This document shows, one piece after another, positions 1-64,000 of a stretch of DNA of 64,000 nucleotides (position 1 is the stretch's first letter; every line of letters begins with the position of its first letter). Location: the NCBI RefSeq assembly GCF_019186805.1, contig NZ_CP066783.1, forward strand, positions 549,501 to 613,500, in the 5' to 3' direction. The DNA comes from Comamonas fluminis (GTDB lineage Bacteria; Pseudomonadota; Gammaproteobacteria; Burkholderiales; Burkholderiaceae_C). The notes beneath the pieces were generated by a model, which had not been told where the DNA came from, did not search any database, and saw only the letters and a program-made list of their open reading frames with translations. Position numbers and translations under genes: made by a program.

Positions 1-898
1 TCCAAATATCCGAACCGAACGGCCACCGTTGCTGGAGCATGCAGGAGACGTGGAGCGCCTGCGGCTATTGCTCAAAGCGGGAGCCAACCCCAATGCAGTC
101 GATGCATCGGGTCGCACAGCCTTGCATCTTGCGGCGTTGGGTCAGATCGCCGCCGTGCGTTTGCTGCTGCAGAACATGGCTCCGGCTGGGGTGCGTGCTG
201 TGGATGTAGATGGCAATAGTGCGCTGGATATTGCGGCAGGCGCTGGTAGAGCGGATATCGTTTCACTGTTGCTGGCTCAAGGGTTGGAGCCGACTGCGAA
301 CGGCTGGTCCCGCGCGTTGAGTGGCGGGTGGTTGCAGACTGCGGCCATGTTGGAGCAAGCACACCATGGTGACAAATGGCCTTTGCCTGAGGCAAGTGAA
401 CTCGACGCGGCACGGCTTTACGGCTTGATTTTGCGTGGGGAAAAAACACAAGCGCGCCAGACTTACGAGCAATCCCAGAATAGTGCTTGTGGCCGACTGA
501 CACCCTTGATGCAGGCCGTTGAAATGCACAATGAAGAGGCGGTACGTGCCTTGCTTTCTTTGGGCATTGATGTGAACTTTCAGGCGCCTGCGGCGATTCG
601 CTCGGTGTCTTTCGTGCCCGCCATGTCATCGTCGGGGCGTGCAGTTCAGCAGTATGTGTTGCCACCGCCTTGTGCAGACAAGCCAGTGGCGGTCGTCAGC
701 AGCGGTAGCTCGGCCCTGATGCTGGCCGTTGCCAATCAGTCTTTGGGTATTGCGCAACTGCTGGTGGCTGCAGGGGCAGACCCTGCTCAGCGTAGCCACT
801 ATGGGGCTCAGTATTCGGCGCAGAGTCTCTGGCAAACCCAGACATTGCAAAACAAGAGCGATCATGCTGCTTGGAAGCGTGTTTTACGTCTGGCTTGA
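1..898 (+). CDS. Ankyrin-repeat protein, 5' end outside the window
   Basis: The reading frame is open from the first bases of the window (no stop upstream of the TTG at 29), so the gene starts outside and only the C-terminal 290 or so residues are visible. Several ankyrin repeats can be read: the motif pattern G-R-T-A-L-H-L-A-A near the start, then D-x-D-G-N-S-A-L-D-I-A-A, L-T-P-L-M-Q-A-V-E and S-A-L-M-L-A-V-A. Such repeats form a helical solenoid for protein-protein contact. No catalytic domain or membrane segment is visible in this part. The partner and the cellular role cannot be inferred from the sequence. The gene ends about 60 bases upstream of the dehydrogenase gene in the same direction. 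Confidence 0.8.
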   Translation, partial: PNIRTERPPLLEHAGDVERLRLLLKAGANPNAVDASGRTALHLAALGQIAAVRLLLQNMAPAGVRAVDVDGNSALDIAAGAGRADIVSLLLAQGLEPTANGWSRALSGGWLQTAAMLEQAHHGDKWPLPEASELDAARLYGLILRGEKTQARQTYEQSQNSACGRLTPLMQAVEMHNEEAVRALLSLGIDVNFQAPAAIRSVSFVPAMSSSGRAVQQYVLPPPCADKPVAVVSSGSSALMLAVANQSLGIAQLLVAAGADPAQRSHYGAQYSAQSLWQTQTLQNKSDHAAWKRVLRLA

Positions 899-959
899 TC
901 GCAAAGAGTTAATAACAAATGACCGCAGTGAGTCCTTCAAACCGTTAGGCTTCACACCT

Positions 960-1883
960 ATGAAAATCGCTTTTTGCTGTGAAGATACGCGGCCAGAACC
1001 CTGGCTCAAAGGTTTGAATGAGGCTCTGCCCGGTGCCGAGATCGCTATCTGGGAGCCGGGTGTGGCGCAGGCTGATTACGCCTTGGTCTGGGCGCCTCCC
1101 CAGCAGTTCATCGACGAGCAGGCTACGGGCCTGAAAGCCATGTTCAACATCGGCGCGGGGGTAGATGCACTGCTGCCGCTGACGATTCCTGCGGAGCTGC
1201 CCGTCTACCGCCTGGAAGACGCGGGCATGGCAGTGCAGATGGCCGAATATGTGGCGCAGGCGGTGATTCGCTTCTTCCGTGGGCTGGACCAGTACGAAGC
1301 CGACATGGCGGAGGGTGTGTGGCAGCACCAGCGCAATCCCAAGCGTGCAGACTATCCCGTGGGTGTGATGGGCCTGGGCAAGATGGGCGAGCGCGTGGCC
1401 AAGGCGCTGACGGTGTTTGATTTCAAGGTCAATGGCTGGAGCCGCTCGCTGCGCGACATGGATGGTGTGCAGTGCTTTGGCGGCATGGCGCAGCTGGACG
1501 ACTTCCTGCGCCAGAGCCGTATTCTGGTCAATCTGCTGCCGCTGCATGCCGAGACAGAAAATATCATCAACGCCCGCACGCTGGCGCTGCTGCAGCCCGG
1601 TGCTTATGTCATCAACGTGGGGCGTGGCGGTCATCTGGTGGATACGGACCTAATTGCGCAGATCGATTCCGGTCATGTCAGCGGCGCCATGCTGGACGTG
1701 TTTCGTGAGGAGCCTCTACCAGAGTCACACCCCTTCTGGAAGCAGCCAAAAATCATACTTACCCCCCATACTTCGGCCCGCACGCTGGCGGCAGACAGCA
1801 TTGCTCAGATCGTTGGCAAGGTCGCCGCCATGAGCCGAGGAGAGTCCGTCTCAGGTCGCGTTGATCTGAGAAAAGGCTATTGA
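960..1883 (+). CDS. D-2-hydroxyacid dehydrogenase, GhrA-like (glyoxylate/hydroxypyruvate reductase A)
   Basis: A 307-residue NAD(P)H-dependent oxidoreductase of the D-2-hydroxyacid dehydrogenase family; members related to GhrA reduce glyoxylate and hydroxypyruvate in the cytoplasm. The Rossmann nucleotide motif GLGKMG lies at residues 138-143. The usual catalytic triad can be read as Arg222 (in NVGRGG), Glu251 and His270 (in LTPHTSA). The frame is open further upstream, to 729, but that part overlaps the ankyrin gene; the ATG at 960 gives the family's usual N-terminus (MKIAFCCED) and length. No strong ribosome-binding site is visible. It lies 16 bases upstream of the HMG-CoA lyase gene, so the two are probably co-transcribed. 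The substrate is inferred from family only. Confidence 0.85.
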   Translation: MKIAFCCEDTRPEPWLKGLNEALPGAEIAIWEPGVAQADYALVWAPPQQFIDEQATGLKAMFNIGAGVDALLPLTIPAELPVYRLEDAGMAVQMAEYVAQAVIRFFRGLDQYEADMAEGVWQHQRNPKRADYPVGVMGLGKMGERVAKALTVFDFKVNGWSRSLRDMDGVQCFGGMAQLDDFLRQSRILVNLLPLHAETENIINARTLALLQPGAYVINVGRGGHLVDTDLIAQIDSGHVSGAMLDVFREEPLPESHPFWKQPKIILTPHTSARTLAADSIAQIVGKVAAMSRGESVSGRVDLRKGY

Positions 1884-1899
1884 TTCCAAGGAGATAGAA

Positions 1900-2808
1900 A
1901 TGAAGTACCCCGCACGCGTGAAACTCATCGACGTAGGCCCGCGCGACGGCCTGCAGAACGAAAAGCAGCCGGTGCCCGCTGACATCAAGATTGAGCTGGT
2001 GCAGCGCCTGCAGGACGCGGGCCTCAAGGAGATTGAAGTCACCAGCTATGTGTCGCCCAAGTGGGTGCCGCAGATGGGTGACAACGTCGAGGTGATGGCA
2101 GGCATCACGCGCAAGAGCGGGGTACTTTATTCGGTGCTGACGCCCAACCTCAAAGGCTTTGAGGCGGCTGTGGCATCCAATCCCGATGAGATTGTGGTGT
2201 TTGGCGCGGCCAGCGAGGCCTTTAGTCAGAAGAACATCAACTGCTCGATTGCTGAAAGCATTGAGCGTTTTGCGCCCGTGGTGCAGGCTGCGCTGGATGC
2301 TGGCATTGCCGTGCGCGGTGCCATGAGCTGCACGGTGGGTTGTCCGTATGAGGGCGAGATCGCCCCCGAGAAGGTGAGCTATTTGGCGGGCCTGATGAAG
2401 AACATCGGCGTGCAACGCGTGGACGTTGCCGACACCATTGGCGTGGGAACGCCCATCAAGGTGCAAAAAGCGCTGGAGGCCACGCTGGCGCACTTTGATA
2501 TCGACCAAGTGTCTGGCCATTTTCACGACACCTATGGTCAGGCCTTGAGCAACACGCTGGCGGCGCTGGAGGTGGGCGTGTGGAATTTCCAGTCGTCAGT
2601 GGCCGGTCTGGGCGGCTGCCCGTATGCCAAGGGCGCAACGGGCAATGTGGCGACCGAAGACGTGGTTTATCTGCTTCACGGCATGGGCATTGAGACCGGC
2701 ATTGATCTGGACAAGCTCATCGATGCAGGTCAGTTCATCAGCGAGTTTCTGGGGCGTCCTACGCAGTCGCGTGTGGCCAAGGCTTTGCTGACCAAGCGTG
2801 CTGGCTGA
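1900..2808 (+). CDS. Hydroxymethylglutaryl-CoA lyase
   Basis: 302 residues, the normal length for bacterial HMG-CoA lyase, which cleaves 3-hydroxy-3-methylglutaryl-CoA to acetoacetate and acetyl-CoA, the last step of leucine breakdown. The TIM-barrel N-terminal motif with Arg15-Asp16 (GPRDGLQ) binds metal and substrate. HFHDTYGQ carries metal-binding histidines. The loop GLGGCPYA-x-GATGN carries the catalytic Cys240. The ATG at 1900 follows a good ribosome-binding site (AAGGAGAT). The rest of a leucine pathway (isovaleryl-CoA dehydrogenase, methylcrotonyl-CoA carboxylase) is not in this window. Confidence 0.93.
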   Translation: MKYPARVKLIDVGPRDGLQNEKQPVPADIKIELVQRLQDAGLKEIEVTSYVSPKWVPQMGDNVEVMAGITRKSGVLYSVLTPNLKGFEAAVASNPDEIVVFGAASEAFSQKNINCSIAESIERFAPVVQAALDAGIAVRGAMSCTVGCPYEGEIAPEKVSYLAGLMKNIGVQRVDVADTIGVGTPIKVQKALEATLAHFDIDQVSGHFHDTYGQALSNTLAALEVGVWNFQSSVAGLGGCPYAKGATGNVATEDVVYLLHGMGIETGIDLDKLIDAGQFISEFLGRPTQSRVAKALLTKRAG

Positions 2809-2844
2809 CGCATGGGGGCATTGGGCGGCGCTAGGATATTGGGC

Positions 2845-3417
2845 ATGCCAAATCAATCTCGTCATGCCCTGAAACGTCTGGGCTTTGCCTCGCTGACTCT
2901 GTCCCTGGGCCTTCTGCTTTCTGCCTGCGCTGGCATGGATGCCCAGGAGTGCAAAGACACCGACTGGGCCTATCTGGGCCAGCTGGATGCCATGGATGGC
3001 AAGCTCGACATCAACACACGGGGCAAGCGCCATTTCAGAACCTGTAAGGACAACGGTGTGCAGATGGATGCGCGCGCCTACCAGCAGGGCTGGATGCGTG
3101 GCCTGAGGGATTTCTGCACGGCAGAGAGCGGCAAAGCCTTTGGTGAAGCAGGTCGTAAATACCAGTACGGATATTGCCCTGCACAGCTGGAGCCCGCCTT
3201 TATGCAAGGCTATGGCCCGGTGCGCGATCGCCGTGAGGTGCAGGAAGAGATGCAGCAGCTGGAGCGTCGCATCGACATGAAGAAAAAAGAGCTGCGTGAA
3301 GCCCGCAGCGCCAAGAACAGCGCCAGTCACATCGCCTATGTGGAAAAGGACTTGCGTGATCTGAATATCGAAATGCTGCAGCTGCGCTTCAAATTCGCGC
3401 AGATGCCTCAGCCATGA
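2845..3417 (+). CDS. DUF2799 lipoprotein
   Basis: About 190 residues. The chosen start (MPNQSRH) puts a lipoprotein signal at the N-terminus: a basic stretch, a leucine-rich core and the lipobox LLSAC, with Cys as the lipidated residue, so the mature protein is membrane-anchored. The body matches the DUF2799 pattern: regularly spaced cysteines, D-W-x-x-L-G, a Tyr-Gln-Gln-Gly-Trp repeat unit and a Y-x-Y-G-Y-C-P block. The last 60 residues are rich in Glu, Lys, Arg and Leu and look like a coiled coil. An in-frame ATG at 2812 would add 11 residues before the signal and is less likely. The stop overlaps the next start (ATGA). Function unknown. Confidence 0.82.
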   Translation: MPNQSRHALKRLGFASLTLSLGLLLSACAGMDAQECKDTDWAYLGQLDAMDGKLDINTRGKRHFRTCKDNGVQMDARAYQQGWMRGLRDFCTAESGKAFGEAGRKYQYGYCPAQLEPAFMQGYGPVRDRREVQEEMQQLERRIDMKKKELREARSAKNSASHIAYVEKDLRDLNIEMLQLRFKFAQMPQP

Positions 3418-4487
3418 GCCACATGCAGACGGCGGCGGATTTCATTGCAGCGCTTGATGTGGATGAGTCCGTCAAGGCCATGCAGCTGGAGTCGGTTTCT
3501 CGCGCACTCATGCCCTGGCTGCAGCAGGCACCTGCCGCAGAAGTCAATCAACTGGCGCAAGGGCTGCTTGCCGCCAATACGCGCTGGCATGTGACGCTGC
3601 ACGATACCCTGTCCTGGCTGGCCGATGAAGACTGGCCTGCGCTGGTGGATGCAGCGCTGCGCAGCGCACAGGCGCGCGCCAGCATGAGCGAGGCAGAGCG
3701 CACGGTGCTGGAGGCAGCCAGTTATCAACAGCCTGAACTCATCAAACCTTTGATAGCTCAGCTCGTAGACCTGGACTTCGATGTAGAGCTGTTTGAGACT
3801 GAAATGCAGGAGCAGACAGCGCAAGCTGCTATGCATTTGATATTTCCGCCGCGCTATCTGCAGCGTGAAATTGCATGGATTCCCCGGCACTGGCACCCCA
3901 GCTGGAATCTGCAGCCCGGCCCTGAGAGCTATTGCTTTGGAGGCCCGGGTGAGGGCCACTGCCAGCATTGTGGCAGGCAGTTGCAACACCTGATCAGCCT
4001 GCCTGCAAGCCAGGTGTTTGGCTGCGATCAGCCAGCAGGCAAAACCGTGCATCTGCAGCTGTGCCTGTCCTGCATGGAAAGCGGCGTGGGCGAGCTGCAT
4101 TACCGCCATGACTCAGAAGGTGTGGCGCATTGCCTGAATGCGGCGCAGGATGGGCAGTTGCAGGAGCCAGACATGGAGTGCGGCCCTTTGCGTGCTACCG
4201 AAGCTGCACTGTCTGCAACGCCCGCACGCTGGCAGCGTCAGGACTGGGGGCAGTCCAACGGCCGTGAGAATCTGTATCGCGTGGGTGGTACGCCTGCATG
4301 GATTCAATCACCATGGGTGCCAGTGTGTACCTGCTGCGGCCAGAGCATGCGTTTTGTGCTGCAGCTGGATTCTCAGATTCCGCAGGCCGATGGCGCAGTC
4401 GCCCATTACTGGGGCAGCGGCGGCATGCTTTACGGCTTTGCCTGCGCTCCTTGTGCTCACAGCGCCTACATCACTCAGTACACTTGA
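3414..4487 (+). CDS. Hypothetical protein with Cys-pair (zinc-ribbon-like) motifs
   Basis: 357 residues, translationally coupled to the upstream lipoprotein through an ATGA overlap. I do not recognise a named family with certainty. The N-terminal third is helical and Ala/Gln/Leu-rich. The middle contains C-x-x-C-G and C-L-S-C pairs. The C-terminus contains C-T-C-C-G followed by an L-Q-L-D-S stretch, G-G-M-L-Y-G-F and C-A-P-C, which would suit zinc-binding knuckles. The C-terminal pattern recalls DUF1963-type proteins, a weak resemblance. No signal peptide, so probably cytoplasmic. Bases about 3745-3845 of this gene resemble the intergenic inverted repeat family B; see findings. Confidence 0.7.
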   Translation: MSHMQTAADFIAALDVDESVKAMQLESVSRALMPWLQQAPAAEVNQLAQGLLAANTRWHVTLHDTLSWLADEDWPALVDAALRSAQARASMSEAERTVLEAASYQQPELIKPLIAQLVDLDFDVELFETEMQEQTAQAAMHLIFPPRYLQREIAWIPRHWHPSWNLQPGPESYCFGGPGEGHCQHCGRQLQHLISLPASQVFGCDQPAGKTVHLQLCLSCMESGVGELHYRHDSEGVAHCLNAAQDGQLQEPDMECGPLRATEAALSATPARWQRQDWGQSNGRENLYRVGGTPAWIQSPWVPVCTCCGQSMRFVLQLDSQIPQADGAVAHYWGSGGMLYGFACAPCAHSAYITQYT

Positions 4488-4527
4488 TGCGCAGGGCGCG
4501 GTGGGCGCTCTTTCTTCGAGAGTTTGT

Positions 4528-5025
4528 ATGTGTGGATCAGAACTTCACGCGCTGCCGGAAGGGGTGCAGCGCGTCAGCCGCTTTTTGCAGGATGCTGGCC
4601 ATCCCCTTGCGCCGCAGATGCTGGACGGTGCTGCCCGCACAGCGCAGGAAGCGGCAGATCAGCTCAGCATTCTGGTCGGCCAGGTTGCCAAGAGCATCAT
4701 TTTCAAGCGCAGGTTGGATGGCGCTGCCGTGCTGGTGGTGACATCAGGCGACAAGCGCGTGGATGAAAAAAAAGTGGCAGAGCTGGTGGGCAAGATTGGC
4801 CGTGCAGATGCGGACTTTGTCAAAGCCAGTACAGGCTTTTCGATTGGCGGAGTCAGCCCTGTGGCGCATGCCAGCAAGGTGGTGACGCTGATCGATCAGG
4901 AACTGCTGCGCTTTGATGTGGTGTGGGCAGCGGCAGGCCACCCGTATGGCGTGTTTCCCGCAACGCCTACCCAGTTGCAGGCGCTGACCGGCGCCCCATG
5001 GTCCGATGTGGTGGAGCAGACATGA
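4528..5025 (+). CDS. YbaK/EbsC-type aminoacyl-tRNA deacylase
   Basis: 165 residues, the usual size of free-standing YbaK/ProX domains, which hydrolyse mischarged tRNA (typically Cys- or Ala-tRNA-Pro) in the cytoplasm. Typical features are the conserved K-S-I-I-F-K strand, a V-L-V-V-T-S-G-D block, the lysine-rich D-E-K-K-V segment, the glycine loop FSIGGVSPV, and the C-terminal AAGHPYGVFPATP signature. The frame is open back to 4138 but overlaps the previous gene; ATG 4528 (MCGSELHALP) fits the family, and a GTG at 4501 in frame is an alternative. The stop overlaps the next start (ATGA), so the two genes are coupled. Substrate not determinable here. Confidence 0.85.
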   Translation: MCGSELHALPEGVQRVSRFLQDAGHPLAPQMLDGAARTAQEAADQLSILVGQVAKSIIFKRRLDGAAVLVVTSGDKRVDEKKVAELVGKIGRADADFVKASTGFSIGGVSPVAHASKVVTLIDQELLRFDVVWAAAGHPYGVFPATPTQLQALTGAPWSDVVEQT

Positions 5026-5321
5026 GTGAAATTCTGAACGAGCAAACGCTGCAAGAGCAGCAGGCGCAACAGCAGCAGCTGGTGCAACTGGCCACCAGGG
5101 CCGAAGTGGCACTGGCCTGGGCTGAGGCCGATCAGCCCGTGGCATCGCCCTGCATCAATGTCTGCCGCATGACGGAAGACCGCAGCCACTGCAAGGGCTG
5201 CTTCAGAACCATTGATGAGATTCGTGCATGGTCCAAGGCGGACAGCGAGCAGCGTCAGCAGATCTGGACGCAGCTGCTGCAGCGCGCTGGATTGCAGGAC
5301 CCAAGAGTTGCGGATTTGTGA
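5022..5321 (+). CDS. DUF1289 protein
   Basis: 99 residues. The N-terminal half is Gln/Glu-rich and probably helical. The C-terminal half is the DUF1289 motif: S-P-C-I-N-V-C-R-M, then C-K-G-C-F-R-T-I-D-E-I, followed by W-S and a Q-I-W. The four cysteines could bind a metal. Function is not established. It starts inside the stop of the deacylase gene (ATGA), and the next gene begins at or close to its stop, so the three genes form one coupled unit. Confidence 0.82.
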   Translation: MSEILNEQTLQEQQAQQQQLVQLATRAEVALAWAEADQPVASPCINVCRMTEDRSHCKGCFRTIDEIRAWSKADSEQRQQIWTQLLQRAGLQDPRVADL

Positions 5322-5341
5322 GCGACAAAGGCAGGCAGGAC

Positions 5342-5983
5342 ATGAAGCACATCACTTTCTATCTGGATTTTGTTTCCCCCTACGCCTGGCTGGCGCTGGA
5401 GCAGATACCGCAGGCCTTGCAGGGCATCAGCCACCATATTGAATACCGACCTGTGTTGCTGGGGGCCTTGCTGCAGGGCGATGCGAACCCCGGGCCGGCT
5501 GGCATTCCCGCCAAGCGCACCTGGACGTATCGGCATGTCAGCTGGCTGGGGCAGTCGCTGGGGATTCCATTGCAGATGCCTGCACAGCATCCTTTCAACC
5601 CTTTGCCTTTGCTGCGGCTGGCGCTGGCCCATGGGCGTAACGGCAGCATCAACCGCTTTGTGGCACAGGCGGTGATGCAGCATGCCTGGGTGGGAGGTTT
5701 GGATGCAAATGCGCCAGAGCGCTTGCAGGTACTGCGTGAGCTGCTACTGGAACAGAAGCATGCGGAAGAAGCAGGCGAGGACGTCAAGCAATGGCTGCGC
5801 AGCAATACCGATCAGGCCAAGCAGGTCGGCGTTTTTGGCGTGCCCGCCTGGGAGGTCGATGGCAAGGTGTTCTGGGGCCAGGATGCGCTGCCCATGCTGC
5901 GCAGCTACTTGCAGGGTGACGCATGGTTTGAGCCGCAATGGGAAGCTGCGGCGCAGGTGGAGTCAGGACTGAAGAAGAGCTGA
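5342..5983 (+). CDS. 2-hydroxychromene-2-carboxylate isomerase-like (DsbA/GST-kappa fold)
   Basis: 213 residues with the thioredoxin-like fold of the HCCA isomerase/GST-kappa group. Members use glutathione and act either in naphthalene breakdown (HCCA isomerase) or as general thiol-dependent isomerases. Evidence: the N-terminal strand and loop YLDFVSPYAW with the active-site Ser in place of a CxxC, and the cis-proline segment GVFGVPAWEV. ATG 5342 is chosen; an in-frame GTG at 5318 overlaps the stop of the preceding gene (GTGA) and would add 8 residues. No aromatic degradation genes lie nearby, so the substrate is open. Confidence 0.83.
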   Translation: MKHITFYLDFVSPYAWLALEQIPQALQGISHHIEYRPVLLGALLQGDANPGPAGIPAKRTWTYRHVSWLGQSLGIPLQMPAQHPFNPLPLLRLALAHGRNGSINRFVAQAVMQHAWVGGLDANAPERLQVLRELLLEQKHAEEAGEDVKQWLRSNTDQAKQVGVFGVPAWEVDGKVFWGQDALPMLRSYLQGDAWFEPQWEAAAQVESGLKKS

Positions 5984-6034
5984 TGCATGACCAGAATCAG
6001 CAGAAACGGCGACTTGGGTTGATGTCGCTGTTCA

Positions 6035-6066
6035 TAAAAAAGGAGCTTTATCGGCTCCTTTTTTTT
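6035..6066. terminator. Bidirectional Rho-independent terminator
   Basis: Inverted repeat AAAAAAGGAGC / GCTCCTTTTTT around a short AT-rich loop, with A and T runs on both sides. It lies between two convergent genes and can serve both. Confidence 0.88.
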
Positions 6067-6082
6067 GAGGGCGCAATGGGTT

Positions 6083-7588
6083 TCAGGAAACAAAGACTTC
6101 CGTGATGGGCTGGCCCAGGCTGATCAGTTGAGCGGCTAGTTCTTCCTGGCGCACTTTGTCCTTGCCGCCCGCCCATTTTGCGTTGATGGGGTGGGTATCC
6201 GCGCTCCATGCTGCTTTGAAATCCACCTTGAATTTGTCGAGCGCGCCGTACATGTCGAGGACAGTGGCCAGAACGTGAAGGTGGTCAACGCGGGTTGCAA
6301 ATTTGCCGGTCTTGACGCGATTGGCGGGGCCGTAAAACAGTGTGGTGATCGGGTCGTGACCATACATATAACTGGTCTTGCCGCCGAAATAGGTGTCCAT
6401 GCCGACGTTGGCTACGCCGTTGCTGGAATCTGTGAAGCCGTCTTCATCGGTGGTGATGATGAGCAATGCGTCGTTGGCCTTGGCCCAGTCGGCATAAGGC
6501 TTGATGTGTGTCTGCAGCCAGTCGTCGGCCGCCTTGAAGGTGCCGGTATGGATGTTTTCCATATTGTTGGGCACGACCAGGGAGACCGTTGGAAGCGCAT
6601 CGAAGGATGCGGCTTTACCCTCTTTGTCCACCGCAAATCCAGGGTACTTGCTGCCATCTGCATCGACCGTGTTGGTCATGGCCAGGTTGGTGCTCACGGG
6701 CAGCGTAAAGCGCAACTTATCGCTGGGAACCGTCTTTCCGTAGGCAGGGAAGTTGATCCAGTTGATGGCCGGGTTGTGGCGGCGTGCATAGCCATCGGCA
6801 ACGCCAGCGGGGTTGAACGCTTTTTCGTTGTACGAGGGGTAGGGCAGCGACGAAGAGAAAGTCGCGAAGGTGAAGCCTTTGTCAATGATGGCCGAGCCCA
6901 GATTGGGGGTCGTAAAAGGCAGCGACACATTGGGAAAGCTGGTGACCAATTCGTTCGATAGACCCACTTCTGCTGAAAAATTGGGTGCAGGTTTTCCGCT
7001 GGCATCAACAAGCGTGTTGCCATATTGGTCGGCATAGGCAGCCACGGCGGCAGGGCTTGTTTTACGGCCCGAGCCGGGGGACTCGAACCAGTCTGGCAGA
7101 AAGCCCTGGTTGTGCCCCGCAAACTGGTAGAAGTAATTGGTCTGGCTACCGCGTGCAGGTACGGGGTGCACGAACTGAGGGCCCATGCTCCAGGTGCTAG
7201 TGCCTGGGCTTTTGGGGTCTGAGGCAATCACGGCCCCGCCCACAGGGATTCGGCCATACGGCGTGGGGGCTGCATAGGAGGCCGTTAGCAGCGCGCTGGC
7301 AGATGCCAGCTGGTTGAGGTACGGCATTTCCTGGTTGTCTATCAACTGCGAGAAAGACTTGTTCTCCAGTATCACCACCACCGTCTTTTTGGGCGCCCAG
7401 CGCGCCGTGACCTTGTCTTTGTTGTCGCTTTCCGTGCTGTCATTTCCGCCGCCGCAAGCGGTGAGCAATGTGGCGCCAAAGCCGCCTGTCAAACCGGCAG
7501 CAACGGCACCTCGCAGAATCTTGCGGCGCGAGATATCTGTGCTCAAAGAAGCGTTTTCGTGAGCGTTCGGGGATTTTTGATCAGGCAT
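6083..7588 (-). CDS. Tat-exported phosphoesterase (phospholipase C/acid phosphatase family), predicted lipoprotein
   Basis: 501 residues from the ATG at 7588; an upstream in-frame start at 7672 is possible and no clear ribosome-binding site settles it. The N-terminus has a twin-arginine motif (S-R-R-K-I-L), a hydrophobic core and a lipobox (LLTAC), predicting folded export and lipid anchoring. The body resembles the PF04185 phosphoesterase family (phospholipase C, AcpA): V-V-V-I-L-E-N-K-S-F-S near the start, an I-I-T-T-D-E-D-G-F block and Y-G-H-D-P near the C-terminus, supplying Asp, Glu and His ligands. Divergent from the cytochrome c peroxidase gene. Whether it acts on phospholipids or phosphate monoesters cannot be told. 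Confidence 0.82.
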   Translation of the reverse strand: MPDQKSPNAHENASLSTDISRRKILRGAVAAGLTGGFGATLLTACGGGNDSTESDNKDKVTARWAPKKTVVVILENKSFSQLIDNQEMPYLNQLASASALLTASYAAPTPYGRIPVGGAVIASDPKSPGTSTWSMGPQFVHPVPARGSQTNYFYQFAGHNQGFLPDWFESPGSGRKTSPAAVAAYADQYGNTLVDASGKPAPNFSAEVGLSNELVTSFPNVSLPFTTPNLGSAIIDKGFTFATFSSSLPYPSYNEKAFNPAGVADGYARRHNPAINWINFPAYGKTVPSDKLRFTLPVSTNLAMTNTVDADGSKYPGFAVDKEGKAASFDALPTVSLVVPNNMENIHTGTFKAADDWLQTHIKPYADWAKANDALLIITTDEDGFTDSSNGVANVGMDTYFGGKTSYMYGHDPITTLFYGPANRVKTGKFATRVDHLHVLATVLDMYGALDKFKVDFKAAWSADTHPINAKWAGGKDKVRQEELAAQLISLGQPITEVFVS

Positions 7589-7782
7589 TTTTATGGCGTC
7601 GTGGGAGTCAATAGCGGCGAACTCTACGGTGTGGATATGACGAAGCTGTGACGAGTGCCCTGGTTCATGCATCTGTCATACGCATGTCATGTCCATGACA
7701 AAAATGCAGGTCTTCAGATCTCCTGCGACTGCTGCGCATATGGCCCTGCTGTATCGGCCTTTGCGCTTTTTCCTTTGTTCGA

Positions 7783-9126
7783 ATGAAAAGTCTTTCTTCG
7801 CTTGCATCCCCCGCATTTCTGTTGACTGCAATTGCCGCTGGTGTGCTGCTGGGCGCTTGCAGCGAGGGTGGAGACAATTCAGAAAAGGCTGCAGTGAAGC
7901 CGCAAGCCACGGCTGCTATGAGCCCTACTGCGGAGCTGGGAAAAAAGCTGTTTTTCGACAAGTCACTATCAGCATCGGGTGCCATGTCTTGTGCCACTTG
8001 TCATGACCCCGCATATGCCTATGGGCCGCCCAATGCGCTGGCGGTGCAAATGGGCGGATCTGCGCTCGACAAACCGGGTTTGAGGGCGGTGCCTTCGCTG
8101 CGCTACAAGCTGGTAACGCCTGCGTACTCTGATGCTTTGTTTGACCCAGATGGCGCAGAGCCGCCGGGGCCTGGCGGAGGCTTTAACTGGGATGGCCGTT
8201 CCAATACCCTGGCAGAGCAGGCGGCGCAGCCTTTGCTCAGTGATTTTGAGATGGGCAACCGCTCTGCGCAGGAGGTGGTGGATAAGGTGCGCCAGGCAAG
8301 CTATGCGCCCATGTTTCTGGAGGCATTTGGAGGCCAGGCGTTTGCCGATGCTGACAAAGCCTTTGTCTTTATCACCCAGTCGCTGGAAGCTTTTCAGAAA
8401 GAGGACCCGGACTTTCGCCCTTACTCCAGCAAATTTGACGCTTATGTGATGCGTGGTGAAGGCGTTCTGAGCGTGCCAGAGCAAAGAGGCAAGGCTGTTT
8501 TTTATGACCCAAGGCGTGGCAATTGCGCGGCCTGCCATATCCCGGATCTCAATCAGTTCACAGACCAGATGTATGCCTCCATTGGCGTGCCGCGCAATCC
8601 GGCGATTCCGGCCAATGGCAGTGAAAAATTCTATGACCTGGGGCTGTGCGGGCCGCTGCGCAAGGGGTTTACAGGGGCTGTTCCTGATTCATCGGACGAG
8701 TTGTGCGGCATGTTCAAGACGCCAACATTGCGAAATGTGGCTACGCGCAGCGTGTTCTTTCATAACGGCGTCATCACCTCTCTGGAGCAGGCGATTCGCT
8801 TCTACAACACACGCGATACGCATCCGGAAATCTGGTATCCGACGAAGGGTGGTGTTCCTCGTTCCACACCGTCTGCCAGCTTCCCTTCGTATGGGTTGGT
8901 CGCTACGCAGTACGACGGCGGCAAGGTCCAGAAGTTCAACGATCTGCCCGAGCGTTATCGAGAAAACATTGATCCGCAGATGCCCCTGGATGGACGGGCA
9001 CCAGCATCTGCTCCTGCCATGAGTGAGCAGGACATTGCAGACCTGATCTGCTTTCTCAATACCTTGACGGATGGGTTTGTAAAGCCTGCTGGCAAGGATG
9101 CAAGCTCAGGAAAGTGCGTGAGCTGA
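7783..9126 (+). CDS. Di-haem cytochrome c peroxidase/MauG-family lipoprotein
   Basis: 447 residues. The signal sequence ends in a lipobox (LLGAC), so it is probably anchored in the periplasm. Two c-type haem motifs, C70-A-T-C-H74 and C248-A-A-C-H252, define the bacterial CcpA/MauG superfamily. F-D-K-S-L-S-A-S-G before the first haem is typical. The family reduces H2O2 with electrons from small c-type cytochromes, though MauG members use peroxide to modify proteins. Divergently transcribed from the Tat phosphoesterase with about 190 bp between them. No strong ribosome-binding site precedes the ATG. Confidence 0.9.
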   Translation: MKSLSSLASPAFLLTAIAAGVLLGACSEGGDNSEKAAVKPQATAAMSPTAELGKKLFFDKSLSASGAMSCATCHDPAYAYGPPNALAVQMGGSALDKPGLRAVPSLRYKLVTPAYSDALFDPDGAEPPGPGGGFNWDGRSNTLAEQAAQPLLSDFEMGNRSAQEVVDKVRQASYAPMFLEAFGGQAFADADKAFVFITQSLEAFQKEDPDFRPYSSKFDAYVMRGEGVLSVPEQRGKAVFYDPRRGNCAACHIPDLNQFTDQMYASIGVPRNPAIPANGSEKFYDLGLCGPLRKGFTGAVPDSSDELCGMFKTPTLRNVATRSVFFHNGVITSLEQAIRFYNTRDTHPEIWYPTKGGVPRSTPSASFPSYGLVATQYDGGKVQKFNDLPERYRENIDPQMPLDGRAPASAPAMSEQDIADLICFLNTLTDGFVKPAGKDASSGKCVS

Positions 9127-9141
9127 TTGAGCGGAAGAAAT

Positions 9142-9176
9142 ACCAAAAAGGAGCGCATTGAGCGCTCCTTTTTGGT
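9142..9176. terminator. Bidirectional terminator
   Basis: A perfect 15-bp inverted repeat (ACCAAAAAGGAGCGC and its complement) around ATTGA, with A and T runs, between the convergent peroxidase and actP genes. Confidence 0.92.
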
Positions 9177-9226
9177 GTGAGCCTGCAGTGAAGGCTACAG
9201 GTGAGTCGTTGGCGATTGGCGGGCTA

Positions 9227-10969
9227 TCAGTGACCCGAAGCACCCGATGCACCCAGGCCCGTTTCGGAGCGGACTTGCTGCGCTGCGAAGGCTGCTTTTT
9301 CCTTTTCTGCCTGGCCGCTCTTGTCGAGCACCGAGAACAGCCACACGCCCACGAAACCGATGGTCATAGAGAACAGAGCGGGTGAGGTGTAGGGGAACCA
9401 GGCCGAGCCAGCAGGGTTGCCCAGGGTGGCTTCCCAGACGGATGGCGAGACGATGGTCAGACCCACGGAGGAGATCAGGCCCATGAAGCCGCCAATGACG
9501 GAGCCCTTGGTCGTGCAACCCTTCCACAGCACCGACAGCAGCAGCACAGGGAAGTTGGCCGATGCGGCGATGGCGAAGGCCAGTGCCACCATGAAGGCGA
9601 CGTTTTGCTTCTCGAACACAATGCCCAGCAGCACGGCGATGACGCCCAGGGTCAGCGTGGTCAGACGCGAAACCTTCAGCTCCGAAGCGCTGTCGGCCTT
9701 GCCGTTCTTGAACACGGTAGCGTACAGGTCGTGCGACACGGCAGAGGCGCCCGACAGGGTCAGACCGGCCACCACGGCCAGAATGGTGGCGAAGGCCACG
9801 GCAGAGATAAAGCCATAGAACACATCGCCGCCCACGCTCTTGGCCACCAGCACGGCAGCCATATTGGCTGTACCTGCGCCGCCCTTGATGACGCCCTTGA
9901 CGGTGTCAGACATTTCGGGGTTGGTGAGCACCATGGTGATGGCGCCAAAGCCGATGATGAAGATCAGGATGTAGAAGTAGCCGATCCACACCGTGGCCCA
10001 GCCCACGGACTTGCGGGCTTCCTTGGCGTCAGGCACCGTGAAGAAGCGCATCAGGATGTGGGGCAGGCCCAGCGTACCGAACATCAGTGCCATGCCGAAG
10101 CTGATGGCGGAGATGGGGTCCTTGATGAAGCCGCCTGGGCCCATGATGGATAAGCCTAATTTGGCCGCCACATCAGGCTCTTTGCCGCTGGCAGCTGCAA
10201 TTTCGGTCTTGACGCGCACACCGTCGGCGAACAGCTTTTCAAAGCTGAAACCGTAGTGAGACATGATCATGAAGCCCATGAAGGTCACGCCGGCCAGCAG
10301 CATGCAGGCCTTGATGATCTGCACCCAGGTGGTGGCGGTCATGCCGCCGAACAGCACATAGACCATCATCAGCACGCCCACCAGCACCACGGCAATCCAG
10401 TAGTCCAGGCCGAACAGCAGCTTGATCAGTTGGCCTGCACCCACCATCTGGGCGATCAGGTAGAAGGCCACCACCACCAGCGTGCCGCTGGCGGCAAACA
10501 TGCGGAACGGGCCTTGGGCAAAGCGGTAGCCGGCCACGTCGGCAAAGGTGAACTTGCCCAGGTTGCGCAGGCGCTCGGCCAGCAGGAAAGTCAGGATGGG
10601 CCAGCCGACCAGAAAGCCGATGGAGTAGATCAGGCCGTCATAGCCGCTCATCATCACCTGAGCGGAAATGCCCAGGAACGATGCGGCAGACATGTAGTCA
10701 CCGGCAATGGCCAGGCCATTCTGAAAGCCGGTGATGCCGCCGCCTGCGGTATAGAAATCCGCAGCGGATTTGGTGCGTCCAGCAGCCCATTTGGTGATCC
10801 ACAAAGTGGCCAGCACGAAGACGGTGAACATGATGATCGCCGTCCAGTTGGTGGCCTGTTTGGCGACATTGCCGATGTCGCCACCGGCGGCCAGGGCAGA
10901 ACCAGCAGCCGAGAGCAGGACAGAGGTAGCCAGCGCTGGAGCCAGCGCGCGTTGCAGGGAGCTCTTCAT
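9227..10969 (-). CDS. actP: Cation/acetate symporter ActP
   Basis: 580 residues, a sodium:solute symporter (SSS family) with about 13 membrane helices that takes up acetate and other short monocarboxylates. The N-terminal signal-like segment, [20 protein letters not shown] and the loop [11 protein letters not shown] match ActP closely. It overlaps the DUF485 gene upstream by ATGA, the standard yjcH-actP arrangement. An acetyl-CoA synthetase gene, often next to it in other genomes, is not seen here. Confidence 0.95.
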
Positions 10970-11274
10970 TTCTGGGCGTCTTTCAGAATCTGCTGGGTCA
11001 TCTGGTCGAACTCGTTATTGGCACGACGGATGTAGAACAGGGTGATGACCACGGTGAACACGATCACAAACAGGGCGATGGGAATGCCCAATGTGGTGAC
11101 GCCAGAGCCAAGGGGCTGGGCCAGGAATTCCTTGTCAAAGGCAATCAGGGCCACATAGCCGTAGTAAACGATGAGCATCAGCAGCGTCAGCACACCGCCC
11201 AGTCGATTTCGCTTGCTGCGCAGCTGCAGGTAGGCAGGGTTGCGCTGAATTTTTTCTATCACCGGATCATTCAC
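10966..11274 (-). CDS. DUF485 membrane protein (YjcH-like)
   Basis: 102 residues with two membrane helices, the standard partner encoded just upstream of actP. The start is taken as GTG at 11274 because it is preceded by a strong ribosome-binding site (AAGGAGA) at 8-base spacing and gives the family's length and N-terminus (VNDPVIEKI). An in-frame ATG at 11343 would add an unconserved extension. Its last four bases overlap the actP start. Exact role in acetate transport is unknown. Confidence 0.9.
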
Positions 11275-11568
11275 AGTGTTGTCTCCTTGGAAGGCATGCC
11301 TGCTCGCTTTTATCGATATGAATTGCTGTGCAGGTCGAGCCATTCTGTGAACCCCATCTGACCGCCTCCTTACTTACGATATGGGTGTTTTCACTGGGTT
11401 TTTCATATCGAAAAAAAGTGGGTTCGGGTTAATCCTGAAAGGGTCGGGAAAAGCCTTGTCCCAATTTTTGACAAAGCAAATTTTTGTAAGTTAGCGGTCA
11501 GTTGCCACTTTGATATTGGAAAAACAGGCGGGTTGGCGGCGCCTGAAATCAATATTAAGGAGACAAAC
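11275..11568. other. Divergent intergenic region with a CGATATG inverted repeat
   Basis: This 294-bp gap separates the yjcH-actP operon from the MHS transporter and must hold both promoters. CGATATG occurs at 11314-11320 and 11377-11383, and its reverse complement at 11404-11410, so the last two form an inverted repeat around a 20-base spacer. This could be an operator shared by the two transport units, but no known regulator site was recognised. Confidence 0.35.
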
Positions 11569-13251
11569 ATGGCCATCAATGCGACAGCAAATGCGGGAGG
11601 TAAATCGGCTTCACGGCCGATGAGTTCAGAAGAGCGCAAAGTCATTTTTGCGTCATCACTTGGCACGGTGTTCGAGTGGTACGACTTCTATCTATACGGC
11701 TCGCTGGCGGCCATCATCGCCAAGCAATTCTTCAGTGGGCTGGATGCGGGGTCAGCCTTCATCTTTGCGCTGCTGGCTTTTGCGGCTGGTTTCATCGTGC
11801 GGCCGTTCGGGGCGCTGGTGTTCGGCCGTTTGGGTGACATGATCGGGCGCAAGTACACCTTTCTGGTGACGATTCTGATCATGGGCCTGTCCACCTTCAT
11901 CGTGGGCATCTTGCCAACCTATGCCAGCATTGGCGTGGCAGCTCCCATCATTCTGATTGCCTTGCGCATGCTGCAAGGTCTGGCGCTGGGCGGTGAGTAT
12001 GGCGGCGCTGCCACCTATGTGGCTGAGCATGCGCCTGATGGCAAGCGTGGTGCCTATACATCCTGGATTCAGACGACTGCGACACTGGGCCTGTTCCTGT
12101 CTCTGCTGGTGATTCTGGGTGTGCGCACCTCGGTGGGCGAGGAAGCATTTGTGGACTGGGGCTGGCGCATTCCATTCCTGGTGTCCATCCTGCTGCTGGC
12201 TATCTCGGTATGGATTCGCATGACGCTGTCCGAGTCGCCTGCGTTCCAGAAAATGAAGGCCGAGGGCAAGGTTTCCAAGGCGCCGCTGAAGGAATCCTTT
12301 GGTCAGTGGAAGAACCTGAAAGTCGTGATTCTGGCCCTGCTGGGCCTGACGGCAGGGCAGGCTGTGGTCTGGTACACAGGTCAGTTCTACTCGCTGTTCT
12401 TCCTGACGCAGCAACTCAAGGTTGACGCGGTGACCGCCAACCTGATGATTGCCGCCGCACTGCTGCTGGGCACGCCTTTCTTTGTGATCTTCGGAACGCT
12501 GTCCGACAAGATTGGCCGCAAGCCCATCATCATGCTGGGCTGCATTCTGGCGGTGCTGACTTATTTCCCCGCATTCAAGGCGCTGACCGAAGCGGCCAAT
12601 CCTGATCTGGCCGCTGCGCAAGCCAAGAACAAGGTGGTCATCGTGGCAGACCCTGCGGAGTGCTCGTTCCAGTTCAACCCCACAGGTACAGCCAAGTTCA
12701 CCAGCTCATGCGACGTTGCCAAGCAAGCTCTGGCCAATCGCTCTGTGAGCTATGAAAGCGAAGAAGCACCTGCAGGTACACCCGCTGTTATCAAGATTGG
12801 CGCAGACACCATTCCCAGCTATTCCCTGGCAGGCCTGAGTCCTGATGATCTGAAGGCCAAGGGTGCGGAGTTCAGCAAGGCTGTGACGGAAACCCTGAAG
12901 AAGGATGGCTATCCTGACAAGGCTGACCCCAGCAAGATGAACAAGCCCATGATGATTGCCATCCTGTTCTATCTGGTGCTGCTGGTGACCATGGTCTATG
13001 GCCCGATTGCAGCCATGCTGGTGGAGCTGTTCCCCACCCGTATCCGCTACACCTCGATGAGCCTGCCCTATCACATCGGCAATGGCTGGTTTGGTGGGCT
13101 GCTGCCCACCATGTCCTTCGCCATCGTGGCGCAGACCGGCAATATGTATAACGGCCTGTGGTACCCCATCATCATTGCCGGTGTGACGGCTGTGATCGGG
13201 ACGCTGTTCGTGTCCGAAACCAAAGATCGCAATATCTACGCAGAAGACTGA
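11569..13251 (+). CDS. MHS-family MFS transporter with a large extracytoplasmic loop
   Basis: 560 residues; typical metabolite:H+ symporters have about 430. The start ATG at 11569 follows AAGGAG. The family signature is clear: V-F-E-W-Y-D-F-Y-L-Y-G in helix 1, G-R-L-G-D-M-I-G-R-K in loop 2-3 and S-D-K-I-G-R-K-P in loop 8-9. Between helix 9 and helix 10, residues roughly 345-465, sits an insertion of about 115 residues with two cysteines (near E-C-S-F-Q and S-S-C-D-V). By MFS topology this loop faces the periplasm. Position opposite actP suggests an organic-acid substrate, which is inference. Confidence 0.87.
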   Translation: MAINATANAGGKSASRPMSSEERKVIFASSLGTVFEWYDFYLYGSLAAIIAKQFFSGLDAGSAFIFALLAFAAGFIVRPFGALVFGRLGDMIGRKYTFLVTILIMGLSTFIVGILPTYASIGVAAPIILIALRMLQGLALGGEYGGAATYVAEHAPDGKRGAYTSWIQTTATLGLFLSLLVILGVRTSVGEEAFVDWGWRIPFLVSILLLAISVWIRMTLSESPAFQKMKAEGKVSKAPLKESFGQWKNLKVVILALLGLTAGQAVVWYTGQFYSLFFLTQQLKVDAVTANLMIAAALLLGTPFFVIFGTLSDKIGRKPIIMLGCILAVLTYFPAFKALTEAANPDLAAAQAKNKVVIVADPAECSFQFNPTGTAKFTSSCDVAKQALANRSVSYESEEAPAGTPAVIKIGADTIPSYSLAGLSPDDLKAKGAEFSKAVTETLKKDGYPDKADPSKMNKPMMIAILFYLVLLVTMVYGPIAAMLVELFPTRIRYTSMSLPYHIGNGWFGGLLPTMSFAIVAQTGNMYNGLWYPIIIAGVTAVIGTLFVSETKDRNIYAED

Positions 13252-13292
13252 TGAACGCATGGGCGCTGCACTTGTTGCAGCGCTGCAGCCAG

Positions 13293-13325
13293 AGCCCGCA
13301 AGGTGAATGCCCTGTGGGCTTTTTG
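13293..13325 (+). terminator. Rho-independent terminator after the MHS transporter
   Basis: AGCCCGCA / TGTGGGCT stem (one G-T pair) around a 12-base loop, followed by TTTTT. It lies about 40 bases after the transporter stop. A second hairpin (GCGCTGCA / TGCAGCGC) precedes it at about 13263-13285. Confidence 0.75.
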
Positions 13326-13331
13326 CTTTAT

Positions 13332-13601
13332 CTAGGGTCTGTTGAGAATTGAGCGAGGTCGCGAAGGATTCTGGCCGCTTGCCAATCTAGGCGCGTGACG
13401 CCGTGCGGGTGCTCACCCGCACAAGAAGCGCAACGACGAGTGGCGGGCGGCCAGATTCCTTCCCTTCGGGTTGCCGCGACAGGAGACCGTCTGCGTTGTT
13501 GCATGCCCTCGCAAGGCATGAGCATTGCTTCGGCCATGCGCCTAGCATCCAGCTTCCTGTCGCTGCAACGCGATCCTCGCCTAAATCTCAACAGACCCTA
13601 G
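13332..13601. mobile_element. 270-bp non-coding element with terminal inverted repeats (MITE-like)
   Basis: The two ends are inverted repeats of about 33 bp: CTAGGGTCTGTTGAGA at 13332 and its complement ending at 13601, continuing inward through a GCGAGG-TCGCG block with a few mismatches. Inside are two further inverted repeats: a left arm (about 13363-13460) closed by the hairpin GTGCGGGT-gctc-ACCCGCAC at 13403-13422, and a right arm (about 13472-13568) with GCATGCC / GGCATG at its tip. The outermost CTAG at each end may be a target duplication. The open frames across it are of no recognised family. It fills most of the 521-bp gap between the transporter and the porin. No transposase is present, so it would be mobilised in trans, if at all. 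Confidence 0.7.
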
Positions 13602-13772
13602 CGATCATGAGTTACAGCAGTGTGGCAACAAAGCATCAGTGCTTCATTTTTTTAAGCGGCAAATCAAGCTTTTGAGAGCCTCCCGCCTAGAATCACTCCT
13701 AGCCGCGAGAGGGCCAAAAGCCTACAAGCCAATGCGGTGCAAAAACACTATCTCAAGATTCAGGAGCATTGA

Positions 13773-14789
13773 ATGACCAAGATGACTCGCATCGCACTGG
13801 CCGCACTGGCTGTGATGGGCGCAACCACTGCAATGGCACAGAGCAGCGTGACGCTGTATGGCCGTATCAATACCACTGTTGAGCGCCAGAAAATTGGTGA
13901 CCAGAGCAACACAGTAATGCAAGACAACAATTCGCGTTGGGGCATTCGTGGTACAGAGGATCTGGGAGGTGGCCTGAAGGCTGGCTTTATCTTGGAAAGC
14001 GGCTTTAAGTCTGATACCGGTGCAGGCTCGGCAGCCGGCGGCATGACTTTCGGTCGTCAAAGCGAACTGAACCTGTCCGGCAACTTCGGTATGGTTCGTC
14101 TGGGTAACTTCTTCCCTGAGTCGTATTTCGCATCCGCCGACTATGTCAGCATGCATAACCATGACACCGGACCTTCCAGCGACGCTCTGTATCAAGATCC
14201 CAACTGGATGGGTGCTTCTGCAGGCGGTCAAGGTGGTGCAGGTGGTGTAGGTACTACCAATAAGGTTGCCTATCGCACGCCTTCCATGAGTGGCTTCTGG
14301 GCGGAAGGCTCTGTATCTCTGCACGAAAAGGCAGCAGGCACTGCCAACAAAAATGGCTATGACCTGGCTGCCAACTATGCCGCAGGCCCTCTGCACCTGG
14401 GTGCCGCATACAGTAACTGGAACAGCAACTGGCAAGCTTCGTTGCGTGGTCTGTACTCCTTTGGTGCTGTGACCTTGGGTGCTTACTACCAGCGCAATGA
14501 TGAGACTTTTGCGGGTTCGCGCAACAACTTCCGCCTGTCCGCTATGTACGCTATGGGTGCGTCTGAGTTCCATGCGAACGTGGGTCGTGCAAATAGCTGG
14601 AGCAATATCAGCAACTCTTCTGCAACTCAATACACATTGGGTTACAACTACAATCTGAGCAAGCGTACGAAGCTGTATGGTTACTACACTCGTGTTAACA
14701 ACAGCACCAATGCTTTCTATGGGTTGAATGCTGCAGACAAGGGCAAGGACTTCAGCTCCTTCGCTCTGGGCGTGCGCCACAACTTCTAA
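13773..14789 (+). CDS. Outer-membrane porin (Gram-negative porin family)
   Basis: 338 residues with a signal peptide (basic start, Ala-rich core, cleavage after A-M-A) and mature N-terminus QSSVTLYGRI, the hallmark of betaproteobacterial general porins of the Omp32/OmpC type. It shows the 16-strand pattern of alternating residues, and the last residue is Phe (RHNF), the usual BAM recognition signal. A good ribosome-binding site (AGGAG) precedes the ATG. Transport specificity is not readable. It has its own terminator and probably forms a single-gene unit. Confidence 0.92.
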   Translation: MTKMTRIALAALAVMGATTAMAQSSVTLYGRINTTVERQKIGDQSNTVMQDNNSRWGIRGTEDLGGGLKAGFILESGFKSDTGAGSAAGGMTFGRQSELNLSGNFGMVRLGNFFPESYFASADYVSMHNHDTGPSSDALYQDPNWMGASAGGQGGAGGVGTTNKVAYRTPSMSGFWAEGSVSLHEKAAGTANKNGYDLAANYAAGPLHLGAAYSNWNSNWQASLRGLYSFGAVTLGAYYQRNDETFAGSRNNFRLSAMYAMGASEFHANVGRANSWSNISNSSATQYTLGYNYNLSKRTKLYGYYTRVNNSTNAFYGLNAADKGKDFSSFALGVRHNF

Positions 14790-14857
14790 TTTGTGCACCG
14801 CGTAAGCGGTGTCTCCAGCACCTGCAGCTGATAATGCAGACCATTACTCCAAGTTCA

Positions 14858-14888
14858 TACCCCATGTCGAAAGGCATGGGGTTTTTTC
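14858..14888 (+). terminator. Porin terminator
   Basis: CCCCATG (14860-14866) and CATGGGG (14875-14881) form the stem, followed by six T. Confidence 0.88.
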
Positions 14889-15001
14889 GTATGTGTTTTG
14901 GCTGCTGTAGTAAGCCATGTGAAAACTCCATATTGCTCAATGTTCAGGCGTGAGAGGGAGAGCGTTTCTTGCGCACTCATTCAACAACTTCGGAGACGTC
15001 T

Positions 15002-15139
15002 ATGTGGAAGATTGCGATCGGGTTCGTGGTGTTTGCGGCGATATCGCTGTTTGTGATCTTCAAGGCTGGTGACAGCGTTGATATGAGTGGAGAAAAGCAT
15101 GGGGCGGATGCCATTCATGCGCCAGCAGAATCAAAATGA
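15002..15139 (+). CDS. 45-residue membrane protein
   Basis: A short gene with a good ribosome-binding site (CGGAGACG) before ATG 15002 and stop at 15137-15139. It begins MWKIAIGFVVFAAISLFVIF, one membrane helix, followed by a short hydrophilic tail with D-M-S-G-E-K-H-G and an Ala/Pro-rich end. The topology is probably N-in with a short periplasmic tail. A strong terminator follows within 25 bases, so it is a complete small transcription unit. I recall similar short proteins in related genomes but cannot name a family. Confidence 0.68.
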   Translation: MWKIAIGFVVFAAISLFVIFKAGDSVDMSGEKHGADAIHAPAESK

Positions 15140-15159
15140 ATAACGCCTTATCTGGCTGC

Positions 15160-15185
15160 AGGCCCCGCATGACGGGGCTTTTTTG
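15160..15185 (+). terminator. Rho-independent terminator
   Basis: AGGCCCCG / CGGGGCTT stem with a five-base loop, then a T run; it closes the 45-residue gene. Confidence 0.87.
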
Positions 15186-15287
15186 CATCTGTTGATGTGG
15201 TGGGCAAAGCCTTAATGCACATGCCACGCCAAGGTGCATATCAGGACTGCCTAGAATGTTTGGCCTCCATAGAAAAGACCGCAGAAC

Positions 15288-18200
15288 ATGACGCAGGGCC
15301 TGATCCGTATCCGTGGTGCTCGCCAGCACAATCTTCGCAATCTGGACATCGATATCCGCACTGGTGAGCTGACCGTCGTCACCGGCCCCAGTGGCTCGGG
15401 CAAGTCCAGTCTGGTGTTCGACACGCTGTATGCCGAAGGTCAGCGTCGTTATGTAGAGACTTTCTCCGCCTATGCACGCCAGTTCCTGGATCGCATGGAC
15501 AAACCGGCGGTGGACAAGGTCGAGGGCGTGCCTCCTGCCATTGCCATCGATCAGACCAACCCGGTGCGCAACTCGCGCTCCACCGTGGGCACGATGACGG
15601 AGATCAACGATCACCTCAAGCTGCTGTTTGCGCGCGCGGCCAAGTTGTTTGACAGCAAGACCGCCATGCCGGTGCATCACGACACCGCAGATTCGATCTA
15701 TGACGAGCTGACACGGCGCTGCGAGGCGGCGGGCGCCCCGCGCATTGCCATCACCTTTCCGGTGGAGTTGCCCGTCAACACCACGGCCGAAGAAGTCGAG
15801 CAATGGCTGTCTGCCAGCGGCTTTACCAAGGTACAGGCCGAGCGCGAAGTGGAGCGTGCTCAGCCTGTGGCGGATGAGGCCGCCAAGGGCAAGAAGAAAG
15901 CCAAGGCGGCGCCTGAGAAGATCAAGGTGCTGGATGTGATTGCAGATCGCTTTCGCCTGAGCAAGGCTGAGCGCTCGCGTGTCATGGAGGCGATCGAGGT
16001 AGGCCTCAAGCGCGGCAGCGGCAGGCTGACTGTGTATGTACTGCCTGAAAGCGGTGCAGAGAGCGCTGAACCTGAGCTGTGGAAGTTCTCGCAAGGTCTG
16101 CATTGCCCGGAAAGCAACCTCTCCTATCAGGAGCCGATTCCTTCGCTGTTTTCTTTCAACTCGGCGGTGGGGGCCTGTGATGCCTGCCGCGGCTTTGGTC
16201 GCGTGATCGGAGTGGATTGGGGGCTGGTGATTCCCAACGAAAAGCTCACGCTGCGCACCGGTGTTATCAAGCCGATTCAGACGCCGGCCTGGAAGGAGAT
16301 TCAGGACGACCTGATGCGCCACTCCGAAGCCGAGGGCATTCCACGCGACACGGCCTGGTCCAAGCTGACCAAGGAGCAAAAGGACTGGGTCATTGAAGGC
16401 TCGCCCAACTGGAATGGCAAGTGGAGCCAGACCTGGTATGGCATTCGCCGCTTTTTCGAGTACCTCGAAAGCAAGGCTTACAAGATGCATATCCGGGTGC
16501 TGCTGTCCAAATACCGCAGCTACACCGAATGCCCGACTTGTGGCGGGGCTCGTCTCAAGACCGAAAGCCTGCTCTGGCGCATTAGCGGCAAGCAGGCCGC
16601 GGACGCCGTGCTGCCACCCGGCGATGAAAGTGGCCGATACCAGCGCTTTATGCCGCAGGGCGTGGGCTGGAGCCGTGAGCAGCTGGACGGCTTGCCGGGC
16701 CTGTGTTTGCACGATTTGATGCGCTTGCCCATCACTCGATTGCGCGAGTTTTTTGCGCAACTGGCCCCCAGTGCGGCGGACAAGAACGATGGTGAAGCAC
16801 AGGCCCTCAAGATGCTGCACGCAGAGGTCATGACGCGGCTGCAGTATCTGTGCGACGTGGGTATTGGCTACCTCACGCTGGACCGCCAGAGCCGCACACT
16901 GAGCGGCGGCGAGGTGCAGCGTATCAACCTGACCACTGCCCTTGGGACCTCGCTGGTCAACACTTTGTTTGTGCTCGACGAGCCATCGATTGGCCTGCAC
17001 CCGCGCGATATGGAGCGCATTACCGAAGCCATGCAGCGCCTGCGCGATGCGGGCAATACGCTGGTGGTGGTGGAGCATGACCCCGCCGTGATGTTTGCCG
17101 CCGACCGCATGATCGACATGGGGCCTGGACCCGGCGCACGCGGTGGTCAGATTGTGTTTGACGGCACACCCGAGGATTTGCGCAAGGCCGACACCTTGAC
17201 GGGCGCCTATCTGGGCGGGCGCAAGCAGGTGGGCTTTGGCCTCAAGCGCATGGTGACGGAATCCACGCCGCGCCTGATTCTGGAAGGTGCACGTGAGCAC
17301 AATCTGCGCGATATCAGCGTGGACTTTCCGCTGCAGCGCCTGGTCACCATCACCGGGGTTTCAGGCTCAGGCAAATCCACGCTGATTCAGGATGTGCTGG
17401 TGCCCGCGCTGATGCGCCATTTCGGCAAGCCCACCGATGCGGCGGGCGCATTCGAGCGCCTGCTGGGCGCCGACCATCTGGCCGATGTGATGTTTGTGGA
17501 CCAGTCGCCCATCGGCAAGACGGCGCGCTCCAACCCGGTCAGTTATGTGGGGGCCTGGGATGCGCTGCGTGAGCTGTTTGCGGTGGCGCCGCTGTCGCGC
17601 CAGCGCGGCTACACCGCTGCCAAGTTCAGCTTCAACAGCGGTGATGGCCGTTGCCCCACTTGCGGCGGCTCGGGCTTCGAGCATGTGGAGATGCAGTTTC
17701 TCTCGGACGTCTATCTGCGCTGCCCCGATTGCAATGGCACACGTTATCGCCCCGAGATTCTGGAAGTGAAGATCGAGCGCAACGGCCAGTCGCTGAATGT
17801 GGCCGATGTGCTGGAGCTCACTGTCGCCGAAGCCGCGCTGCTGTTTGCGCAGGATCGCGATGTGATCCGCGCGCTGCAGCCCATCGTCGATGTGGGGCTG
17901 GAATATGTGAAGCTGGGCCAACCCGTGCCCACGCTGTCGGGTGGAGAGGCACAGCGCCTCAAACTCGCAGGTTTTCTGGCAGAGGCGGCCAAGGCGCAGT
18001 CCAAGAGCAAACAATCGCTGGCCAAAAAAGGCACGCTGTTCCTGTTCGACGAGCCTACGACGGGCCTGCACTTTGAAGACATTGCCAAGCTCATGCGTGC
18101 GCTGCGCAAGCTGCTCGAAGCCGGACATTCGCTGATCGTGATTGAGCACAATCTCGACGTGATTCGCGCCAGCGACTGGCTGATCGATCTGGGCCCAGAA

Positions 18201-21200
18201 GGCGGTGATGGCGGTGGACTGGTGGTGGCCGAAGGCTCGCCCGAAGATGTGCGCAAGGTCGATGCCTCCTATACCGCGCAGGCCTTGCGCGAATACGATC
18301 TGGCCATGGGCGTGGGTGGCGAAGCGGTGCGTGAAGTGGCCCCCATGCTCTATAAACCAGAGCGCAAGGCCAAGGCGCAGCAGGTTCAAGCGGGCAAAAA
18401 TGCCATTGAAATCGTCAACGCCAAAGAGCACAACCTCAAGTCGCTGACGGTGGATGTGCCGCGTGGCAAGTTCAATGTGGTGACGGGGGTCTCGGGCTCG
18501 GGCAAGTCCACGCTGGCATTCGACATTCTGTTCAATGAGGGCCAGCGCCGCTACCTCGAATCGCTCAATGCCTATGCGCGGAGCATCGTGCAGCCTGCGG
18601 GCCGCCCTGAGGTGGATGCGGTCTATGGCATACCGCCCACGGTGGCGATTGAGCAGCGCCTGTCGCGTGGTGGTCGCAAATCTACGGTGGGCACAACCAC
18701 TGAGGTCTGGCATTTTCTGCGCCTGCTGTATGTGAAGCTGGGCGTGCAGCACTGTGTTCACGACGATGCCATCGTGCAGCCGCAGACGGAAGAAAGCATT
18801 GCCGCGCAGCTGATGACGAGTTTCCGTGGCCAGACTATTGGCCTGCTGAGCCCGCTGGTCGTCAACCGCAAGGGCGTCTATACCGAGCTGGCCGACTGGG
18901 CGCGCCCCAAGGGCTACACGCATTTGCGCGTGGATGGCGAGTTCTTGCCAACCACGGGCTTTCCGCGCATTGACCGCTTCAAGGAGCACACGATTGAGCT
19001 GCCCGTGGCCAGCGTGACGGTCACGGCGGCCAACGAAAAAGAACTGCGCGGCCATCTGCGTCAGGCGCTGGAGATTGGCAAGGGCGTGCTGCATGTGCTG
19101 TCCGGTATCGAGAATCTGGCCGAGGCCATGCAAGGCGGCCAGAGCACAGCGGGTATCGGTGCGCTGCAGGTGTTCTCCACCCAGCGCGCTTGCCCGGTCT
19201 GCGCCACCAGCTATGCAGAGCTGGATCCGCGATTGTTCAGCTACAACAGCAAGCATGGCTGGTGCCCCGACTGCGTGGGCACGGGCGTGAAGCTGACCAA
19301 GGACCAGCGCAAGGTGTATGACGACACCTTGCTTGCAGACGATAACCGGGGCCGTGAAGTGAAGTTCGAGGGCCAGGAGGTGGAAGACCTGGCGGAAGTT
19401 GTTTGTCCCAAGTGTCAGGGCACACGTTTGAACCCCGTGGCGCGGGCCGTGAAGTTCCATGACGAAGCGATTACCGATATTGCGCAACTGTCGGTGAGCG
19501 ATGTGCGCCGCTGGGTGCAAGGGCTGGACCTGTCGGGCCGCGAAGCCGATATTGCCCGTGATCTGATTCCCGAGATCCAAAGCCGTCTCGAATTCCTTGA
19601 AGAAGTCGGCCTCAACTATCTGACGCTGGACCGCGGAGCGCCCACGCTCAGCGGTGGCGAGGCACAACGTATTCGCCTGGCAGCGCAACTGGGCAGCAAT
19701 CTGCAGGGCGTGTGCTATGTGCTGGATGAACCCACGATTGGCCTGCATGCGCGTGACAACCAGATTCTGCTCAATGCGCTGCACAAGCTGGGTGACAAGG
19801 GCAACACGCTGGTGGTGGTGGAGCACGACGAGGATACGATTCGCCGCGCTGACCATGTGATCGATATCGGCCCCAGCGCTGGTATTCGCGGTGGCCGTCT
19901 GGTCGCCGAGGGTACGGTTCAGGACATCATGGAGGCCAAAGATTCGGTCACGGGCCGCTATCTGCTGCATGCCATGCGCCATCCCTTCAAGCCACGACTG
20001 TGGGTTGGGGAAGGGGAACCCCCTGCTGCACCGGCTGCTATCAATGCAGAAGCTGCTACCGTTGTTGAATCAGCCGTTGCAGAGAAAAAAGTCAGTAAGG
20101 CCAAGAAAAGCAAAGCGCAGGCAGCTACTGAAACGGTAGCAACGGAAGAGAGCAAGGCCTTGCACTGGCTCAAGGTGCTGGGCGCCAATATGCACAACCT
20201 GCAGGGCGTGGATGCACGCGTGCCGCTCAAGCGCCTGGTGGCGGTGACGGGCGTTTCCGGCTCAGGCAAATCCACGCTGGCGCGTGATGTGCTGCTGACC
20301 AATGTGGCAGCCTGGGTGCAGCAGCGATCGACCAAGGCCGGGCGCGATGCCATGGACGAAGGAAAGTCCCCCGCGCTGGTGGGCTGCAAGGGTATCAAGG
20401 GCTTTGAGACGGTGGACCGGGTGCTGGAAGTGGACCAGACGCCCATTGGCAAAACGCCGCGCTCCTGCCCTGCGACTTACATCGGCTTCTGGGACACGAT
20501 TCGCAAGCTGTTTGCCGAAACGCTGGAGGCCAAGGCCCGTGGCTATGCGGCGGGGCGCTTCAGCTTCAACACTGGCGAAGGCCGTTGCCCGGCCTGTGAA
20601 GGCCAGGGCGTGCGCACCATTGAAATGAGCTTTCTGCCCGATGTGAAAGTGCCTTGCGAGACTTGTCACGGCGCGCGCTTCAACCCCGAGACGCTGGCCG
20701 TCACCTGGCGCGGCAAAAGCATTGGCGATGTGCTGCAGATGGAAGTCGATGAGGCGGTGGAATTCTTTGCCTCCATGCCTTCGATTGCCCATCCGCTGCA
20801 GTTGCTCAAGGACGTGGGCCTCGGTTATCTGACGCTGGGCCAGCCGTCGCCCACGCTGTCGGGTGGCGAGGCCCAGCGCATCAAGCTGGTGACCGAGCTG
20901 ACCAAGGTGCGCGACGAGGTGGGGCGGCGCGGGCAGAAGGCGCCACACACGCTGTATGTGCTGGACGAGCCCACCGTCGGTCTGCACATGGCCGATGTGG
21001 ACAAGCTCATCCATGTGCTGCATCGTCTGGTCGATGGTGGCCACAGCGTGGTGGTCATTGAGCATGATCTGGATGTGATTGCCGAAGCCGACTGGATCAT
21101 CGACCTGGGCCCCGAAGGCGGCAAGGACGGCGGCCGGATTGTGGCCACGGGAACGCCTGAAGAGCTGGTGGCGATCGGCACGCACACCGGCAAGGCGCTG

Positions 21201-21224
21201 GCGCCCGTGCTGGCGCGCGCATAG
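15288..21224 (+). CDS. uvrA: Double-length UvrA (tandem fusion of two UvrA proteins)
   Basis: 1978 residues, twice the normal 940-1000. UvrA is the DNA-damage sensor of nucleotide excision repair, an ABC ATPase that dimerises and loads UvrB. Four Walker A motifs start at residues 33, 690, 1067 and 1655, and four LSGGE signatures at 538, 883, 1454 and 1857, so there are two complete UvrA units: about 1-1030 and about 1037-1978. Each unit keeps an insertion in the place of the UvrB-binding domain and the C-terminal zinc module. The first zinc module of unit 1 is degenerate: C273-P-E-S where unit 2 has C-P-V-C. Lys/Ala-rich stretches lie inside unit 1 (about 195-210) and before the last ATPase domain (about 1575-1620). 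A canonical UvrA is probably encoded elsewhere. Confidence 0.93.
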
Positions 21225-21294
21225 GGTGGTGATTTGCGCAAGATCTACACAAATGTTCTAAGAGCACTCCAACTATGTAAATCTTGCTCAAACC

Positions 21295-21331
21295 ATGGTT
21301 TTCAGAGGCTCTAAATTCCTCGGAAAACCAT
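21295..21331. promoter_or_regulatory. Inverted repeat upstream of the NRPS gene
   Basis: ATGGTTTTC (21295-21303) and GAAAACCAT (21323-21331) form a 9-bp inverted repeat about 85-120 bases before the NRPS start. There is no T run after it, so it is more likely an operator or leader structure than a terminator. Confidence 0.35.
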
Positions 21332-21415
21332 AGGCTCGCTCAATAATGACGGTCAGAAAAGAGCGGCGCCACCAGGTTCGGAAGCACGGTTGCTCCGGGT
21401 AAGTCCGCTGACCCC

Positions 21416-24400
21416 ATGTCCGACACTATTGTTTTGCGCGGGCCAGAACGGCCAGACCTTTTGCGCCAGGAGGTGCTGGCCGATATTTTTGAGGCCACGG
21501 CTCAGGCTCATCCGGCGCAGATTGCGCTGATGGAAGGTCAAGGGGAGACTTTAAGGCAGCGTAGTTATGCACAGCTCGATGCCGATGCCAGCCGCGCTGC
21601 CCACAGGCTGATAGAGGCTGGCATACGCCCCGGCGATATGGTGGGGCTATGGCTGCCACGTGGTATCGAGCTGCTGACCCTGCAGCTGGCCATTGCCAAG
21701 ACGGGTGCGGCCTGGTTGCCGTTTGATGCCGAAACGCCGCTGGAGCGCATTGCCACCTGTCTTGAAGATGCATCGGCCAAAGCGCTATTGATAGCGCAGC
21801 AGCATGCGCAGTCTGTACAAGCGCAGAAGGACATTTCTGCACAGACTTTTACGGAAGCTGATCTGCTGGCTGACCTGCCTGCAGATACCGTGCTGCATCA
21901 GCGTCAGGGCGCATTGCCCGAGCATCCGGCCTATGTGATCTACACCAGCGGCTCAACGGGCAAGCCCAAGGGCATTGCCATTACGCAGGGCAGCATCTGC
22001 CACTTTCTGCGCAGTGAAAATGCACGGCTGGGTGTGCGCCAGAGCGACAAGGTTTATCAGGGTTTCTCGGTGGCCTTTGATATGTCCTTCGAGGAAATCT
22101 GGATCAGCTATCTGGTGGGTGCCACGCTGTGGCTGGCTCCGCGCGAGATTGCGGGTGACCCCGAGGCCTTGCCCCGCGCACTGATGGAGCAGCAGGTCAC
22201 GGTATTGCATGCGGTGCCTACATTGCTGGCGCTGTTTGCCCAGGACGTTCCGAACCTGCGCCTGATCAATCTGGGTGGCGAAATGTGCCCGGAATCGCTG
22301 GTGGCGCGCTGGGCCAATGCATCGCGTCAGATGTTCAACACCTATGGCCCCACCGAGGCCACGGTGTCTGCCAGTCTGGCAGAGCTCAAGGCGGGCGAGC
22401 CGGTGACGATTGGTACGCCGCTGCCCAATTACAGCCTGGTCGTGGTGCAGGTGATAGAGGCTGACAGCTTTCCTGCAGGCACGGCACCCCAACTGGTGGG
22501 GCTGCCCCAGGGCGAGGTGGGTGAGCTGTGCATTACCGGGCCTGGCGTGGCCGCGGGTTATCTGGGCCGGCCGGAACTGACGGCTGAAAAATTTCTGCTC
22601 AACCCCTGGCCCAGCGGGCCGCATGACACACGCCTTTATCGCACGGGCGATTTGGCCCGTATCGATGAGCATGGGCAGATTCATTGTCTGGGCCGGGCCG
22701 ACGATCAGATCAAAATTCGCGGCTTTCGCGTAGAGCTGGGCGAGATCGAAGCTGTGCTGGCTCAGCAGCCCGGCGTGGGTACCACGGCGGTACTGCTGCG
22801 CAAGGATGACGGCATGGATCAACTGGTGGCCTTTTATGTGCCTGCCGATGAGCCTTGCACCGTAAACCAGTTGCGTGCGGCACTGGCGGAGCGCCTGCCG
22901 CCTTATATGGTGCCTGCGCGATTTGAGGCGCTGACCGAGATGCCGCGCCTGACATCGGGCAAGATCGACCGCAAGGCGCTCAAGGCCATGGAGCTGGCGC
23001 AGGCAACTGGGCCAACCGACTCGGATGTGGCGGAAACAGAAGCAGAGCAGGTGCTGTTCGCGGCGCTGGCCCAGATTTTTCCGGGGCAGGCGATTCACCG
23101 TGGCCAGGATTTCTTTAGCGACCTGGGCGGCCACTCGCTGTTCGCGGCACGGCTGACATCGCTGCTGCGCGCAGACCCGCGTTTTGCTCAGGCGACGGTC
23201 AGCACGGTCTATCAGCAGCGCAAAGTGGGCTTGATTGCCGAGGCCTTGCAGGCCGTCATGACCGTGGGTGGCTCTACAGAGCAGCAGCGCCCCTTCCGCA
23301 TTCATTCGGCGTGGCGGCGCTGGCGCTGCGGTGCGGCGCAGTCTGTGGCCATTCCACTGCTGGTCTTGATCAAGATGGCGCAGTGGCTGGCGCCGTTTTT
23401 CACCTATCACTTCTTCACGGGTGACGAAAACGATTCCGTGGCCTTTGCGGTGGCCATGTCGGTGCTGGCCTTTGCCGTCGCCACCGTGGCAGAGTTTGGC
23501 ATTGCCTGGGCTGGCAAATGGCTGGTGGCTGGACGATTGAAGCCGGGGCGCTATCCGCTCTGGGGTGTGACGTATTTCCGCTGGTGGTTCGCCGACCGTC
23601 TGGTTGAAGCGGTGCCCATTGCCATGATTACCGGCTCATCGCTGCATCCGGTGTGGCTGCGTGCGCTGGGGGCCAGGGTTGGGCGTGAAACCAATCTGGG
23701 TTCGATGACAGTGCGCGCCCCTGATCTGCTGCGTATCGGCGACGGCGCCAGCATTGGCAACGCCGTGGCGCTGGAAAACGCACGCGTTGAAGGCGGTGAG
23801 TTGATACTCGGTCGCATCGATATTGGCAACGAGGTCTGCATCGGCTCGTATGTAGTGATCGAAGGCAACACCCGGCTGGAAGACTGGGCGCATCTGGATG
23901 GGCAATCCGCGCTGGCAGATGGCTCGGTGCAGCCTGCACGCAGCATCTGGGCGGGCTCGCCTGCGCGTGCGAAAGGGGTTTTTGACCCTGCTACTTTGCC
24001 GCAAAGACAAGTGGTCAGCCCACTGCGTCATGCGCTGGAAATGCTGGTGTTTGTCTTTGGTGGCCTGCTGGTGGCGACCTTGTTCTTCATGCCTGTGTTT
24101 CCGACATTCATGTTGATTGACACGCTGGACATCGAAGCCATTTCCGTGCGCCCTTTGTTGGAGCAGGGTGTGGTCGATGCGGGCGGAGCCTTCATCCTGC
24201 GTCTGCTCAAATTCTTCATGCTGGCGCTGCCATCCAGTCTGGTGCTGGTGGCCTGCACGGTACTGGTCGCAGCCCTGGTTCGCTATCTGTTTCTGCCCAG
24301 AACCCGGGCCGGTACCTGGTCTGTGCACAGCGGGCGCTATCTGGGCAAGTGGATGGTCAACCAGATTCAGGAGGCCAGCTTGGGCACGCTGCACGGCATT

Positions 24401-25486
24401 TATGCCACGGTGTATTCATCGACCTGGTACCGACTGCTGGGGGCCAAGGTGGGCAAGCAGACCGAGCTGTCCACCGCTCTGGGTGTGGTGCCAGACATGC
24501 TGACACTGGGAGACGAATGCTTTGTGGCCGATGCCGTGATGCTGGGTGACGAACATATCGATGGAGGCTGGATGACGGTGCAGCCCACGGTGGTTTCGCG
24601 CCGCAGTTTCATTGGCAATGGTGCTTATGTTCCTGATGGGTCCACCATTCCCGAAAACGTGCTGATTGGCGTCATGACGGCAGTGCCGCGCAATGCCGAT
24701 ATGAAAGATGGCGATACCTGGCTGGGCTCTCCGGCCATCAATCTGGCCGCACGAGAGGTGGCGCAGGGCTACCCTGAGCACCTGACGTTTGCGCCATCGC
24801 CATGGCGGCGTCTGGGGCGTGGTCTGGTCGAGGCTGCACGCATCGCCGTACCCCATGCCGTGGTCATTGCCGTCGGTTATGCGATTGTTCTGGACGCCAT
24901 GCCGCTGGCATCCGAAGGGCGCTGGGGCGCTGTGGTTCTGGATCTGGCTGTGGCTGGCATCATTTTTGGCTTGGTTGCTTTCCTGGTCGTGGCCTTGTTC
25001 AAATGGCTGGCTGTCAGGCGCTACGCGAAGACGGCGGTTCCCATGTGGACACCGTTTGTCTGGCTCTCCGAGGCGGCAACCAATATGTATGAAGGTTTGG
25101 CCATTCCGAACTTTCTGCGCTATTTGCGCGGCACGCCATGGCTGCCGCTGGCCATGAATCTGATGGGCAGCAAGATCGCTCCCAGTGTCTATCTGGACAC
25201 CACAGACATCACCGAGCATGACTGCGTGACCATTGGTGAGCACAGCGAGCTCAATGCGCTGTGCTGCCCGCAGACACACTTGTTTGAAGATCGTGTGATG
25301 AAGATCGACGAAGTCATCATCGGCAAGCGCGTCACCATGGGCGCGCGCTGCACGGTGCTCTATAGCGCCAGTGTGGGCGACGATGTGCAACTGGGCCCGC
25401 TGACGCTGGTGATGAAGGGCGAAACCCTGCCGGCCCGCACGCGCTGGGAAGGCACGCCCGCTGCACCCGTGCGCCAGCCAGTCTGA
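21416..25486 (+). CDS. Pls/PosA-like membrane-bound non-ribosomal peptide synthetase
   Basis: 1356 residues. Order: adenylation domain (about 1-520, with YTSGSTGKPKG, NTYGPTEAT, YRTGDLA and G-R-x-D-D-Q-I-K-I-R-G), a carrier domain with phosphopantetheine Ser574 (LGGHS), then three blocks of two predicted membrane helices, each block followed by a hexapeptide-repeat, left-handed beta-helix-like domain (about 745-860, 1000-1110 and 1225-1356). There is no condensation or thioesterase domain. This is the layout of epsilon-poly-L-lysine synthetase (Pls), which joins one amino acid repeatedly through its side-chain amine, and of the related PosA group. The product here is unknown; a cationic homopolymer or short isopeptide is the obvious guess. 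The next gene, a phosphopantetheinyl transferase, starts on the last base of its stop codon. Confidence 0.9.
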   Translation: MSDTIVLRGPERPDLLRQEVLADIFEATAQAHPAQIALMEGQGETLRQRSYAQLDADASRAAHRLIEAGIRPGDMVGLWLPRGIELLTLQLAIAKTGAAWLPFDAETPLERIATCLEDASAKALLIAQQHAQSVQAQKDISAQTFTEADLLADLPADTVLHQRQGALPEHPAYVIYTSGSTGKPKGIAITQGSICHFLRSENARLGVRQSDKVYQGFSVAFDMSFEEIWISYLVGATLWLAPREIAGDPEALPRALMEQQVTVLHAVPTLLALFAQDVPNLRLINLGGEMCPESLVARWANASRQMFNTYGPTEATVSASLAELKAGEPVTIGTPLPNYSLVVVQVIEADSFPAGTAPQLVGLPQGEVGELCITGPGVAAGYLGRPELTAEKFLLNPWPSGPHDTRLYRTGDLARIDEHGQIHCLGRADDQIKIRGFRVELGEIEAVLAQQPGVGTTAVLLRKDDGMDQLVAFYVPADEPCTVNQLRAALAERLPPYMVPARFEALTEMPRLTSGKIDRKALKAMELAQATGPTDSDVAETEAEQVLFAALAQIFPGQAIHRGQDFFSDLGGHSLFAARLTSLLRADPRFAQATVSTVYQQRKVGLIAEALQAVMTVGGSTEQQRPFRIHSAWRRWRCGAAQSVAIPLLVLIKMAQWLAPFFTYHFFTGDENDSVAFAVAMSVLAFAVATVAEFGIAWAGKWLVAGRLKPGRYPLWGVTYFRWWFADRLVEAVPIAMITGSSLHPVWLRALGARVGRETNLGSMTVRAPDLLRIGDGASIGNAVALENARVEGGELILGRIDIGNEVCIGSYVVIEGNTRLEDWAHLDGQSALADGSVQPARSIWAGSPARAKGVFDPATLPQRQVVSPLRHALEMLVFVFGGLLVATLFFMPVFPTFMLIDTLDIEAISVRPLLEQGVVDAGGAFILRLLKFFMLALPSSLVLVACTVLVAALVRYLFLPRTRAGTWSVHSGRYLGKWMVNQIQEASLGTLHGIYATVYSSTWYRLLGAKVGKQTELSTALGVVPDMLTLGDECFVADAVMLGDEHIDGGWMTVQPTVVSRRSFIGNGAYVPDGSTIPENVLIGVMTAVPRNADMKDGDTWLGSPAINLAAREVAQGYPEHLTFAPSPWRRLGRGLVEAARIAVPHAVVIAVGYAIVLDAMPLASEGRWGAVVLDLAVAGIIFGLVAFLVVALFKWLAVRRYAKTAVPMWTPFVWLSEAATNMYEGLAIPNFLRYLRGTPWLPLAMNLMGSKIAPSVYLDTTDITEHDCVTIGEHSELNALCCPQTHLFEDRVMKIDEVIIGKRVTMGARCTVLYSASVGDDVQLGPLTLVMKGETLPARTRWEGTPAAPVRQPV

Positions 25487-26109
25487 TGCAGATTCAGCCC
25501 TGCTGCCTGGATGGAGCTGCTGGAGGCAGGCCGCAGCTGCGGCTGGTGCAGGGGCTGGATGAGGGCGACAGGGAGGTTGCCCGGCTGCAGGCCAGGGCTG
25601 CGCTGGTTTGCTGTCTGGCGGCAGAACTGGGCTGTGCAGAGGCGGAGCTGAAAATCAGCAATCTGCGCGGCCAGGCTCCGCAAGTTCAGCTGCGTGGGCA
25701 GTTGCTGAAATCCTTGCATTGCTCTATCAGCCATGCGCAGGGAATGGCGCTGCTGGCCTGGCACTTTGGGGCGGCGGTTGGTGTAGATATTCAGGCGGTG
25801 GACAGACATGTGTCCCGACCGGAACTGCAAGCGGTAGCGCAACTTTTTTTTGCGCCTGAAGTGGCTGAAGTCCTTTCAGATATTGCGGTAGATGCTCTTT
25901 TTTTTGAAGCGTTTGCGCAGGCCTGGGCAGGGCAGGAGGCGCGGCTTAAATGCGCGGGGCTGGGCCTGGTGGAGTGGAGTGGCGAGCTGGAGGCAGGTCT
26001 GGCGGGTATTCACAGCGCATCAGTGCCACTGCCCATGTCTTTCACTGCCCTCGTCTGCAGGGCAGCTGTGGCCTGGCAAGACAAGGTCGGCGAAGACAGT
26101 GCTACCTGA
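25486..26109 (+). CDS. 4'-phosphopantetheinyl transferase (Sfp-like)
   Basis: 207 residues. It attaches the phosphopantetheine arm of CoA to carrier-domain serines, here most likely Ser574 of the NRPS encoded just upstream (stop and start overlap as TGATG). Motifs: S-I-S-H-A-Q-G, G-V-D-I-Q with metal-binding Asp101, and W-A-G-Q-E-A-R-L-K with Glu151 and Lys155. The usual Glu after G-V-D-I is Gln here, and K-E-A is Q-E-A; both are tolerated in parts of the family. N-terminal homology is weak. It ends 19 bases from a convergent gene with no visible terminator. Confidence 0.87.
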   Translation: MQIQPCCLDGAAGGRPQLRLVQGLDEGDREVARLQARAALVCCLAAELGCAEAELKISNLRGQAPQVQLRGQLLKSLHCSISHAQGMALLAWHFGAAVGVDIQAVDRHVSRPELQAVAQLFFAPEVAEVLSDIAVDALFFEAFAQAWAGQEARLKCAGLGLVEWSGELEAGLAGIHSASVPLPMSFTALVCRAAVAWQDKVGEDSAT

Positions 26110-26127
26110 CGCATCAAGGCCGAAACA

Positions 26128-26637
26128 TCACTGCAACCAGCCACCGCGTTTGGCATGAATGCGAGTCCAGGCGTCGTCCAGTCTGTCGTTATGAATTTCG
26201 CAGGAGGCCTGCTTGTTGGCAGAACCCTCGGAAGCAATCCCCCACTGGTTGGTAGCGGAGTAGCGCACCGGAATGGTGATGGTCACCACCCGCCTGTCTT
26301 TGGTGTAGTCCAGATACATGGCGTCTAGCGGCAGCTGCATCTCTTTCTTGTACCAGTCCAGACACATGCGTGCTTCGCGCTCATAGACCGCGGTGGGCAG
26401 GTGACTGGAGGGCGCTGGAAGTGGCTGGCTGGGTTCCTGCGGAAGGGAGATGACGCGCCCGCTGCCCGATAGCGGTGCGCTCTGCAAAGGTGCTGCAGGT
26501 GCCATGGAAGTGCTGTTGCTGCCAGCGGGGCAGGCCATATCCTGATACCAGACTCTGCCACCCCCTTCGCAGCGCTGAATGGCCGAAGCCAGAGAGCACA
26601 GGCTGGCGAGCAGTACAAAAGGCAGCAGTTTCTTCAT
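26128..26637 (-). CDS. Secreted hypothetical protein (DUF4124-like N-terminus)
   Basis: 169 residues with a signal peptide (MKKLLPFVLLASL, cleavage near A-S-A). The mature start, I-Q-R-C-x-G-G-G-R-V-W-Y-Q-D-x-x-C, resembles the DUF4124 pattern of a short Cys-bounded strand pair. A Pro/Ser-rich linker follows, then a C-terminal region with two more cysteines. Probably periplasmic. No function can be inferred. Convergent with the PPTase gene and separate from the TRAP operon behind it, whose terminator lies between them. Confidence 0.7.
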   Translation of the reverse strand: MKKLLPFVLLASLCSLASAIQRCEGGGRVWYQDMACPAGSNSTSMAPAAPLQSAPLSGSGRVISLPQEPSQPLPAPSSHLPTAVYEREARMCLDWYKKEMQLPLDAMYLDYTKDRRVVTITIPVRYSATNQWGIASEGSANKQASCEIHNDRLDDAWTRIHAKRGGWLQ

Positions 26638-26719
26638 GATCGGTGCTGTAGTTGTGTAGGTGGGCCTATTGTCCTGAAACGTGTCGTCTGATTGATTTCA
26701 ACATGACCGTACCGCAACG

Positions 26720-26750
26720 AAAAAGGGCTGCACAAGGCAGCCCTTTGAGA
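26720..26750 (-). terminator. Terminator of the TRAP transporter operon
   Basis: AAAGGGCTGC (26722-26731) pairs with GCAGCCCTTT (26737-26746); the A run at 26720-26724 is the T run on the minus strand. Confidence 0.88.
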
Positions 26751-26764
26751 GAAAGCAGTGAGGC

Positions 26765-28051
26765 TTACTGGAAACCCAGCGTATGCGGCAGCCAGGTTGA
26801 CAGCGCGGGGATGAAGGTCAGCATGCACAGCACGATGAAGTGGGCCAGCAGGAACAGCGGCATCTCGCGCGTCAGGTCGGTAATCGATACGCGTGTGGCG
26901 ACCGAAGTCACGAACAGCAGGCCACCCACTGGCGGTGTAATCATGCCCAGCGTCAGGTTGACGATCACCACCATGGCAAAGTGCGTGGGGTCGATGCCCA
27001 GAGTGAAGGCAATCGGTGCAAGGATGGGCACCAGAATCATCACGCCAGGCAGTGGCTCCATGAAGATGCCGAAGACCAGCAGCAGAATGTTCACGGCGAT
27101 CAGGAACATGGTGGGCGACAGGTCCCAGCTCACGATCAGTTCAGACAGATACTGCGGAATGCCTTCCACCGTCAGCACCCAGGCAAAGGCTGCCGAGGTG
27201 GCCATGACCAGCAGCACCGAGGCAGTCAGCATGGCTGAGCGGGCCAGAATGCCTGGAAGGGCAGACCATTGCAGCGTGCGGTAAATCCATTTACCGCAGA
27301 TCAGCGCATAGAACACCGCCACGACGGAAGCCTCTGTCGGCGTGAAGATACCGAAGCGGATGCCGACCACGATCAGCACAATCAGCATCAGTGCGGGGAT
27401 GGCCTTGAAGCTGTTGACCCACATCTCGCGGGCGCTGGGGCGTGGCTCGGTGCTGCGGTAGTCGCGCTTTTTGCAAACCCACCAGTTGACCGCAGCCATG
27501 GCCAGTGCAATCAGAATGCCGGGGATAAAACCGGCCATGAACAGCCCGCCCACGGACACGTTTTCATCCTGCAGCGCATAGATGATCATGCTGACTGAGG
27601 GCGGAATGATGGGGCCGACGATGGCCGTGCTGGCTGTCAGCGCCGCCGCATAAGGGCGGCCGTAGCCAGCCTTGTCCATCATCTTGACCATCATGGAGCC
27701 GGGGCCGGCGGCATCGGCCAGAGCCGAGCCAGAAATGCCCGAGAACAAGGTCAGCGACAGCACGTTGGCATAGCCCAGACCGCCACGCAGATGACCGACA
27801 AACTGCGCCGCAAAGCGCAGCAGCACAGCGGTGAGTGCGCCGCCTGACATCAGCTCGGCGGCCAGAATGAAAAACGGCACGGCCATCAGCGGAAAGCTGT
27901 CGATGCCCGTGAACATTTCCTTGAAAACGATCAGCTGTGGATAACGTCCACCGACAAAGACCGCCAGCGCCGCCGAAATGGCCAGCGCAAACGCCACCGG
28001 AAAGCCCAGCGTGAGCAGGACGATGATGGCAACAAATAAAGTGATACCCAT
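26765..28051 (-). CDS. TRAP transporter large permease DctM
   Basis: 428 residues, about 12 membrane helices: the ion-coupled channel subunit of a tripartite ATP-independent periplasmic transporter. Recognised by M-A-V-P-F-F-I-L-A-A-E-L-M, G-S-M-M-V-K-M-M and I-I-P-P-S-V-S-M-I-I-Y, all typical of DctM. Last gene of the operon dctP-dctQ-dctM, 20 bases after dctQ. Confidence 0.95.
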   Translation of the reverse strand: MGITLFVAIIVLLTLGFPVAFALAISAALAVFVGGRYPQLIVFKEMFTGIDSFPLMAVPFFILAAELMSGGALTAVLLRFAAQFVGHLRGGLGYANVLSLTLFSGISGSALADAAGPGSMMVKMMDKAGYGRPYAAALTASTAIVGPIIPPSVSMIIYALQDENVSVGGLFMAGFIPGILIALAMAAVNWWVCKKRDYRSTEPRPSAREMWVNSFKAIPALMLIVLIVVGIRFGIFTPTEASVVAVFYALICGKWIYRTLQWSALPGILARSAMLTASVLLVMATSAAFAWVLTVEGIPQYLSELIVSWDLSPTMFLIAVNILLLVFGIFMEPLPGVMILVPILAPIAFTLGIDPTHFAMVVIVNLTLGMITPPVGGLLFVTSVATRVSITDLTREMPLFLLAHFIVLCMLTFIPALSTWLPHTLGFQ

Positions 28052-28071
28052 GATGTTTAACCTGCTAGCTC

Positions 28072-28644
28072 TTAGATGGACGCTGCGGCGTCTGCGTCCA
28101 TTTCGTCGGATTCAGCAAAGCTGCCGGCGGTGATGTAGCCGCGCGCAATGAACAGCAGGTGAATCAGCATCAGCACAAAGCCCACAGGCATGGCGCCGTA
28201 GATATAGGAGATCGGGATGTCCGTGGCTGCAGTGGTCTGAAAGCGCGTGGCGTAAACGTACTGCGACGCGGTCACGGTCATCACGACAAAGAACACAGCC
28301 AGACTGACCACGACAATGCCGCGAATGATCTGTGCGCTGCGTGTGCTGACGGTGCGGTGCAGATTGTCGATGGCCACATGGCCACCAAAGCGCAGCACCA
28401 GGCCAGCGCCTAAAAAGGTGACCCAGATCATCATGTGGCGGGCTACTTCTTCAGCCCAGACAATGGAGTCGCCCGTGGTGTAGCGCAGCACGACGTTGGC
28501 AAAAACGATGCAGGCCATGGCCAGCAACAGCAAGATCAGCAGCCAGCGATTGCAGGCTACGAGAATGCGTTCGATACGATCAAGCATAGGAGTGGGGGTG
28601 AGCAGTCGCGGCAGTGAAGTCGCTGCCGACGTGGACTGCGTCAC
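28072..28644 (-). CDS. TRAP transporter small permease DctQ
   Basis: 190 residues with four predicted membrane helices, the DctQ subunit that docks with DctM. The family pattern R-Y-x-x-x-x-S-I-V-W-A-E-E-V-A-R is present. The N-terminus may start at the Met corresponding to 28587 instead of 28644; the first 19 residues are not typical of the family. The C-terminal tail is acidic. Confidence 0.9.
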   Translation of the reverse strand: MTQSTSAATSLPRLLTPTPMLDRIERILVACNRWLLILLLLAMACIVFANVVLRYTTGDSIVWAEEVARHMMIWVTFLGAGLVLRFGGHVAIDNLHRTVSTRSAQIIRGIVVVSLAVFFVVMTVTASQYVYATRFQTTAATDIPISYIYGAMPVGFVLMLIHLLFIARGYITAGSFAESDEMDADAAASI

Positions 28645-28780
28645 GAAGTTGGGGCTGCTTCATCATTGGCATGAATTGGCGCAAGTCCATTCGTGCTGAC
28701 CACAGCCGGGCAAAGCGGGCTTTGCCAGTGAGATGAAAAACTAGCAGGCCCGCTGCAGGGGGCGCAGGCCTGCTGCGGGA

Positions 28781-29767
28781 TTACTTGACGGCGGTGATGG
28801 AGTCCAGTGTCTTCTGGCCAAACTTTTTGGCGTATTCCTTGTACGCAGGCTCCAGTGCAGCGCGGAATGCGGCCTGGTCAATCTTCTCCACAACCTTCAT
28901 GCCATTGGCTTTGGCTTCTTCGACGCCCTTCTTTTCCACGTTGTCCACAAAAGCGCGCGAAGCCAGAGCGCCCTTCTTGGCAGCTTCGGTGAAAGCGGTC
29001 TTCTGGGCTGCGTTCAGCGAACCCCAGAACGAGGGAGAGACGATCAGCGCCATGGGAGCGTAGACGTGAGCGGTGAGTGTCAGGTGCTTTTGCACTTGCC
29101 ACAGCTTGGCCGAGCTCAGCACGGAGATGGGGTTCTCCTGACCGTCAATCGTGCCCTGCTGCAGCGCGCCGATCACTTCGGGCCAGGACATGGGAGTGGG
29201 CGATGCACCCAGCGTGCGGAAGGCCGTGATGTGCACGGGGTTCTCGGTCACGCGGATTTTCAGGCCCTTGAGGTCAGCCACGCTGGTGACAGCGTGCTTG
29301 TTGTTGGTCAGGTGGCGAAAACCTTGCTCACCCCAGGCCAGCGCAACCAGGCCGCGCTTCTGGAACTTGGCCAGCAGATCCTGGCCAAATGCGCCATCCA
29401 TCACGGCACGAGCGTGATGGGTGTCACGGAACAGGAAGGGAATATCGACCACGCCCACATCGGGCACGAAGTTGCTCAGCGCGCCAGTGGAAACGATGGC
29501 GGCTTCCACGGTGCCCAGTTGCAGGCCTTCGATCAGTTCACGCTCGCCGCCCAGTGCGGACGCGGGGAACTGCTTGAACTTGTAGGCGCCGTTGGTGCCT
29601 TTTTCCACGCCTTCAGCCCAGGCGTTAGCAGCTGCGCCGTAGTGCGAATTGACCGCCAGCGCATAGCCAATCTTGACTTCCTTGCCTTGGGAAAAAGCGG
29701 TACCTGCGGTCAGTGCGGCGGTAGCTGCCACAGCGGAGGCGACGAAAGTGCGGCGAATCATGCGCAT
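28781..29767 (-). CDS. TRAP transporter solute-binding protein DctP
   Basis: 328 residues with a cleavable signal peptide (MRMIRRTFVASAV then an Ala-rich core), exported to the periplasm. DctP-family signatures: L-G-G-E-R-E-L-I-E-G-L-Q-L-G near residue 70, and L-K-G-L-K-I-R-V with the conserved Arg that clamps carboxylate ligands. The ligand is probably an organic acid, but the exact one cannot be read. First gene of the three-gene operon; no regulator or two-component system adjoins it. Confidence 0.93.
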   Translation of the reverse strand: MRMIRRTFVASAVAATAALTAGTAFSQGKEVKIGYALAVNSHYGAAANAWAEGVEKGTNGAYKFKQFPASALGGERELIEGLQLGTVEAAIVSTGALSNFVPDVGVVDIPFLFRDTHHARAVMDGAFGQDLLAKFQKRGLVALAWGEQGFRHLTNNKHAVTSVADLKGLKIRVTENPVHITAFRTLGASPTPMSWPEVIGALQQGTIDGQENPISVLSSAKLWQVQKHLTLTAHVYAPMALIVSPSFWGSLNAAQKTAFTEAAKKGALASRAFVDNVEKKGVEEAKANGMKVVEKIDQAAFRAALEPAYKEYAKKFGQKTLDSITAVK

Positions 29768-29895
29768 GGTATGGGTCTCTCGGAAATGTTTTGAAATAAA
29801 TCAAAAATTGTAGTGAGTACCAACCGTGGGTTTTTACGCATCAAGGGGTCGTCTTATGCGTGTATGTGCATCGTGGTTGACGATGGATGAGGCGT

Positions 29896-29930
29896 AAAAA
29901 AGCCCGCAAGGTATCAAGTTGCGGGCTTTG
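29896..29930 (-). terminator. Terminator behind the HAD phosphatase gene
   Basis: AAAGCCCGCAA / TTGCGGGCTTT stem with a nine-base loop. The A run on the left gives the T run in the minus direction, fitting the HAD gene that ends at 30015. Confidence 0.85.
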
Positions 29931-30014
29931 TGGTGAGCGTGTTCGGCGCTCTCTATCGATAGATATCAAGGCAATTCATCGCTGAAACCTTTAATTAATA
30001 GGCGCTGGCTGCTC

Positions 30015-30815
30015 TTATTTTTGAGTATTTAGAATCTGATTAGCCAGCTGCACAAAGCCGTCGCCGCGCTCGGCGGTGGTGACATAGCGCGGCAGGTGGT
30101 GCAGCTGCGGCACAAAGCGCGCGATATTGGCCACGCCCACGGACAAGGGCATGTGCTGGAACATCAGCTGGTCGTTGGTCGAATCGCCGATGTAGATCCA
30201 CTGGCCCAGTGTGGCGTCCAGGTCGATATCGAACAGCTCGCGCACAATCCAGCGCGCACCTTCGAGCTTGTTGTGGCCACCAAACCAGCCGTTGATGTGG
30301 ATGGAGCTGACCGTGGCGTTCATGCCCGCGTCGCGCATGATCTGCACGCACTGGTCAATCTGCGCCTGGGGCATGTGGGTGAACTCGCTGTGGTCCACGG
30401 CAATATCGCATTCGCGGCCCATCGAATCGGTGGCCCGGTTGGCACCGGGCACGGTGGCTTCGATCTGGCTCAGCACCTCCTGCATGCGCGCAAAGTTGCG
30501 GGCGCGTTCAGCATCGCCCTGCTGGTAGAGCTTGTCCAGGCCCGCCGCGCTATTGCGGCGCAGTGCCACGGCGCCGTTTTCGGCCACGATGGCATCCACC
30601 GGCCAGGCCGATGCAAACGGCACGCTCCAGCCCACCGGGCGGCCGGTGATGGGCACCACCTTCAGACCCGCGTCTTTCAGGCGCGCGATGGCCGCCACCA
30701 CATGGGCGGGCACTTCCCCCTCGGTGGTCAAGGTGTCGTCGATATCGGTCAGCACGCCCAGCAGGTTGGCGGGAACCGGCAGTTCCGACAAAGGGCGCAG
30801 AAATTCGTTACTCAC
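30015..30815 (-). CDS. HAD-IIB family phosphatase
   Basis: 266 residues. HAD motif I is T-D-I-D-D-T-L-T near residue 24 (nucleophile and acid Asp), motif II is P-I-T-G-R-P, and motif IV is Y-I-G-D-S-T-N-D. The cap of the IIB type and A-E-N-G-A-V place it near sucrose-phosphate and mannosyl-3-phosphoglycerate phosphatases and Cof-type enzymes. The substrate, probably a sugar phosphate, is not determinable. It follows prfC in the same direction, separated by an A-type repeat. Confidence 0.85.
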   Translation of the reverse strand: MSNEFLRPLSELPVPANLLGVLTDIDDTLTTEGEVPAHVVAAIARLKDAGLKVVPITGRPVGWSVPFASAWPVDAIVAENGAVALRRNSAAGLDKLYQQGDAERARNFARMQEVLSQIEATVPGANRATDSMGRECDIAVDHSEFTHMPQAQIDQCVQIMRDAGMNATVSSIHINGWFGGHNKLEGARWIVRELFDIDLDATLGQWIYIGDSTNDQLMFQHMPLSVGVANIARFVPQLHHLPRYVTTAERGDGFVQLANQILNTQK

Positions 30816-30862
30816 AAAAGCTCTCTCAATATAGATCCACGCATAACATTGGCGAGGCCCAA

Positions 30863-30962
30863 CTCAGAGACATCGAGCAAGAGCCGCCTCGCAGCGAGGA
30901 TGTCGTCCCCCTCCGGCGCGCAGCGCCAGAGAGGGGGAAGCGGCAAAGCCGCTCAGGGGGTG
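30863..30962 (-). repeat. A-type repeat after prfC
   Basis: Read on the minus strand it starts CACCCCCTGAGCGG five bases or so after the prfC stop codon and ends in TTGCTCGATGTC. It contains a stem of T-T-C-C-C-C-C with G-G-G-G-G-A around a GGCGC-TGC-GCGCC hairpin. Same family as 34460, 45243 and 62685 and, like them, in the same orientation as the gene it follows. Confidence 0.8.
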
Positions 30963-30966
30963 AGGC

Positions 30967-32595
30967 TCAGTTCGCTGAGCCTAGTGCCAGTCCAGCGTGT
31001 TCACGCAAGGGGTGGAAGTGGATTTTGGGGAAGCGCTCTTGCGCCAGTCGCACGTCATACGGGCTGGTGCACAGATAGGCCAGCGTGTCGGCGGCATCGT
31101 GTGCCAGGCGCATGGGATAGGCGTTTTCAAATTCGCGCAGCTCGGCGGGAGAGTCGGCCGTGATCCAGCGCGCACCGGTGTACTGGCAGCCTTCCAGGCG
31201 CACATCGCAGTCGTATTCGGTCTTCAGGCGGTGTTGCACCACTTCAAACTGCAGCTGACCGACAGCGCCCAACAGCATATTGCCGCCGACATCGGGCTTG
31301 AACACCTGAATCGCGCCTTCTTCGCCCAGCTGCATCAGACCTTGCTGCAGCTGCTTGGTGCGCAGCGGGTTCTTCAGCACCACGGTCATGAACATTTCCG
31401 GGGCAAAGAAGGGCAGGCCGGTGAACTGCAGGTTGGGACCATCGGTGATCGAATCGCCCAGCTGCACACCGCCGTGGATGGTGAAACCGATGATGTCGCC
31501 CGCATAGGCTTCGTCCACTGCTTCACGACGCTGCGACATAAAGGTCACCACGCTGGTGGGGCGCAGTTCTTTGCCGGTGCGCTGCACCTTCATCTTCATG
31601 CCGGGGGTGTACTTGCCGCTGGCCACGCGCACAAAGGCGATGCGGTCGCGGTGGTTGCTGTCCATATTGGCCTGCACCTTGAACACCACGCCCGAGAAGC
31701 CGCTGTCTTCTGGCTTGATGATGCGTTCTTCGCGGTTGCGGTTCACTTCCGTGAAGGCCACGCGCGGGCCGGGTGGGGGCGACATGTCCACCACCGCGTC
31801 CAGCACTTCCATCACACCGAAGTTGTTCACACCCGAGCCGAAGAACACGGGCGTCAGCTTGCCGGCCAGAAAGTCTTCGTGGTTCCACTCGGCCGAGGCG
31901 CCTACGGCCAGCTCCATCGACTCCAGAGCGTCGTCATAAGCCTTGCCAAAGCGGGCGCGCAGCTTGTCGCCTTCGCTCAGGGGAATGACTTCAAAGTCCT
32001 TGGGGCCGCGGTCGCTGCCGGGGGCAAACACCGTCATGCTCTGCGTGCGCAGATTGATGATGCCGCCGAAGCTCTTGCCCTGGCCCACGGGCCAGGTGAT
32101 GGGGCAGCAGGGCATGCCCAGCTCGCGCTCGACTTCGTCCATGATGTCCAGCGGGTCGCGCACTTCACGGTCGAACTTGTTGATGAAGGAGATGATGGGC
32201 GTGTTGCGCTGGCGGCACACCTCGATCAGGCGGCGGGTTTGCGATTCCACACCGTTGGCCGCATCAATCACCATCAGCGCCGAGTCCACGGCCGTCAGCA
32301 CGCGGTAGGTGTCTTCCGAGAAGTCCTTGTGGCCGGGGGTGTCGAGCAGGTTGATCACGTGGTCGCGGTAGCTCATCTGCATCACCGACGATGCCACCGA
32401 GATACCACGCTGCTTTTCAATCTCCATCCAGTCGGACGTGGCGTGGCGCGACGCCTTGCGGCCCTTGACGGCGCCAGCAATCTGGATCGCACCCGAGAAC
32501 AGCAGCAGCTTTTCGGTCAGCGTGGTCTTACCCGCGTCCGGGTGGGAGATGATGGCGAACGTACGACGGCGCCGGGTTTCTGGGGCGTATGACAC
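30967..32595 (-). CDS. prfC: Peptide chain release factor 3
   Basis: 542 residues from a GTG at 32595 (V-S-Y-A-P-E-T), which matches the family N-terminus; an upstream in-frame start at 32670 adds 25 unconserved residues. RF3 is a GTPase that recycles RF1/RF2 after peptide release. G motifs: H-P-D-A-G-K-T-T, D-T-P-G-H-K-D-F, N-K-F-D. The stretch R-K-A-S-R-H-A-T-S-D-W-M-E-I-E-K is characteristic of RF3. Divergent from the MFS gene, with a 264-bp gap that must hold both promoters; no clear promoter element was recognised in it. Confidence 0.95.
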   Translation of the reverse strand: MSYAPETRRRRTFAIISHPDAGKTTLTEKLLLFSGAIQIAGAVKGRKASRHATSDWMEIEKQRGISVASSVMQMSYRDHVINLLDTPGHKDFSEDTYRVLTAVDSALMVIDAANGVESQTRRLIEVCRQRNTPIISFINKFDREVRDPLDIMDEVERELGMPCCPITWPVGQGKSFGGIINLRTQSMTVFAPGSDRGPKDFEVIPLSEGDKLRARFGKAYDDALESMELAVGASAEWNHEDFLAGKLTPVFFGSGVNNFGVMEVLDAVVDMSPPPGPRVAFTEVNRNREERIIKPEDSGFSGVVFKVQANMDSNHRDRIAFVRVASGKYTPGMKMKVQRTGKELRPTSVVTFMSQRREAVDEAYAGDIIGFTIHGGVQLGDSITDGPNLQFTGLPFFAPEMFMTVVLKNPLRTKQLQQGLMQLGEEGAIQVFKPDVGGNMLLGAVGQLQFEVVQHRLKTEYDCDVRLEGCQYTGARWITADSPAELREFENAYPMRLAHDAADTLAYLCTSPYDVRLAQERFPKIHFHPLREHAGLALGSAN

Positions 32596-32859
32596 AGTAT
32601 TGAGAGCTGTAAATACAGCCGGAGAACGCCGGCTGTGACAACAAAAGGTGCAGCGGTCCGCTTGCTGCACAAGGCCGCGACCAGACGGACGGGCCTGTGA
32701 ATAAGGCTTGAGGGCGCTTATTTTAACGGCAGGGGCAATTCATGGAGGCGGCGCGGAATTGAGAGCCTTCCGTTCGCATTGGCTGGGGCTGGGCACAGAT
32801 GGTGAGGCTCTTGCCGAGAGCACAATAGCTGCATTGCCCCAGGTTTTTGCTTTCCCGCC

Positions 32860-34134
32860 ATGAACAGCGCTCCACGCGATGTGAATACAACCTTCGCCAC
32901 CCAACCGCAAGATTCTGCTGCCCCTGTATGGATACAGCGCGGAACAGCCCAGTACTGGCGGGTCAGCGTGGCCTTGTTTCTGGCGGGCTTTGCTACTTTT
33001 TCGCTGCTGTACTGCGTGCAGCCATTGCTGCCTGAGCTATCTCAGACTTTTGGCGTAAGCCCTGCGCAAAGCGCGCTGGCGCTGTCTGTGTCCACGGCTT
33101 GCCTGGCGGCTTCCATTGTGCTGGCGGGCGCTTTGTCCGAAGGGCTGGGGCGGCGCAAGCTGATGTTCATCTCGATGGCGCTGGCGGCACTGTGCAATCT
33201 GGTGGCTTCGTTTTTGCCACAGTGGCATGCCATGCTGGCTGCACGTGCGCTTGAGGGCATCTTGCTCGGCGGCGTGCCTGCCGTGGCCATGGCTTATCTA
33301 TCGGAAGAGATCGACCCCAAGGGCCTGGGCTTTGCCATGGGTCTTTATGTGGGCGGTACGGCACTGGGTGGAATGCTGGGCCGCATCGGTATGAGTGCCA
33401 TGACGGAGTTCTGGGGCTGGCGCCATGCCATGGCAGCTCTATCGGTGCTGGACTTGCTGGCGGCGCTGGGCTTTGTCTTGCTGCTGCCCAATTCGCGCAA
33501 CTTCGTCAAGAAAACAGGGCTGGGCGCCCGCTATCACCTGCAGGCGTGGGGCCGTCATCTGCACCACAAAGGGCTGCCGCTGCTGTTTCTGATTGCATTT
33601 GGCCTGATGGGCGTGTTTGTCAGCATCTACAACTACGCCGGCTTTTTGCTGAGCGCGGCGCCTTACGGCATGAGTCAGTTACAGATCAGCCATATCTTCT
33701 ACGCCTATCTGTTTGGCATGGTGGCCTCGCCAATGGCTGGCGGTCTGGCTGACCGTCTTGGTCGTGGTCCGGTATTGATTGCGGGTGCGTTGCTGATGGC
33801 AGCAGGCGTGGTACTGACCCTGTTCCATGCGCTGGCAGCCATCGTGCTTGGCATTGTGTTGCTGACGGCAGGCTTCTTTGTGGCCCACTCTGTCGCCAGC
33901 GGCTGGGTGGGGCGGCTGGCCACGCAAAGCAAGGGCCATGCGTCATCGCTCTATCTCTGGGGCTATTACATGGGTTCCAGCGTGCTGGGTGCCGGTGCAG
34001 GCTGGTTCTGGTCGCGCTGGGGCTGGAATGGCGTGGGCATGGTCTCCCTGCTGGTGCTGACCCTGGTGATCGGGCTGGCGCTGCGCGTGCAGTGGCTGGC
34101 TGCGCAGGCGGCCAAGCGTGCGCTGCAGGCTTGA
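32860..34134 (+). CDS. MFS transporter, YnfM-like
   Basis: 424 residues with 12 predicted membrane helices. The first MFS loop motif is G-A-L-S-E-G-L-G-R-R-K and the second-half counterpart G-G-L-A-D-R-L-G-R-G-P. The group related to YnfM/AraJ exports sugars, drugs or intermediates, but the substrate is unknown. The ATG at 32860 precedes a non-conserved 35-residue hydrophilic N-terminus; an internal start is possible. Independent of the kdp genes, which start 120 bases later. Confidence 0.87.
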   Translation: MNSAPRDVNTTFATQPQDSAAPVWIQRGTAQYWRVSVALFLAGFATFSLLYCVQPLLPELSQTFGVSPAQSALALSVSTACLAASIVLAGALSEGLGRRKLMFISMALAALCNLVASFLPQWHAMLAARALEGILLGGVPAVAMAYLSEEIDPKGLGFAMGLYVGGTALGGMLGRIGMSAMTEFWGWRHAMAALSVLDLLAALGFVLLLPNSRNFVKKTGLGARYHLQAWGRHLHHKGLPLLFLIAFGLMGVFVSIYNYAGFLLSAAPYGMSQLQISHIFYAYLFGMVASPMAGGLADRLGRGPVLIAGALLMAAGVVLTLFHALAAIVLGIVLLTAGFFVAHSVASGWVGRLATQSKGHASSLYLWGYYMGSSVLGAGAGWFWSRWGWNGVGMVSLLVLTLVIGLALRVQWLAAQAAKRALQA

Positions 34135-34255
34135 TCCATCCACATCTATACGCCGTCTTGATACGGCTGGCGCCAATCTCTACTCGCCCTTGACGGGCTG
34201 ACTTCTACATTTCCTCCATCACAAACGGGCCGCAACGGCCTGCGGGAGGAAATAA

Positions 34256-34351
34256 ATGCACATCACATGGATTGAGACCCTGGCCGCCATCACGGCGGCA
34301 GGGCTGTTTGCCTATCTGGGCTATGCGCTGCTGCGCCCCGAGAAGTTTTGA
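34256..34351 (+). CDS. kdpF: KdpF, small subunit of the potassium-transporting ATPase
   Basis: 31 residues: one membrane helix ending in the KdpF signature Y-A-L-L-R-P-E-K-F. ATG 34256 follows GGGAGGA. KdpF stabilises the KdpABC complex through lipid-like contact with KdpA. First gene of the kdp cluster. Confidence 0.9.
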   Translation: MHITWIETLAAITAAGLFAYLGYALLRPEKF

Positions 34352-34361
34352 GGGGGCCGCC

Positions 34362-34454
34362 ATGCAAGTGCTGCAAGACCTCATTTTTGTGGGCCTGACG
34401 CTTGTCTGCTTTGTTGGGCTGCTGGGCTTCCTGCGCGCTCTGGCGCGGATCTAA
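34362..34454 (+). CDS. Second 30-residue membrane ORF in the kdp operon
   Basis: Starts 10 bases after kdpF behind a purine-rich AGGGGG, and encodes 30 residues, one hydrophobic helix (D-L-I-F-V-G-L-T-L-V-C-F-V-G) with a basic end (R-A-L-A-R-I). Its composition and ending recall small one-helix proteins encoded just upstream of kdpA in other phyla, which typically end in C-E-R-L, so it may be a second Kdp accessory peptide. Also possible is a non-functional ORF. An A-type repeat begins 5 bases after its stop. Confidence 0.6.
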   Translation: MQVLQDLIFVGLTLVCFVGLLGFLRALARI

Positions 34455-34459
34455 GAATT

Positions 34460-34533
34460 ACCCCCTGAGGCGCTGTGCGCCTTCCCCCAAGGGGGACGGC
34501 GCCGTCGCTGCGGGGCGGCCCTTGCTTGGCACC
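34460..34533 (+). repeat. Short A-type repeat inside the kdp operon
   Basis: Begins CCCCCTGAGGCGCTGTGCGCC and ends in CTTGCTTGGCACCTCTTG. Compared with the copies at 45243 and 62685 the inner hairpin is missing, leaving TTCCCCC-AA-GGGGGA. It lies between the 30-residue ORF and kdpA. Confidence 0.75.
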
Positions 34534-34586
34534 TCTTGTTTGGATGGTGCAGGTGCGAACGCAAGCGGCTGAATCGGAGAAATTTT

Positions 34587-36293
34587 ATGTGGTTACCCTG
34601 GATGGAATTTGCCGCGGTGCTGACCGTGGCGACCTTGCTGACCATTCCCATGGGGCAGTGGCTGGCGCGCTGCTTTACCAGCGAGCACCACAGCTGGCTG
34701 GAGCGCGCCACCTATGGCGCCCTGGGCGTGAACCCGGCCGAGCGCATGGGCTGGCAGCGCTACGCCAGCGCTCTGGTCTTGTCCAACGCAGCCATGTTGC
34801 TGCTGGGCTATCTGCTCTTGCGGCTGCAAGGCAGCTTGCCGTTGAACCCGCTGGGCATTGCGGCGCAAACGCCCGATCTGGCCTTCAACACCGCCACCTC
34901 GTTTCTGACCAATACCAACTGGCAGGCGTATGCGGGTGAGAACAGCTTGAGTAATGCCACGCAGATGGCCGCCATCACCTTTCTGATGTTTGCCGGTGCT
35001 ACCACGGGGGTAGCGGCTTGCGCAGGTTTTGTGCGCGGTCTGGCACGCTCCAGCAGCCAGGATGTGGGCAATTACTGGGTGGACTATGTGCGCGTGTTCT
35101 GGCGCGTGCTGTTGCCGCTGTCGTTTGGCATGGCGCTGGTCTATGTGTGGCAAGGCATGCCTCAGACCCTGGGCACCGAGGCAGTAGCCAGCACGCTGGA
35201 AGGCGCCCGGCAGCAGTTGCTGATGGGCCCGGTGGCCAGTTTTGAAAGCATCAAGCACCTGGGCACCAACGGGGGCGGCTTCTTCAGCATGAATGCGGCC
35301 CACCCGTTCGAGAACCCCACGCCGCTGACCAATCTGCTGCACATTTTGTCGATGCTGCTGATCCCCGCCGGGCTGACCTATGCCTTGGGTTCCATGCTGC
35401 TGCGCCGCAAGCAAGGCTGGGTGCTGTTTGGTGCCTGCATGGTGATGTTCATCGGCTTTCTGGCACTGGTGTTTACGGCCGAGCAAAACGGCAGCAGCCT
35501 GCTGGCCCGCGCCGGTGCCGACCAGCAGTGGAGCACCACGCAAAGCGGCGGCAATATGGAAGGCAAGGAGCTGCGTTTTGGCATTGCCGACACCGCCTTG
35601 TTTGTGACCACCACCACGGCGGCCACCACGGGCTCGGTCAACGCCATGCACGATTCGCTGACCCCGCTGGGCTCCATCACGCCGCTGGCGCAGATGATGC
35701 TTAACTGCGTGTTCGGCGGTGATGGCGTGGGCCTGATCAACCTGATCCAGTACGCCATCCTCACGGTGTTTCTGGCCGGCATGATGATTGGCCGCACACC
35801 CGAATTTCTGGGCAAGAAGATCGAGGTGCGCGAGATCAAGCTGGTGATGCTCTCGGTGCTGGCGCATCCTGCCGCCATCCTGGGCTTTACCGCGCTGGCC
35901 GTGCTCTGGCCTGATGCGGTGGCCAGCTTGAACAACCGCGGCCCGCACGGCTTCTCGGAAATCCTCTACGCCTATGCCTCGGGCACGGCCAACAACGGCT
36001 CGGCCTTTGCGGGGCTGAACGCCAACACGCCGTTCTTCAACACCACCATCGGCTTGGCCATGCTGGCGGGGCGCTTCTTGACCTTGCTGCCCCTGCTGGC
36101 CGTGGCCGGCAGCATGGCCGCCAAGGCCACGGTGCCCACCGGGCCCGGCACCTTTCCTACGGCCACGCCGCTGTTCATGGGGCTGTTGGTGTTCGTGGTG
36201 CTGGTGGTGGGCGGGCTCACTTTCTTGCCGGCCCTGGCGCTGGGGCCGATCGTGGAGCACCTGCAGATGCTGGTGGGCCAACTGTATTCCTGA
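34587..36293 (+). CDS. kdpA: KdpA, potassium-binding channel-like subunit
   Basis: 568 residues, a ten-helix protein with four selectivity-filter loops visible in order: [22 protein letters not shown] and NNGSAF. Residues around these bind K+ with high affinity. The start ATG 34587 (MWLPWMEF) follows CGGAGA; the frame is open to 34536 but that part is within the intergenic stretch behind the repeat. In other operons kdpB follows; here kdpC does. Confidence 0.96.
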
Positions 36294-36371
36294 AGCCACC
36301 GAATCGCACCTATTTTGCCAACGAACTGCGGTCGCCCTCTTGTGCGCTGACCGCAGTCCAAGGAGCAAGTT

Positions 36372-37085
36372 ATGAAATCTTCTTCTCAAACACTTTCCAC
36401 AGGGGCGGTGTCTGCTGTGGTGTCTGCACAAGGCGATGTGCCGGCGGCCTCCTGGGGCCGTTTGCTGGCCAGCAGCGTGCGCGCGGCCGTGGTGGTGATG
36501 CTGGTGGGCGGCATCGCCTATCCGCTGTTCACCACCGGTGTGGCCCAGGCGCTGTTTCCCCATGCGGCCAACGGCAGCCTGATCGAGCGCAACGGCCAGA
36601 CCGTGGGCTCGGCGCTGATCGGTCAGCAGTTCGACGGCGCCCGGTATTTCCATGGCCGGCCCAGCGCCACCACGGCGCCTGATCCTGCCAAAGAGGGGGC
36701 CAGCATTGCCACGCCTTACAACGCGGGCCTGTCGGGCGCCAGCAACCAGGGCGCCACGCACAAGGACCTGGCTGATGCCGTAGCCCAGCGGGTGGCGCAG
36801 TACCGGGCCGACAACGGCCTGGCGCCGGATGTTGCCGTACCGGTGGATGCGGTCACGGCCTCGGCTTCGGGGCTGGATCCGCATATCTCCGTGGCCAATG
36901 CCCAGCTGCAACTGCAGCGTGTGGCACAGGCACGCGGGTTGAATGCCGATCAGGTACACACCTTGATGAATGGCGCGACCGAGTCGCGCACCCTGGGCCT
37001 GCTGGGCGAGCCGCGCGTCAACGTGCTGCGCCTCAATCTGGCTCTGGATGATTTGACTCAACAGCCTGCAGCGCGCAAGGAGTAA
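36372..37085 (+). CDS. kdpC: KdpC, potassium-transporting ATPase subunit C
   Basis: 237 residues, slightly long for KdpC (about 190) because of a 25-residue Ser/Ala-rich N-terminal extension. One membrane helix (V-V-V-M-L-V-G-G-I-A-Y-P-L) is followed by a soluble domain with G-S-A-L-I-G-Q-Q-F, Y-F-H-G-R-P-S and S-A-S-G-L-D-P-H-I-S, all KdpC hallmarks. A strong ribosome-binding site (AAGGAGC) precedes the ATG. It sits between kdpA and kdpB, an inversion of the usual B-C order. Confidence 0.95.
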   Translation: MKSSSQTLSTGAVSAVVSAQGDVPAASWGRLLASSVRAAVVVMLVGGIAYPLFTTGVAQALFPHAANGSLIERNGQTVGSALIGQQFDGARYFHGRPSATTAPDPAKEGASIATPYNAGLSGASNQGATHKDLADAVAQRVAQYRADNGLAPDVAVPVDAVTASASGLDPHISVANAQLQLQRVAQARGLNADQVHTLMNGATESRTLGLLGEPRVNVLRLNLALDDLTQQPAARKE

Positions 37086-37088
37086 TCG

Positions 37089-39179
37089 ATGTCAGCTATC
37101 AAAACAAAAGCAGGCAGTGGCCTGCTGGATGCTGCGCTGGTTCGCAGCGCGCTGTGGGGTGCGCTGTGCAAGCTCTCGCCGCGCACGCAATGGGCCAACC
37201 CGGTGATGTTCGTGGTCTACCTGGGCGCCATGCTGACCACCTTGCTGTGGGCGCAGGGACTGGTGGAAGGCGAGGACAGTAAGTCCGGCTTCACGCTGGC
37301 GATTGCGCTGTGGCTGTGGTTCACCGTGTTGTTTGCCAACTTTGCCGAAGCCCTGGCCGAGGGCCGCAGTCGCGCCCAGGCTGCCAGTTTGCGGGGCATG
37401 AAGCGCGACACGGTGGCCAAGGTGCTGGAGCAGCCGCGCCACGGCAGCGCCTGGATTCCGGTGCGCGCCAGCGAGCTGCGCAAGGGCGTGACCCTGCTGG
37501 TCGAAGCCGGCGACACGATTGCGCTGGACGGCACGGTGATCGCTGGTGTGGCCTCGGTGGATGAAAGCGCCATCACCGGCGAATCGGCACCCGTGATCCG
37601 TGAGGCAGGCGGCGATTTTTCCTCGGTCACCGGCGGCACCCGCGTGCTGTCGGACTGGCTGGTGGTGGAAGTCACCGTCAACCCCGGCGAATCGTTTCTG
37701 GACCGCATGATCTCCATGGTCGAATCGGCCAAGCGCCAGAAGACCCCCAACGAGCTGGCGCTGACCATCTTGCTGGTGGGCCTGACCTTGGTGTTTTTGA
37801 TGGTCATCGTCACGCTGTGGCCGTTTTCGGCCTTTGCCGTGGCGCAGACCGGTACCGGTCAGGTGGTGGGTATTGCGGTGCTGATTGCGCTGCTGGTGTG
37901 CCTGATCCCCACCACCATTGGCGGGCTGCTGTCGGCCATTGGCGTAGCCGGAATGAGCCGCATGATGCAGGCCAATGTGATTGCCACCTCGGGCCGCGCG
38001 GTGGAGGCCGCAGGCGATGTGGATGTGCTGCTGCTGGACAAGACCGGCACCATCACCCTGGGCAACCGCCAGGCCAGCGAATTTCTGCCCGCGCCCGGCA
38101 CCACGGCCCAGCAACTGGCCGAGGCCGCGCAACTGGCATCGCTGGCGGATGAAACCCCCGAAGGCCGCAGCGTGGTGGCGCTGGCGCAAGAGCGCCACAG
38201 CCTGCCCGCACGCAATGCCGCTGAGTTGCTGGCCGAGTTTGTGCCCTTCACGGCCCAGACGCGCATGAGTGGTGTGGATTTATCGACACCCCAAGGCCCG
38301 CGCAGCCTGCGCAAAGGCGCGGCTGATGCCGTGCGCCGCCATGTCGAGGCATTGGGAGGCAGCTTCCCCGCACCGGTGCAGCAGGCGGTGGACAACGTCT
38401 CGCGCAAGGGCAGCACGCCGCTAGTGGTGGCCGATGGGGCCAAGGTGCTGGGCGTGATCGAGCTCAAGGACGTGGTCAAACCCGGCATGAAAGAGCGCTT
38501 TGCCGAGCTGCGCCGCATGGGCATTCAGACCGTGATGGTGACGGGCGACAACCCTTTGACCGCAGCCGCCATCGCCGCCGAAGCGGGCGTGGACGATTAC
38601 CTGGCCGAGGCCAAGCCCGAGGACAAGCTGCAGCTGATCCGCAACCACCAGGCCGCAGGGCGTTTGGTGGCCATGACTGGCGACGGCACCAACGACGCGC
38701 CCGCGCTGGCCCAGGCCGATGTGGCCGTGGCCATGAACAGCGGCACGCAGGCGGCCAAAGAGGCCGGCAATATGGTGGACCTGGACAGCAATCCCACCAA
38801 GCTGATCGAGGTGGTGGAAACCGGCAAGCAAATGCTGATGACGCGCGGCGCGCTCACCACCTTCAGCATTGCCAACGATATGGCCAAGTATTTCGCCATC
38901 ATTCCGGCGGCCTTTGTGGGCACCTATCCACAGCTGGCATCGCTCAATGTGATGCAACTGCACAGCGCCGATTCAGCCATCCTGAGTGCCGTGATCTTTA
39001 ACGCGCTGATCATCATTGCGCTGGTACCGCTGGCCCTGCGCGGTGTGCCGTACCGCGCCGTGGGCGCCGCCGTGCTGCTGCGCCGCAATCTGCTGATCTA
39101 TGGCCTGGGCGGCCTGATCGTGCCCTTTGTGGGCATCAAGATCATCGATCTGTTGCTCACGGTGCTCGGCCTGGTCTGA
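37089..39179 (+). CDS. kdpB: KdpB, P-type ATPase catalytic subunit
   Basis: 696 residues. P-type ATPase motifs in order: T-G-E-S-A-P-V (actuator), phosphorylated Asp317 in DKTGTIT, the nucleotide-binding domain, and [14 protein letters not shown] hydrolysis drives K+ uptake through KdpA at low external K+. ATG 37089 follows AAGGAG and comes 3 bases after the kdpC stop, so the two are coupled. Confidence 0.97.
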
Positions 39180-39265
39180 GCGTTCCTCTGGTATTTGAGC
39201 TTCGCCCTGTGTTGCCCGCGCTTTGTTGCGGCGGCAGGGGCAAGCCTTGTCTCTTGTGAATTCCT

Positions 39266-40150
39266 ATGTGCAAATCTGCCGTCAAAACATTCCTGGCCAA
39301 ACGTTCCTTCGCCATTGCATCGACGTTGTTGCTGATCGCGATTTCTTATGCTAGTTCGGTCAAAGCCGAGGAAAATAAATATCAGGATGCTACTGAAAAT
39401 GCAGCAAATGTACCCGCCGAACACAAGCTGCCGCTGACCGGCAGCCTGAGCCTGCTCAGCGACTATCGCTTTCGCGGCATCTCCCAGACTTGGCAGGGCG
39501 CTGCCGTGCAGGGCGGGGTGGAACTGGCCCTGCCCCAGGGCTGGTATCTGGGCACCTCGCTGTCCAATGTCTCCACCAACAGCTATGGCCTGGGCCAGGG
39601 ACTGGAGCACGATATCTATGGCGGCTGGCGTGGCGAGGTCGCGCCCGACTGGCAGCTTGATGCCGGCCTGCTGCAGTACCGATACCCCGGCGCCCGCCTG
39701 GCCACAGACAGCGGTGGCAGCAAGCGCTTTGATACCACCGAAGCCTATCTGGGTACCACGCATGGCGGCTTCAGCGCCAAATGGTCAGTGGCGTTGACGC
39801 CGTATTTCGGCCTGCGGGACAGCACGGCCGGATCGGCCTTTGCTTCGGCGCTGCCCCCTGAAGGCAGCAGCCGTGGCAGCCAGTATCTGGATCTGAACTA
39901 CCAGCATCCGCTGGGCGACTGGGCCACACTGGGTCTGCATGGCGGCTATACCTATGTGCGCAACTACAGCGCGGTGTCTTATGCCGACTGGCGCGTCTCG
40001 CTGGCCAAGACCTGGGGCGCATGGACGGCCAGCCTGGCCTATGCCGGAACCTCGGCCAACGAGCGCTATTACAGCGCCGTCAACAGCCAGGGCCAGTGGC
40101 GCAGCCTGGGCCGCAGCGGCTGGGTGCTGGGCCTGAGTGCGGGCTTCTGA
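39266..40150 (+). CDS. TorF-family putative outer-membrane porin inside the kdp operon
   Basis: 294 residues with a signal peptide (basic start, S-T-L-L-L-I-A-I core, cleavage near V-K-A). The mature part has L-S-D-Y-R-F-R-G-I-S-Q-T, the N-terminal hallmark of the Gcw_chp/TorF outer-membrane family, then repeated amphipathic strands and a terminal Phe. It lies 86 bases after kdpB and 31 before kdpD in the same direction, so co-transcription is likely. The context suggests passage of K+ or another solute across the outer membrane in low K+; that is inference. Confidence 0.85.
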   Translation: MCKSAVKTFLAKRSFAIASTLLLIAISYASSVKAEENKYQDATENAANVPAEHKLPLTGSLSLLSDYRFRGISQTWQGAAVQGGVELALPQGWYLGTSLSNVSTNSYGLGQGLEHDIYGGWRGEVAPDWQLDAGLLQYRYPGARLATDSGGSKRFDTTEAYLGTTHGGFSAKWSVALTPYFGLRDSTAGSAFASALPPEGSSRGSQYLDLNYQHPLGDWATLGLHGGYTYVRNYSAVSYADWRVSLAKTWGAWTASLAYAGTSANERYYSAVNSQGQWRSLGRSGWVLGLSAGF

Positions 40151-40181
40151 GCCTGTATTTGAGTGATACGCTGAACGCCTG

Positions 40182-42896
40182 ATGCCATCTTCTTCCTCTT
40201 CCTCCCCTGTGCTACGCCCCGATCCCGATGCGCTGGTCGCCCAGTTGCAGGCCGAGCAGGCTCAGGCCGCACGCGGCAAGCTGCGCATCTACTTTGGCTC
40301 CAACGCAGGCGTGGGTAAGACCTATGCCATGCTGGCCGCCGCCCAGCGCGAGCGCCAGTCCGGCCGCGCGGTGCTGGTGGGCCTGGTCGAAACCCACGGC
40401 CGGGCTGAGACCGAGCAGCAACTGCACGGCTTGCGGCAGCTGCCGCGTAAGCCTTTGCCCTATCAGGGGCGGCGGCTGCCTGAGTTTGATCTGGATGGTG
40501 CGCTGGAGCAGCACCCCGATGTGCTGCTGCTGGACGAGCTGGCGCACAGCAACGTGCCCGGCGCGCGCCACCCCAAGCGCTGGCAGGATGTGGAAGAGCT
40601 GCTGGCCGCCGGCATCAACGTGTGGACCACGCTGAACGTGCAGCACCTGGAAAGCCTCAACGATGTGGTGAGTGGCATCGTCGGCATCCAGGTGCACGAA
40701 ACGGTGCCCGACCATATCTTTGACGATGCCGACGAAGTCATCGTGGTCGACATCCCGCCCGAGGAGCTGCTCAAGCGCCTCAAGGCCGGCAAGGTCTATG
40801 CGCTGGAGCAGGCCGAGCGCGCCTCGCACAACTTCTTTCGCCTGGGCAATCTGCTGGCGCTGCGCGAGTTGGCGCTGCGCCGCACGGCCGACCGGGTGGA
40901 CGAGGACATGCGCGACTACCGGCGTGAACGGGCGATTGGCGATGTCTGGCCCGCGCGCGAACGCCTGCTGGTGGGCGTGGGTGGCCGCGCAGGAGACGAC
41001 GCGCTGGTGCGCCAGGTGGCGCGGCTGGCGCGTCGGCTGGAGGCCGACTGGGTGGTGGTCTATGTGGATGCCCCCGCGCGCCAGCACCGCCCGCGTGCGG
41101 CGCAGGAGCGGGTTTTAAAGACGCTGGCCCTGGCCGCCCGCCTGGGCGCCGAAACCGCCACCATTCCGGGATCGGATGTGGCGCAGGCGCTGGTGGACTT
41201 TGCGCGCGAGCGCAATGCCAGCCACCTGGTGCTGGCGCGCGTGGACCGAGGCCGGGTCAGCCGCTGGCTGCCTTGGAGGCCAGCCAGCCTGCCGGAGCAG
41301 ATTGCCCAGCACAACCCCAATCTGGATGTGCTGCTGTTGTCCACCGCGCACAGCAAAAATGAGAGCGCCTTGAGCGCGCCGGTAGCGCGCGAGAAGGGTT
41401 TTTCGTTCATATCCTATATCGGCGCCACGCTGGCCTGCCTGGCCGCCACTGGCGTGGCCGAGTTGCTGCTCAATGTGTTTGACCCTGCCAATGTGGTCAT
41501 GCTTTTTTTGCTGGTGGTGGTGCTGTCGGCACTGCGCTGGGGGCAGGGGCCGGGCGCCTGGGCAGCGCTGGTGTCGGTGCTGCTGTTTGACTACTTCTTT
41601 GTGCCGCCGATTGACTCGTTCAGCGTCAACGACACACAGTACATCTTCACCTTCTGCTTGATGCTGGGCGTGGCCCTGGTCTGCGGCCAGCTCATGGCCA
41701 GGCTGCGCCACGAGGCACGTGTGGCGGCAGAGCGTGAACGCCGCGCCGGTGCGCTGGCGCGCCTGGCGCGCGATCTGTCGGGTGCGCTCAAGCAAGAGCA
41801 GGTGGTGCAGATTGCGCTGGGCACCGTCAGCGGCGTGTTTGATGCACAAACCGGTTTGCTGTTGCCCGATGCGGCAGAGCAACTGCATGTGGCCCAAGGC
41901 AGCGAGGGCAATATCGACATCAGCATCGGCCGCTGGAGCATGGAGCACGGCCAGAGCGCCGGGCAGGGCACCGATACGCTGGCGGCATCGCCCGCGCTCT
42001 ATGTGCCGCTGATGGCGCCGGTGCGTGCGCGCGGCGTGCTGGTGCTGCACCTGCGTGCGCCGGAGCGCCTGCGCGTGCCCGAGGAGCGCCGCCTGCTGGA
42101 CGCCTGTGCCAGCCAGATTGCGCTGGCGCTGGAGCGCGTGCACTTTGTGGAGGTGGCGCAGCAAACCCAGATCGCCATGGAGGGCGAGCGTATGCGCAAC
42201 ACGCTTCTGTCCGCCGTGTCGCACGATTTGCGCACGCCGCTGACCGGCATTCTGGGCGCGGCGCAAACGGCCTTGCCCCATGCGGCGCCTGGCCCGGTCA
42301 ACGACATGCTGGTGCAGATCCGCAACCAGGCCCAGTCCATGCAGCAACTGGTGGACAACCTGCTGGCCATGGCACGGTTGCAGCAGGGCGGCGTGCACCT
42401 GAAGCGCGAATGGCTGCCGGTGGAAGAACTGGTGGGCAGCGCACTGCGCCAGATGCACGAACGCCTGGCAGGCCACACCGTGCGCACCGCGTTGCCGGTC
42501 GATCTGCCGCTGCTGCAGGTGGATGGCGTGTTGATGGAACGGGTGCTGGTGAACCTGCTGGACAACGCCGTCAAATACACGCCCCAGGGCACGGCGATCG
42601 AGATTGCGGCCCGGATGGAGGGGCAGGATTGCCTGTTGGTGCTGCAAGACGCCGGCCCCGGCCTGCCGCAGCACCTGAGCGCCCAGGCGCTGTTCGAGCC
42701 ATTTACCCGGGGCGTGAGTGAATCCTCGGTGGCCGGCATGGGCCTGGGCCTGACCTTGGCGCAGCGCATTGTGCAAGCCCATGGCGGATCGCTGCAGGCG
42801 CAGCCGCTGGCAGCGGAGACGGCTGGCGAAGGTGGCACGGGCACGGTCTTCACCATCCGCCTGCCTGTGCCCGAGCAGCCGCGGCTGGACGAATAA
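40182..42896 (+). CDS. kdpD: KdpD, sensor histidine kinase for K+ limitation
   Basis: 904 residues. N-terminal KdpD domain with Walker-A-like G39-SNAGVGKT47 and D-E-L-A-H-S-N-V-P-G; a USP-like domain (about 255-390); four membrane helices (about 405-505); a GAF-like region; the DHp helix with phospho-acceptor His681 (V-S-H-D-L-R-T-P-L); and the ATPase domain with N-L-L-D-N-A-V-K-Y and G-L-G-L-T. The Ser-rich first eight residues are unusual but harmless. Nine bases separate it from kdpE. Confidence 0.96.
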   Translation: MPSSSSSSPVLRPDPDALVAQLQAEQAQAARGKLRIYFGSNAGVGKTYAMLAAAQRERQSGRAVLVGLVETHGRAETEQQLHGLRQLPRKPLPYQGRRLPEFDLDGALEQHPDVLLLDELAHSNVPGARHPKRWQDVEELLAAGINVWTTLNVQHLESLNDVVSGIVGIQVHETVPDHIFDDADEVIVVDIPPEELLKRLKAGKVYALEQAERASHNFFRLGNLLALRELALRRTADRVDEDMRDYRRERAIGDVWPARERLLVGVGGRAGDDALVRQVARLARRLEADWVVVYVDAPARQHRPRAAQERVLKTLALAARLGAETATIPGSDVAQALVDFARERNASHLVLARVDRGRVSRWLPWRPASLPEQIAQHNPNLDVLLLSTAHSKNESALSAPVAREKGFSFISYIGATLACLAATGVAELLLNVFDPANVVMLFLLVVVLSALRWGQGPGAWAALVSVLLFDYFFVPPIDSFSVNDTQYIFTFCLMLGVALVCGQLMARLRHEARVAAERERRAGALARLARDLSGALKQEQVVQIALGTVSGVFDAQTGLLLPDAAEQLHVAQGSEGNIDISIGRWSMEHGQSAGQGTDTLAASPALYVPLMAPVRARGVLVLHLRAPERLRVPEERRLLDACASQIALALERVHFVEVAQQTQIAMEGERMRNTLLSAVSHDLRTPLTGILGAAQTALPHAAPGPVNDMLVQIRNQAQSMQQLVDNLLAMARLQQGGVHLKREWLPVEELVGSALRQMHERLAGHTVRTALPVDLPLLQVDGVLMERVLVNLLDNAVKYTPQGTAIEIAARMEGQDCLLVLQDAGPGLPQHLSAQALFEPFTRGVSESSVAGMGLGLTLAQRIVQAHGGSLQAQPLAAETAGEGGTGTVFTIRLPVPEQPRLDE

Positions 42897-42905
42897 TGGA
42901 GAGTT

Positions 42906-43610
42906 ATGGATCACAGCCCCCGCATTTTGCTGATTGAAGACGATGCCAGCATCCGCCGCTTTGTGCGCCTGGCGTTGGAAGACGAAGGCTGGCAGGTGTT
43001 TGAATCCGAGACCGCCAAGCGCGGACTGATCGACGCCGCCAGCCGCCAGCCCGACGCCGTGGTGCTGGATTTGGGTCTGCCCGATGCCGATGGCAAAACC
43101 GTGATCGCCGAGCTGCGCGGCTGGAGCCAGCTGCCCATCCTGGTGCTGTCGGCGCGCGAGCGCGAAGAAGAAAAAGTGGCCGCGCTGGATGCCGGTGCCG
43201 ACGACTACCTGACCAAGCCCTTTGGCGTGCCCGAGCTGCTGGCCCGCCTGCGCGTGATGCTGCGCCGCCGCCAGCAGGTGACCACGGCCGACAAACCCCG
43301 CAGCCGCGCGCAGTTTGGCGAGGTGCTGGTGGACCTGGCCACGCACGAGGTCAGCCGCGCCGGCCAGGCCGTGCACCTGACGCCTATCGAGTTCCGCCTG
43401 CTGGCGGCACTGATTGCGGGCCAGGGCAGGGTGATGACGCACCGCCAGCTGCTGCTGCAGGTCTGGGGCCCGGAATACCTGGATCGTCCGCACTATCTGC
43501 GCGTGCACATGGCCAATCTGCGCCAGAAGATCGAGGCCGACCCGGCCCAGCCCGCCCATCTGCTGACCGAGCTGCAGGTGGGTTATCGGCTGGTCGGTCT
43601 GGCGCTCTGA
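42906..43610 (+). CDS. kdpE: KdpE, response regulator of the kdp operon
   Basis: 234 residues, an OmpR/PhoB-type regulator. Receiver domain with acidic pocket E-D-D and phospho-acceptor Asp55, Lys in L-T-K-P-F, then a winged-helix DNA-binding domain (about 130-230) ending in V-G-Y-R-L-V. It should activate the promoter in front of kdpF. Last gene of the cluster; the next transcript starts within 25 bases. Confidence 0.96.
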   Translation: MDHSPRILLIEDDASIRRFVRLALEDEGWQVFESETAKRGLIDAASRQPDAVVLDLGLPDADGKTVIAELRGWSQLPILVLSAREREEEKVAALDAGADDYLTKPFGVPELLARLRVMLRRRQQVTTADKPRSRAQFGEVLVDLATHEVSRAGQAVHLTPIEFRLLAALIAGQGRVMTHRQLLLQVWGPEYLDRPHYLRVHMANLRQKIEADPAQPAHLLTELQVGYRLVGLAL

Positions 43611-43624
43611 CAACAGCTTGCCGG

Positions 43625-43630
43625 TATAAT
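43625..43630 (+). promoter_or_regulatory. -10 element of the ahcY promoter
   Basis: A perfect TATAAT. Transcription would start at about 43637, right at the base of the riboswitch. No good -35 hexamer is seen at 16-18 bases upstream. Confidence 0.6.
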
Positions 43631-43638
43631 CGCGGCTC

Positions 43639-43735
43639 ATCCGAGGAGCGTTGCAGCGTTCCCCAGCCGCACCATTAGCGCGGCATCAGCGGGGCGTGAG
43701 GCTCGGATTCATACCCCCGCAACGACGCTCACCCA
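43639..43735 (+). promoter_or_regulatory. S-adenosylhomocysteine (SAH) riboswitch
   Basis: P1 is ATCCGAG (43639-43645) with CTCGGAT (43702-43708). The conserved strand GAGCGTTGCAGC follows P1, GTGAGGCTCGG closes the core, and the downstream CAACGACGCTCACCC (43720-43734) can pair with GAGCGTTG to form the pseudoknot. All match my memory of the SAH riboswitch consensus. The class binds SAH and turns on downstream genes, which fits ahcY (SAH hydrolase) right behind it. Confidence 0.9.
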
Positions 43736-43809
43736 CGCTTTCTGTGCGGTGAGACGGCTTTTCCTTCTTGCGCAGAACGTGGTTTTTCATTCATTTTTTG
43801 GAGAAAACC

Positions 43810-45240
43810 ATGAACGCTGCTGTGCGCTTCAACCCCGCCGATTCGGCCATTACCGACATTTCCCTGGCCGCTTGGGGCCGCAAGGAAATCAAGATTGCCG
43901 AAACCGAAATGCCTGGCCTGATGGCTGTGCGTGAAGAGTTCGCTGCGAAGCAGCCCCTGAAGGGCGCGCGCATCACCGGTTCGCTGCACATGACCATCCA
44001 GACCGCCGTGCTGATCGAGACGCTGACGGCGCTGGGCGCCCAAGTGCGCTGGGCTTCGTGCAACATCTTCTCCACCCAGGACCATGCTGCCGCCGCCATC
44101 GCCGAAACCGGCGTGCCCGTGTACGCCATCAAGGGCGAGTCGCTGAAGGACTACTGGGATTACACCCACGCCATCTTTGAATTCGGCGCCAAGGGCACCG
44201 AAGGCGAAGGCCCCAACATGATTCTGGATGATGGCGGCGATGCCACCATGCTGATGCACCTGGGCAAGCGCGCCGAGAAGGATATCTCCGTGCTGGCCAA
44301 CCCCGGTTCGGAAGAAGAAAAGATCGTCTTCGCCGCCATCAAGGCCAAGCTGGCCGTGGACTCCACCTGGTACAGCCGCAAGTCGACCCAGATCATGGGC
44401 GTGACCGAAGAAACCACCACCGGTGTGCACCGCCTGAACGAAATGTCGGCCAAGGGCACGCTGCTGTTCCGCGCCATCAACGTGAACGACTCGGTGACCA
44501 AGTCCAAGTTCGACAACCTGTACGGCTGCCGCGAGTCGCTGGTGGACGGCATCAAGCGCGCCACCGACGTGATGATCGCCGGCAAGGTGGCTTGCGTGGC
44601 CGGTTACGGCGACGTGGGCAAGGGCTCGGCCCAGGCACTGCGTGCTCTGTCTGCCCAAGTGTGGGTGACCGAGATCGACCCCATCAACGCCCTGCAAGCC
44701 GCCATGGAAGGCTACAAGGTCGTGACCATGGAATACGCTGCCGACAAGGCCGATATCTTTGTGACCACCACCGGTAACAAGGACATCATCCGCCACGAGC
44801 ACATGGTGGCCATGAAGGACCAGGCCATCGTCTGCAACATCGGCCACTTCGACAACGAAATCGACGTTGCTTCCATCGAGAAGTACAAGTGGGAAGAAGT
44901 GAAGCCCCAGGTCGACCAGATCGAGTTCCCTGACGGCAAGAAGATCACCCTGCTGGCCAAGGGCCGTCTGGTGAACCTGGGCTGCGCCACCGGCCACCCC
45001 TCGTTCGTGATGTCCAACTCGTTTGCCAACCAGACCCTGGCGCAGATCGAGCTGTTCACCCGCCCCGACGCCTACGAAGTGGGCAAGGTCTATGTGCTGC
45101 CCAAGATCCTGGACGAAAAGGTCGCCCGCCTGCACCTGAAGAAGGTGGGCGCCATGCTGACCGAGCTGACCACCGAGCAAGCTGCCTATATCGGCGTGAG
45201 CAAGGAAGGCCCTTACAAGCCTGAGACTTATCGCTATTAA
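43810..45240 (+). CDS. ahcY: Adenosylhomocysteinase
   Basis: 476 residues. It hydrolyses S-adenosylhomocysteine to homocysteine and adenosine in the cytoplasm with bound NAD. Typical features: [10 protein letters not shown], the NAD fold [21 protein letters not shown], the long insert seen in proteobacterial members, and the C-terminal K-P-E-T-Y-R-Y. ATG 43810 follows TTGGAGAA. Its leader holds the SAH riboswitch. Together with tlyA and metF it forms a methyl-cycle group. An A-type repeat starts 2 bases after its stop. Confidence 0.97.
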
Positions 45241-45242
45241 GC

Positions 45243-45345
45243 ACCCCCTGAGGCGCTGCGCGTCTTCACCCCTCTCTCTACGCGCTGCGCGCTAGGGGAG
45301 GGGGACGACAGCTTCGCTGCGCGGCGGCGCTTGCTCGCTGTCACT
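45243..45345 (+). repeat. A-type repeat after ahcY
   Basis: Starts CACCCCCTGAGGCGCTG two bases after the ahcY stop and ends CTTGCTCGCTGTC. Nested hairpins are visible: CCCCTCTC... with ...GGGAGGGGG around CGCGC-TGC-GCGC. Same orientation as ahcY. Confidence 0.85.
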
Positions 45346-45384
45346 TTGCTAGGCTCTGCCAGTATTAGTGAGCGGCTGTCGTGG

Positions 45385-45480
45385 TTTAAATTTGATAGCT
45401 GCTTGCACACGTTGTTTCTTGATTTCAGATGCATATTTATCTGAAATTAAGGTGTATCAAGCGCAAACAGCTATCTAAAA
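45385..45480. repeat. B-type inverted repeat between ahcY and tlyA
   Basis: Arms TTTGATAGCTGCTTGC (from 45391) and GCGCAAACAGCTATCTAAA (ending about 45479), with a second inverted repeat TTTCAGAT / ATCTGAAA inside. Together with the A repeat it fills nearly the whole 309-bp ahcY-tlyA gap; nothing else was seen there except the tlyA ribosome-binding site. Confidence 0.8.
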
Positions 45481-45549
45481 AGATTTCTTTTGCCCGCTGC
45501 GCATCAAGTGCAGCGCTTGGCGCCGGTTTATTTCAAAGGAAGCGACGCT

Positions 45550-46746
45550 ATGCGCGCAGATGTTTTTTTGGTGGAAGCAGGTCATGCTTCCACGCGCTCA
45601 CAGGCTCAGCGTCTGATTGCTTCGGGCGTCGAGTGGCGCCTGACACCTCTGGCACCCTGGAAGAAGGTTGCCAAGAACGGCGACGATATTCCTGCGGGCG
45701 CAGAGCTGAACTTGCTGGATGCCGCAGAGGCCAAGTACATCTCGCGTGGCGGCCTCAAGCTCGAAGGCGCCTTGGCTGCGACGGGTATTGCCGTCAAGGG
45801 GCTGCGCTGCCTGGATGTGGGGCAGAGCACCGGTGGCTTTACTGATTGCCTGCTGCAGGCCGGTGCCGCGCAGGTGATTGGCATTGATGTGGGCCACAGC
45901 CAGCTGCACGACCGTCTGCGCAGCGATGAGCGCGTGGTCTGTGTGGAGAGCTTCAATGCCCGCACGCTGACGCCTGAATCGCTGGAAAAAGCCTGTGACG
46001 AAGCGCTGTGCGACGTCATCGAGGAAGAAGAAGACAACGACACCCAGCCCGTTGCCCCTTATGCATGGATGCGCAACGGCGGTCAGGTCGATGAAGACTA
46101 TGACGACAGTGACGACGCCAAGGAGCAGGACGTCGAAAACTTCAAGGCCGAGCGCGCCGCCAAGGCCAAAGCCAGGGCCGAAGGCTCCTCGCCCGTGGAA
46201 CTGCAGCGCCGCGAAGGGACTGAGAACATCGACATCACGCCCGCATTTGACTTTGTGACGGGCGATGTGTCCTTTATCTCGCTCACGCTGGTGCTGCCTG
46301 CCGTGGTGCAGGTGCTAAAGCCCCATGGCCAGCTGCTGATGCTGGTCAAGCCCCAGTTCGAGCTGCAGCCCGGCCAGATTGGCAAGGGCGGCATTGTGCG
46401 CGATACGGCGTTGTACGCTGAAGTGGAAAAGCGCATTCGCGATTGCCTTGCAGAGCTGGGCCTGACGGTCAAGCAGTGGCTGGATTCGCCCATTGAAGGT
46501 GGTGACGGTAATCACGAATTCTTTGTCTGGGCCCAGCAGGGCGCAGAAATCAAGGCACCCGCACCGGTGGCTGCAGAAGACGCGGAAACCGCCAAACCCG
46601 CTGTCAAGACTGCCGCCAAGCGCCCTTCGCGTGCCGATATCAAGGCCCAGCGCGCCAAGCAGGAGCTTTATGAAGACCCTGAGGCGGCCAGCTTTGGTCA
46701 GCCCGGCCCCGGTCGTGCCAAGCAAAAGAAGCGTAACGAACGCTGA
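45550..46746 (+). CDS. TlyA-family rRNA methyltransferase/haemolysin with an acidic insertion
   Basis: 398 residues, against about 270 for TlyA. N-terminal S4 RNA-binding domain (R-S-Q-A-Q-R-L-I-A-S-G), then an FtsJ-type SAM-dependent fold: Y-I-S-R-G-G-L-K-L, D-V-G-Q-S-T-G-G-F-T-D, G-D-V-S-F-I-S-L and M-L-V-K-P-Q-F-E. Residues about 150-228 are an insertion very rich in Asp/Glu followed by Lys/Ala/Arg, absent from TlyA elsewhere. The C-terminal tail of about 50 residues is basic and Ala/Lys-rich. ATG 45550 follows AAAGGAAG. Target in other species: ribose 2'-O-methylation of 16S and 23S rRNA. Confidence 0.85.
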   Translation: MRADVFLVEAGHASTRSQAQRLIASGVEWRLTPLAPWKKVAKNGDDIPAGAELNLLDAAEAKYISRGGLKLEGALAATGIAVKGLRCLDVGQSTGGFTDCLLQAGAAQVIGIDVGHSQLHDRLRSDERVVCVESFNARTLTPESLEKACDEALCDVIEEEEDNDTQPVAPYAWMRNGGQVDEDYDDSDDAKEQDVENFKAERAAKAKARAEGSSPVELQRREGTENIDITPAFDFVTGDVSFISLTLVLPAVVQVLKPHGQLLMLVKPQFELQPGQIGKGGIVRDTALYAEVEKRIRDCLAELGLTVKQWLDSPIEGGDGNHEFFVWAQQGAEIKAPAPVAAEDAETAKPAVKTAAKRPSRADIKAQRAKQELYEDPEAASFGQPGPGRAKQKKRNER

Positions 46747-46794
46747 GGCCTGAGCCCTCGGTCAGATTCACAGAAACCAGAGACAAAAGCAGCC

Positions 46795-47622
46795 ATGAGT
46801 TTTCCCGTCAGCTTTGAGTTTTTCCCTACCAAGACCCCCGAAGGTGCGGCCAAGCATGTGGCTACGCGCCAGGCCCTGTATGCGCGCAAGCCCCAGTTCT
46901 GCTCCGTCACCTACGGGGCAGGCGGCTCCACCCAGTCGGGCACGTTTTCCATGGTGCAGGCCATTCAGAACGAGGGCATGGCTGCGGCTTCGCACTTCTC
47001 CTGCATCGGCGCCACGCATGAATCCGTACGTACCGAGCTGAGCGAGCTCAAGGCCATGGGCGTCAAGCGCATCGTGGCCCTGCGCGGCGACCTGCCAAGC
47101 GGTTATGGGCTGGGCGGCGAGTTCCACTACGCCAGCGATCTCGTTGCATTCGTGCGACAGGAATTTGGCGACTGGTTTCATATTGAAGTGGCCGCTTACC
47201 CTGAAACTCACCCTCAAGCCAAGTCCCCACGCAGCGATCTGGACGCATTTGTTGCTAAAGTACGCGCTGGCGCAGATTCCGCCATCACGCAATACTTCTA
47301 CAATGCCGACGCGTACATGCGCTTTGTGGACGAGGTGAAGGCCCTGGGGATTGAGACTCCCGTCGTTCCCGGAATCATGCCTATCACCAGCTCTACACAG
47401 CTGATGCGTTTCTCGGATGCCTGCGGCGCCGAGATTCCGCGCTGGATTCGCCTGCGTCTGCAGGCGTTCGGAGATGACACAGCATCCATTCGTGCGTTCG
47501 GCCTGGATGTCGTGACCCATCTATGCGAGCAGTTGCGCAGCCAGGGGGCTCCCGGGCTGCACTTCTATACGATGAACCAGAGCGTCGCCACTCTGGAGAT
47601 CTGCGACCGACTCGGGCTCTGA
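46795..47622 (+). CDS. metF: 5,10-Methylenetetrahydrofolate reductase
   Basis: 275 residues. FAD enzyme reducing 5,10-methylene-THF to 5-methyl-THF, the methyl donor for methionine. N-terminal S-F-E-F-F-P-T-K-T with the catalytic Glu, then V-T-Y-G-A-G-G-S, L-R-G-D-L-P, and Q-Y-F-Y-N-A-D. It lies 48 bases after the methyltransferase gene and completes the methyl cycle around ahcY, so the SAH riboswitch may also affect it if transcripts run through. Confidence 0.95.
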   Translation: MSFPVSFEFFPTKTPEGAAKHVATRQALYARKPQFCSVTYGAGGSTQSGTFSMVQAIQNEGMAAASHFSCIGATHESVRTELSELKAMGVKRIVALRGDLPSGYGLGGEFHYASDLVAFVRQEFGDWFHIEVAAYPETHPQAKSPRSDLDAFVAKVRAGADSAITQYFYNADAYMRFVDEVKALGIETPVVPGIMPITSSTQLMRFSDACGAEIPRWIRLRLQAFGDDTASIRAFGLDVVTHLCEQLRSQGAPGLHFYTMNQSVATLEICDRLGL

Positions 47623-47699
47623 GCACCTGTGTGCCTGGCCCCTGGCCGGGCCAGTCTTGGGCGGCACTCACTTGAGGCAATCAAGGAGGCAATCCGCCC

Positions 47700-48506
47700 A
47701 TGTCCCGCATGAACCGCTGCTGGCGATCGTGCCGCTGGCTGGCCCTCGGCGTTTTTAGCGCCGCGCTGGCTGGCTGTGCACCGACCACAGAACGCGAAGG
47801 CGCTGATCCAGTGCAGATCAGTGCCGCTGCTGCGCCTGCGCTTCCCCCTGCCTCTGCCAAACGTGTGGCCACCACCGAACTGGGTGTGGATGGCTATGAC
47901 CTGTCTTCGCGGGTGATGGGCCCACCGGAGGTCGAGCGTCCTGATAGCGCCGCCATGCCGCAAGTTGTGGATAACTACATCTCCAGCCATTACAAAGATA
48001 AAGGCCTGGGTGTGAAGGCGGTCCGTCCACCGGTTGAGCCGCGTGTGGATGCCGATGACCCCGATAAATACGAACTCAAGGCCCCGGCCCGTGACAGTGA
48101 CCAGCAAGGTCAGGCGTCCTGGTATGGCGAGCAGTTTCATGGTCGCCGTACCGCCAGCGGAGAGCGCTTTGACCTCAATGAAATGACAGCGGCGCACCGC
48201 AGCCTGCCTTTTGGTACCAAGGTGTGCGTGCGCAGTGCCGTGACTGGCAAGTCCGTGGTCGTGCGAATCAATGACCGCGGCCCGTTTGCACCGGGGCGTG
48301 TGATTGATCTGAGCAAAGCTGCCGCCAAGGAGCTCGGCATGATGGGCCTGGGTATCAAGCCCGTGGAAATCTGGCGTCTGGGTAAAAACGAAGAAGCTTG
48401 CCCTGAAGTAATGCTGAATGCCGGGCACAAGGGCAAGTCACAAACCGTGCAGGCCAAAGTGGAAAAGCGCAAGGTCAGCACCAGGCAGCACGCCAGACGC
48501 CGCTGA
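47700..48506 (+). CDS. RlpA-family septal ring lytic transglycosylase, lipoprotein
   Basis: 268 residues with a lipoprotein signal (lipobox A-A-L-A-G-C). The C-terminal half is the double-psi beta barrel: G-Q-A-S-W-Y-G-E-x-F-H-G-R-x-T-A-S-G-E, T-A-A-H-R-S-L-P-F-G-T and R-I-N-D-R-G-P-F with the catalytic Asp. RlpA binds naked glycan strands at the division site. No SPOR domain is present at the C-terminus, only a short basic tail. ATG 47700 follows AAGGAGG. Confidence 0.9.
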   Translation: MSRMNRCWRSCRWLALGVFSAALAGCAPTTEREGADPVQISAAAAPALPPASAKRVATTELGVDGYDLSSRVMGPPEVERPDSAAMPQVVDNYISSHYKDKGLGVKAVRPPVEPRVDADDPDKYELKAPARDSDQQGQASWYGEQFHGRRTASGERFDLNEMTAAHRSLPFGTKVCVRSAVTGKSVVVRINDRGPFAPGRVIDLSKAAAKELGMMGLGIKPVEIWRLGKNEEACPEVMLNAGHKGKSQTVQAKVEKRKVSTRQHARRR

Positions 48507-48534
48507 GGGGCTGGCCAGCAGACGGTTCAACGAA

Positions 48535-48556
48535 AAAGGCACCCGAGGGTGCCTTT
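48535..48556. terminator. Bidirectional terminator
   Basis: AAAGGCACC-cgag-GGTGCCTTT with flanking A and T-rich stretches, between convergent rlpA-type and rlmJ genes. Confidence 0.85.
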
Positions 48557-48587
48557 GTGCTTTTTGGTCAGCTCTTGTTCTTGAGGC

Positions 48588-49457
48588 TCAGTGCCCGCCA
48601 GATTCCAGCGTGAATGTCGCGTTGGGGTCCTGGCCCAGCAGCTTGACCAGTTGCGGCATGGCGGGCTTGAGCTGCTCTTTCAGGCTGAACGGCGGGTTGA
48701 TCAGGAACATGCCGCTGGCAGGCAGGCCGCCGCGCTCGGAGGTCTTGTTGCTCTTGACGGTGAGTGTGGCGTGCAGCCAGCTCTTGCCAGCCTTGGTGGC
48801 CATCGTCTTCAGGCGCTTGGGCAGGTCATGCGCCTCGGGGCGCGGAATGATGGGGTACCAGACGGCATAAGTGCCGGTGGGGAAGCGCTTGAGGCTGTCT
48901 GCCACCATATCCAGCACGCGGCCATAGTCGCTCTTCAATTCATAGCTGGGATCGCACAACAGCAAAGCGCGGCGCGATGGTGGAGGCAGAAACTTCTTCA
49001 CGCCCTCAAAGCCGTCTTCCAGCAAGATGGCCACCTGACGCTTGACTTCCAGCTGGGCCATATTACCCGTCAGAGAGCGCATGTCCGTGGGGTGCAGTTC
49101 GAAAGCTTTCAAACGGTCATGACCACGCAGCAGCGACTGGGTGATGAAGGGCGAGCCGGGGTAGTTGCGGATGGTATTGCCCTGGTTGAAGCTGCGCACC
49201 AGCTGCATATAGGTCTGCAGTACGGGGGCGAGTTCTGCCTCATTGGCAGCAGCCAGGCGCAGCACGCCGTCTTCGGCTTCGCCGCTCTTGCTGGCGTAGT
49301 CGCCATCAAGACGGTACAGACCGGCTCCGCCGTGGGTGTCGAGCACCGTCAGCGCAGCCTCTTTTTGCGTGAGGTATTGCACGGTGGCAATCAGCACGGT
49401 GTGCTTGAGCACGTCGGCGTGATTGCCTGCATGGAAGGCGTGGCGGTAACTGAACAT
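48588..49457 (-). CDS. rlmJ: 23S rRNA (adenine-N6)-methyltransferase RlmJ
   Basis: 289 residues. It methylates A2030 of 23S rRNA. N-terminus F-S-Y-R-H-A-F-H-A-G-N-H-A-D-V is diagnostic. The SAM region is L-D-T-H-G-G-A-G-L-Y, and the catalytic motif IV is D-P-S-Y-E (D-P-P-Y in the reference protein). The start at 49457 (MFSYRHAF) matches the family; an in-frame start at 49484 adds 9 residues. Confidence 0.92.
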   Translation of the reverse strand: MFSYRHAFHAGNHADVLKHTVLIATVQYLTQKEAALTVLDTHGGAGLYRLDGDYASKSGEAEDGVLRLAAANEAELAPVLQTYMQLVRSFNQGNTIRNYPGSPFITQSLLRGHDRLKAFELHPTDMRSLTGNMAQLEVKRQVAILLEDGFEGVKKFLPPPSRRALLLCDPSYELKSDYGRVLDMVADSLKRFPTGTYAVWYPIIPRPEAHDLPKRLKTMATKAGKSWLHATLTVKSNKTSERGGLPASGMFLINPPFSLKEQLKPAMPQLVKLLGQDPNATFTLESGGH

Positions 49458-49779
49458 AGAAAGGGATGGTAACCAGCAGGGCAAGAGGGGAACAGCACTT
49501 TTTACCCTGTGGTCTTTAAAGGCTGTTGGCGCCTGTGTGCAGAGCGGGAAATGGCCTTTGGGGGCTGATTCACAACAGGCTGCTGCACGAAAACGCGCGG
49601 GTTCCGGCGTTTTTGTATAATGGCGGGCTTCGCAGCGATTTTATGGTTCCCGCGGCGAAGGCTTGGATCTCGGTTCAAGTAACCCCGCCTAAGAGGCTTC
49701 CTTTAAAGACTCGTCTTTTCAAGAAGAAGCACCGACCGCGGAAAAGGGACCGCCAAACCCTCTTTGAAAGAGAAAACTC
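49458..49779 (+). promoter_or_regulatory. rlmJ-rplM intergenic region with an rplM promoter and leader
   Basis: A TATAAT sits at 49616-49621, so the rplM transcript would start near 49628 and have a leader of about 150 bases. The leader includes a possible hairpin AAGACTCGTCTT at about 49707-49718 and several purine-rich stretches. A ribosomal-protein leader that binds L13 is known from other bacteria; whether this one does so is unknown. The rlmJ promoter must also be here. Confidence 0.5.
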
Positions 49780-50208
49780 ATGTCTACATTCAGCGCAAAG
49801 CCCGCTGAGGTGCAACACGAGTGGTTTGTGATTGACGCCACCGATAAGGTGCTCGGACGTGTCGCCAGCGAAGTGGCACTCCGTCTGCGCGGCAAGCACA
49901 AGGCCATTTACACACCTCACGTTGACACCGGTGACTACATCGTCATCATCAACGCCTCCAAGCTCAAGGTCACTGGCACCAAGAACCTGGACAAGGTGTA
50001 CTACCGTCACTCCGGTTTCCCCGGTGGCATCACTGCTACCAACTTCCGCGACCTGCAAGCCAAGTTCCCTGGCCGTGCACTCGAGAAGGCCGTCAAGGGC
50101 ATGCTGCCCAAGGGTCCTCTGGGTTACGCCATGATCAAGAAGCTGAAGGTTTACGGTGGTGCTGAGCACCCCCATACCGCACAGCAGCCTAAGGCTCTGG
50201 AAATCTAA
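49780..50208 (+). CDS. rplM: 50S ribosomal protein L13
   Basis: 142 residues, full length. Typical [16 protein letters not shown] at the start and [15 protein letters not shown] in the C-terminal third. Coupled to rpsI (10-base gap), the universal pair. Confidence 0.98.
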
Positions 50209-50218
50209 GGAGACCTAG

Positions 50219-50611
50219 ATGATTGGTGATTGGAACAACGGTACAGGCCGTCGCAAGTCTAGCGTCGCTCGTGTTTTCCTGAAGAAGGGCTCCGGCAAGA
50301 TTACTGTGAATGGCAAGGACATTCAGCAGTACTTCGGTCGCGAAACCTCCATCATGATCGCAAAGCAACCCCTGGTTCTGACTGAGAACCTGGAGACTTT
50401 CGACATTCAAGTGAACGTCCATGGCGGCGGTGAATCCGGTCAAGCCGGTGCAACTCGTCACGGCATCACTCGTGCCCTGATCGACTATGACGCAGCTCTG
50501 AAGCCCGTCCTGAGCCAAGCTGGCTTCGTGACTCGCGATGCTCGTGAAGTCGAACGTAAGAAGGTCGGTCTGCACTCCGCACGCCGCGCCAAGCAGTTCT
50601 CGAAGCGTTAA
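50219..50611 (+). CDS. rpsI: 30S ribosomal protein S9
   Basis: 130 residues. [11 protein letters not shown] near the start, [15 protein letters not shown] in the middle and the basic end K-Q-F-S-K-R, which reaches the P-site tRNA. A good AAGGAGA precedes the ATG. Confidence 0.98.
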
Positions 50612-50657
50612 TTCGTTTCCACTGCTGGAAAGGTTCTTCGGGGCCTTTCCCAAAAAA

Positions 50658-50691
50658 GCCGCTCAGAACGCAAGTTCCGGGCGGTTTTTTT
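50658..50691 (+). terminator. rpsI terminator
   Basis: CCGCTCAGAAC-gcaa-GTTCCGGGCGG, an 11-bp stem with one mismatch, followed by seven T. Confidence 0.88.
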
Positions 50692-50824
50692 ATGGGCGTT
50701 TGCGGGCGGGGTTGCTGCAGTGGGGCAAAGCCCCCACTTGCTCTGGCGACAAAGCAATGCGACCGGTATTCCCGAGCCCCTTGCTGTACCATTTCGATCA
50801 ATCAAGAAACTACGGAGTATTGCC

Positions 50825-51190
50825 ATGAGCGCCGTTGCTGAAACCACGACTACCGAAATGCCTTCCCCCATCGTCTTCACCGACAGCGCCGCTGCCAAGG
50901 TGGCCGATCTGATTGCCGAAGAAGGCAATCCTGACCTGAAGCTGCGCGTGTTTGTGCAAGGTGGTGGCTGCTCCGGTTTCCAGTACGGTTTCACCTTTGA
51001 TGAGATCACCAACGACGACGACACCACCATGACCAAGAATGGCGTCTCTCTGCTGATCGACTCCATGAGCTACCAGTACCTGGTGGGCGCCGAGATCGAC
51101 TACAAGGAAGACCTGCAAGGCGCTCAGTTCGTGATCAAGAACCCTAACGCCACAACCACCTGCGGTTGCGGCTCCAGCTTCTCGGTCTAA
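50825..51190 (+). CDS. erpA: Iron-sulfur cluster insertion protein ErpA
   Basis: 121 residues of the A-type carrier family. Three conserved cysteines in G-G-G-C-S-G-F-Q-Y and C-G-C-G-S-S-F bind the cluster before transfer to apo-proteins such as IspG. The ATG at 50825 (MSAVAETT) is chosen; the frame continues upstream without family similarity. Short distance to rplM-rpsI is the usual arrangement in related genomes. Confidence 0.95.
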
Positions 51191-51244
51191 GCACCATGCA
51201 TATCAGCGTGCCAGCCACCTCGGTCTGGCATGCGCACACCATTC

Positions 51245-51275
51245 AAGCCGCTGCTTCCCAGCGGCTTTTTTGTTT
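51245..51275 (+). terminator. erpA terminator
   Basis: AAGCCGCT-gcttccc-AGCGGCTT stem, then a T run. Confidence 0.87.
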
Positions 51276-51295
51276 TTTGAGCTCCGGAGTTGCCT

Positions 51296-52720
51296 ATGGG
51301 TGAAACGCCCGCCGTGCACAGCAGTGCGCCTCATAAAGAAAGATTGCTGTGGCTGGTGGCCATAGGCTTTTTCATGCAGTCGCTGGATGCCACCATCCTC
51401 AACACGGCGCTGCCTGCCATGGCGCGGGAGCTGGGCGAAAGCCCCATGAAGATGCAGTCTGTCATCGTCGCCTATGCGCTGACCACGGCCATGCTGATTC
51501 CGGCCACAGGCTGGGTGGCAGACCGCTTTGGCACCCGGCGCGTCTATGGCTGGGCGATTGCTCTGTTTGTGCTGGGCTCGGTGCTGTGCGCGCTTTCGCC
51601 CAGCTTGCCATTTCTGGTTGCTGCGCGTGTGGTGCAGGGCGTGGGCGGTGCCATGATGCTGCCCGTGGGGCGGCTGGCTGTGCTGCGCACCTATCCGCGC
51701 GGTGAGTTCATCCGGGCCATGAGCTTTATTGCGATTCCCGGCCAGATCGGCCCGTTGCTGGGCCCGACGCTGGGTGGCTGGATGGTGGAGTACGCCAGCT
51801 GGCACTGGATTTTCTGGATCAACGTGCCCGTGGGCCTGATCGGGCTGTGGGCGACCTGGCGCTGGTTCCCGCAAAGCATGCCCGTGCCTGTGCACCGTTT
51901 TGATGGCAAGGGCTACGCCATGCTGGCCTTTGGCATGGTGGCCATATCTGTGGCACTGGATGGCCTTTCCGGCATGGGGCTGGGCATGGCGCTGGTGGTG
52001 GTGCTGATGGTGTTTGGCCTGGCCAGTCTGGCCAGCTACTGGATGCATGCGCTGAAGGTGGAGGAGCCGCTGTTTGCCCCGGCACTGTTCAAGGTGCGTT
52101 CGCTGCGCGTGGGGCTGCTGGGCAATTTGTTCACCCGTTTTGGCAGCGGCGCTGCACCGTTTCTGATTCCGTTGCTGCTGCAGATTGGCCTGCAGATGTC
52201 GCCCATGAATGCCGGCATGATGATGCTGGCAACCGTCACGGGCAGCATGCTGGTCAAGCGCTTTGCCGTCAGCACCGTGCAGCACTTTGGCTACAAGCGG
52301 GTGCTGCAGATCAACTCGGTCATGCTGGCGCTGATGCTGGCGTCGTTTGGCCTGGTGGTGCCTGGCATGCCAACCTGGCTGCTGCTGGTGCAGCTGTTCA
52401 TTTTTGGTGGCTTCAACTCCATGCAGTTTTCGGCCATGAATTCTGTCACCCTCAAGGATATGGAGGGTGAATTTGCCAGCAGCGGCAACAGCCTACTGTC
52501 CATGGTGCAGATGCTGGCCATGAGCATGGGCGTGGCGCTGGCGGGTGCGCTGCTGACCGGCTTTACCGAGATGTGGCCGGGCCAGAGCGATGAGCGCATG
52601 CTGGCCATTCGCGCCACGTTTGTGACTGTGGCGCTGATGACGCTGGCCGCCACGCTGGTGTTCAGCCAGCTCGATAGTGATGAGCCTGTGCGCCCTGCCC
52701 CGGATGGTGGTGATGCCTGA
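51296..52720 (+). CDS. DHA2-family (EmrB/MdtD-like) drug efflux transporter
   Basis: 474 residues with about 14 predicted membrane helices. Motif D1 in helix 1, S-L-D-A-T-I-L-N-T-A-L-P, and the loop motif A-D-R-F-G-T-R-R define the DHA2 group of proton-driven exporters. No membrane-fusion partner (EmrA type) is next to it, which resembles single-gene MdtD. Substrate unknown. A B-type repeat starts 1 base after its stop. Confidence 0.9.
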   Translation: MGETPAVHSSAPHKERLLWLVAIGFFMQSLDATILNTALPAMARELGESPMKMQSVIVAYALTTAMLIPATGWVADRFGTRRVYGWAIALFVLGSVLCALSPSLPFLVAARVVQGVGGAMMLPVGRLAVLRTYPRGEFIRAMSFIAIPGQIGPLLGPTLGGWMVEYASWHWIFWINVPVGLIGLWATWRWFPQSMPVPVHRFDGKGYAMLAFGMVAISVALDGLSGMGLGMALVVVLMVFGLASLASYWMHALKVEEPLFAPALFKVRSLRVGLLGNLFTRFGSGAAPFLIPLLLQIGLQMSPMNAGMMMLATVTGSMLVKRFAVSTVQHFGYKRVLQINSVMLALMLASFGLVVPGMPTWLLLVQLFIFGGFNSMQFSAMNSVTLKDMEGEFASSGNSLLSMVQMLAMSMGVALAGALLTGFTEMWPGQSDERMLAIRATFVTVALMTLAATLVFSQLDSDEPVRPAPDGGDA

Positions 52721-52721
52721 A

Positions 52722-52811
52722 AATTGATAGCTGCTTGCGCTTTTGGTACATGTATTTCAATTGAAATTCATAATGAATCACCTATCTATAAAGCGCTTGT
52801 AGCTATCAATT
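52722..52811. repeat. B-type inverted repeat after the efflux gene
   Basis: Arms AATTGATAGCTGCTTGCGCTTT (52722-52743) and its near complement at 52790-52811, differing only in the middle five bases (GCTTG against ACAAG). An inner TTTCAATTGAAA is also palindromic. The best preserved B copy; it lies 1 base after a stop codon. Confidence 0.85.
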
Positions 52812-52983
52812 GGTGAGTGGTGCTCATCCTCCTTGGCAAGAGGTGGGCCTGGTACTTACCCGTGGAACAGGGCATTTTCCGCGGGTTCTCCCTTGATTTT
52901 GGTCATGGATATATGCAGCGCTACATAGCCGCTATGAGCACTGTCATATGAGAAGCTGTCGTGGCACGCGTAGTCTTGCCTGA

Positions 52984-53012
52984 TTGACAAATGCTGCGTG
53001 TGGAATACATCT
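52984..53012 (+). promoter_or_regulatory. Possible xdhA promoter
   Basis: TTGACA at 52984-52989, then 16 bases, then TACATC, a fair sigma-70 pair about 35 bases before the xdhA start. A palindrome CATAG-ccg-CTATG lies at about 52924-52936 and could be an operator. The rest of the 329-bp gap between the efflux gene and xdhA is B repeat up to 52811 and featureless AT-rich DNA. Confidence 0.4.
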
Positions 53013-53049
53013 TGCATGCAGGCATTTCTTCTCTTTTTGTCCCACGATC

Positions 53050-54663
53050 ATGAGCCATAACCAGAACACACAACCCATACGCTTTTTCCATCGAGGCGAG
53101 GTGGTCGAGGTGCAGGGCCCGCATCCCACCCGCTCCGTGCTGCAGTGGCTGCGTGAAGATGCGCACTGCACAGGCACCAAGGAAGGCTGCAACGAAGGGG
53201 ACTGCGGCGCCTGCACTGTGGTGATTGGCGAGCTGGCTGAGGCGGGTGATGCCCAGGCTATCAACGGCCTGAAGCTGCAGACCGTCAACGCCTGCATCCA
53301 GTTTCTGCCCAGCCTGCATGGCAAGGCGCTGTTCACGGTGGAAGATCTCAAAAGCCAGTGCCCTGCCAAGGGGGCAGGCCAGGGCGCTTGTGCTGGCAAG
53401 CCTGCGGCTCAGAATCTGCACCCCGTGCAGCAGGCCATGGTGGACTGCCATGGCTCGCAATGCGGCTTTTGCACGCCCGGCATTGTGATGTCGCTGTGGT
53501 CGGCCTACGAGCATCACCAGCAGCAGGGCACGCAGCCCTCGCGTCAGCAACTGGCTGATGAGCTGTCGGGCAATCTGTGCCGCTGCACGGGCTACCGCCC
53601 CATTCTGGATGCGGGCCAGCGCATGTTTGACCTGCCTTCCGTGCGGCTGGACACTGCACCCGTCGTGGCAGCGCTGCAAAGCCTCAATGCCGAGGGTGCA
53701 GGGCTGAACTACGCGGCTACGCAGAATGCGCGCACCGACCATTTCCATGCACCGCGCACGCTGGTAGACCTGGCCAGCCTCTGCGAAGCCAAGCCCAAGG
53801 CGCGCATCGTGGCGGGGTCCACCGATGTAGGCCTCTGGGTGAACAAGCAGTTTCGTGATCTGGGCGACATGATCTATGTGGGCGATGTGGCTGAGATGAA
53901 GCGCATCGAGGTGCGACCTGATGCTGAAGGTGGCGAGCTGTACATCGGTGCCGGTGCTTCGCTGGAGGCCGCTTGGAGCGCGCTGGTGGCGCGTGTGCCC
54001 AGTCTGGCTGATGTGTGGCTGCGTTTTGCTTCCACGCCTATTCGCCACGCGGGAACCATGGGCGGGAATGTGGCCAATGGCTCGCCCATTGGCGATTCGC
54101 CGCCGGTGCTGATGGCGATGGATGCGCAGATCGAACTGCGTAAGGGCGAGCGCGTGCGCCGCATGCTGCTGCAGGATTTCTATGTGGACTATATGAAGAA
54201 CCAGCTTGAGCCTGGCGAATTTGTGCAGGGCATGGCCGTGCCGCTGCCCGCCATGCAGCGCCAGGTGCGTGCGTACAAGATCAGCAAGCGCTTTGACTGC
54301 GATATCTCGGCTCTGTGCGCAGGCTTTGCGCTGGAGCTGGATGGCGACATCGTCAAGGCTGTGCGGCTGGCTTTTGGGGGAATGGCTGCTACGGTAAAGA
54401 GAGCTGCTGGCGCTGAATCTGCCTTGCTTGGGAAGGCATGGAATGCTGAAAGAGTCAAGGCTGCGCAGGCAGCACTGGCGCAAGACTTCAAACCCATGAG
54501 CGATATGCGCGCCAGCGCTGATTACCGCCTGAAGGTGGCGCAGAACCTGATTCAGCGCCTGTGGCTGGAAACCCGTGTCGATCAGCCCATGAATACACAA
54601 GCCACCAGCGTCTGGAGCGTCATGCCCCATGCTATTCCCGTCGCTGCAGCGCAAGGAGTCTGA
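53050..54663 (+). CDS. xdhA: Xanthine dehydrogenase small subunit (Fe-S and FAD)
   Basis: 537 residues. First 2Fe-2S domain with C-T-G-T-K-E-G-C-N-E-G-D-C-G-A-C, second with C-G-F-C-T-P-G and C-R-C-T-G-Y-R-P, then the FAD domain (I-V-A-G-S-T-D-V-G, G-G-N-V-A-N-G-S-P-I-G-D). With XdhB it oxidises hypoxanthine and xanthine to urate using NAD+. ATG 53050 (MSHNQNTQ) is chosen; the frame extends to 52984 but without conservation. It is coupled to xdhB (one base between stop and start). A short stretch at about 54386-54480 uses codons rare in the neighbourhood (two AGA). Confidence 0.95.
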   Translation: MSHNQNTQPIRFFHRGEVVEVQGPHPTRSVLQWLREDAHCTGTKEGCNEGDCGACTVVIGELAEAGDAQAINGLKLQTVNACIQFLPSLHGKALFTVEDLKSQCPAKGAGQGACAGKPAAQNLHPVQQAMVDCHGSQCGFCTPGIVMSLWSAYEHHQQQGTQPSRQQLADELSGNLCRCTGYRPILDAGQRMFDLPSVRLDTAPVVAALQSLNAEGAGLNYAATQNARTDHFHAPRTLVDLASLCEAKPKARIVAGSTDVGLWVNKQFRDLGDMIYVGDVAEMKRIEVRPDAEGGELYIGAGASLEAAWSALVARVPSLADVWLRFASTPIRHAGTMGGNVANGSPIGDSPPVLMAMDAQIELRKGERVRRMLLQDFYVDYMKNQLEPGEFVQGMAVPLPAMQRQVRAYKISKRFDCDISALCAGFALELDGDIVKAVRLAFGGMAATVKRAAGAESALLGKAWNAERVKAAQAALAQDFKPMSDMRASADYRLKVAQNLIQRLWLETRVDQPMNTQATSVWSVMPHAIPVAAAQGV

Positions 54664-54664
54664 G

Positions 54665-57091
54665 ATGAACCACCCGCATGAACTCAAGAGCGAGATGGTC
54701 GCCGAAGCCTTTGCCGACTACCGCAAGAACACCGCCTATCGCGTCAATGAAGGCGCGGAGGCCAAAGCCCATGAACAAGGCACCCGCGTGGGTATCAGTC
54801 GCAAGCATGAATCTGCCCATTTGCACGTGGCGGGCGAGGCTGCGTATATCGACGATCTGCCCGAGCTGGAAGGCACGCTGCACTGCGTGCTGGGCCTGTC
54901 GCCCGTGGCCCATGGCCAGTTGACGGCGCTGGCGCTGGATGCCGTGCGCGCCATGCCCGATGTGGTGGATGTGATGACGGCGGCTGATATTCCGGGCGTC
55001 AACGACTGCGGCTCCATCATTCACGACGACCCGATTTTGTGTGACGGCGAAATCCGCTACGTGGGCCAGCCCCTGTTTGCCGTGATTGCCCGCAACCGCG
55101 ATGCGGCCCGGCGTGCTGCCGCTCTGGCCAAGAGCGTTGCCACCATCAGCGAGCTGCCTGCTGTGCTGACGCCGCACAAGGCCCATGAGCTGGGCCAGTA
55201 TGTGATGCCGCCCATGCATCTGGCGCGCAGCACCCGCGAGGGCGGGGCGCGTGCGGCACTGGAACAGGCGCCCCATCGCTTCAAGGGCAGCTTTGATGTG
55301 GGTGGCCAGGAGCAGTTCTATCTGGAAGGGCAGATCAGCTACGCCATCCCCAAGGAAGATGGCGCGGTGCATGTGCATTGCTCCACCCAGCACCCCAGCG
55401 AGATGCAGCACTTGGTGGCGCATGCCCTGGGCGTGGCCTCGCACAGCGTGCATGTGGAATGCCGCCGCATGGGGGGCGGCTTTGGCGGCAAGGAATCGCA
55501 ATCAGCACTGTTTGCCTGCGTTGCGTCGGTAGCGGCCACGCGTTTGAAAAAGCCGGTGAAGCTGCGTCTGGACCGTGATGATGACTTCATGATTACAGGG
55601 CGCCGTCATTGCTTCTGGTACGAATACGAAGTGGGGCATGACGACGAGGGGCGCGTGCTGGGCGTGGAAATTTCCATGGTCTCGCGTGCGGGCCACTCGG
55701 CAGATCTGTCTGCGCCGGTGATGACGCGTGCGCTGTGCCACTTCGACAATGCCTACTGGTTGCCCGATGTGGACATGCACGGTTATATGGGCAAGACCAA
55801 TACTCAGAGCAACACCGCATTTCGCGGCTTTGGCGGGCCGCAGGGTGCGATCGCGATCGAGAACATTCTGGATACGGTGGCGCGCAATCTGGGGCGTGAT
55901 CCGCTGGATGTGCGGCGCATCAACTTCTACGGCAAGGGGCAGAACAATGTCACGCCCTACGAGCAGGCCGTCAGCGACAACGTCATTCACGAACTGGTGG
56001 CCGAGCTGGAGGCATCCAGCGACTACCGTGCCCGGCGTGAAGCCATCAATGTGTTCAATGCGCAAAGCCCTGTGCTCAAGCACGGGCTGGCGCTGACGCC
56101 GCTGAAGTTCGGCATCTCGTTTAACGTGGCCCACTTCAATCAGGCGGGCGCTCTGGTGCATATCTACACCGATGGCTCCATTCTGGTGAACCATGGCGGC
56201 ACCGAAATGGGGCAGGGCCTGAATACCAAGGTGGCCCAGGTGGTGGCGCATGAGCTGGGTGTGGCTTTCGAGAAAGTGCGCGTGACGGCGACGGACACTA
56301 GCAAGGTGGCCAATACCTCGGCCACGGCAGCATCCACCGGCGCTGACCTCAATGGCAAGGCCGCCCAGGATGCGGCCCGCCAATTGCGCGAGCGACTGGC
56401 CGCATGCGCAGTGCGCCTGCACGGCGGTAGCGAAGCCGATGTGCGCTTTGGCAATGACTGCGTGCAGGTCAACGGTCAGAGTGTTGCCTTTGCCGATCTG
56501 GTGCGCAGCGCCTATCTGCAGCGTGTGCAGCTATGGTCTGACGGCTTTTATGCCACGCCGGGCCTGCACTGGGATGGCAAGGCCATGAAGGGGCATCCTT
56601 TCTTCTATTTCGCTTATGGCGCTGCTGTCAGTGAGGTGGCCATCGACACGCTGACGGGTGAATGGAAGCTGCTGCGCGCTGATGTGCTGCACGATGTGGG
56701 CCGCTCGCTGAACCCTGCCGTGGACGTGGGCCAGGTCGAGGGTGCTTTCATTCAGGGCATGGGCTGGCTGACCACGGAAGAGCTGGTCTGGCATCCGCAA
56801 AGCGGCAAGCTGATGACGCATGCCCCCAGCACCTACAAGATTCCGACGGCCAATGACTGCCCGCCGGTTTTCAATGTGCGCCTGTTTGAGGGCGAGAACT
56901 ACGAGGACTCGATTCACCGCAGCAAGGCCGTGGGCGAGCCACCGCTGCTGCTGCCGTTTTCGGTGTTCTTCGCCATTCGCGATGCTGTGTCGGCTGCGGG
57001 AGATCACCGCGTTGACCCACCGCTGCAGGCGCCCGCAACATCGGAATCCATTTTGCGAGCAGTGGATGCCGTGCAGGGGCACACTGCCTAG
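54665..57091 (+). CDS. xdhB: Xanthine dehydrogenase large subunit (molybdopterin)
   Basis: 808 residues, the molybdenum cofactor subunit. Motifs: G-G-G-F-G-G-K-E-S, the active-site arginine region N-T-A-F-R-G-F-G-G-P-Q-G, G-T-E-M-G-Q-G-L-N-T-K, and the catalytic Glu in A-V-G-E-P-P. No XdhC (cofactor-inserting chaperone) gene follows; the next gene is a purine permease, so XdhC must be encoded elsewhere. Confidence 0.95.
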   Translation: MNHPHELKSEMVAEAFADYRKNTAYRVNEGAEAKAHEQGTRVGISRKHESAHLHVAGEAAYIDDLPELEGTLHCVLGLSPVAHGQLTALALDAVRAMPDVVDVMTAADIPGVNDCGSIIHDDPILCDGEIRYVGQPLFAVIARNRDAARRAAALAKSVATISELPAVLTPHKAHELGQYVMPPMHLARSTREGGARAALEQAPHRFKGSFDVGGQEQFYLEGQISYAIPKEDGAVHVHCSTQHPSEMQHLVAHALGVASHSVHVECRRMGGGFGGKESQSALFACVASVAATRLKKPVKLRLDRDDDFMITGRRHCFWYEYEVGHDDEGRVLGVEISMVSRAGHSADLSAPVMTRALCHFDNAYWLPDVDMHGYMGKTNTQSNTAFRGFGGPQGAIAIENILDTVARNLGRDPLDVRRINFYGKGQNNVTPYEQAVSDNVIHELVAELEASSDYRARREAINVFNAQSPVLKHGLALTPLKFGISFNVAHFNQAGALVHIYTDGSILVNHGGTEMGQGLNTKVAQVVAHELGVAFEKVRVTATDTSKVANTSATAASTGADLNGKAAQDAARQLRERLAACAVRLHGGSEADVRFGNDCVQVNGQSVAFADLVRSAYLQRVQLWSDGFYATPGLHWDGKAMKGHPFFYFAYGAAVSEVAIDTLTGEWKLLRADVLHDVGRSLNPAVDVGQVEGAFIQGMGWLTTEELVWHPQSGKLMTHAPSTYKIPTANDCPPVFNVRLFEGENYEDSIHRSKAVGEPPLLLPFSVFFAIRDAVSAAGDHRVDPPLQAPATSESILRAVDAVQGHTA

Positions 57092-57254
57092 CTTTTCCTC
57101 AAGGGTGTTGTCGCCCCGCGGGCGGCAGCCAATCTGAATCATGGCTGATTGCTGCGGGGCAAGGTCATGTGCTGCACCGCCAATGCAACGGGGGCAGGAG
57201 TTGGCGCGTTCCTCACGTTGCGCCTTGCATGTAAAACAACACGGAGACTATGCA

Positions 57255-58556
57255 ATGAACTGGACAGAGCGGATTTTCAAACTCAACGAGCACCACACCA
57301 ATGTGCGAACGGAGCTGGTGGCAGGGCTGACCACCTTTCTTTCAATGGCCTACATCATGTTCGTCAATCCCTCGATTCTGGGGGATGCGGGCATGCCCAA
57401 GGGGGCGGTGTTTGTCGCGACCTGCCTGATCGCAGCGCTGGGCTCCACCATCATGGCGCTCTATGCCAACTACCCCATCGCACTGGCGCCAGGCATGGGG
57501 CTGAATGCCTATTTTGCTTATGTCGTGGTGCTCAAGATGGGCTACACATGGGAAGCTGCGCTGGGGGCCGTGTTTGTTTCCGGCTGTCTGTTTCTGATCT
57601 GCACCATGCTGGGCCTGCGTGAGCTCATCATCAAAGGCATTCCTCAGTCCATACGGGTATCCATCACTGTGGGTCTGGGCCTGTTTCTGGCGTTGATCGC
57701 GCTGAAAACTGCGGGCGTGGTTGCCGCGGATCAGAATACCTATGTGACGCTGGGCGATCTGCACAAGCCCGAAGTCATCATGGCTGCGGTGGGCTTTTTG
57801 CTGATTGTGGTGCTGGACCGGCTCAAGGTGCCCGGTGCGCTGTTGATCGGCATTCTGGCGGTGACGGTTGGCTCATTCTTCTTTGGCGGCAACAAGTTCA
57901 ATGGCGTGTTCTCCATGCCACCGTCCATCGAGCCAACCTTCATGAAGCTCGACATCAAGACCGCCGTGACGAGCGGTATTCTCAATGTGGTGCTGGTCTT
58001 CTTTCTTGTGGAACTGTTTGATGCCACTGGCACGCTGATGGGCGTGGCACGCCGAGCAGGCCTGCTGGTGCCTGAGCGTATGGGTCGTTTCAACCGTTCG
58101 CTGCTGGCGGATTCTGGAGCCATTTTCTTTGGCTCCATCCTCGGCACTTCCAGCACCACGGCCTATGTGGAAAGTGCTGCTGGGGTGCAGGCCGGTGGCC
58201 GCACGGGCCTGACGGCGCTGACGGTTGCCGTCCTGTTCCTGGCATGCCTGTTCATCGCGCCGCTGGCCGGTGTGGTGCCCGGTTATGCGACAGCGCCTGC
58301 GCTGCTGTTTGTGGCCTGCCTGATGCTCAAGGATCTGACAGAGGTGAAATGGGAAGAGACCACGGAGTCCGTGCCTGCGGTGATTACGGCGCTGATGATG
58401 CCTTTCACCTACTCGATTGCCAACGGTCTGGCCTTTGGTTTCATTACCTATGCCGTGCTCAAGCTGTTCACCGGCAAAGTGCGCGAAGTGCACTGGATCA
58501 TGTGGGTGATTGCAGGCCTGTTCCTGTTCAAGTTCATCTATCTGGGCGGCCACTGA
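57255..58556 (+). CDS. NCS2-family purine permease (AzgA-like)
   Basis: 433 residues with 12-14 membrane helices. N-terminal T-F-L-S-M-A-Y-I-M-F-V-N-P and A-P-G-M-G-L-N-A-Y-F, plus G-T-S-S-T-T-A-Y-V-E-S-A-A-G, mark the AzgA/GhxP branch, which takes up adenine, guanine or hypoxanthine. ATG 57255 is chosen; the longer frame from 57141 is unconserved. Next to xdhAB it most likely supplies hypoxanthine or xanthine. Confidence 0.92.
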   Translation: MNWTERIFKLNEHHTNVRTELVAGLTTFLSMAYIMFVNPSILGDAGMPKGAVFVATCLIAALGSTIMALYANYPIALAPGMGLNAYFAYVVVLKMGYTWEAALGAVFVSGCLFLICTMLGLRELIIKGIPQSIRVSITVGLGLFLALIALKTAGVVAADQNTYVTLGDLHKPEVIMAAVGFLLIVVLDRLKVPGALLIGILAVTVGSFFFGGNKFNGVFSMPPSIEPTFMKLDIKTAVTSGILNVVLVFFLVELFDATGTLMGVARRAGLLVPERMGRFNRSLLADSGAIFFGSILGTSSTTAYVESAAGVQAGGRTGLTALTVAVLFLACLFIAPLAGVVPGYATAPALLFVACLMLKDLTEVKWEETTESVPAVITALMMPFTYSIANGLAFGFITYAVLKLFTGKVREVHWIMWVIAGLFLFKFIYLGGH

Positions 58557-58574
58557 GGCACAGCCCCTGAAATG

Positions 58575-58602
58575 AAAAAGGCGACCGCTGGGTCGCCTTT
58601 TT
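58575..58602. terminator. Bidirectional terminator
   Basis: AAAAAGGCGACC-gctg-GGTCGCCTTTTT, a perfect 12-bp stem between convergent genes. Confidence 0.93.
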
Positions 58603-58616
58603 TTGTGCTCGCTTTG

Positions 58617-59765
58617 TCAGGCCGGATAGATGGCACCCAGAATGCGCGGGCCTTGCGCGCCAGTGACGCTGGCCAGATTGCCGGGCAGGCCCCGCATGCA
58701 TTGGCGTGCCAGCCAGGCAAAAGCGGCGGCTTCAACCTCCAGCGGCGGCAGGCCACGGTCTGCGGTGGTGGTGACGCGGACATTGGGCAGCAAGGCTGCC
58801 AGCCTCTGCATCAGACAGGTATTGAGCGCGCCGCCGCCGCACACCAGCAACTCCTTGCCGCCTTTGCCAAAACGCTTCACCGCATCAGCGCAACTGGCGG
58901 CAGTGAATTCGGTCAATGTGGCTTGCACATCGGCGGGGCTGGCATGGGCCGCATGCTGGCGCAGATGCTCCGCTAGCCAATCGGCGTGGAACAGATCGCG
59001 GCCCGTGCTTTTGGGGGGGCTTTGTGCCAGATAGGGATCGCTCAGCATGGCGGTCAGCAGCCCGACGATGACTTGCCCGCTGGCCGCCCACTGGCCGCCC
59101 GCGTCATAGGGCTTGCCAGTGTGGCGCAGGCACCAGCCGTCCATCAGCGCATTGCCGGTGCCTGTGTCAAAGCCAAGCACCGAGCCATCAGCGCCCAGCA
59201 CGCTGAGGTTGGCAATGCCGCCGATATTGAGCACCAGCGCCGTTTCCTGTTCTTTCCCAAACACGCCTTGATGAAAGGCCGGTACCAGTGGTGCGCCCTG
59301 ACCGCCAGCGGCCACATCGCGGCTGCGCAGATCGGCCACAACGGTGATGCCCGTCAGTTCGGCCAGTAATGCGGGGCTGTTGAGCTGCAATGTATAGCCA
59401 GTGCCATCAAACATCTGAGGGCGATGGCGAACGGTTTGACCATGTGCCCCGATGGCCGCAATCTGGCTGGCCTGCAGGCCGCTGGCTTGCAGCAGCTGCG
59501 CAACGACCTGCGCATAGTGGCGAGCAATGGCATTGGCTGCCAGTGCGGCGCGGTGCAGCTCGTTATTGCCATCCGGACTGTTCAGTGCCAGTAGTTCTGC
59601 ACGCAGCGTGCTATCAAAATCACAGCTGGCATGCTGCTGAACCTTTGTGCCCTGGCTGAAGTCCACGATCACGCCATCCACACCATCGAGCGAGGTGCCG
59701 GACATCAGCCCGATGTACAGAGATCGTTGGGCAGCTTGTTCAATGGCGTTGGGCATGAAAGGCAT
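58617..59765 (-). CDS. anmK: Anhydro-N-acetylmuramic acid kinase
   Basis: 382 residues. It phosphorylates and opens 1,6-anhydro-MurNAc during cell-wall recycling. Motifs: G-L-M-S-G-T-S-L-D-G-V-D at the start, G-A-H-G-Q-T-V-R-H, N-I-G-G-I-A-N and G-F-D-T-G-T-G-N. The start at 59765 could also be the Met three codons later. It is followed upstream by the M23 peptidase gene, also a wall enzyme, in the same direction. Confidence 0.95.
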   Translation of the reverse strand: MPFMPNAIEQAAQRSLYIGLMSGTSLDGVDGVIVDFSQGTKVQQHASCDFDSTLRAELLALNSPDGNNELHRAALAANAIARHYAQVVAQLLQASGLQASQIAAIGAHGQTVRHRPQMFDGTGYTLQLNSPALLAELTGITVVADLRSRDVAAGGQGAPLVPAFHQGVFGKEQETALVLNIGGIANLSVLGADGSVLGFDTGTGNALMDGWCLRHTGKPYDAGGQWAASGQVIVGLLTAMLSDPYLAQSPPKSTGRDLFHADWLAEHLRQHAAHASPADVQATLTEFTAASCADAVKRFGKGGKELLVCGGGALNTCLMQRLAALLPNVRVTTTADRGLPPLEVEAAAFAWLARQCMRGLPGNLASVTGAQGPRILGAIYPA

Positions 59766-59849
59766 TCGAGAAGAAGGTGTGCACTATCTTAGCTGTAGCG
59801 CATGGCGCTTGATGGATAAGCGCTAGCGGCGATACGGATGCTGAACCCA

Positions 59850-59876
59850 TGAAAAAGGGCTGCATCTGCAGCCCTT
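59850..59876 (-). terminator. Terminator of the M23 peptidase gene
   Basis: AAGGGCTGCA-tc-TGCAGCCCTT with an A run to the left, which is the T run on the minus strand. Confidence 0.85.
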
Positions 59877-59902
59877 GAGAGTCGTCGCCCGGAAAAAGGG
59901 GC

Positions 59903-61261
59903 TTACTGTGCGCTTGCCATGGCGTAGGAGCGAGTGCCTGCAGCGAGTTCTACGCGCATCTGTGCGGCCAGCTTGTCAAAGGCTGGACGGGATGCTTTGG
60001 AGATGGCTTTGGCCGAGTCTGTTGCCTGAGCAATCGTCAGAGGATCGCGCTGTTCACCCTTTTCGCGGAATTCGAAGTGCAGGTGCGGGCCCGTTGCCCA
60101 GCCTGTTGATCCCACGGCGCCGATCACGTCACCTTGCTCAACGCGCTGACCCTGTCTTACATCCATGCTGCTCAGGTGGGCGTACACGGTGGTGCGCTGG
60201 TTGGAGTGCTCAACAAACACAACGTTTCCGTAGCCGTTTTGCACGCCGGCAAAGGAGACTGTGCCTTCACCAACAGTACGCACCTTGGTGCCTGTAGGGG
60301 CGGCAAAGTCGGTTCCCAGGTGGGCACGCCAAGTGTTTTGAATGGGGTGCAGACGCATGGCAAAGCCGCTGCTGATGCGGGAGAACTCCACGGGGTAGTT
60401 CAGGAAAGCCTGCTGTTTGCTCTTTCCATCCAGCGTGTAGTAGCCACCCTTTTGCCCAGGCTCCTGGAACCAGATGGCTTGCAGAGTCTTGCCACTGTTG
60501 TGGAACTCGGCGCTCAGCACGCGTCCAGCGCGCAGAGGTTCTCCGTCGGCCTCCAGGGCTTCATACGCAACGGCGAAGCGATCACCTTTGCGAATGCCGC
60601 GATGGAAATCAAGCTCGCTCTGAAAAATATCGGCCATCTGCACCGCAATGCTGTCGGGAATGCCTGCGTCATCGGTGGTGGTGAAGAAGGAGTTGCGGAC
60701 GATGCCGCCAGCCAGGCGCGGCGTGGCCACCAGCTTGTCTGTTTCCGTGCGGGTAGCCAGTTTGCCGTCCTTGCGCTCGACGATAAGACGCTTGAAGGTG
60801 CCATCATCATCAGGCGCCCAGCGCACGGTCAGCTTGGAGAGTTCATGCTGGGATGTAACCTCAGCACTGACGAGTCTGCCAACGCGGCCTAGTATGTTCT
60901 GGCGAACATCGTTGTTCGAGCGCATGAAAGCTGCAGCCTGAGGGTCTGCAATTCCCAGGCGCTGCAGGAGCGACTCGGAACTGTCGTTGTTACGAACAGT
61001 CTCGGAGCGGTAAAGGGAGAACGCCTGCAGGTCTGTCAGCTCGGCCAGGTCATGGCCGGTGGCCAGAGACACAACGGGTTCTGTCAGTGTGCGAACGGGG
61101 AGATCGGCGGGGTCGGGGCCCAGGTTGGCCACAGCGAAGGCGCCACTGCCACCGGTCAGCAAGACAGCCGCCAGCGCAGCCGAGGCGCGCTTGGGGTGTT
61201 TTTGCAAAGCCGATGTCAGCCGTGCCATCAGTGTACCGCCGGCATTTTTCAAGCCAGTCAT
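59903..61261 (-). CDS. M23-family metallopeptidase (MepM-like)
   Basis: 452 residues. An N-terminal membrane segment ([11 protein letters not shown]) acts as signal or anchor. A long middle region is likely OapA/Csd3-like, and the C-terminal LytM domain has zinc ligands in H-L-G-T-D and H-L-H-F. MepM-type enzymes cut peptide cross-links in peptidoglycan. ATG 61261 is chosen, preceded by AAGGATC; an in-frame start at 61402 overlaps the tyrS leader. Divergent from tyrS. Confidence 0.9.
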
Positions 61262-61451
61262 CAAAATCGGAGATCCTTGGAAAACGTGTCTGAGAAGTTG
61301 GCATAAGTCGCGGCTGACACGTCTCCAGCAGCTCAACCGTGCCATAAGTCCATCCAAAGAGGTCACTATGAGGGAGCAGTCTAGAATTGGCCGCGAGACC
61401 AAACCCCCAAGTATATCGATCGCGTCCTACCGCGCCTGCCGAAAAACCCTT

Positions 61452-62684
61452 ATGAATCAATCTGCTGTTACAACTTACCCCGTGACCGACAGAGTGAACC
61501 AGGCCCTGGAAGTCACTCTTCGCGGAGTCGATGAGCTGCTGCCCAAAGACGAATGGGTCCAGAAACTGGCCAAGTCCGAGGCCACGGGTGTGCCTTTGCG
61601 CATCAAGCTGGGTCTGGATCCAACGGCGCCCGACATCCACCTGGGTCACACCGTGGTGCTCAACAAGATGCGCCAGCTGCAGGATCTGGGCCACCAGGTG
61701 ATTTTCCTGATTGGTGACTTCACCACGCTGATTGGCGACCCTTCTGGCCGCAACAGCACACGCCCGCCACTGACGGCCGAGCAGATCAAGGTCAATGCCG
61801 AGACTTACTACACCCAGGCCGCCAAGGTGCTGGACCCGGCCAGGACCGAGGTTCGTTACAACAGCGAGTGGTGCGACAAGCTGGGCGCGCGCGGCATGAT
61901 CGAACTGTCGGCCAAGTACACCGTGGCCCGCATGATGGAGCGCAACGACTTTCACACGCGCTTTACCGAAGGCAGCTCCATCAGCCTGCACGAGTTTCTG
62001 TACCCGCTGCTGCAGGGCTATGACTCGGTGGCGCTCAAGGCCGACCTGGAACTGGGCGGCACGGACCAGAAGTTCAACCTGATGATGGGGCGTCACCTTC
62101 AGGCTGAATATGGGCAGGAGCAGCAGTGTGTGCTCACAATGCCGCTGCTGGTGGGGCTGGATGGCGTGCACAAGATGTCCAAGTCCAAGAACAACTACAT
62201 CGGTATCACCGAAGACGCCAACACCATGTTTGCCAAGGTGCTGTCGATTTCGGACGACCTGATGTGGGACTGGTTCACCCTGCTGTCCTTCATGAGCCTG
62301 CCCGAAATCGCAGCGCTCAAGCTGGAGATTGAAGGCGGACGCAACCCCAAGGACGCCAAGGTGCTGCTGGCCAAGGAAATCACGGCGCGCTTTCACAGCG
62401 CTGCGGCAGCCGAGGCGGCGGAGCAGGACTTTATCAACCGCTCCAAGGGCGGCATTCCTGATGACATTCCTGAAGTGAGCGTGTCCGGCGCGCCCATCGG
62501 CATTGCGGCCCTGGTCAAGCAGGCCAATCTGGCCGCCTCCAACGGCGAAGCCAACCGCCTGATCGACGGCGGTGGTGTGCGCGTGGATGGCGTGGTCATC
62601 AGCGACAAGGGCTTGAAGCTGGACGCTGGCACCTTTGTGCTGCAGGTGGGCAAGCGCAAGTTTGCGCGAGTGACCTTGAGCTAA
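61452..62684 (+). CDS. tyrS: Tyrosyl-tRNA synthetase
   Basis: 410 residues. Class I signatures H-L-G-H (HIGH) and K-M-S-K-S are present, and a C-terminal S4-like RNA-binding domain ([14 protein letters not shown]) closes it. ATG 61452 fits the family; the frame runs upstream to 61059 antisense to the peptidase gene and is not real. Its TAA runs straight into an A-type repeat. Confidence 0.96.
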
Positions 62685-62787
62685 CCCCCTGAGGCGCTTT
62701 GCGCCTTCCCCCTTTCTCTACGCGCTGCGCGCTAGGGAAGGGGGACGACAGCCTCGCTGCGGGGCGGCCCTTGCTTGCTGTCTCTTG
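62685..62787 (+). repeat. A-type repeat after tyrS
   Basis: Begins CCCCCTGAGGCGCTTTGCGCC immediately after the TAA and ends CTTGCTTGCTGTC. The long hairpin TTCCCCCTTTC...GGAAGGGGGA encloses CGCGC-TGC-GCGC. Confidence 0.85.
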
Positions 62788-62805
62788 GTTGCAGTGCCCT
62801 GCTTT

Positions 62806-62898
62806 TAAAAAGAGAGCTGTTCGCGCTTGATGCTGCTGTGTTTCAAATCACTTTGTGTTTGAACACTGCATAGATCAAGCGCTGGCAGCTCTCTTTTT
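62806..62898. repeat. B-type inverted repeat behind the tyrS A repeat
   Basis: Arms AAAAAGAGAGCTGTTCGCGC (from about 62808) and the matching arm ending in CAGCTCTCTTTTT (about 62897), 25 bp with a few mismatches. The right arm overlaps the end of the LysR gene. It lies about 20 bases after the A repeat, the same A-then-B order as behind ahcY. Confidence 0.8.
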
Positions 62899-63868
62899 AT
62901 GACTCGGCGCTTTGCATGGCGCTGCAGGTTTGTTGCGCCTCAGCCATCAGCCACTGGCAAAAAGCCTGTACTTCGGGGCGTTCCTTGCTGCGCGGGCCTT
63001 GCAGCAGCCAGTACGACAGGGGAGATGCCAGGCGTTGCTGTGGCAGCACTTCTACCAGATGGCCCGCAGCCAGCGCATCGGCCACCAGCGGCAGGCGGGC
63101 AATGGCCAGGCCTTGCCCGGCCAGGGCGGCCTGCACAATCTGGTGCGCGTAGTTGAAGTACAGCCAGCGCGGCGGCTGCAGCTGATCGCAGTGGTTGGCG
63201 GCAAACCAGCGCTGCCAGCTCAGCCATTCCAGCTGGGGCATGCGGTGTACATCGCCGGTTTCGATCAGGGTATAGAGCGCGGCGTCGGCAGGCTTGTGCA
63301 GCGGCGGGCCGTTTTGCAGCAGCGCGGGGCTGGCGACGATGACCAGTTCTTCGCCAAACAGCGACTGGGCAGATGCATCACTCACGCTGGCACTGTAGCG
63401 TATGGCCAGATCTACGTCGGTGGTTTCCAGATCGACCACGGCATCGCCCGTGTCGATGCGGATATCAATATCAGGGTGGGTGCGCTGAAAAGCCTCCAGG
63501 CGCGGAATCAGCCACATGGCGGCAAAGCTGGCCCAGGTGGTGATGGCCACGCTTTTGCGCCCCACGGTCTGGCGAATCTGGCGCACCGTGGCGTCAATGG
63601 ACTCCAGCGCGGGTTGCACGGCATGCAGCAACTGGGCGCCAGCGCCGGTCAGCTCCACAGCGCGGGAATGGCGCAGAAACAGGGGTACGCCCACTTCGTC
63701 TTCCAGTGATTGAATCTGGCGGCTGACGGCAGACTGGGTCAGTGCCAGCTCATCGGCGGCTGCACGAAAGTTCAGATGCCGGGCCACGGCCAGAAAAGCG
63801 CGCAGATGGCCAGCGCCAATGGCGCGGGTGCGAAGCAGCGGGGTGGGGCTGGTGGTGGCGTGGGGCAT
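62897..63868 (-). CDS. LysR-family transcriptional regulator
   Basis: 323 residues. N-terminal winged helix-turn-helix at about 20-80 (L-R-A-F-L-A-V-A-R-H-L-N-F, A-A-D-E-L-A-L-T-Q-S-A-V-S-R-Q-I) and a periplasmic-binding-like effector domain, most like the GcvA group. The ligand is unknown. It is divergent from a gene that begins at 63984, so it probably controls that gene and itself from the 115-bp gap. Confidence 0.9.
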   Translation of the reverse strand: MPHATTSPTPLLRTRAIGAGHLRAFLAVARHLNFRAAADELALTQSAVSRQIQSLEDEVGVPLFLRHSRAVELTGAGAQLLHAVQPALESIDATVRQIRQTVGRKSVAITTWASFAAMWLIPRLEAFQRTHPDIDIRIDTGDAVVDLETTDVDLAIRYSASVSDASAQSLFGEELVIVASPALLQNGPPLHKPADAALYTLIETGDVHRMPQLEWLSWQRWFAANHCDQLQPPRWLYFNYAHQIVQAALAGQGLAIARLPLVADALAAGHLVEVLPQQRLASPLSYWLLQGPRSKERPEVQAFCQWLMAEAQQTCSAMQSAES

Positions 63869-63983
63869 GAAGCCACAAGCATACGGCCTTGAATGCCGGT
63901 TTGATGCCTTTGTTGCACGGGCTGACGGGTACGCAGCCGGGTATGGGTCGATAATTGGCTGGTTATTGACCTCACGAACAACT

Positions 63984-64000
63984 ATGACCGCACCTCTGGA
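63984..64000 (+). CDS. Start of a divergent gene, cut by the window end
   Basis: Only ATG and four codons (M-T-A-P-L) are visible. The placement opposite a LysR regulator, with its target usually adjacent, supports a real gene. Product cannot be told. Confidence 0.4.

Follow-up and report, generated by a model that had tools for sequence, protein, structure and literature searches.

A two-gene locus in Comamonas fluminis, joining a Pls/PosA family synthetase to a divergent phosphopantetheinyl transferase, with a predicted delta-poly-L-ornithine product

The window, that is, the whole 64,000-nucleotide stretch analysed here (positions 549501-613500 of contig 2 of the 4.9-Mb Comamonas fluminis genome), contains an intact open reading frame of 1356 codons, here called posA, followed on the same strand by a 207-codon gene for a phosphopantetheinyl transferase (PPTase). 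As an earlier interpretation made from the letters of the DNA (the sequence-only reading) had noted, the two genes overlap, the posA stop and the PPTase start sharing one base (TGATG). The features of the locus are the following:

21340..21347 (+): TCAATAAT, a possible posA -10 box, retained in close relatives
21354..21415 (+): non-coding leader of about 60 nt, its sequence conserved among same-clade Comamonas relatives
21416..25486 (+): posA-like gene, 1356 aa, with adenylation, carrier and C-terminal membrane polymerisation domains (domain and profile searches)
21488..22987 (+): adenylation domain, about residues 25-524 (TIGR01733, 396 bits; PF00501 and PF13193)
22079..22369 (+): pocket residues D222, M223, E226, H265, N285, G287, T309, V317 and S318, the same letters as in the PosA code DMEHNGTVSK
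23060..23254 (+): carrier (thiolation) domain, about residues 549-613 (PF00550, under cut-off)
23321..24001 (+): block 1, membrane pair and hexapeptide helix, residues 636-862 as cut by hand
23336..25462 (+): Pls/PosA polymerisation domain at the C terminus, residues 641-1349 (TIGR02353)
24011..24751 (+): block 2, membrane pair and hexapeptide helix, residues 866-1112 as cut by hand
24809..25477 (+): block 3, membrane pair and hexapeptide helix, residues 1132-1354 as cut by hand
25253..25303 (+): motif N1280...Q1286-T-H1288-x-x-E1291-D-R-x-x-K1296 of block 3 (65- and 31-sequence alignments)
25486..26109 (+): Sfp-type PPTase of the posA-linked subfamily, 207 aa (PF01648)

Immediately 5' of posA and in the same orientation lies the gene for a double-length UvrA of 1978 aa with two UvrA interaction domains (15288-21224), and a 1978-aa ORF, probably the same UvrA, is found upstream also in L002, L003 and L029. 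Downstream, on the opposite strand, are TRAP transporter genes (26765-29767) identified by NCBIfam as DctM and DctP, with a 190-aa ORF between them. The posA leader shows 83% mean column identity over 16 aligned Comamonas loci and its 15-base core occurs once in the genome; a sigma-70 scan upstream of posA returned no promoter. Both a leader peptide and a leader RNA were considered for this stretch and dropped, the former because its short arginine-rich frame is interrupted by an in-frame stop in L151 and lacks an ATG in L029 (by eye), the latter because the fold of the window leader is no better than that of shuffled sequences (z +1.06); the six Rfam matches up to E = 10 all scored far under their gathering thresholds. 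An inverted repeat between uvrA and posA (21297-21329; 12-base arms with one mismatch, 9-nt loop) was considered as a conserved operator and rejected: in none of 22 relatives, some of which share a genome with another, was it the best inverted repeat in the 260 nt upstream of posA, a different one being present in 7 and none by that search in 15.

Pfam assigns to the posA protein one AMP-binding domain, one AMP-binding_C domain and hexapeptide repeats, and returns no condensation or thioesterase domain up to E = 1. The carrier scores below the Pfam cut-off (13.2 bits against 20.8), with the phosphopantetheine site at S574 in the motif GGHSL (codon 23135-23137, forward strand). This position is Ser in all 218 rows of the family alignment, a non-deduplicated set comprising the window, 80 fetched loci, the listed homologues longer than 1250 aa and the genus loci, with some genomes present more than once. 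TIGR02353 matches residues 641-1349 at 765.1 bits against a cut-off of 423.1, and hydropathy together with block-to-block profiles reveals membrane helices in three pairs and three tandem domains. At the level of sequence, the protein is thus confirmed as a Pls/PosA family synthetase, a family name that some Comamonas relatives already carry at NCBI. This domain order bears out the sequence-only reading, which had described a single adenylation and a single carrier domain without condensation or thioesterase domains. Neither of the two outcomes that would have spoken against that reading was observed: the C-terminal half does fall in the Pls/PosA group, and the frame is open through the carrier domain. 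That reading had further likened the layout to epsilon-poly-lysine synthetase; the family assignment stands, but the closest characterised enzyme is PosA of Acinetobacter instead. In comparisons with five loci, dN/dS amounts to 0.05-0.10 for posA and 0.29-0.33 for the PPTase gene, so that both genes look to be under purifying selection; two of the five loci gave identical values and therefore probably represent one genome.

The C-terminal half had been read as three membrane-plus-hexapeptide blocks, and the detailed comparisons agree: membrane-like segments fall into three groups by hydropathy (residues 644-700, 872-962 and 1140-1202), and hhalign between the hand-cut blocks gives probabilities of 99.9, 99.9 and 99.6 over 208, 206 and 214 aligned columns, nearly their full length. 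By these profile comparisons, the three blocks are homologous to each other, and the AlphaFold description of the PosA C-terminal domain in PMC10522769 agrees with the three-block match. H1288 is the sole invariant histidine of the C-terminal half in a 65-sequence alignment that includes only 4 distant rows (<50%; 24-42% identity), and block 3 also holds the invariant residues N1280, Q1286, E1291, K1296, K1334, G1335 and E1336. Invariant residues occur in blocks 1 and 2 too, for instance, W716, W724, R1006 and N1068; in block 1, H665 comes close to invariance, being kept in at least 90% of the same alignment. The QTHxxEDR motif is absent where blocks 1 and 2 align with it, and the window protein has, in its block 2, a histidine one column off, where the alignment has no majority residue. 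The location of the only invariant histidine in block 3 suggests one active site in a pseudo-threefold domain; the C-terminal half may therefore be a fused pseudo-trimer with one working site near H1288, a proposal derived from residue conservation. PDB sequence matches of this half are weak hexapeptide-repeat ones, the best at E 1e-4. The tandem domains have reportedly been studied by mutagenesis before (Kito 2013).

In the PDB sequence search, the best match of the posA protein is the PosA adenylation domain 8g95 (E 1e-151), and the epsilon-poly-L-lysine synthase domain 7wew comes after it at 3.8e-79. The pocket residues, together with the tenth, K516, which lies outside 22079..22369, form the specificity code DMEHNGTVSK, identical to that of PosA at 10/10 positions with a constant numbering offset of +5. 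The same code is found in 210 of the 218 aligned family rows, the other 8 having Ser for Thr at PosA position 304, and, among ten further relatives, in L081, L174, L180 and L181; the broken relative L184 has DAESIGTVVK and L187 is too short for a code. More distant relatives carry other codes (L182, DLEDIGSVVK; L183, DFECISAVTK; L185, DAESIGTVIK; L186, DAESIGTIIK), and hence the match to DMEHNGTVSK is not general to the whole family. According to PMC10522769, PosA of Acinetobacter baumannii, for which this code is given, makes soluble delta-poly-L-ornithine of 7-12 units in vitro, and its mutants D217A and E221A have no activity; both corresponding residues are retained in the window protein. 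Because the ten specificity residues are identical to those of PosA, from which alone the biochemistry of this code is known, ornithine is the predicted monomer of the window enzyme. Substrate, linkage, chain length (about 7-12) and beta-helix fold would all be carried over from PosA, the fold being a model in PMC10522769 as well.

The linked PPTase scores 30 bits against PF01648 (cut-off 25) and, at 207 aa, has the size of Sfp-type enzymes (about 200 aa or more). Across 61 aligned rows of linked PPTases, R29, R33, G99, D101, W147, E151, A152 and E163 never vary and K155 is kept in 60, all of these except A152 and E163 being points of likeness to Sfp and AASDHPPT. The linked enzymes differ from Sfp at position 150, the K of KEA in the W-x-x-KEA-x-x-K motif of Sfp-type PPTases: it is never Lys in the 61 rows (Gln in the window, with E151 and K155 kept), and this Lys is present in the three solved PPTase chains compared. 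They differ further at position 103, presumably the site of the second acid (second metal ligand) in Sfp, which is not acidic in any of the 61 rows. In profile comparisons, the window PPTase matches human AASDHPPT at 42.9 bits and Sfp at 23 bits; AASDHPPT also has Met at the position 103 site but keeps the KEA lysine. The linked PPTase is a distinct, divergent subfamily tied to posA. Tyr replaces the histidine of SxSH in 6 of the 61 rows; one Comamonas clade with this replacement (L005, L006, L007) is missed by PF01648, and in 6 of its 8 genomes the single PF01648 match is AcpS-like.

Among 53 Comamonas genomes, 31 match the posA protein at 1e-50 and 26 carry posA, the other five (G006, G061, G062, G073 and G075) having been excluded as matching only via ordinary NRPS adenylation domains. 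Identity is at least 80% in 24 of the 26, including G072, where the gene is in two contig pieces, and 59% in G026; in G015, posA is represented by one piece on each of two contigs, the middle being unseen. A profile made from linked PPTases (A2), which includes eight Comamonas rows and was applied to related genomes with first-look candidates scored in part, detects a linked PPTase at 125 bits or more in 26/26 posA-bearing and 0/27 posA-less genomes, always adjacent and on the same strand. Weaker A2 matches (40-62 bits), as expected from general PPTases, occur in 5 of the 27 posA-less genomes; a second, weaker A2 match is present in 4 of the 26 posA genomes (G007, G026, G067 and G072), and G016 has a third PF01648 match. 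The one-base overlap recurs in 12 of the 23 further genus loci compared; all 8 loci of the 80-82% clade lack it.

Beyond the genus, posA-type loci are found in neighbouring Burkholderiales and some Pseudomonas. TIGR02353 exceeds its cut-off in 19 of the 61 genomes that the search for relatives covered, and in 8 of 369 drawn from the class (the own genome being counted in both), and the protein search yielded 2917 homologues among 8000 candidates scored, with 120 matches listed. By profile, a linked PPTase lies downstream of posA on the same strand in 60 of the 80 fetched loci. Two of the other 20 (L004, L043) end at a contig edge; the remaining 18 have sequence available, and their genomes all have a PPTase candidate longer than AcpS elsewhere, found through A2 in 16 (best matches 35-70 bits) and through further PF01648 matches in G451 and G455. 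Since posA of A. baumannii is described as a single-gene operon (PMC10522769), unlike the window gene with a PPTase overlapping its stop, the pairing is not universal. No other partner gene shared as widely as the PPTase emerged from ORF clustering over the 80 loci, in which ORF calling was greedy and took in antisense ORFs in some loci: the PPTase cluster comprises 44 loci by this crude calling, against 60 by profile, and the next neighbour cluster, an example of which reads like a LysR regulator, comprises 15 loci in scattered places. The tight pairing of the synthetase with a distinct helper PPTase is the less expected part of the locus.

Taken together, the locus is very probably a two-gene module for delta-poly-L-ornithine, namely, short isopeptide-linked ornithine chains. 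The PPTase would load the phosphopantetheine arm onto S574 of the synthetase and so serve the posA carrier; the Sfp and CoA treatment that PosA received before use (PMC10522769) fits the need for a PPTase. The adenylation domain would activate L-ornithine, its alpha-amine held by D222, its side-chain amine by E226, T309 and S318 and its length set by M223, and then load it onto the arm. The membrane-embedded C-terminal half, pictured as three homologous membrane-plus-left-handed-beta-helix blocks, would join the monomers one by one via the side-chain amine, with polymerisation most likely occurring at a single active site near H1288 in block 3, and the chain would exit without a thioesterase; the role of H1288 and the release or export of the polymer are steps that we infer. 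A more far-reaching proposal, to which we would give somewhat less than an even chance, is that the two genes form an obligate module: a PPTase both dedicated and reduced, devoid of the KEA lysine and of the metal-ligand acid, would have co-evolved with a single client carrier, whose polymerisation domain would consist of left-handed beta-helix acyltransferases fused into a pseudo-trimer with one of three sites kept, centred on H1288 of block 3.

An alternative is that the enzyme is of the Pls/PosA type but uses another diamino acid in the cell, such as L-lysine, D-ornithine or diaminobutyrate. PosA adenylates D-Orn at about half the efficiency of L-Orn and L-Lys weakly, and specificity codes are described as degenerate; yet PosA polymerised L-Orn and gave no lysine polymer, and its M218, tied to ornithine length, is among the ten code residues shared with the window, where lysine enzymes have Ala and the PDAP synthetase has Phe (all from PMC10522769), which makes this substrate switch unlikely. 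Slightly more room is left for ornithine chains that stay very short or are bound to an envelope component instead of forming a free polymer, an idea favoured by the membrane-bound synthetase without a thioesterase and by the O-antigen ligase match next to the distant L185 homologue with its different code. However, the named flanking genes encode UvrA and the TRAP transporter and none is for attachment (one 169-aa flanking ORF has no Pfam match), and PosA released its soluble oligomers in vitro (PMC10522769), so that we regard this possibility, too, as rather improbable.

It would be quite surprising if the PPTase served another carrier and stood next to posA by accident. Its divergence from PPTases of known structure might be taken that way, but it is confined to the same 26 of 53 Comamonas genomes as posA and is always adjacent, and 1 of 35 TIGR01733 matches in the genome, that of the posA adenylation domain, is over the NRPS cut-off. 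PF01648 has two matches in the genome, the linked PPTase and an AcpS-sized frame of 131 aa, and these counts lend more support to the impression of the sequence-only reading that the locus is self-sufficient. Least credible of all is a decaying, inactive locus: the Pfam scores of the carrier and the PPTase are weak, whereas the frames are unbroken, the pocket residues and S574 are kept, and the dN/dS values given above speak against decay. The two-gene ornithine module is, in our view, the reading best suited to these observations.

Among characterised systems, PosA (PDB 8G95-8G98) shares with the window protein the domain order, the complete code, the membrane C-terminal domain and the lack of condensation and thioesterase domains, and its C-terminal domain is reported to be 20% identical to that of Pls (PMC10522769). 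Pls, which makes epsilon-poly-L-lysine, is described as having the same architecture, with six membrane helices in three pairs and three tandem domains. The PDAP synthetase of Streptomyces albulus PD-1 has the same single-module layout and three similar tandem domains, and comes with its own diaminopropionate supply enzymes (PMC4668381). The locus adds a well-supported Comamonas member to a known enzyme family, one whose product can be predicted with confidence. The literature covered, in which subscription papers were largely outside the scope, offered no report of a posA-linked PPTase or of Comamonas poly-ornithine, and the words 'Comamonas' and 'PPTase' do not appear in the main text of PMC10522769, though Sfp was used there.

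PMC10522769 describes one bacterial enzyme that makes delta-poly-ornithine in vitro; the predicted chemistry would be common in Comamonas and extend to the neighbouring Burkholderiales and some Pseudomonas. As most of the 80 loci bring their own activating enzyme, the two-gene cassette could be tried in E. coli, and the block 3 motif would reduce isopeptide bond formation without a condensation domain to a few point mutants. The locus gains interest from the strictness with which posA and the PPTase go together in Comamonas, and from an active-site proposal that can be tested.

Other genes adjoin some of the relatives. In L183, a 441-aa ORF (3656-4981) without a Pfam match at 0.001 follows the homologue with code DFECISAVTK. 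In L185, a gene matching Wzy_C (O-antigen ligase; 105-1547, reverse strand) comes directly after the distant Pls/PosA homologue and might serve to anchor a polymer at the cell surface. Ottowia-like loci have a phospholipase A1 gene between posA and the PPTase gene (L011, 12078-13469); PF02253 was tested on L011 only, and genes of the same ORF cluster are found in L012 and L013.
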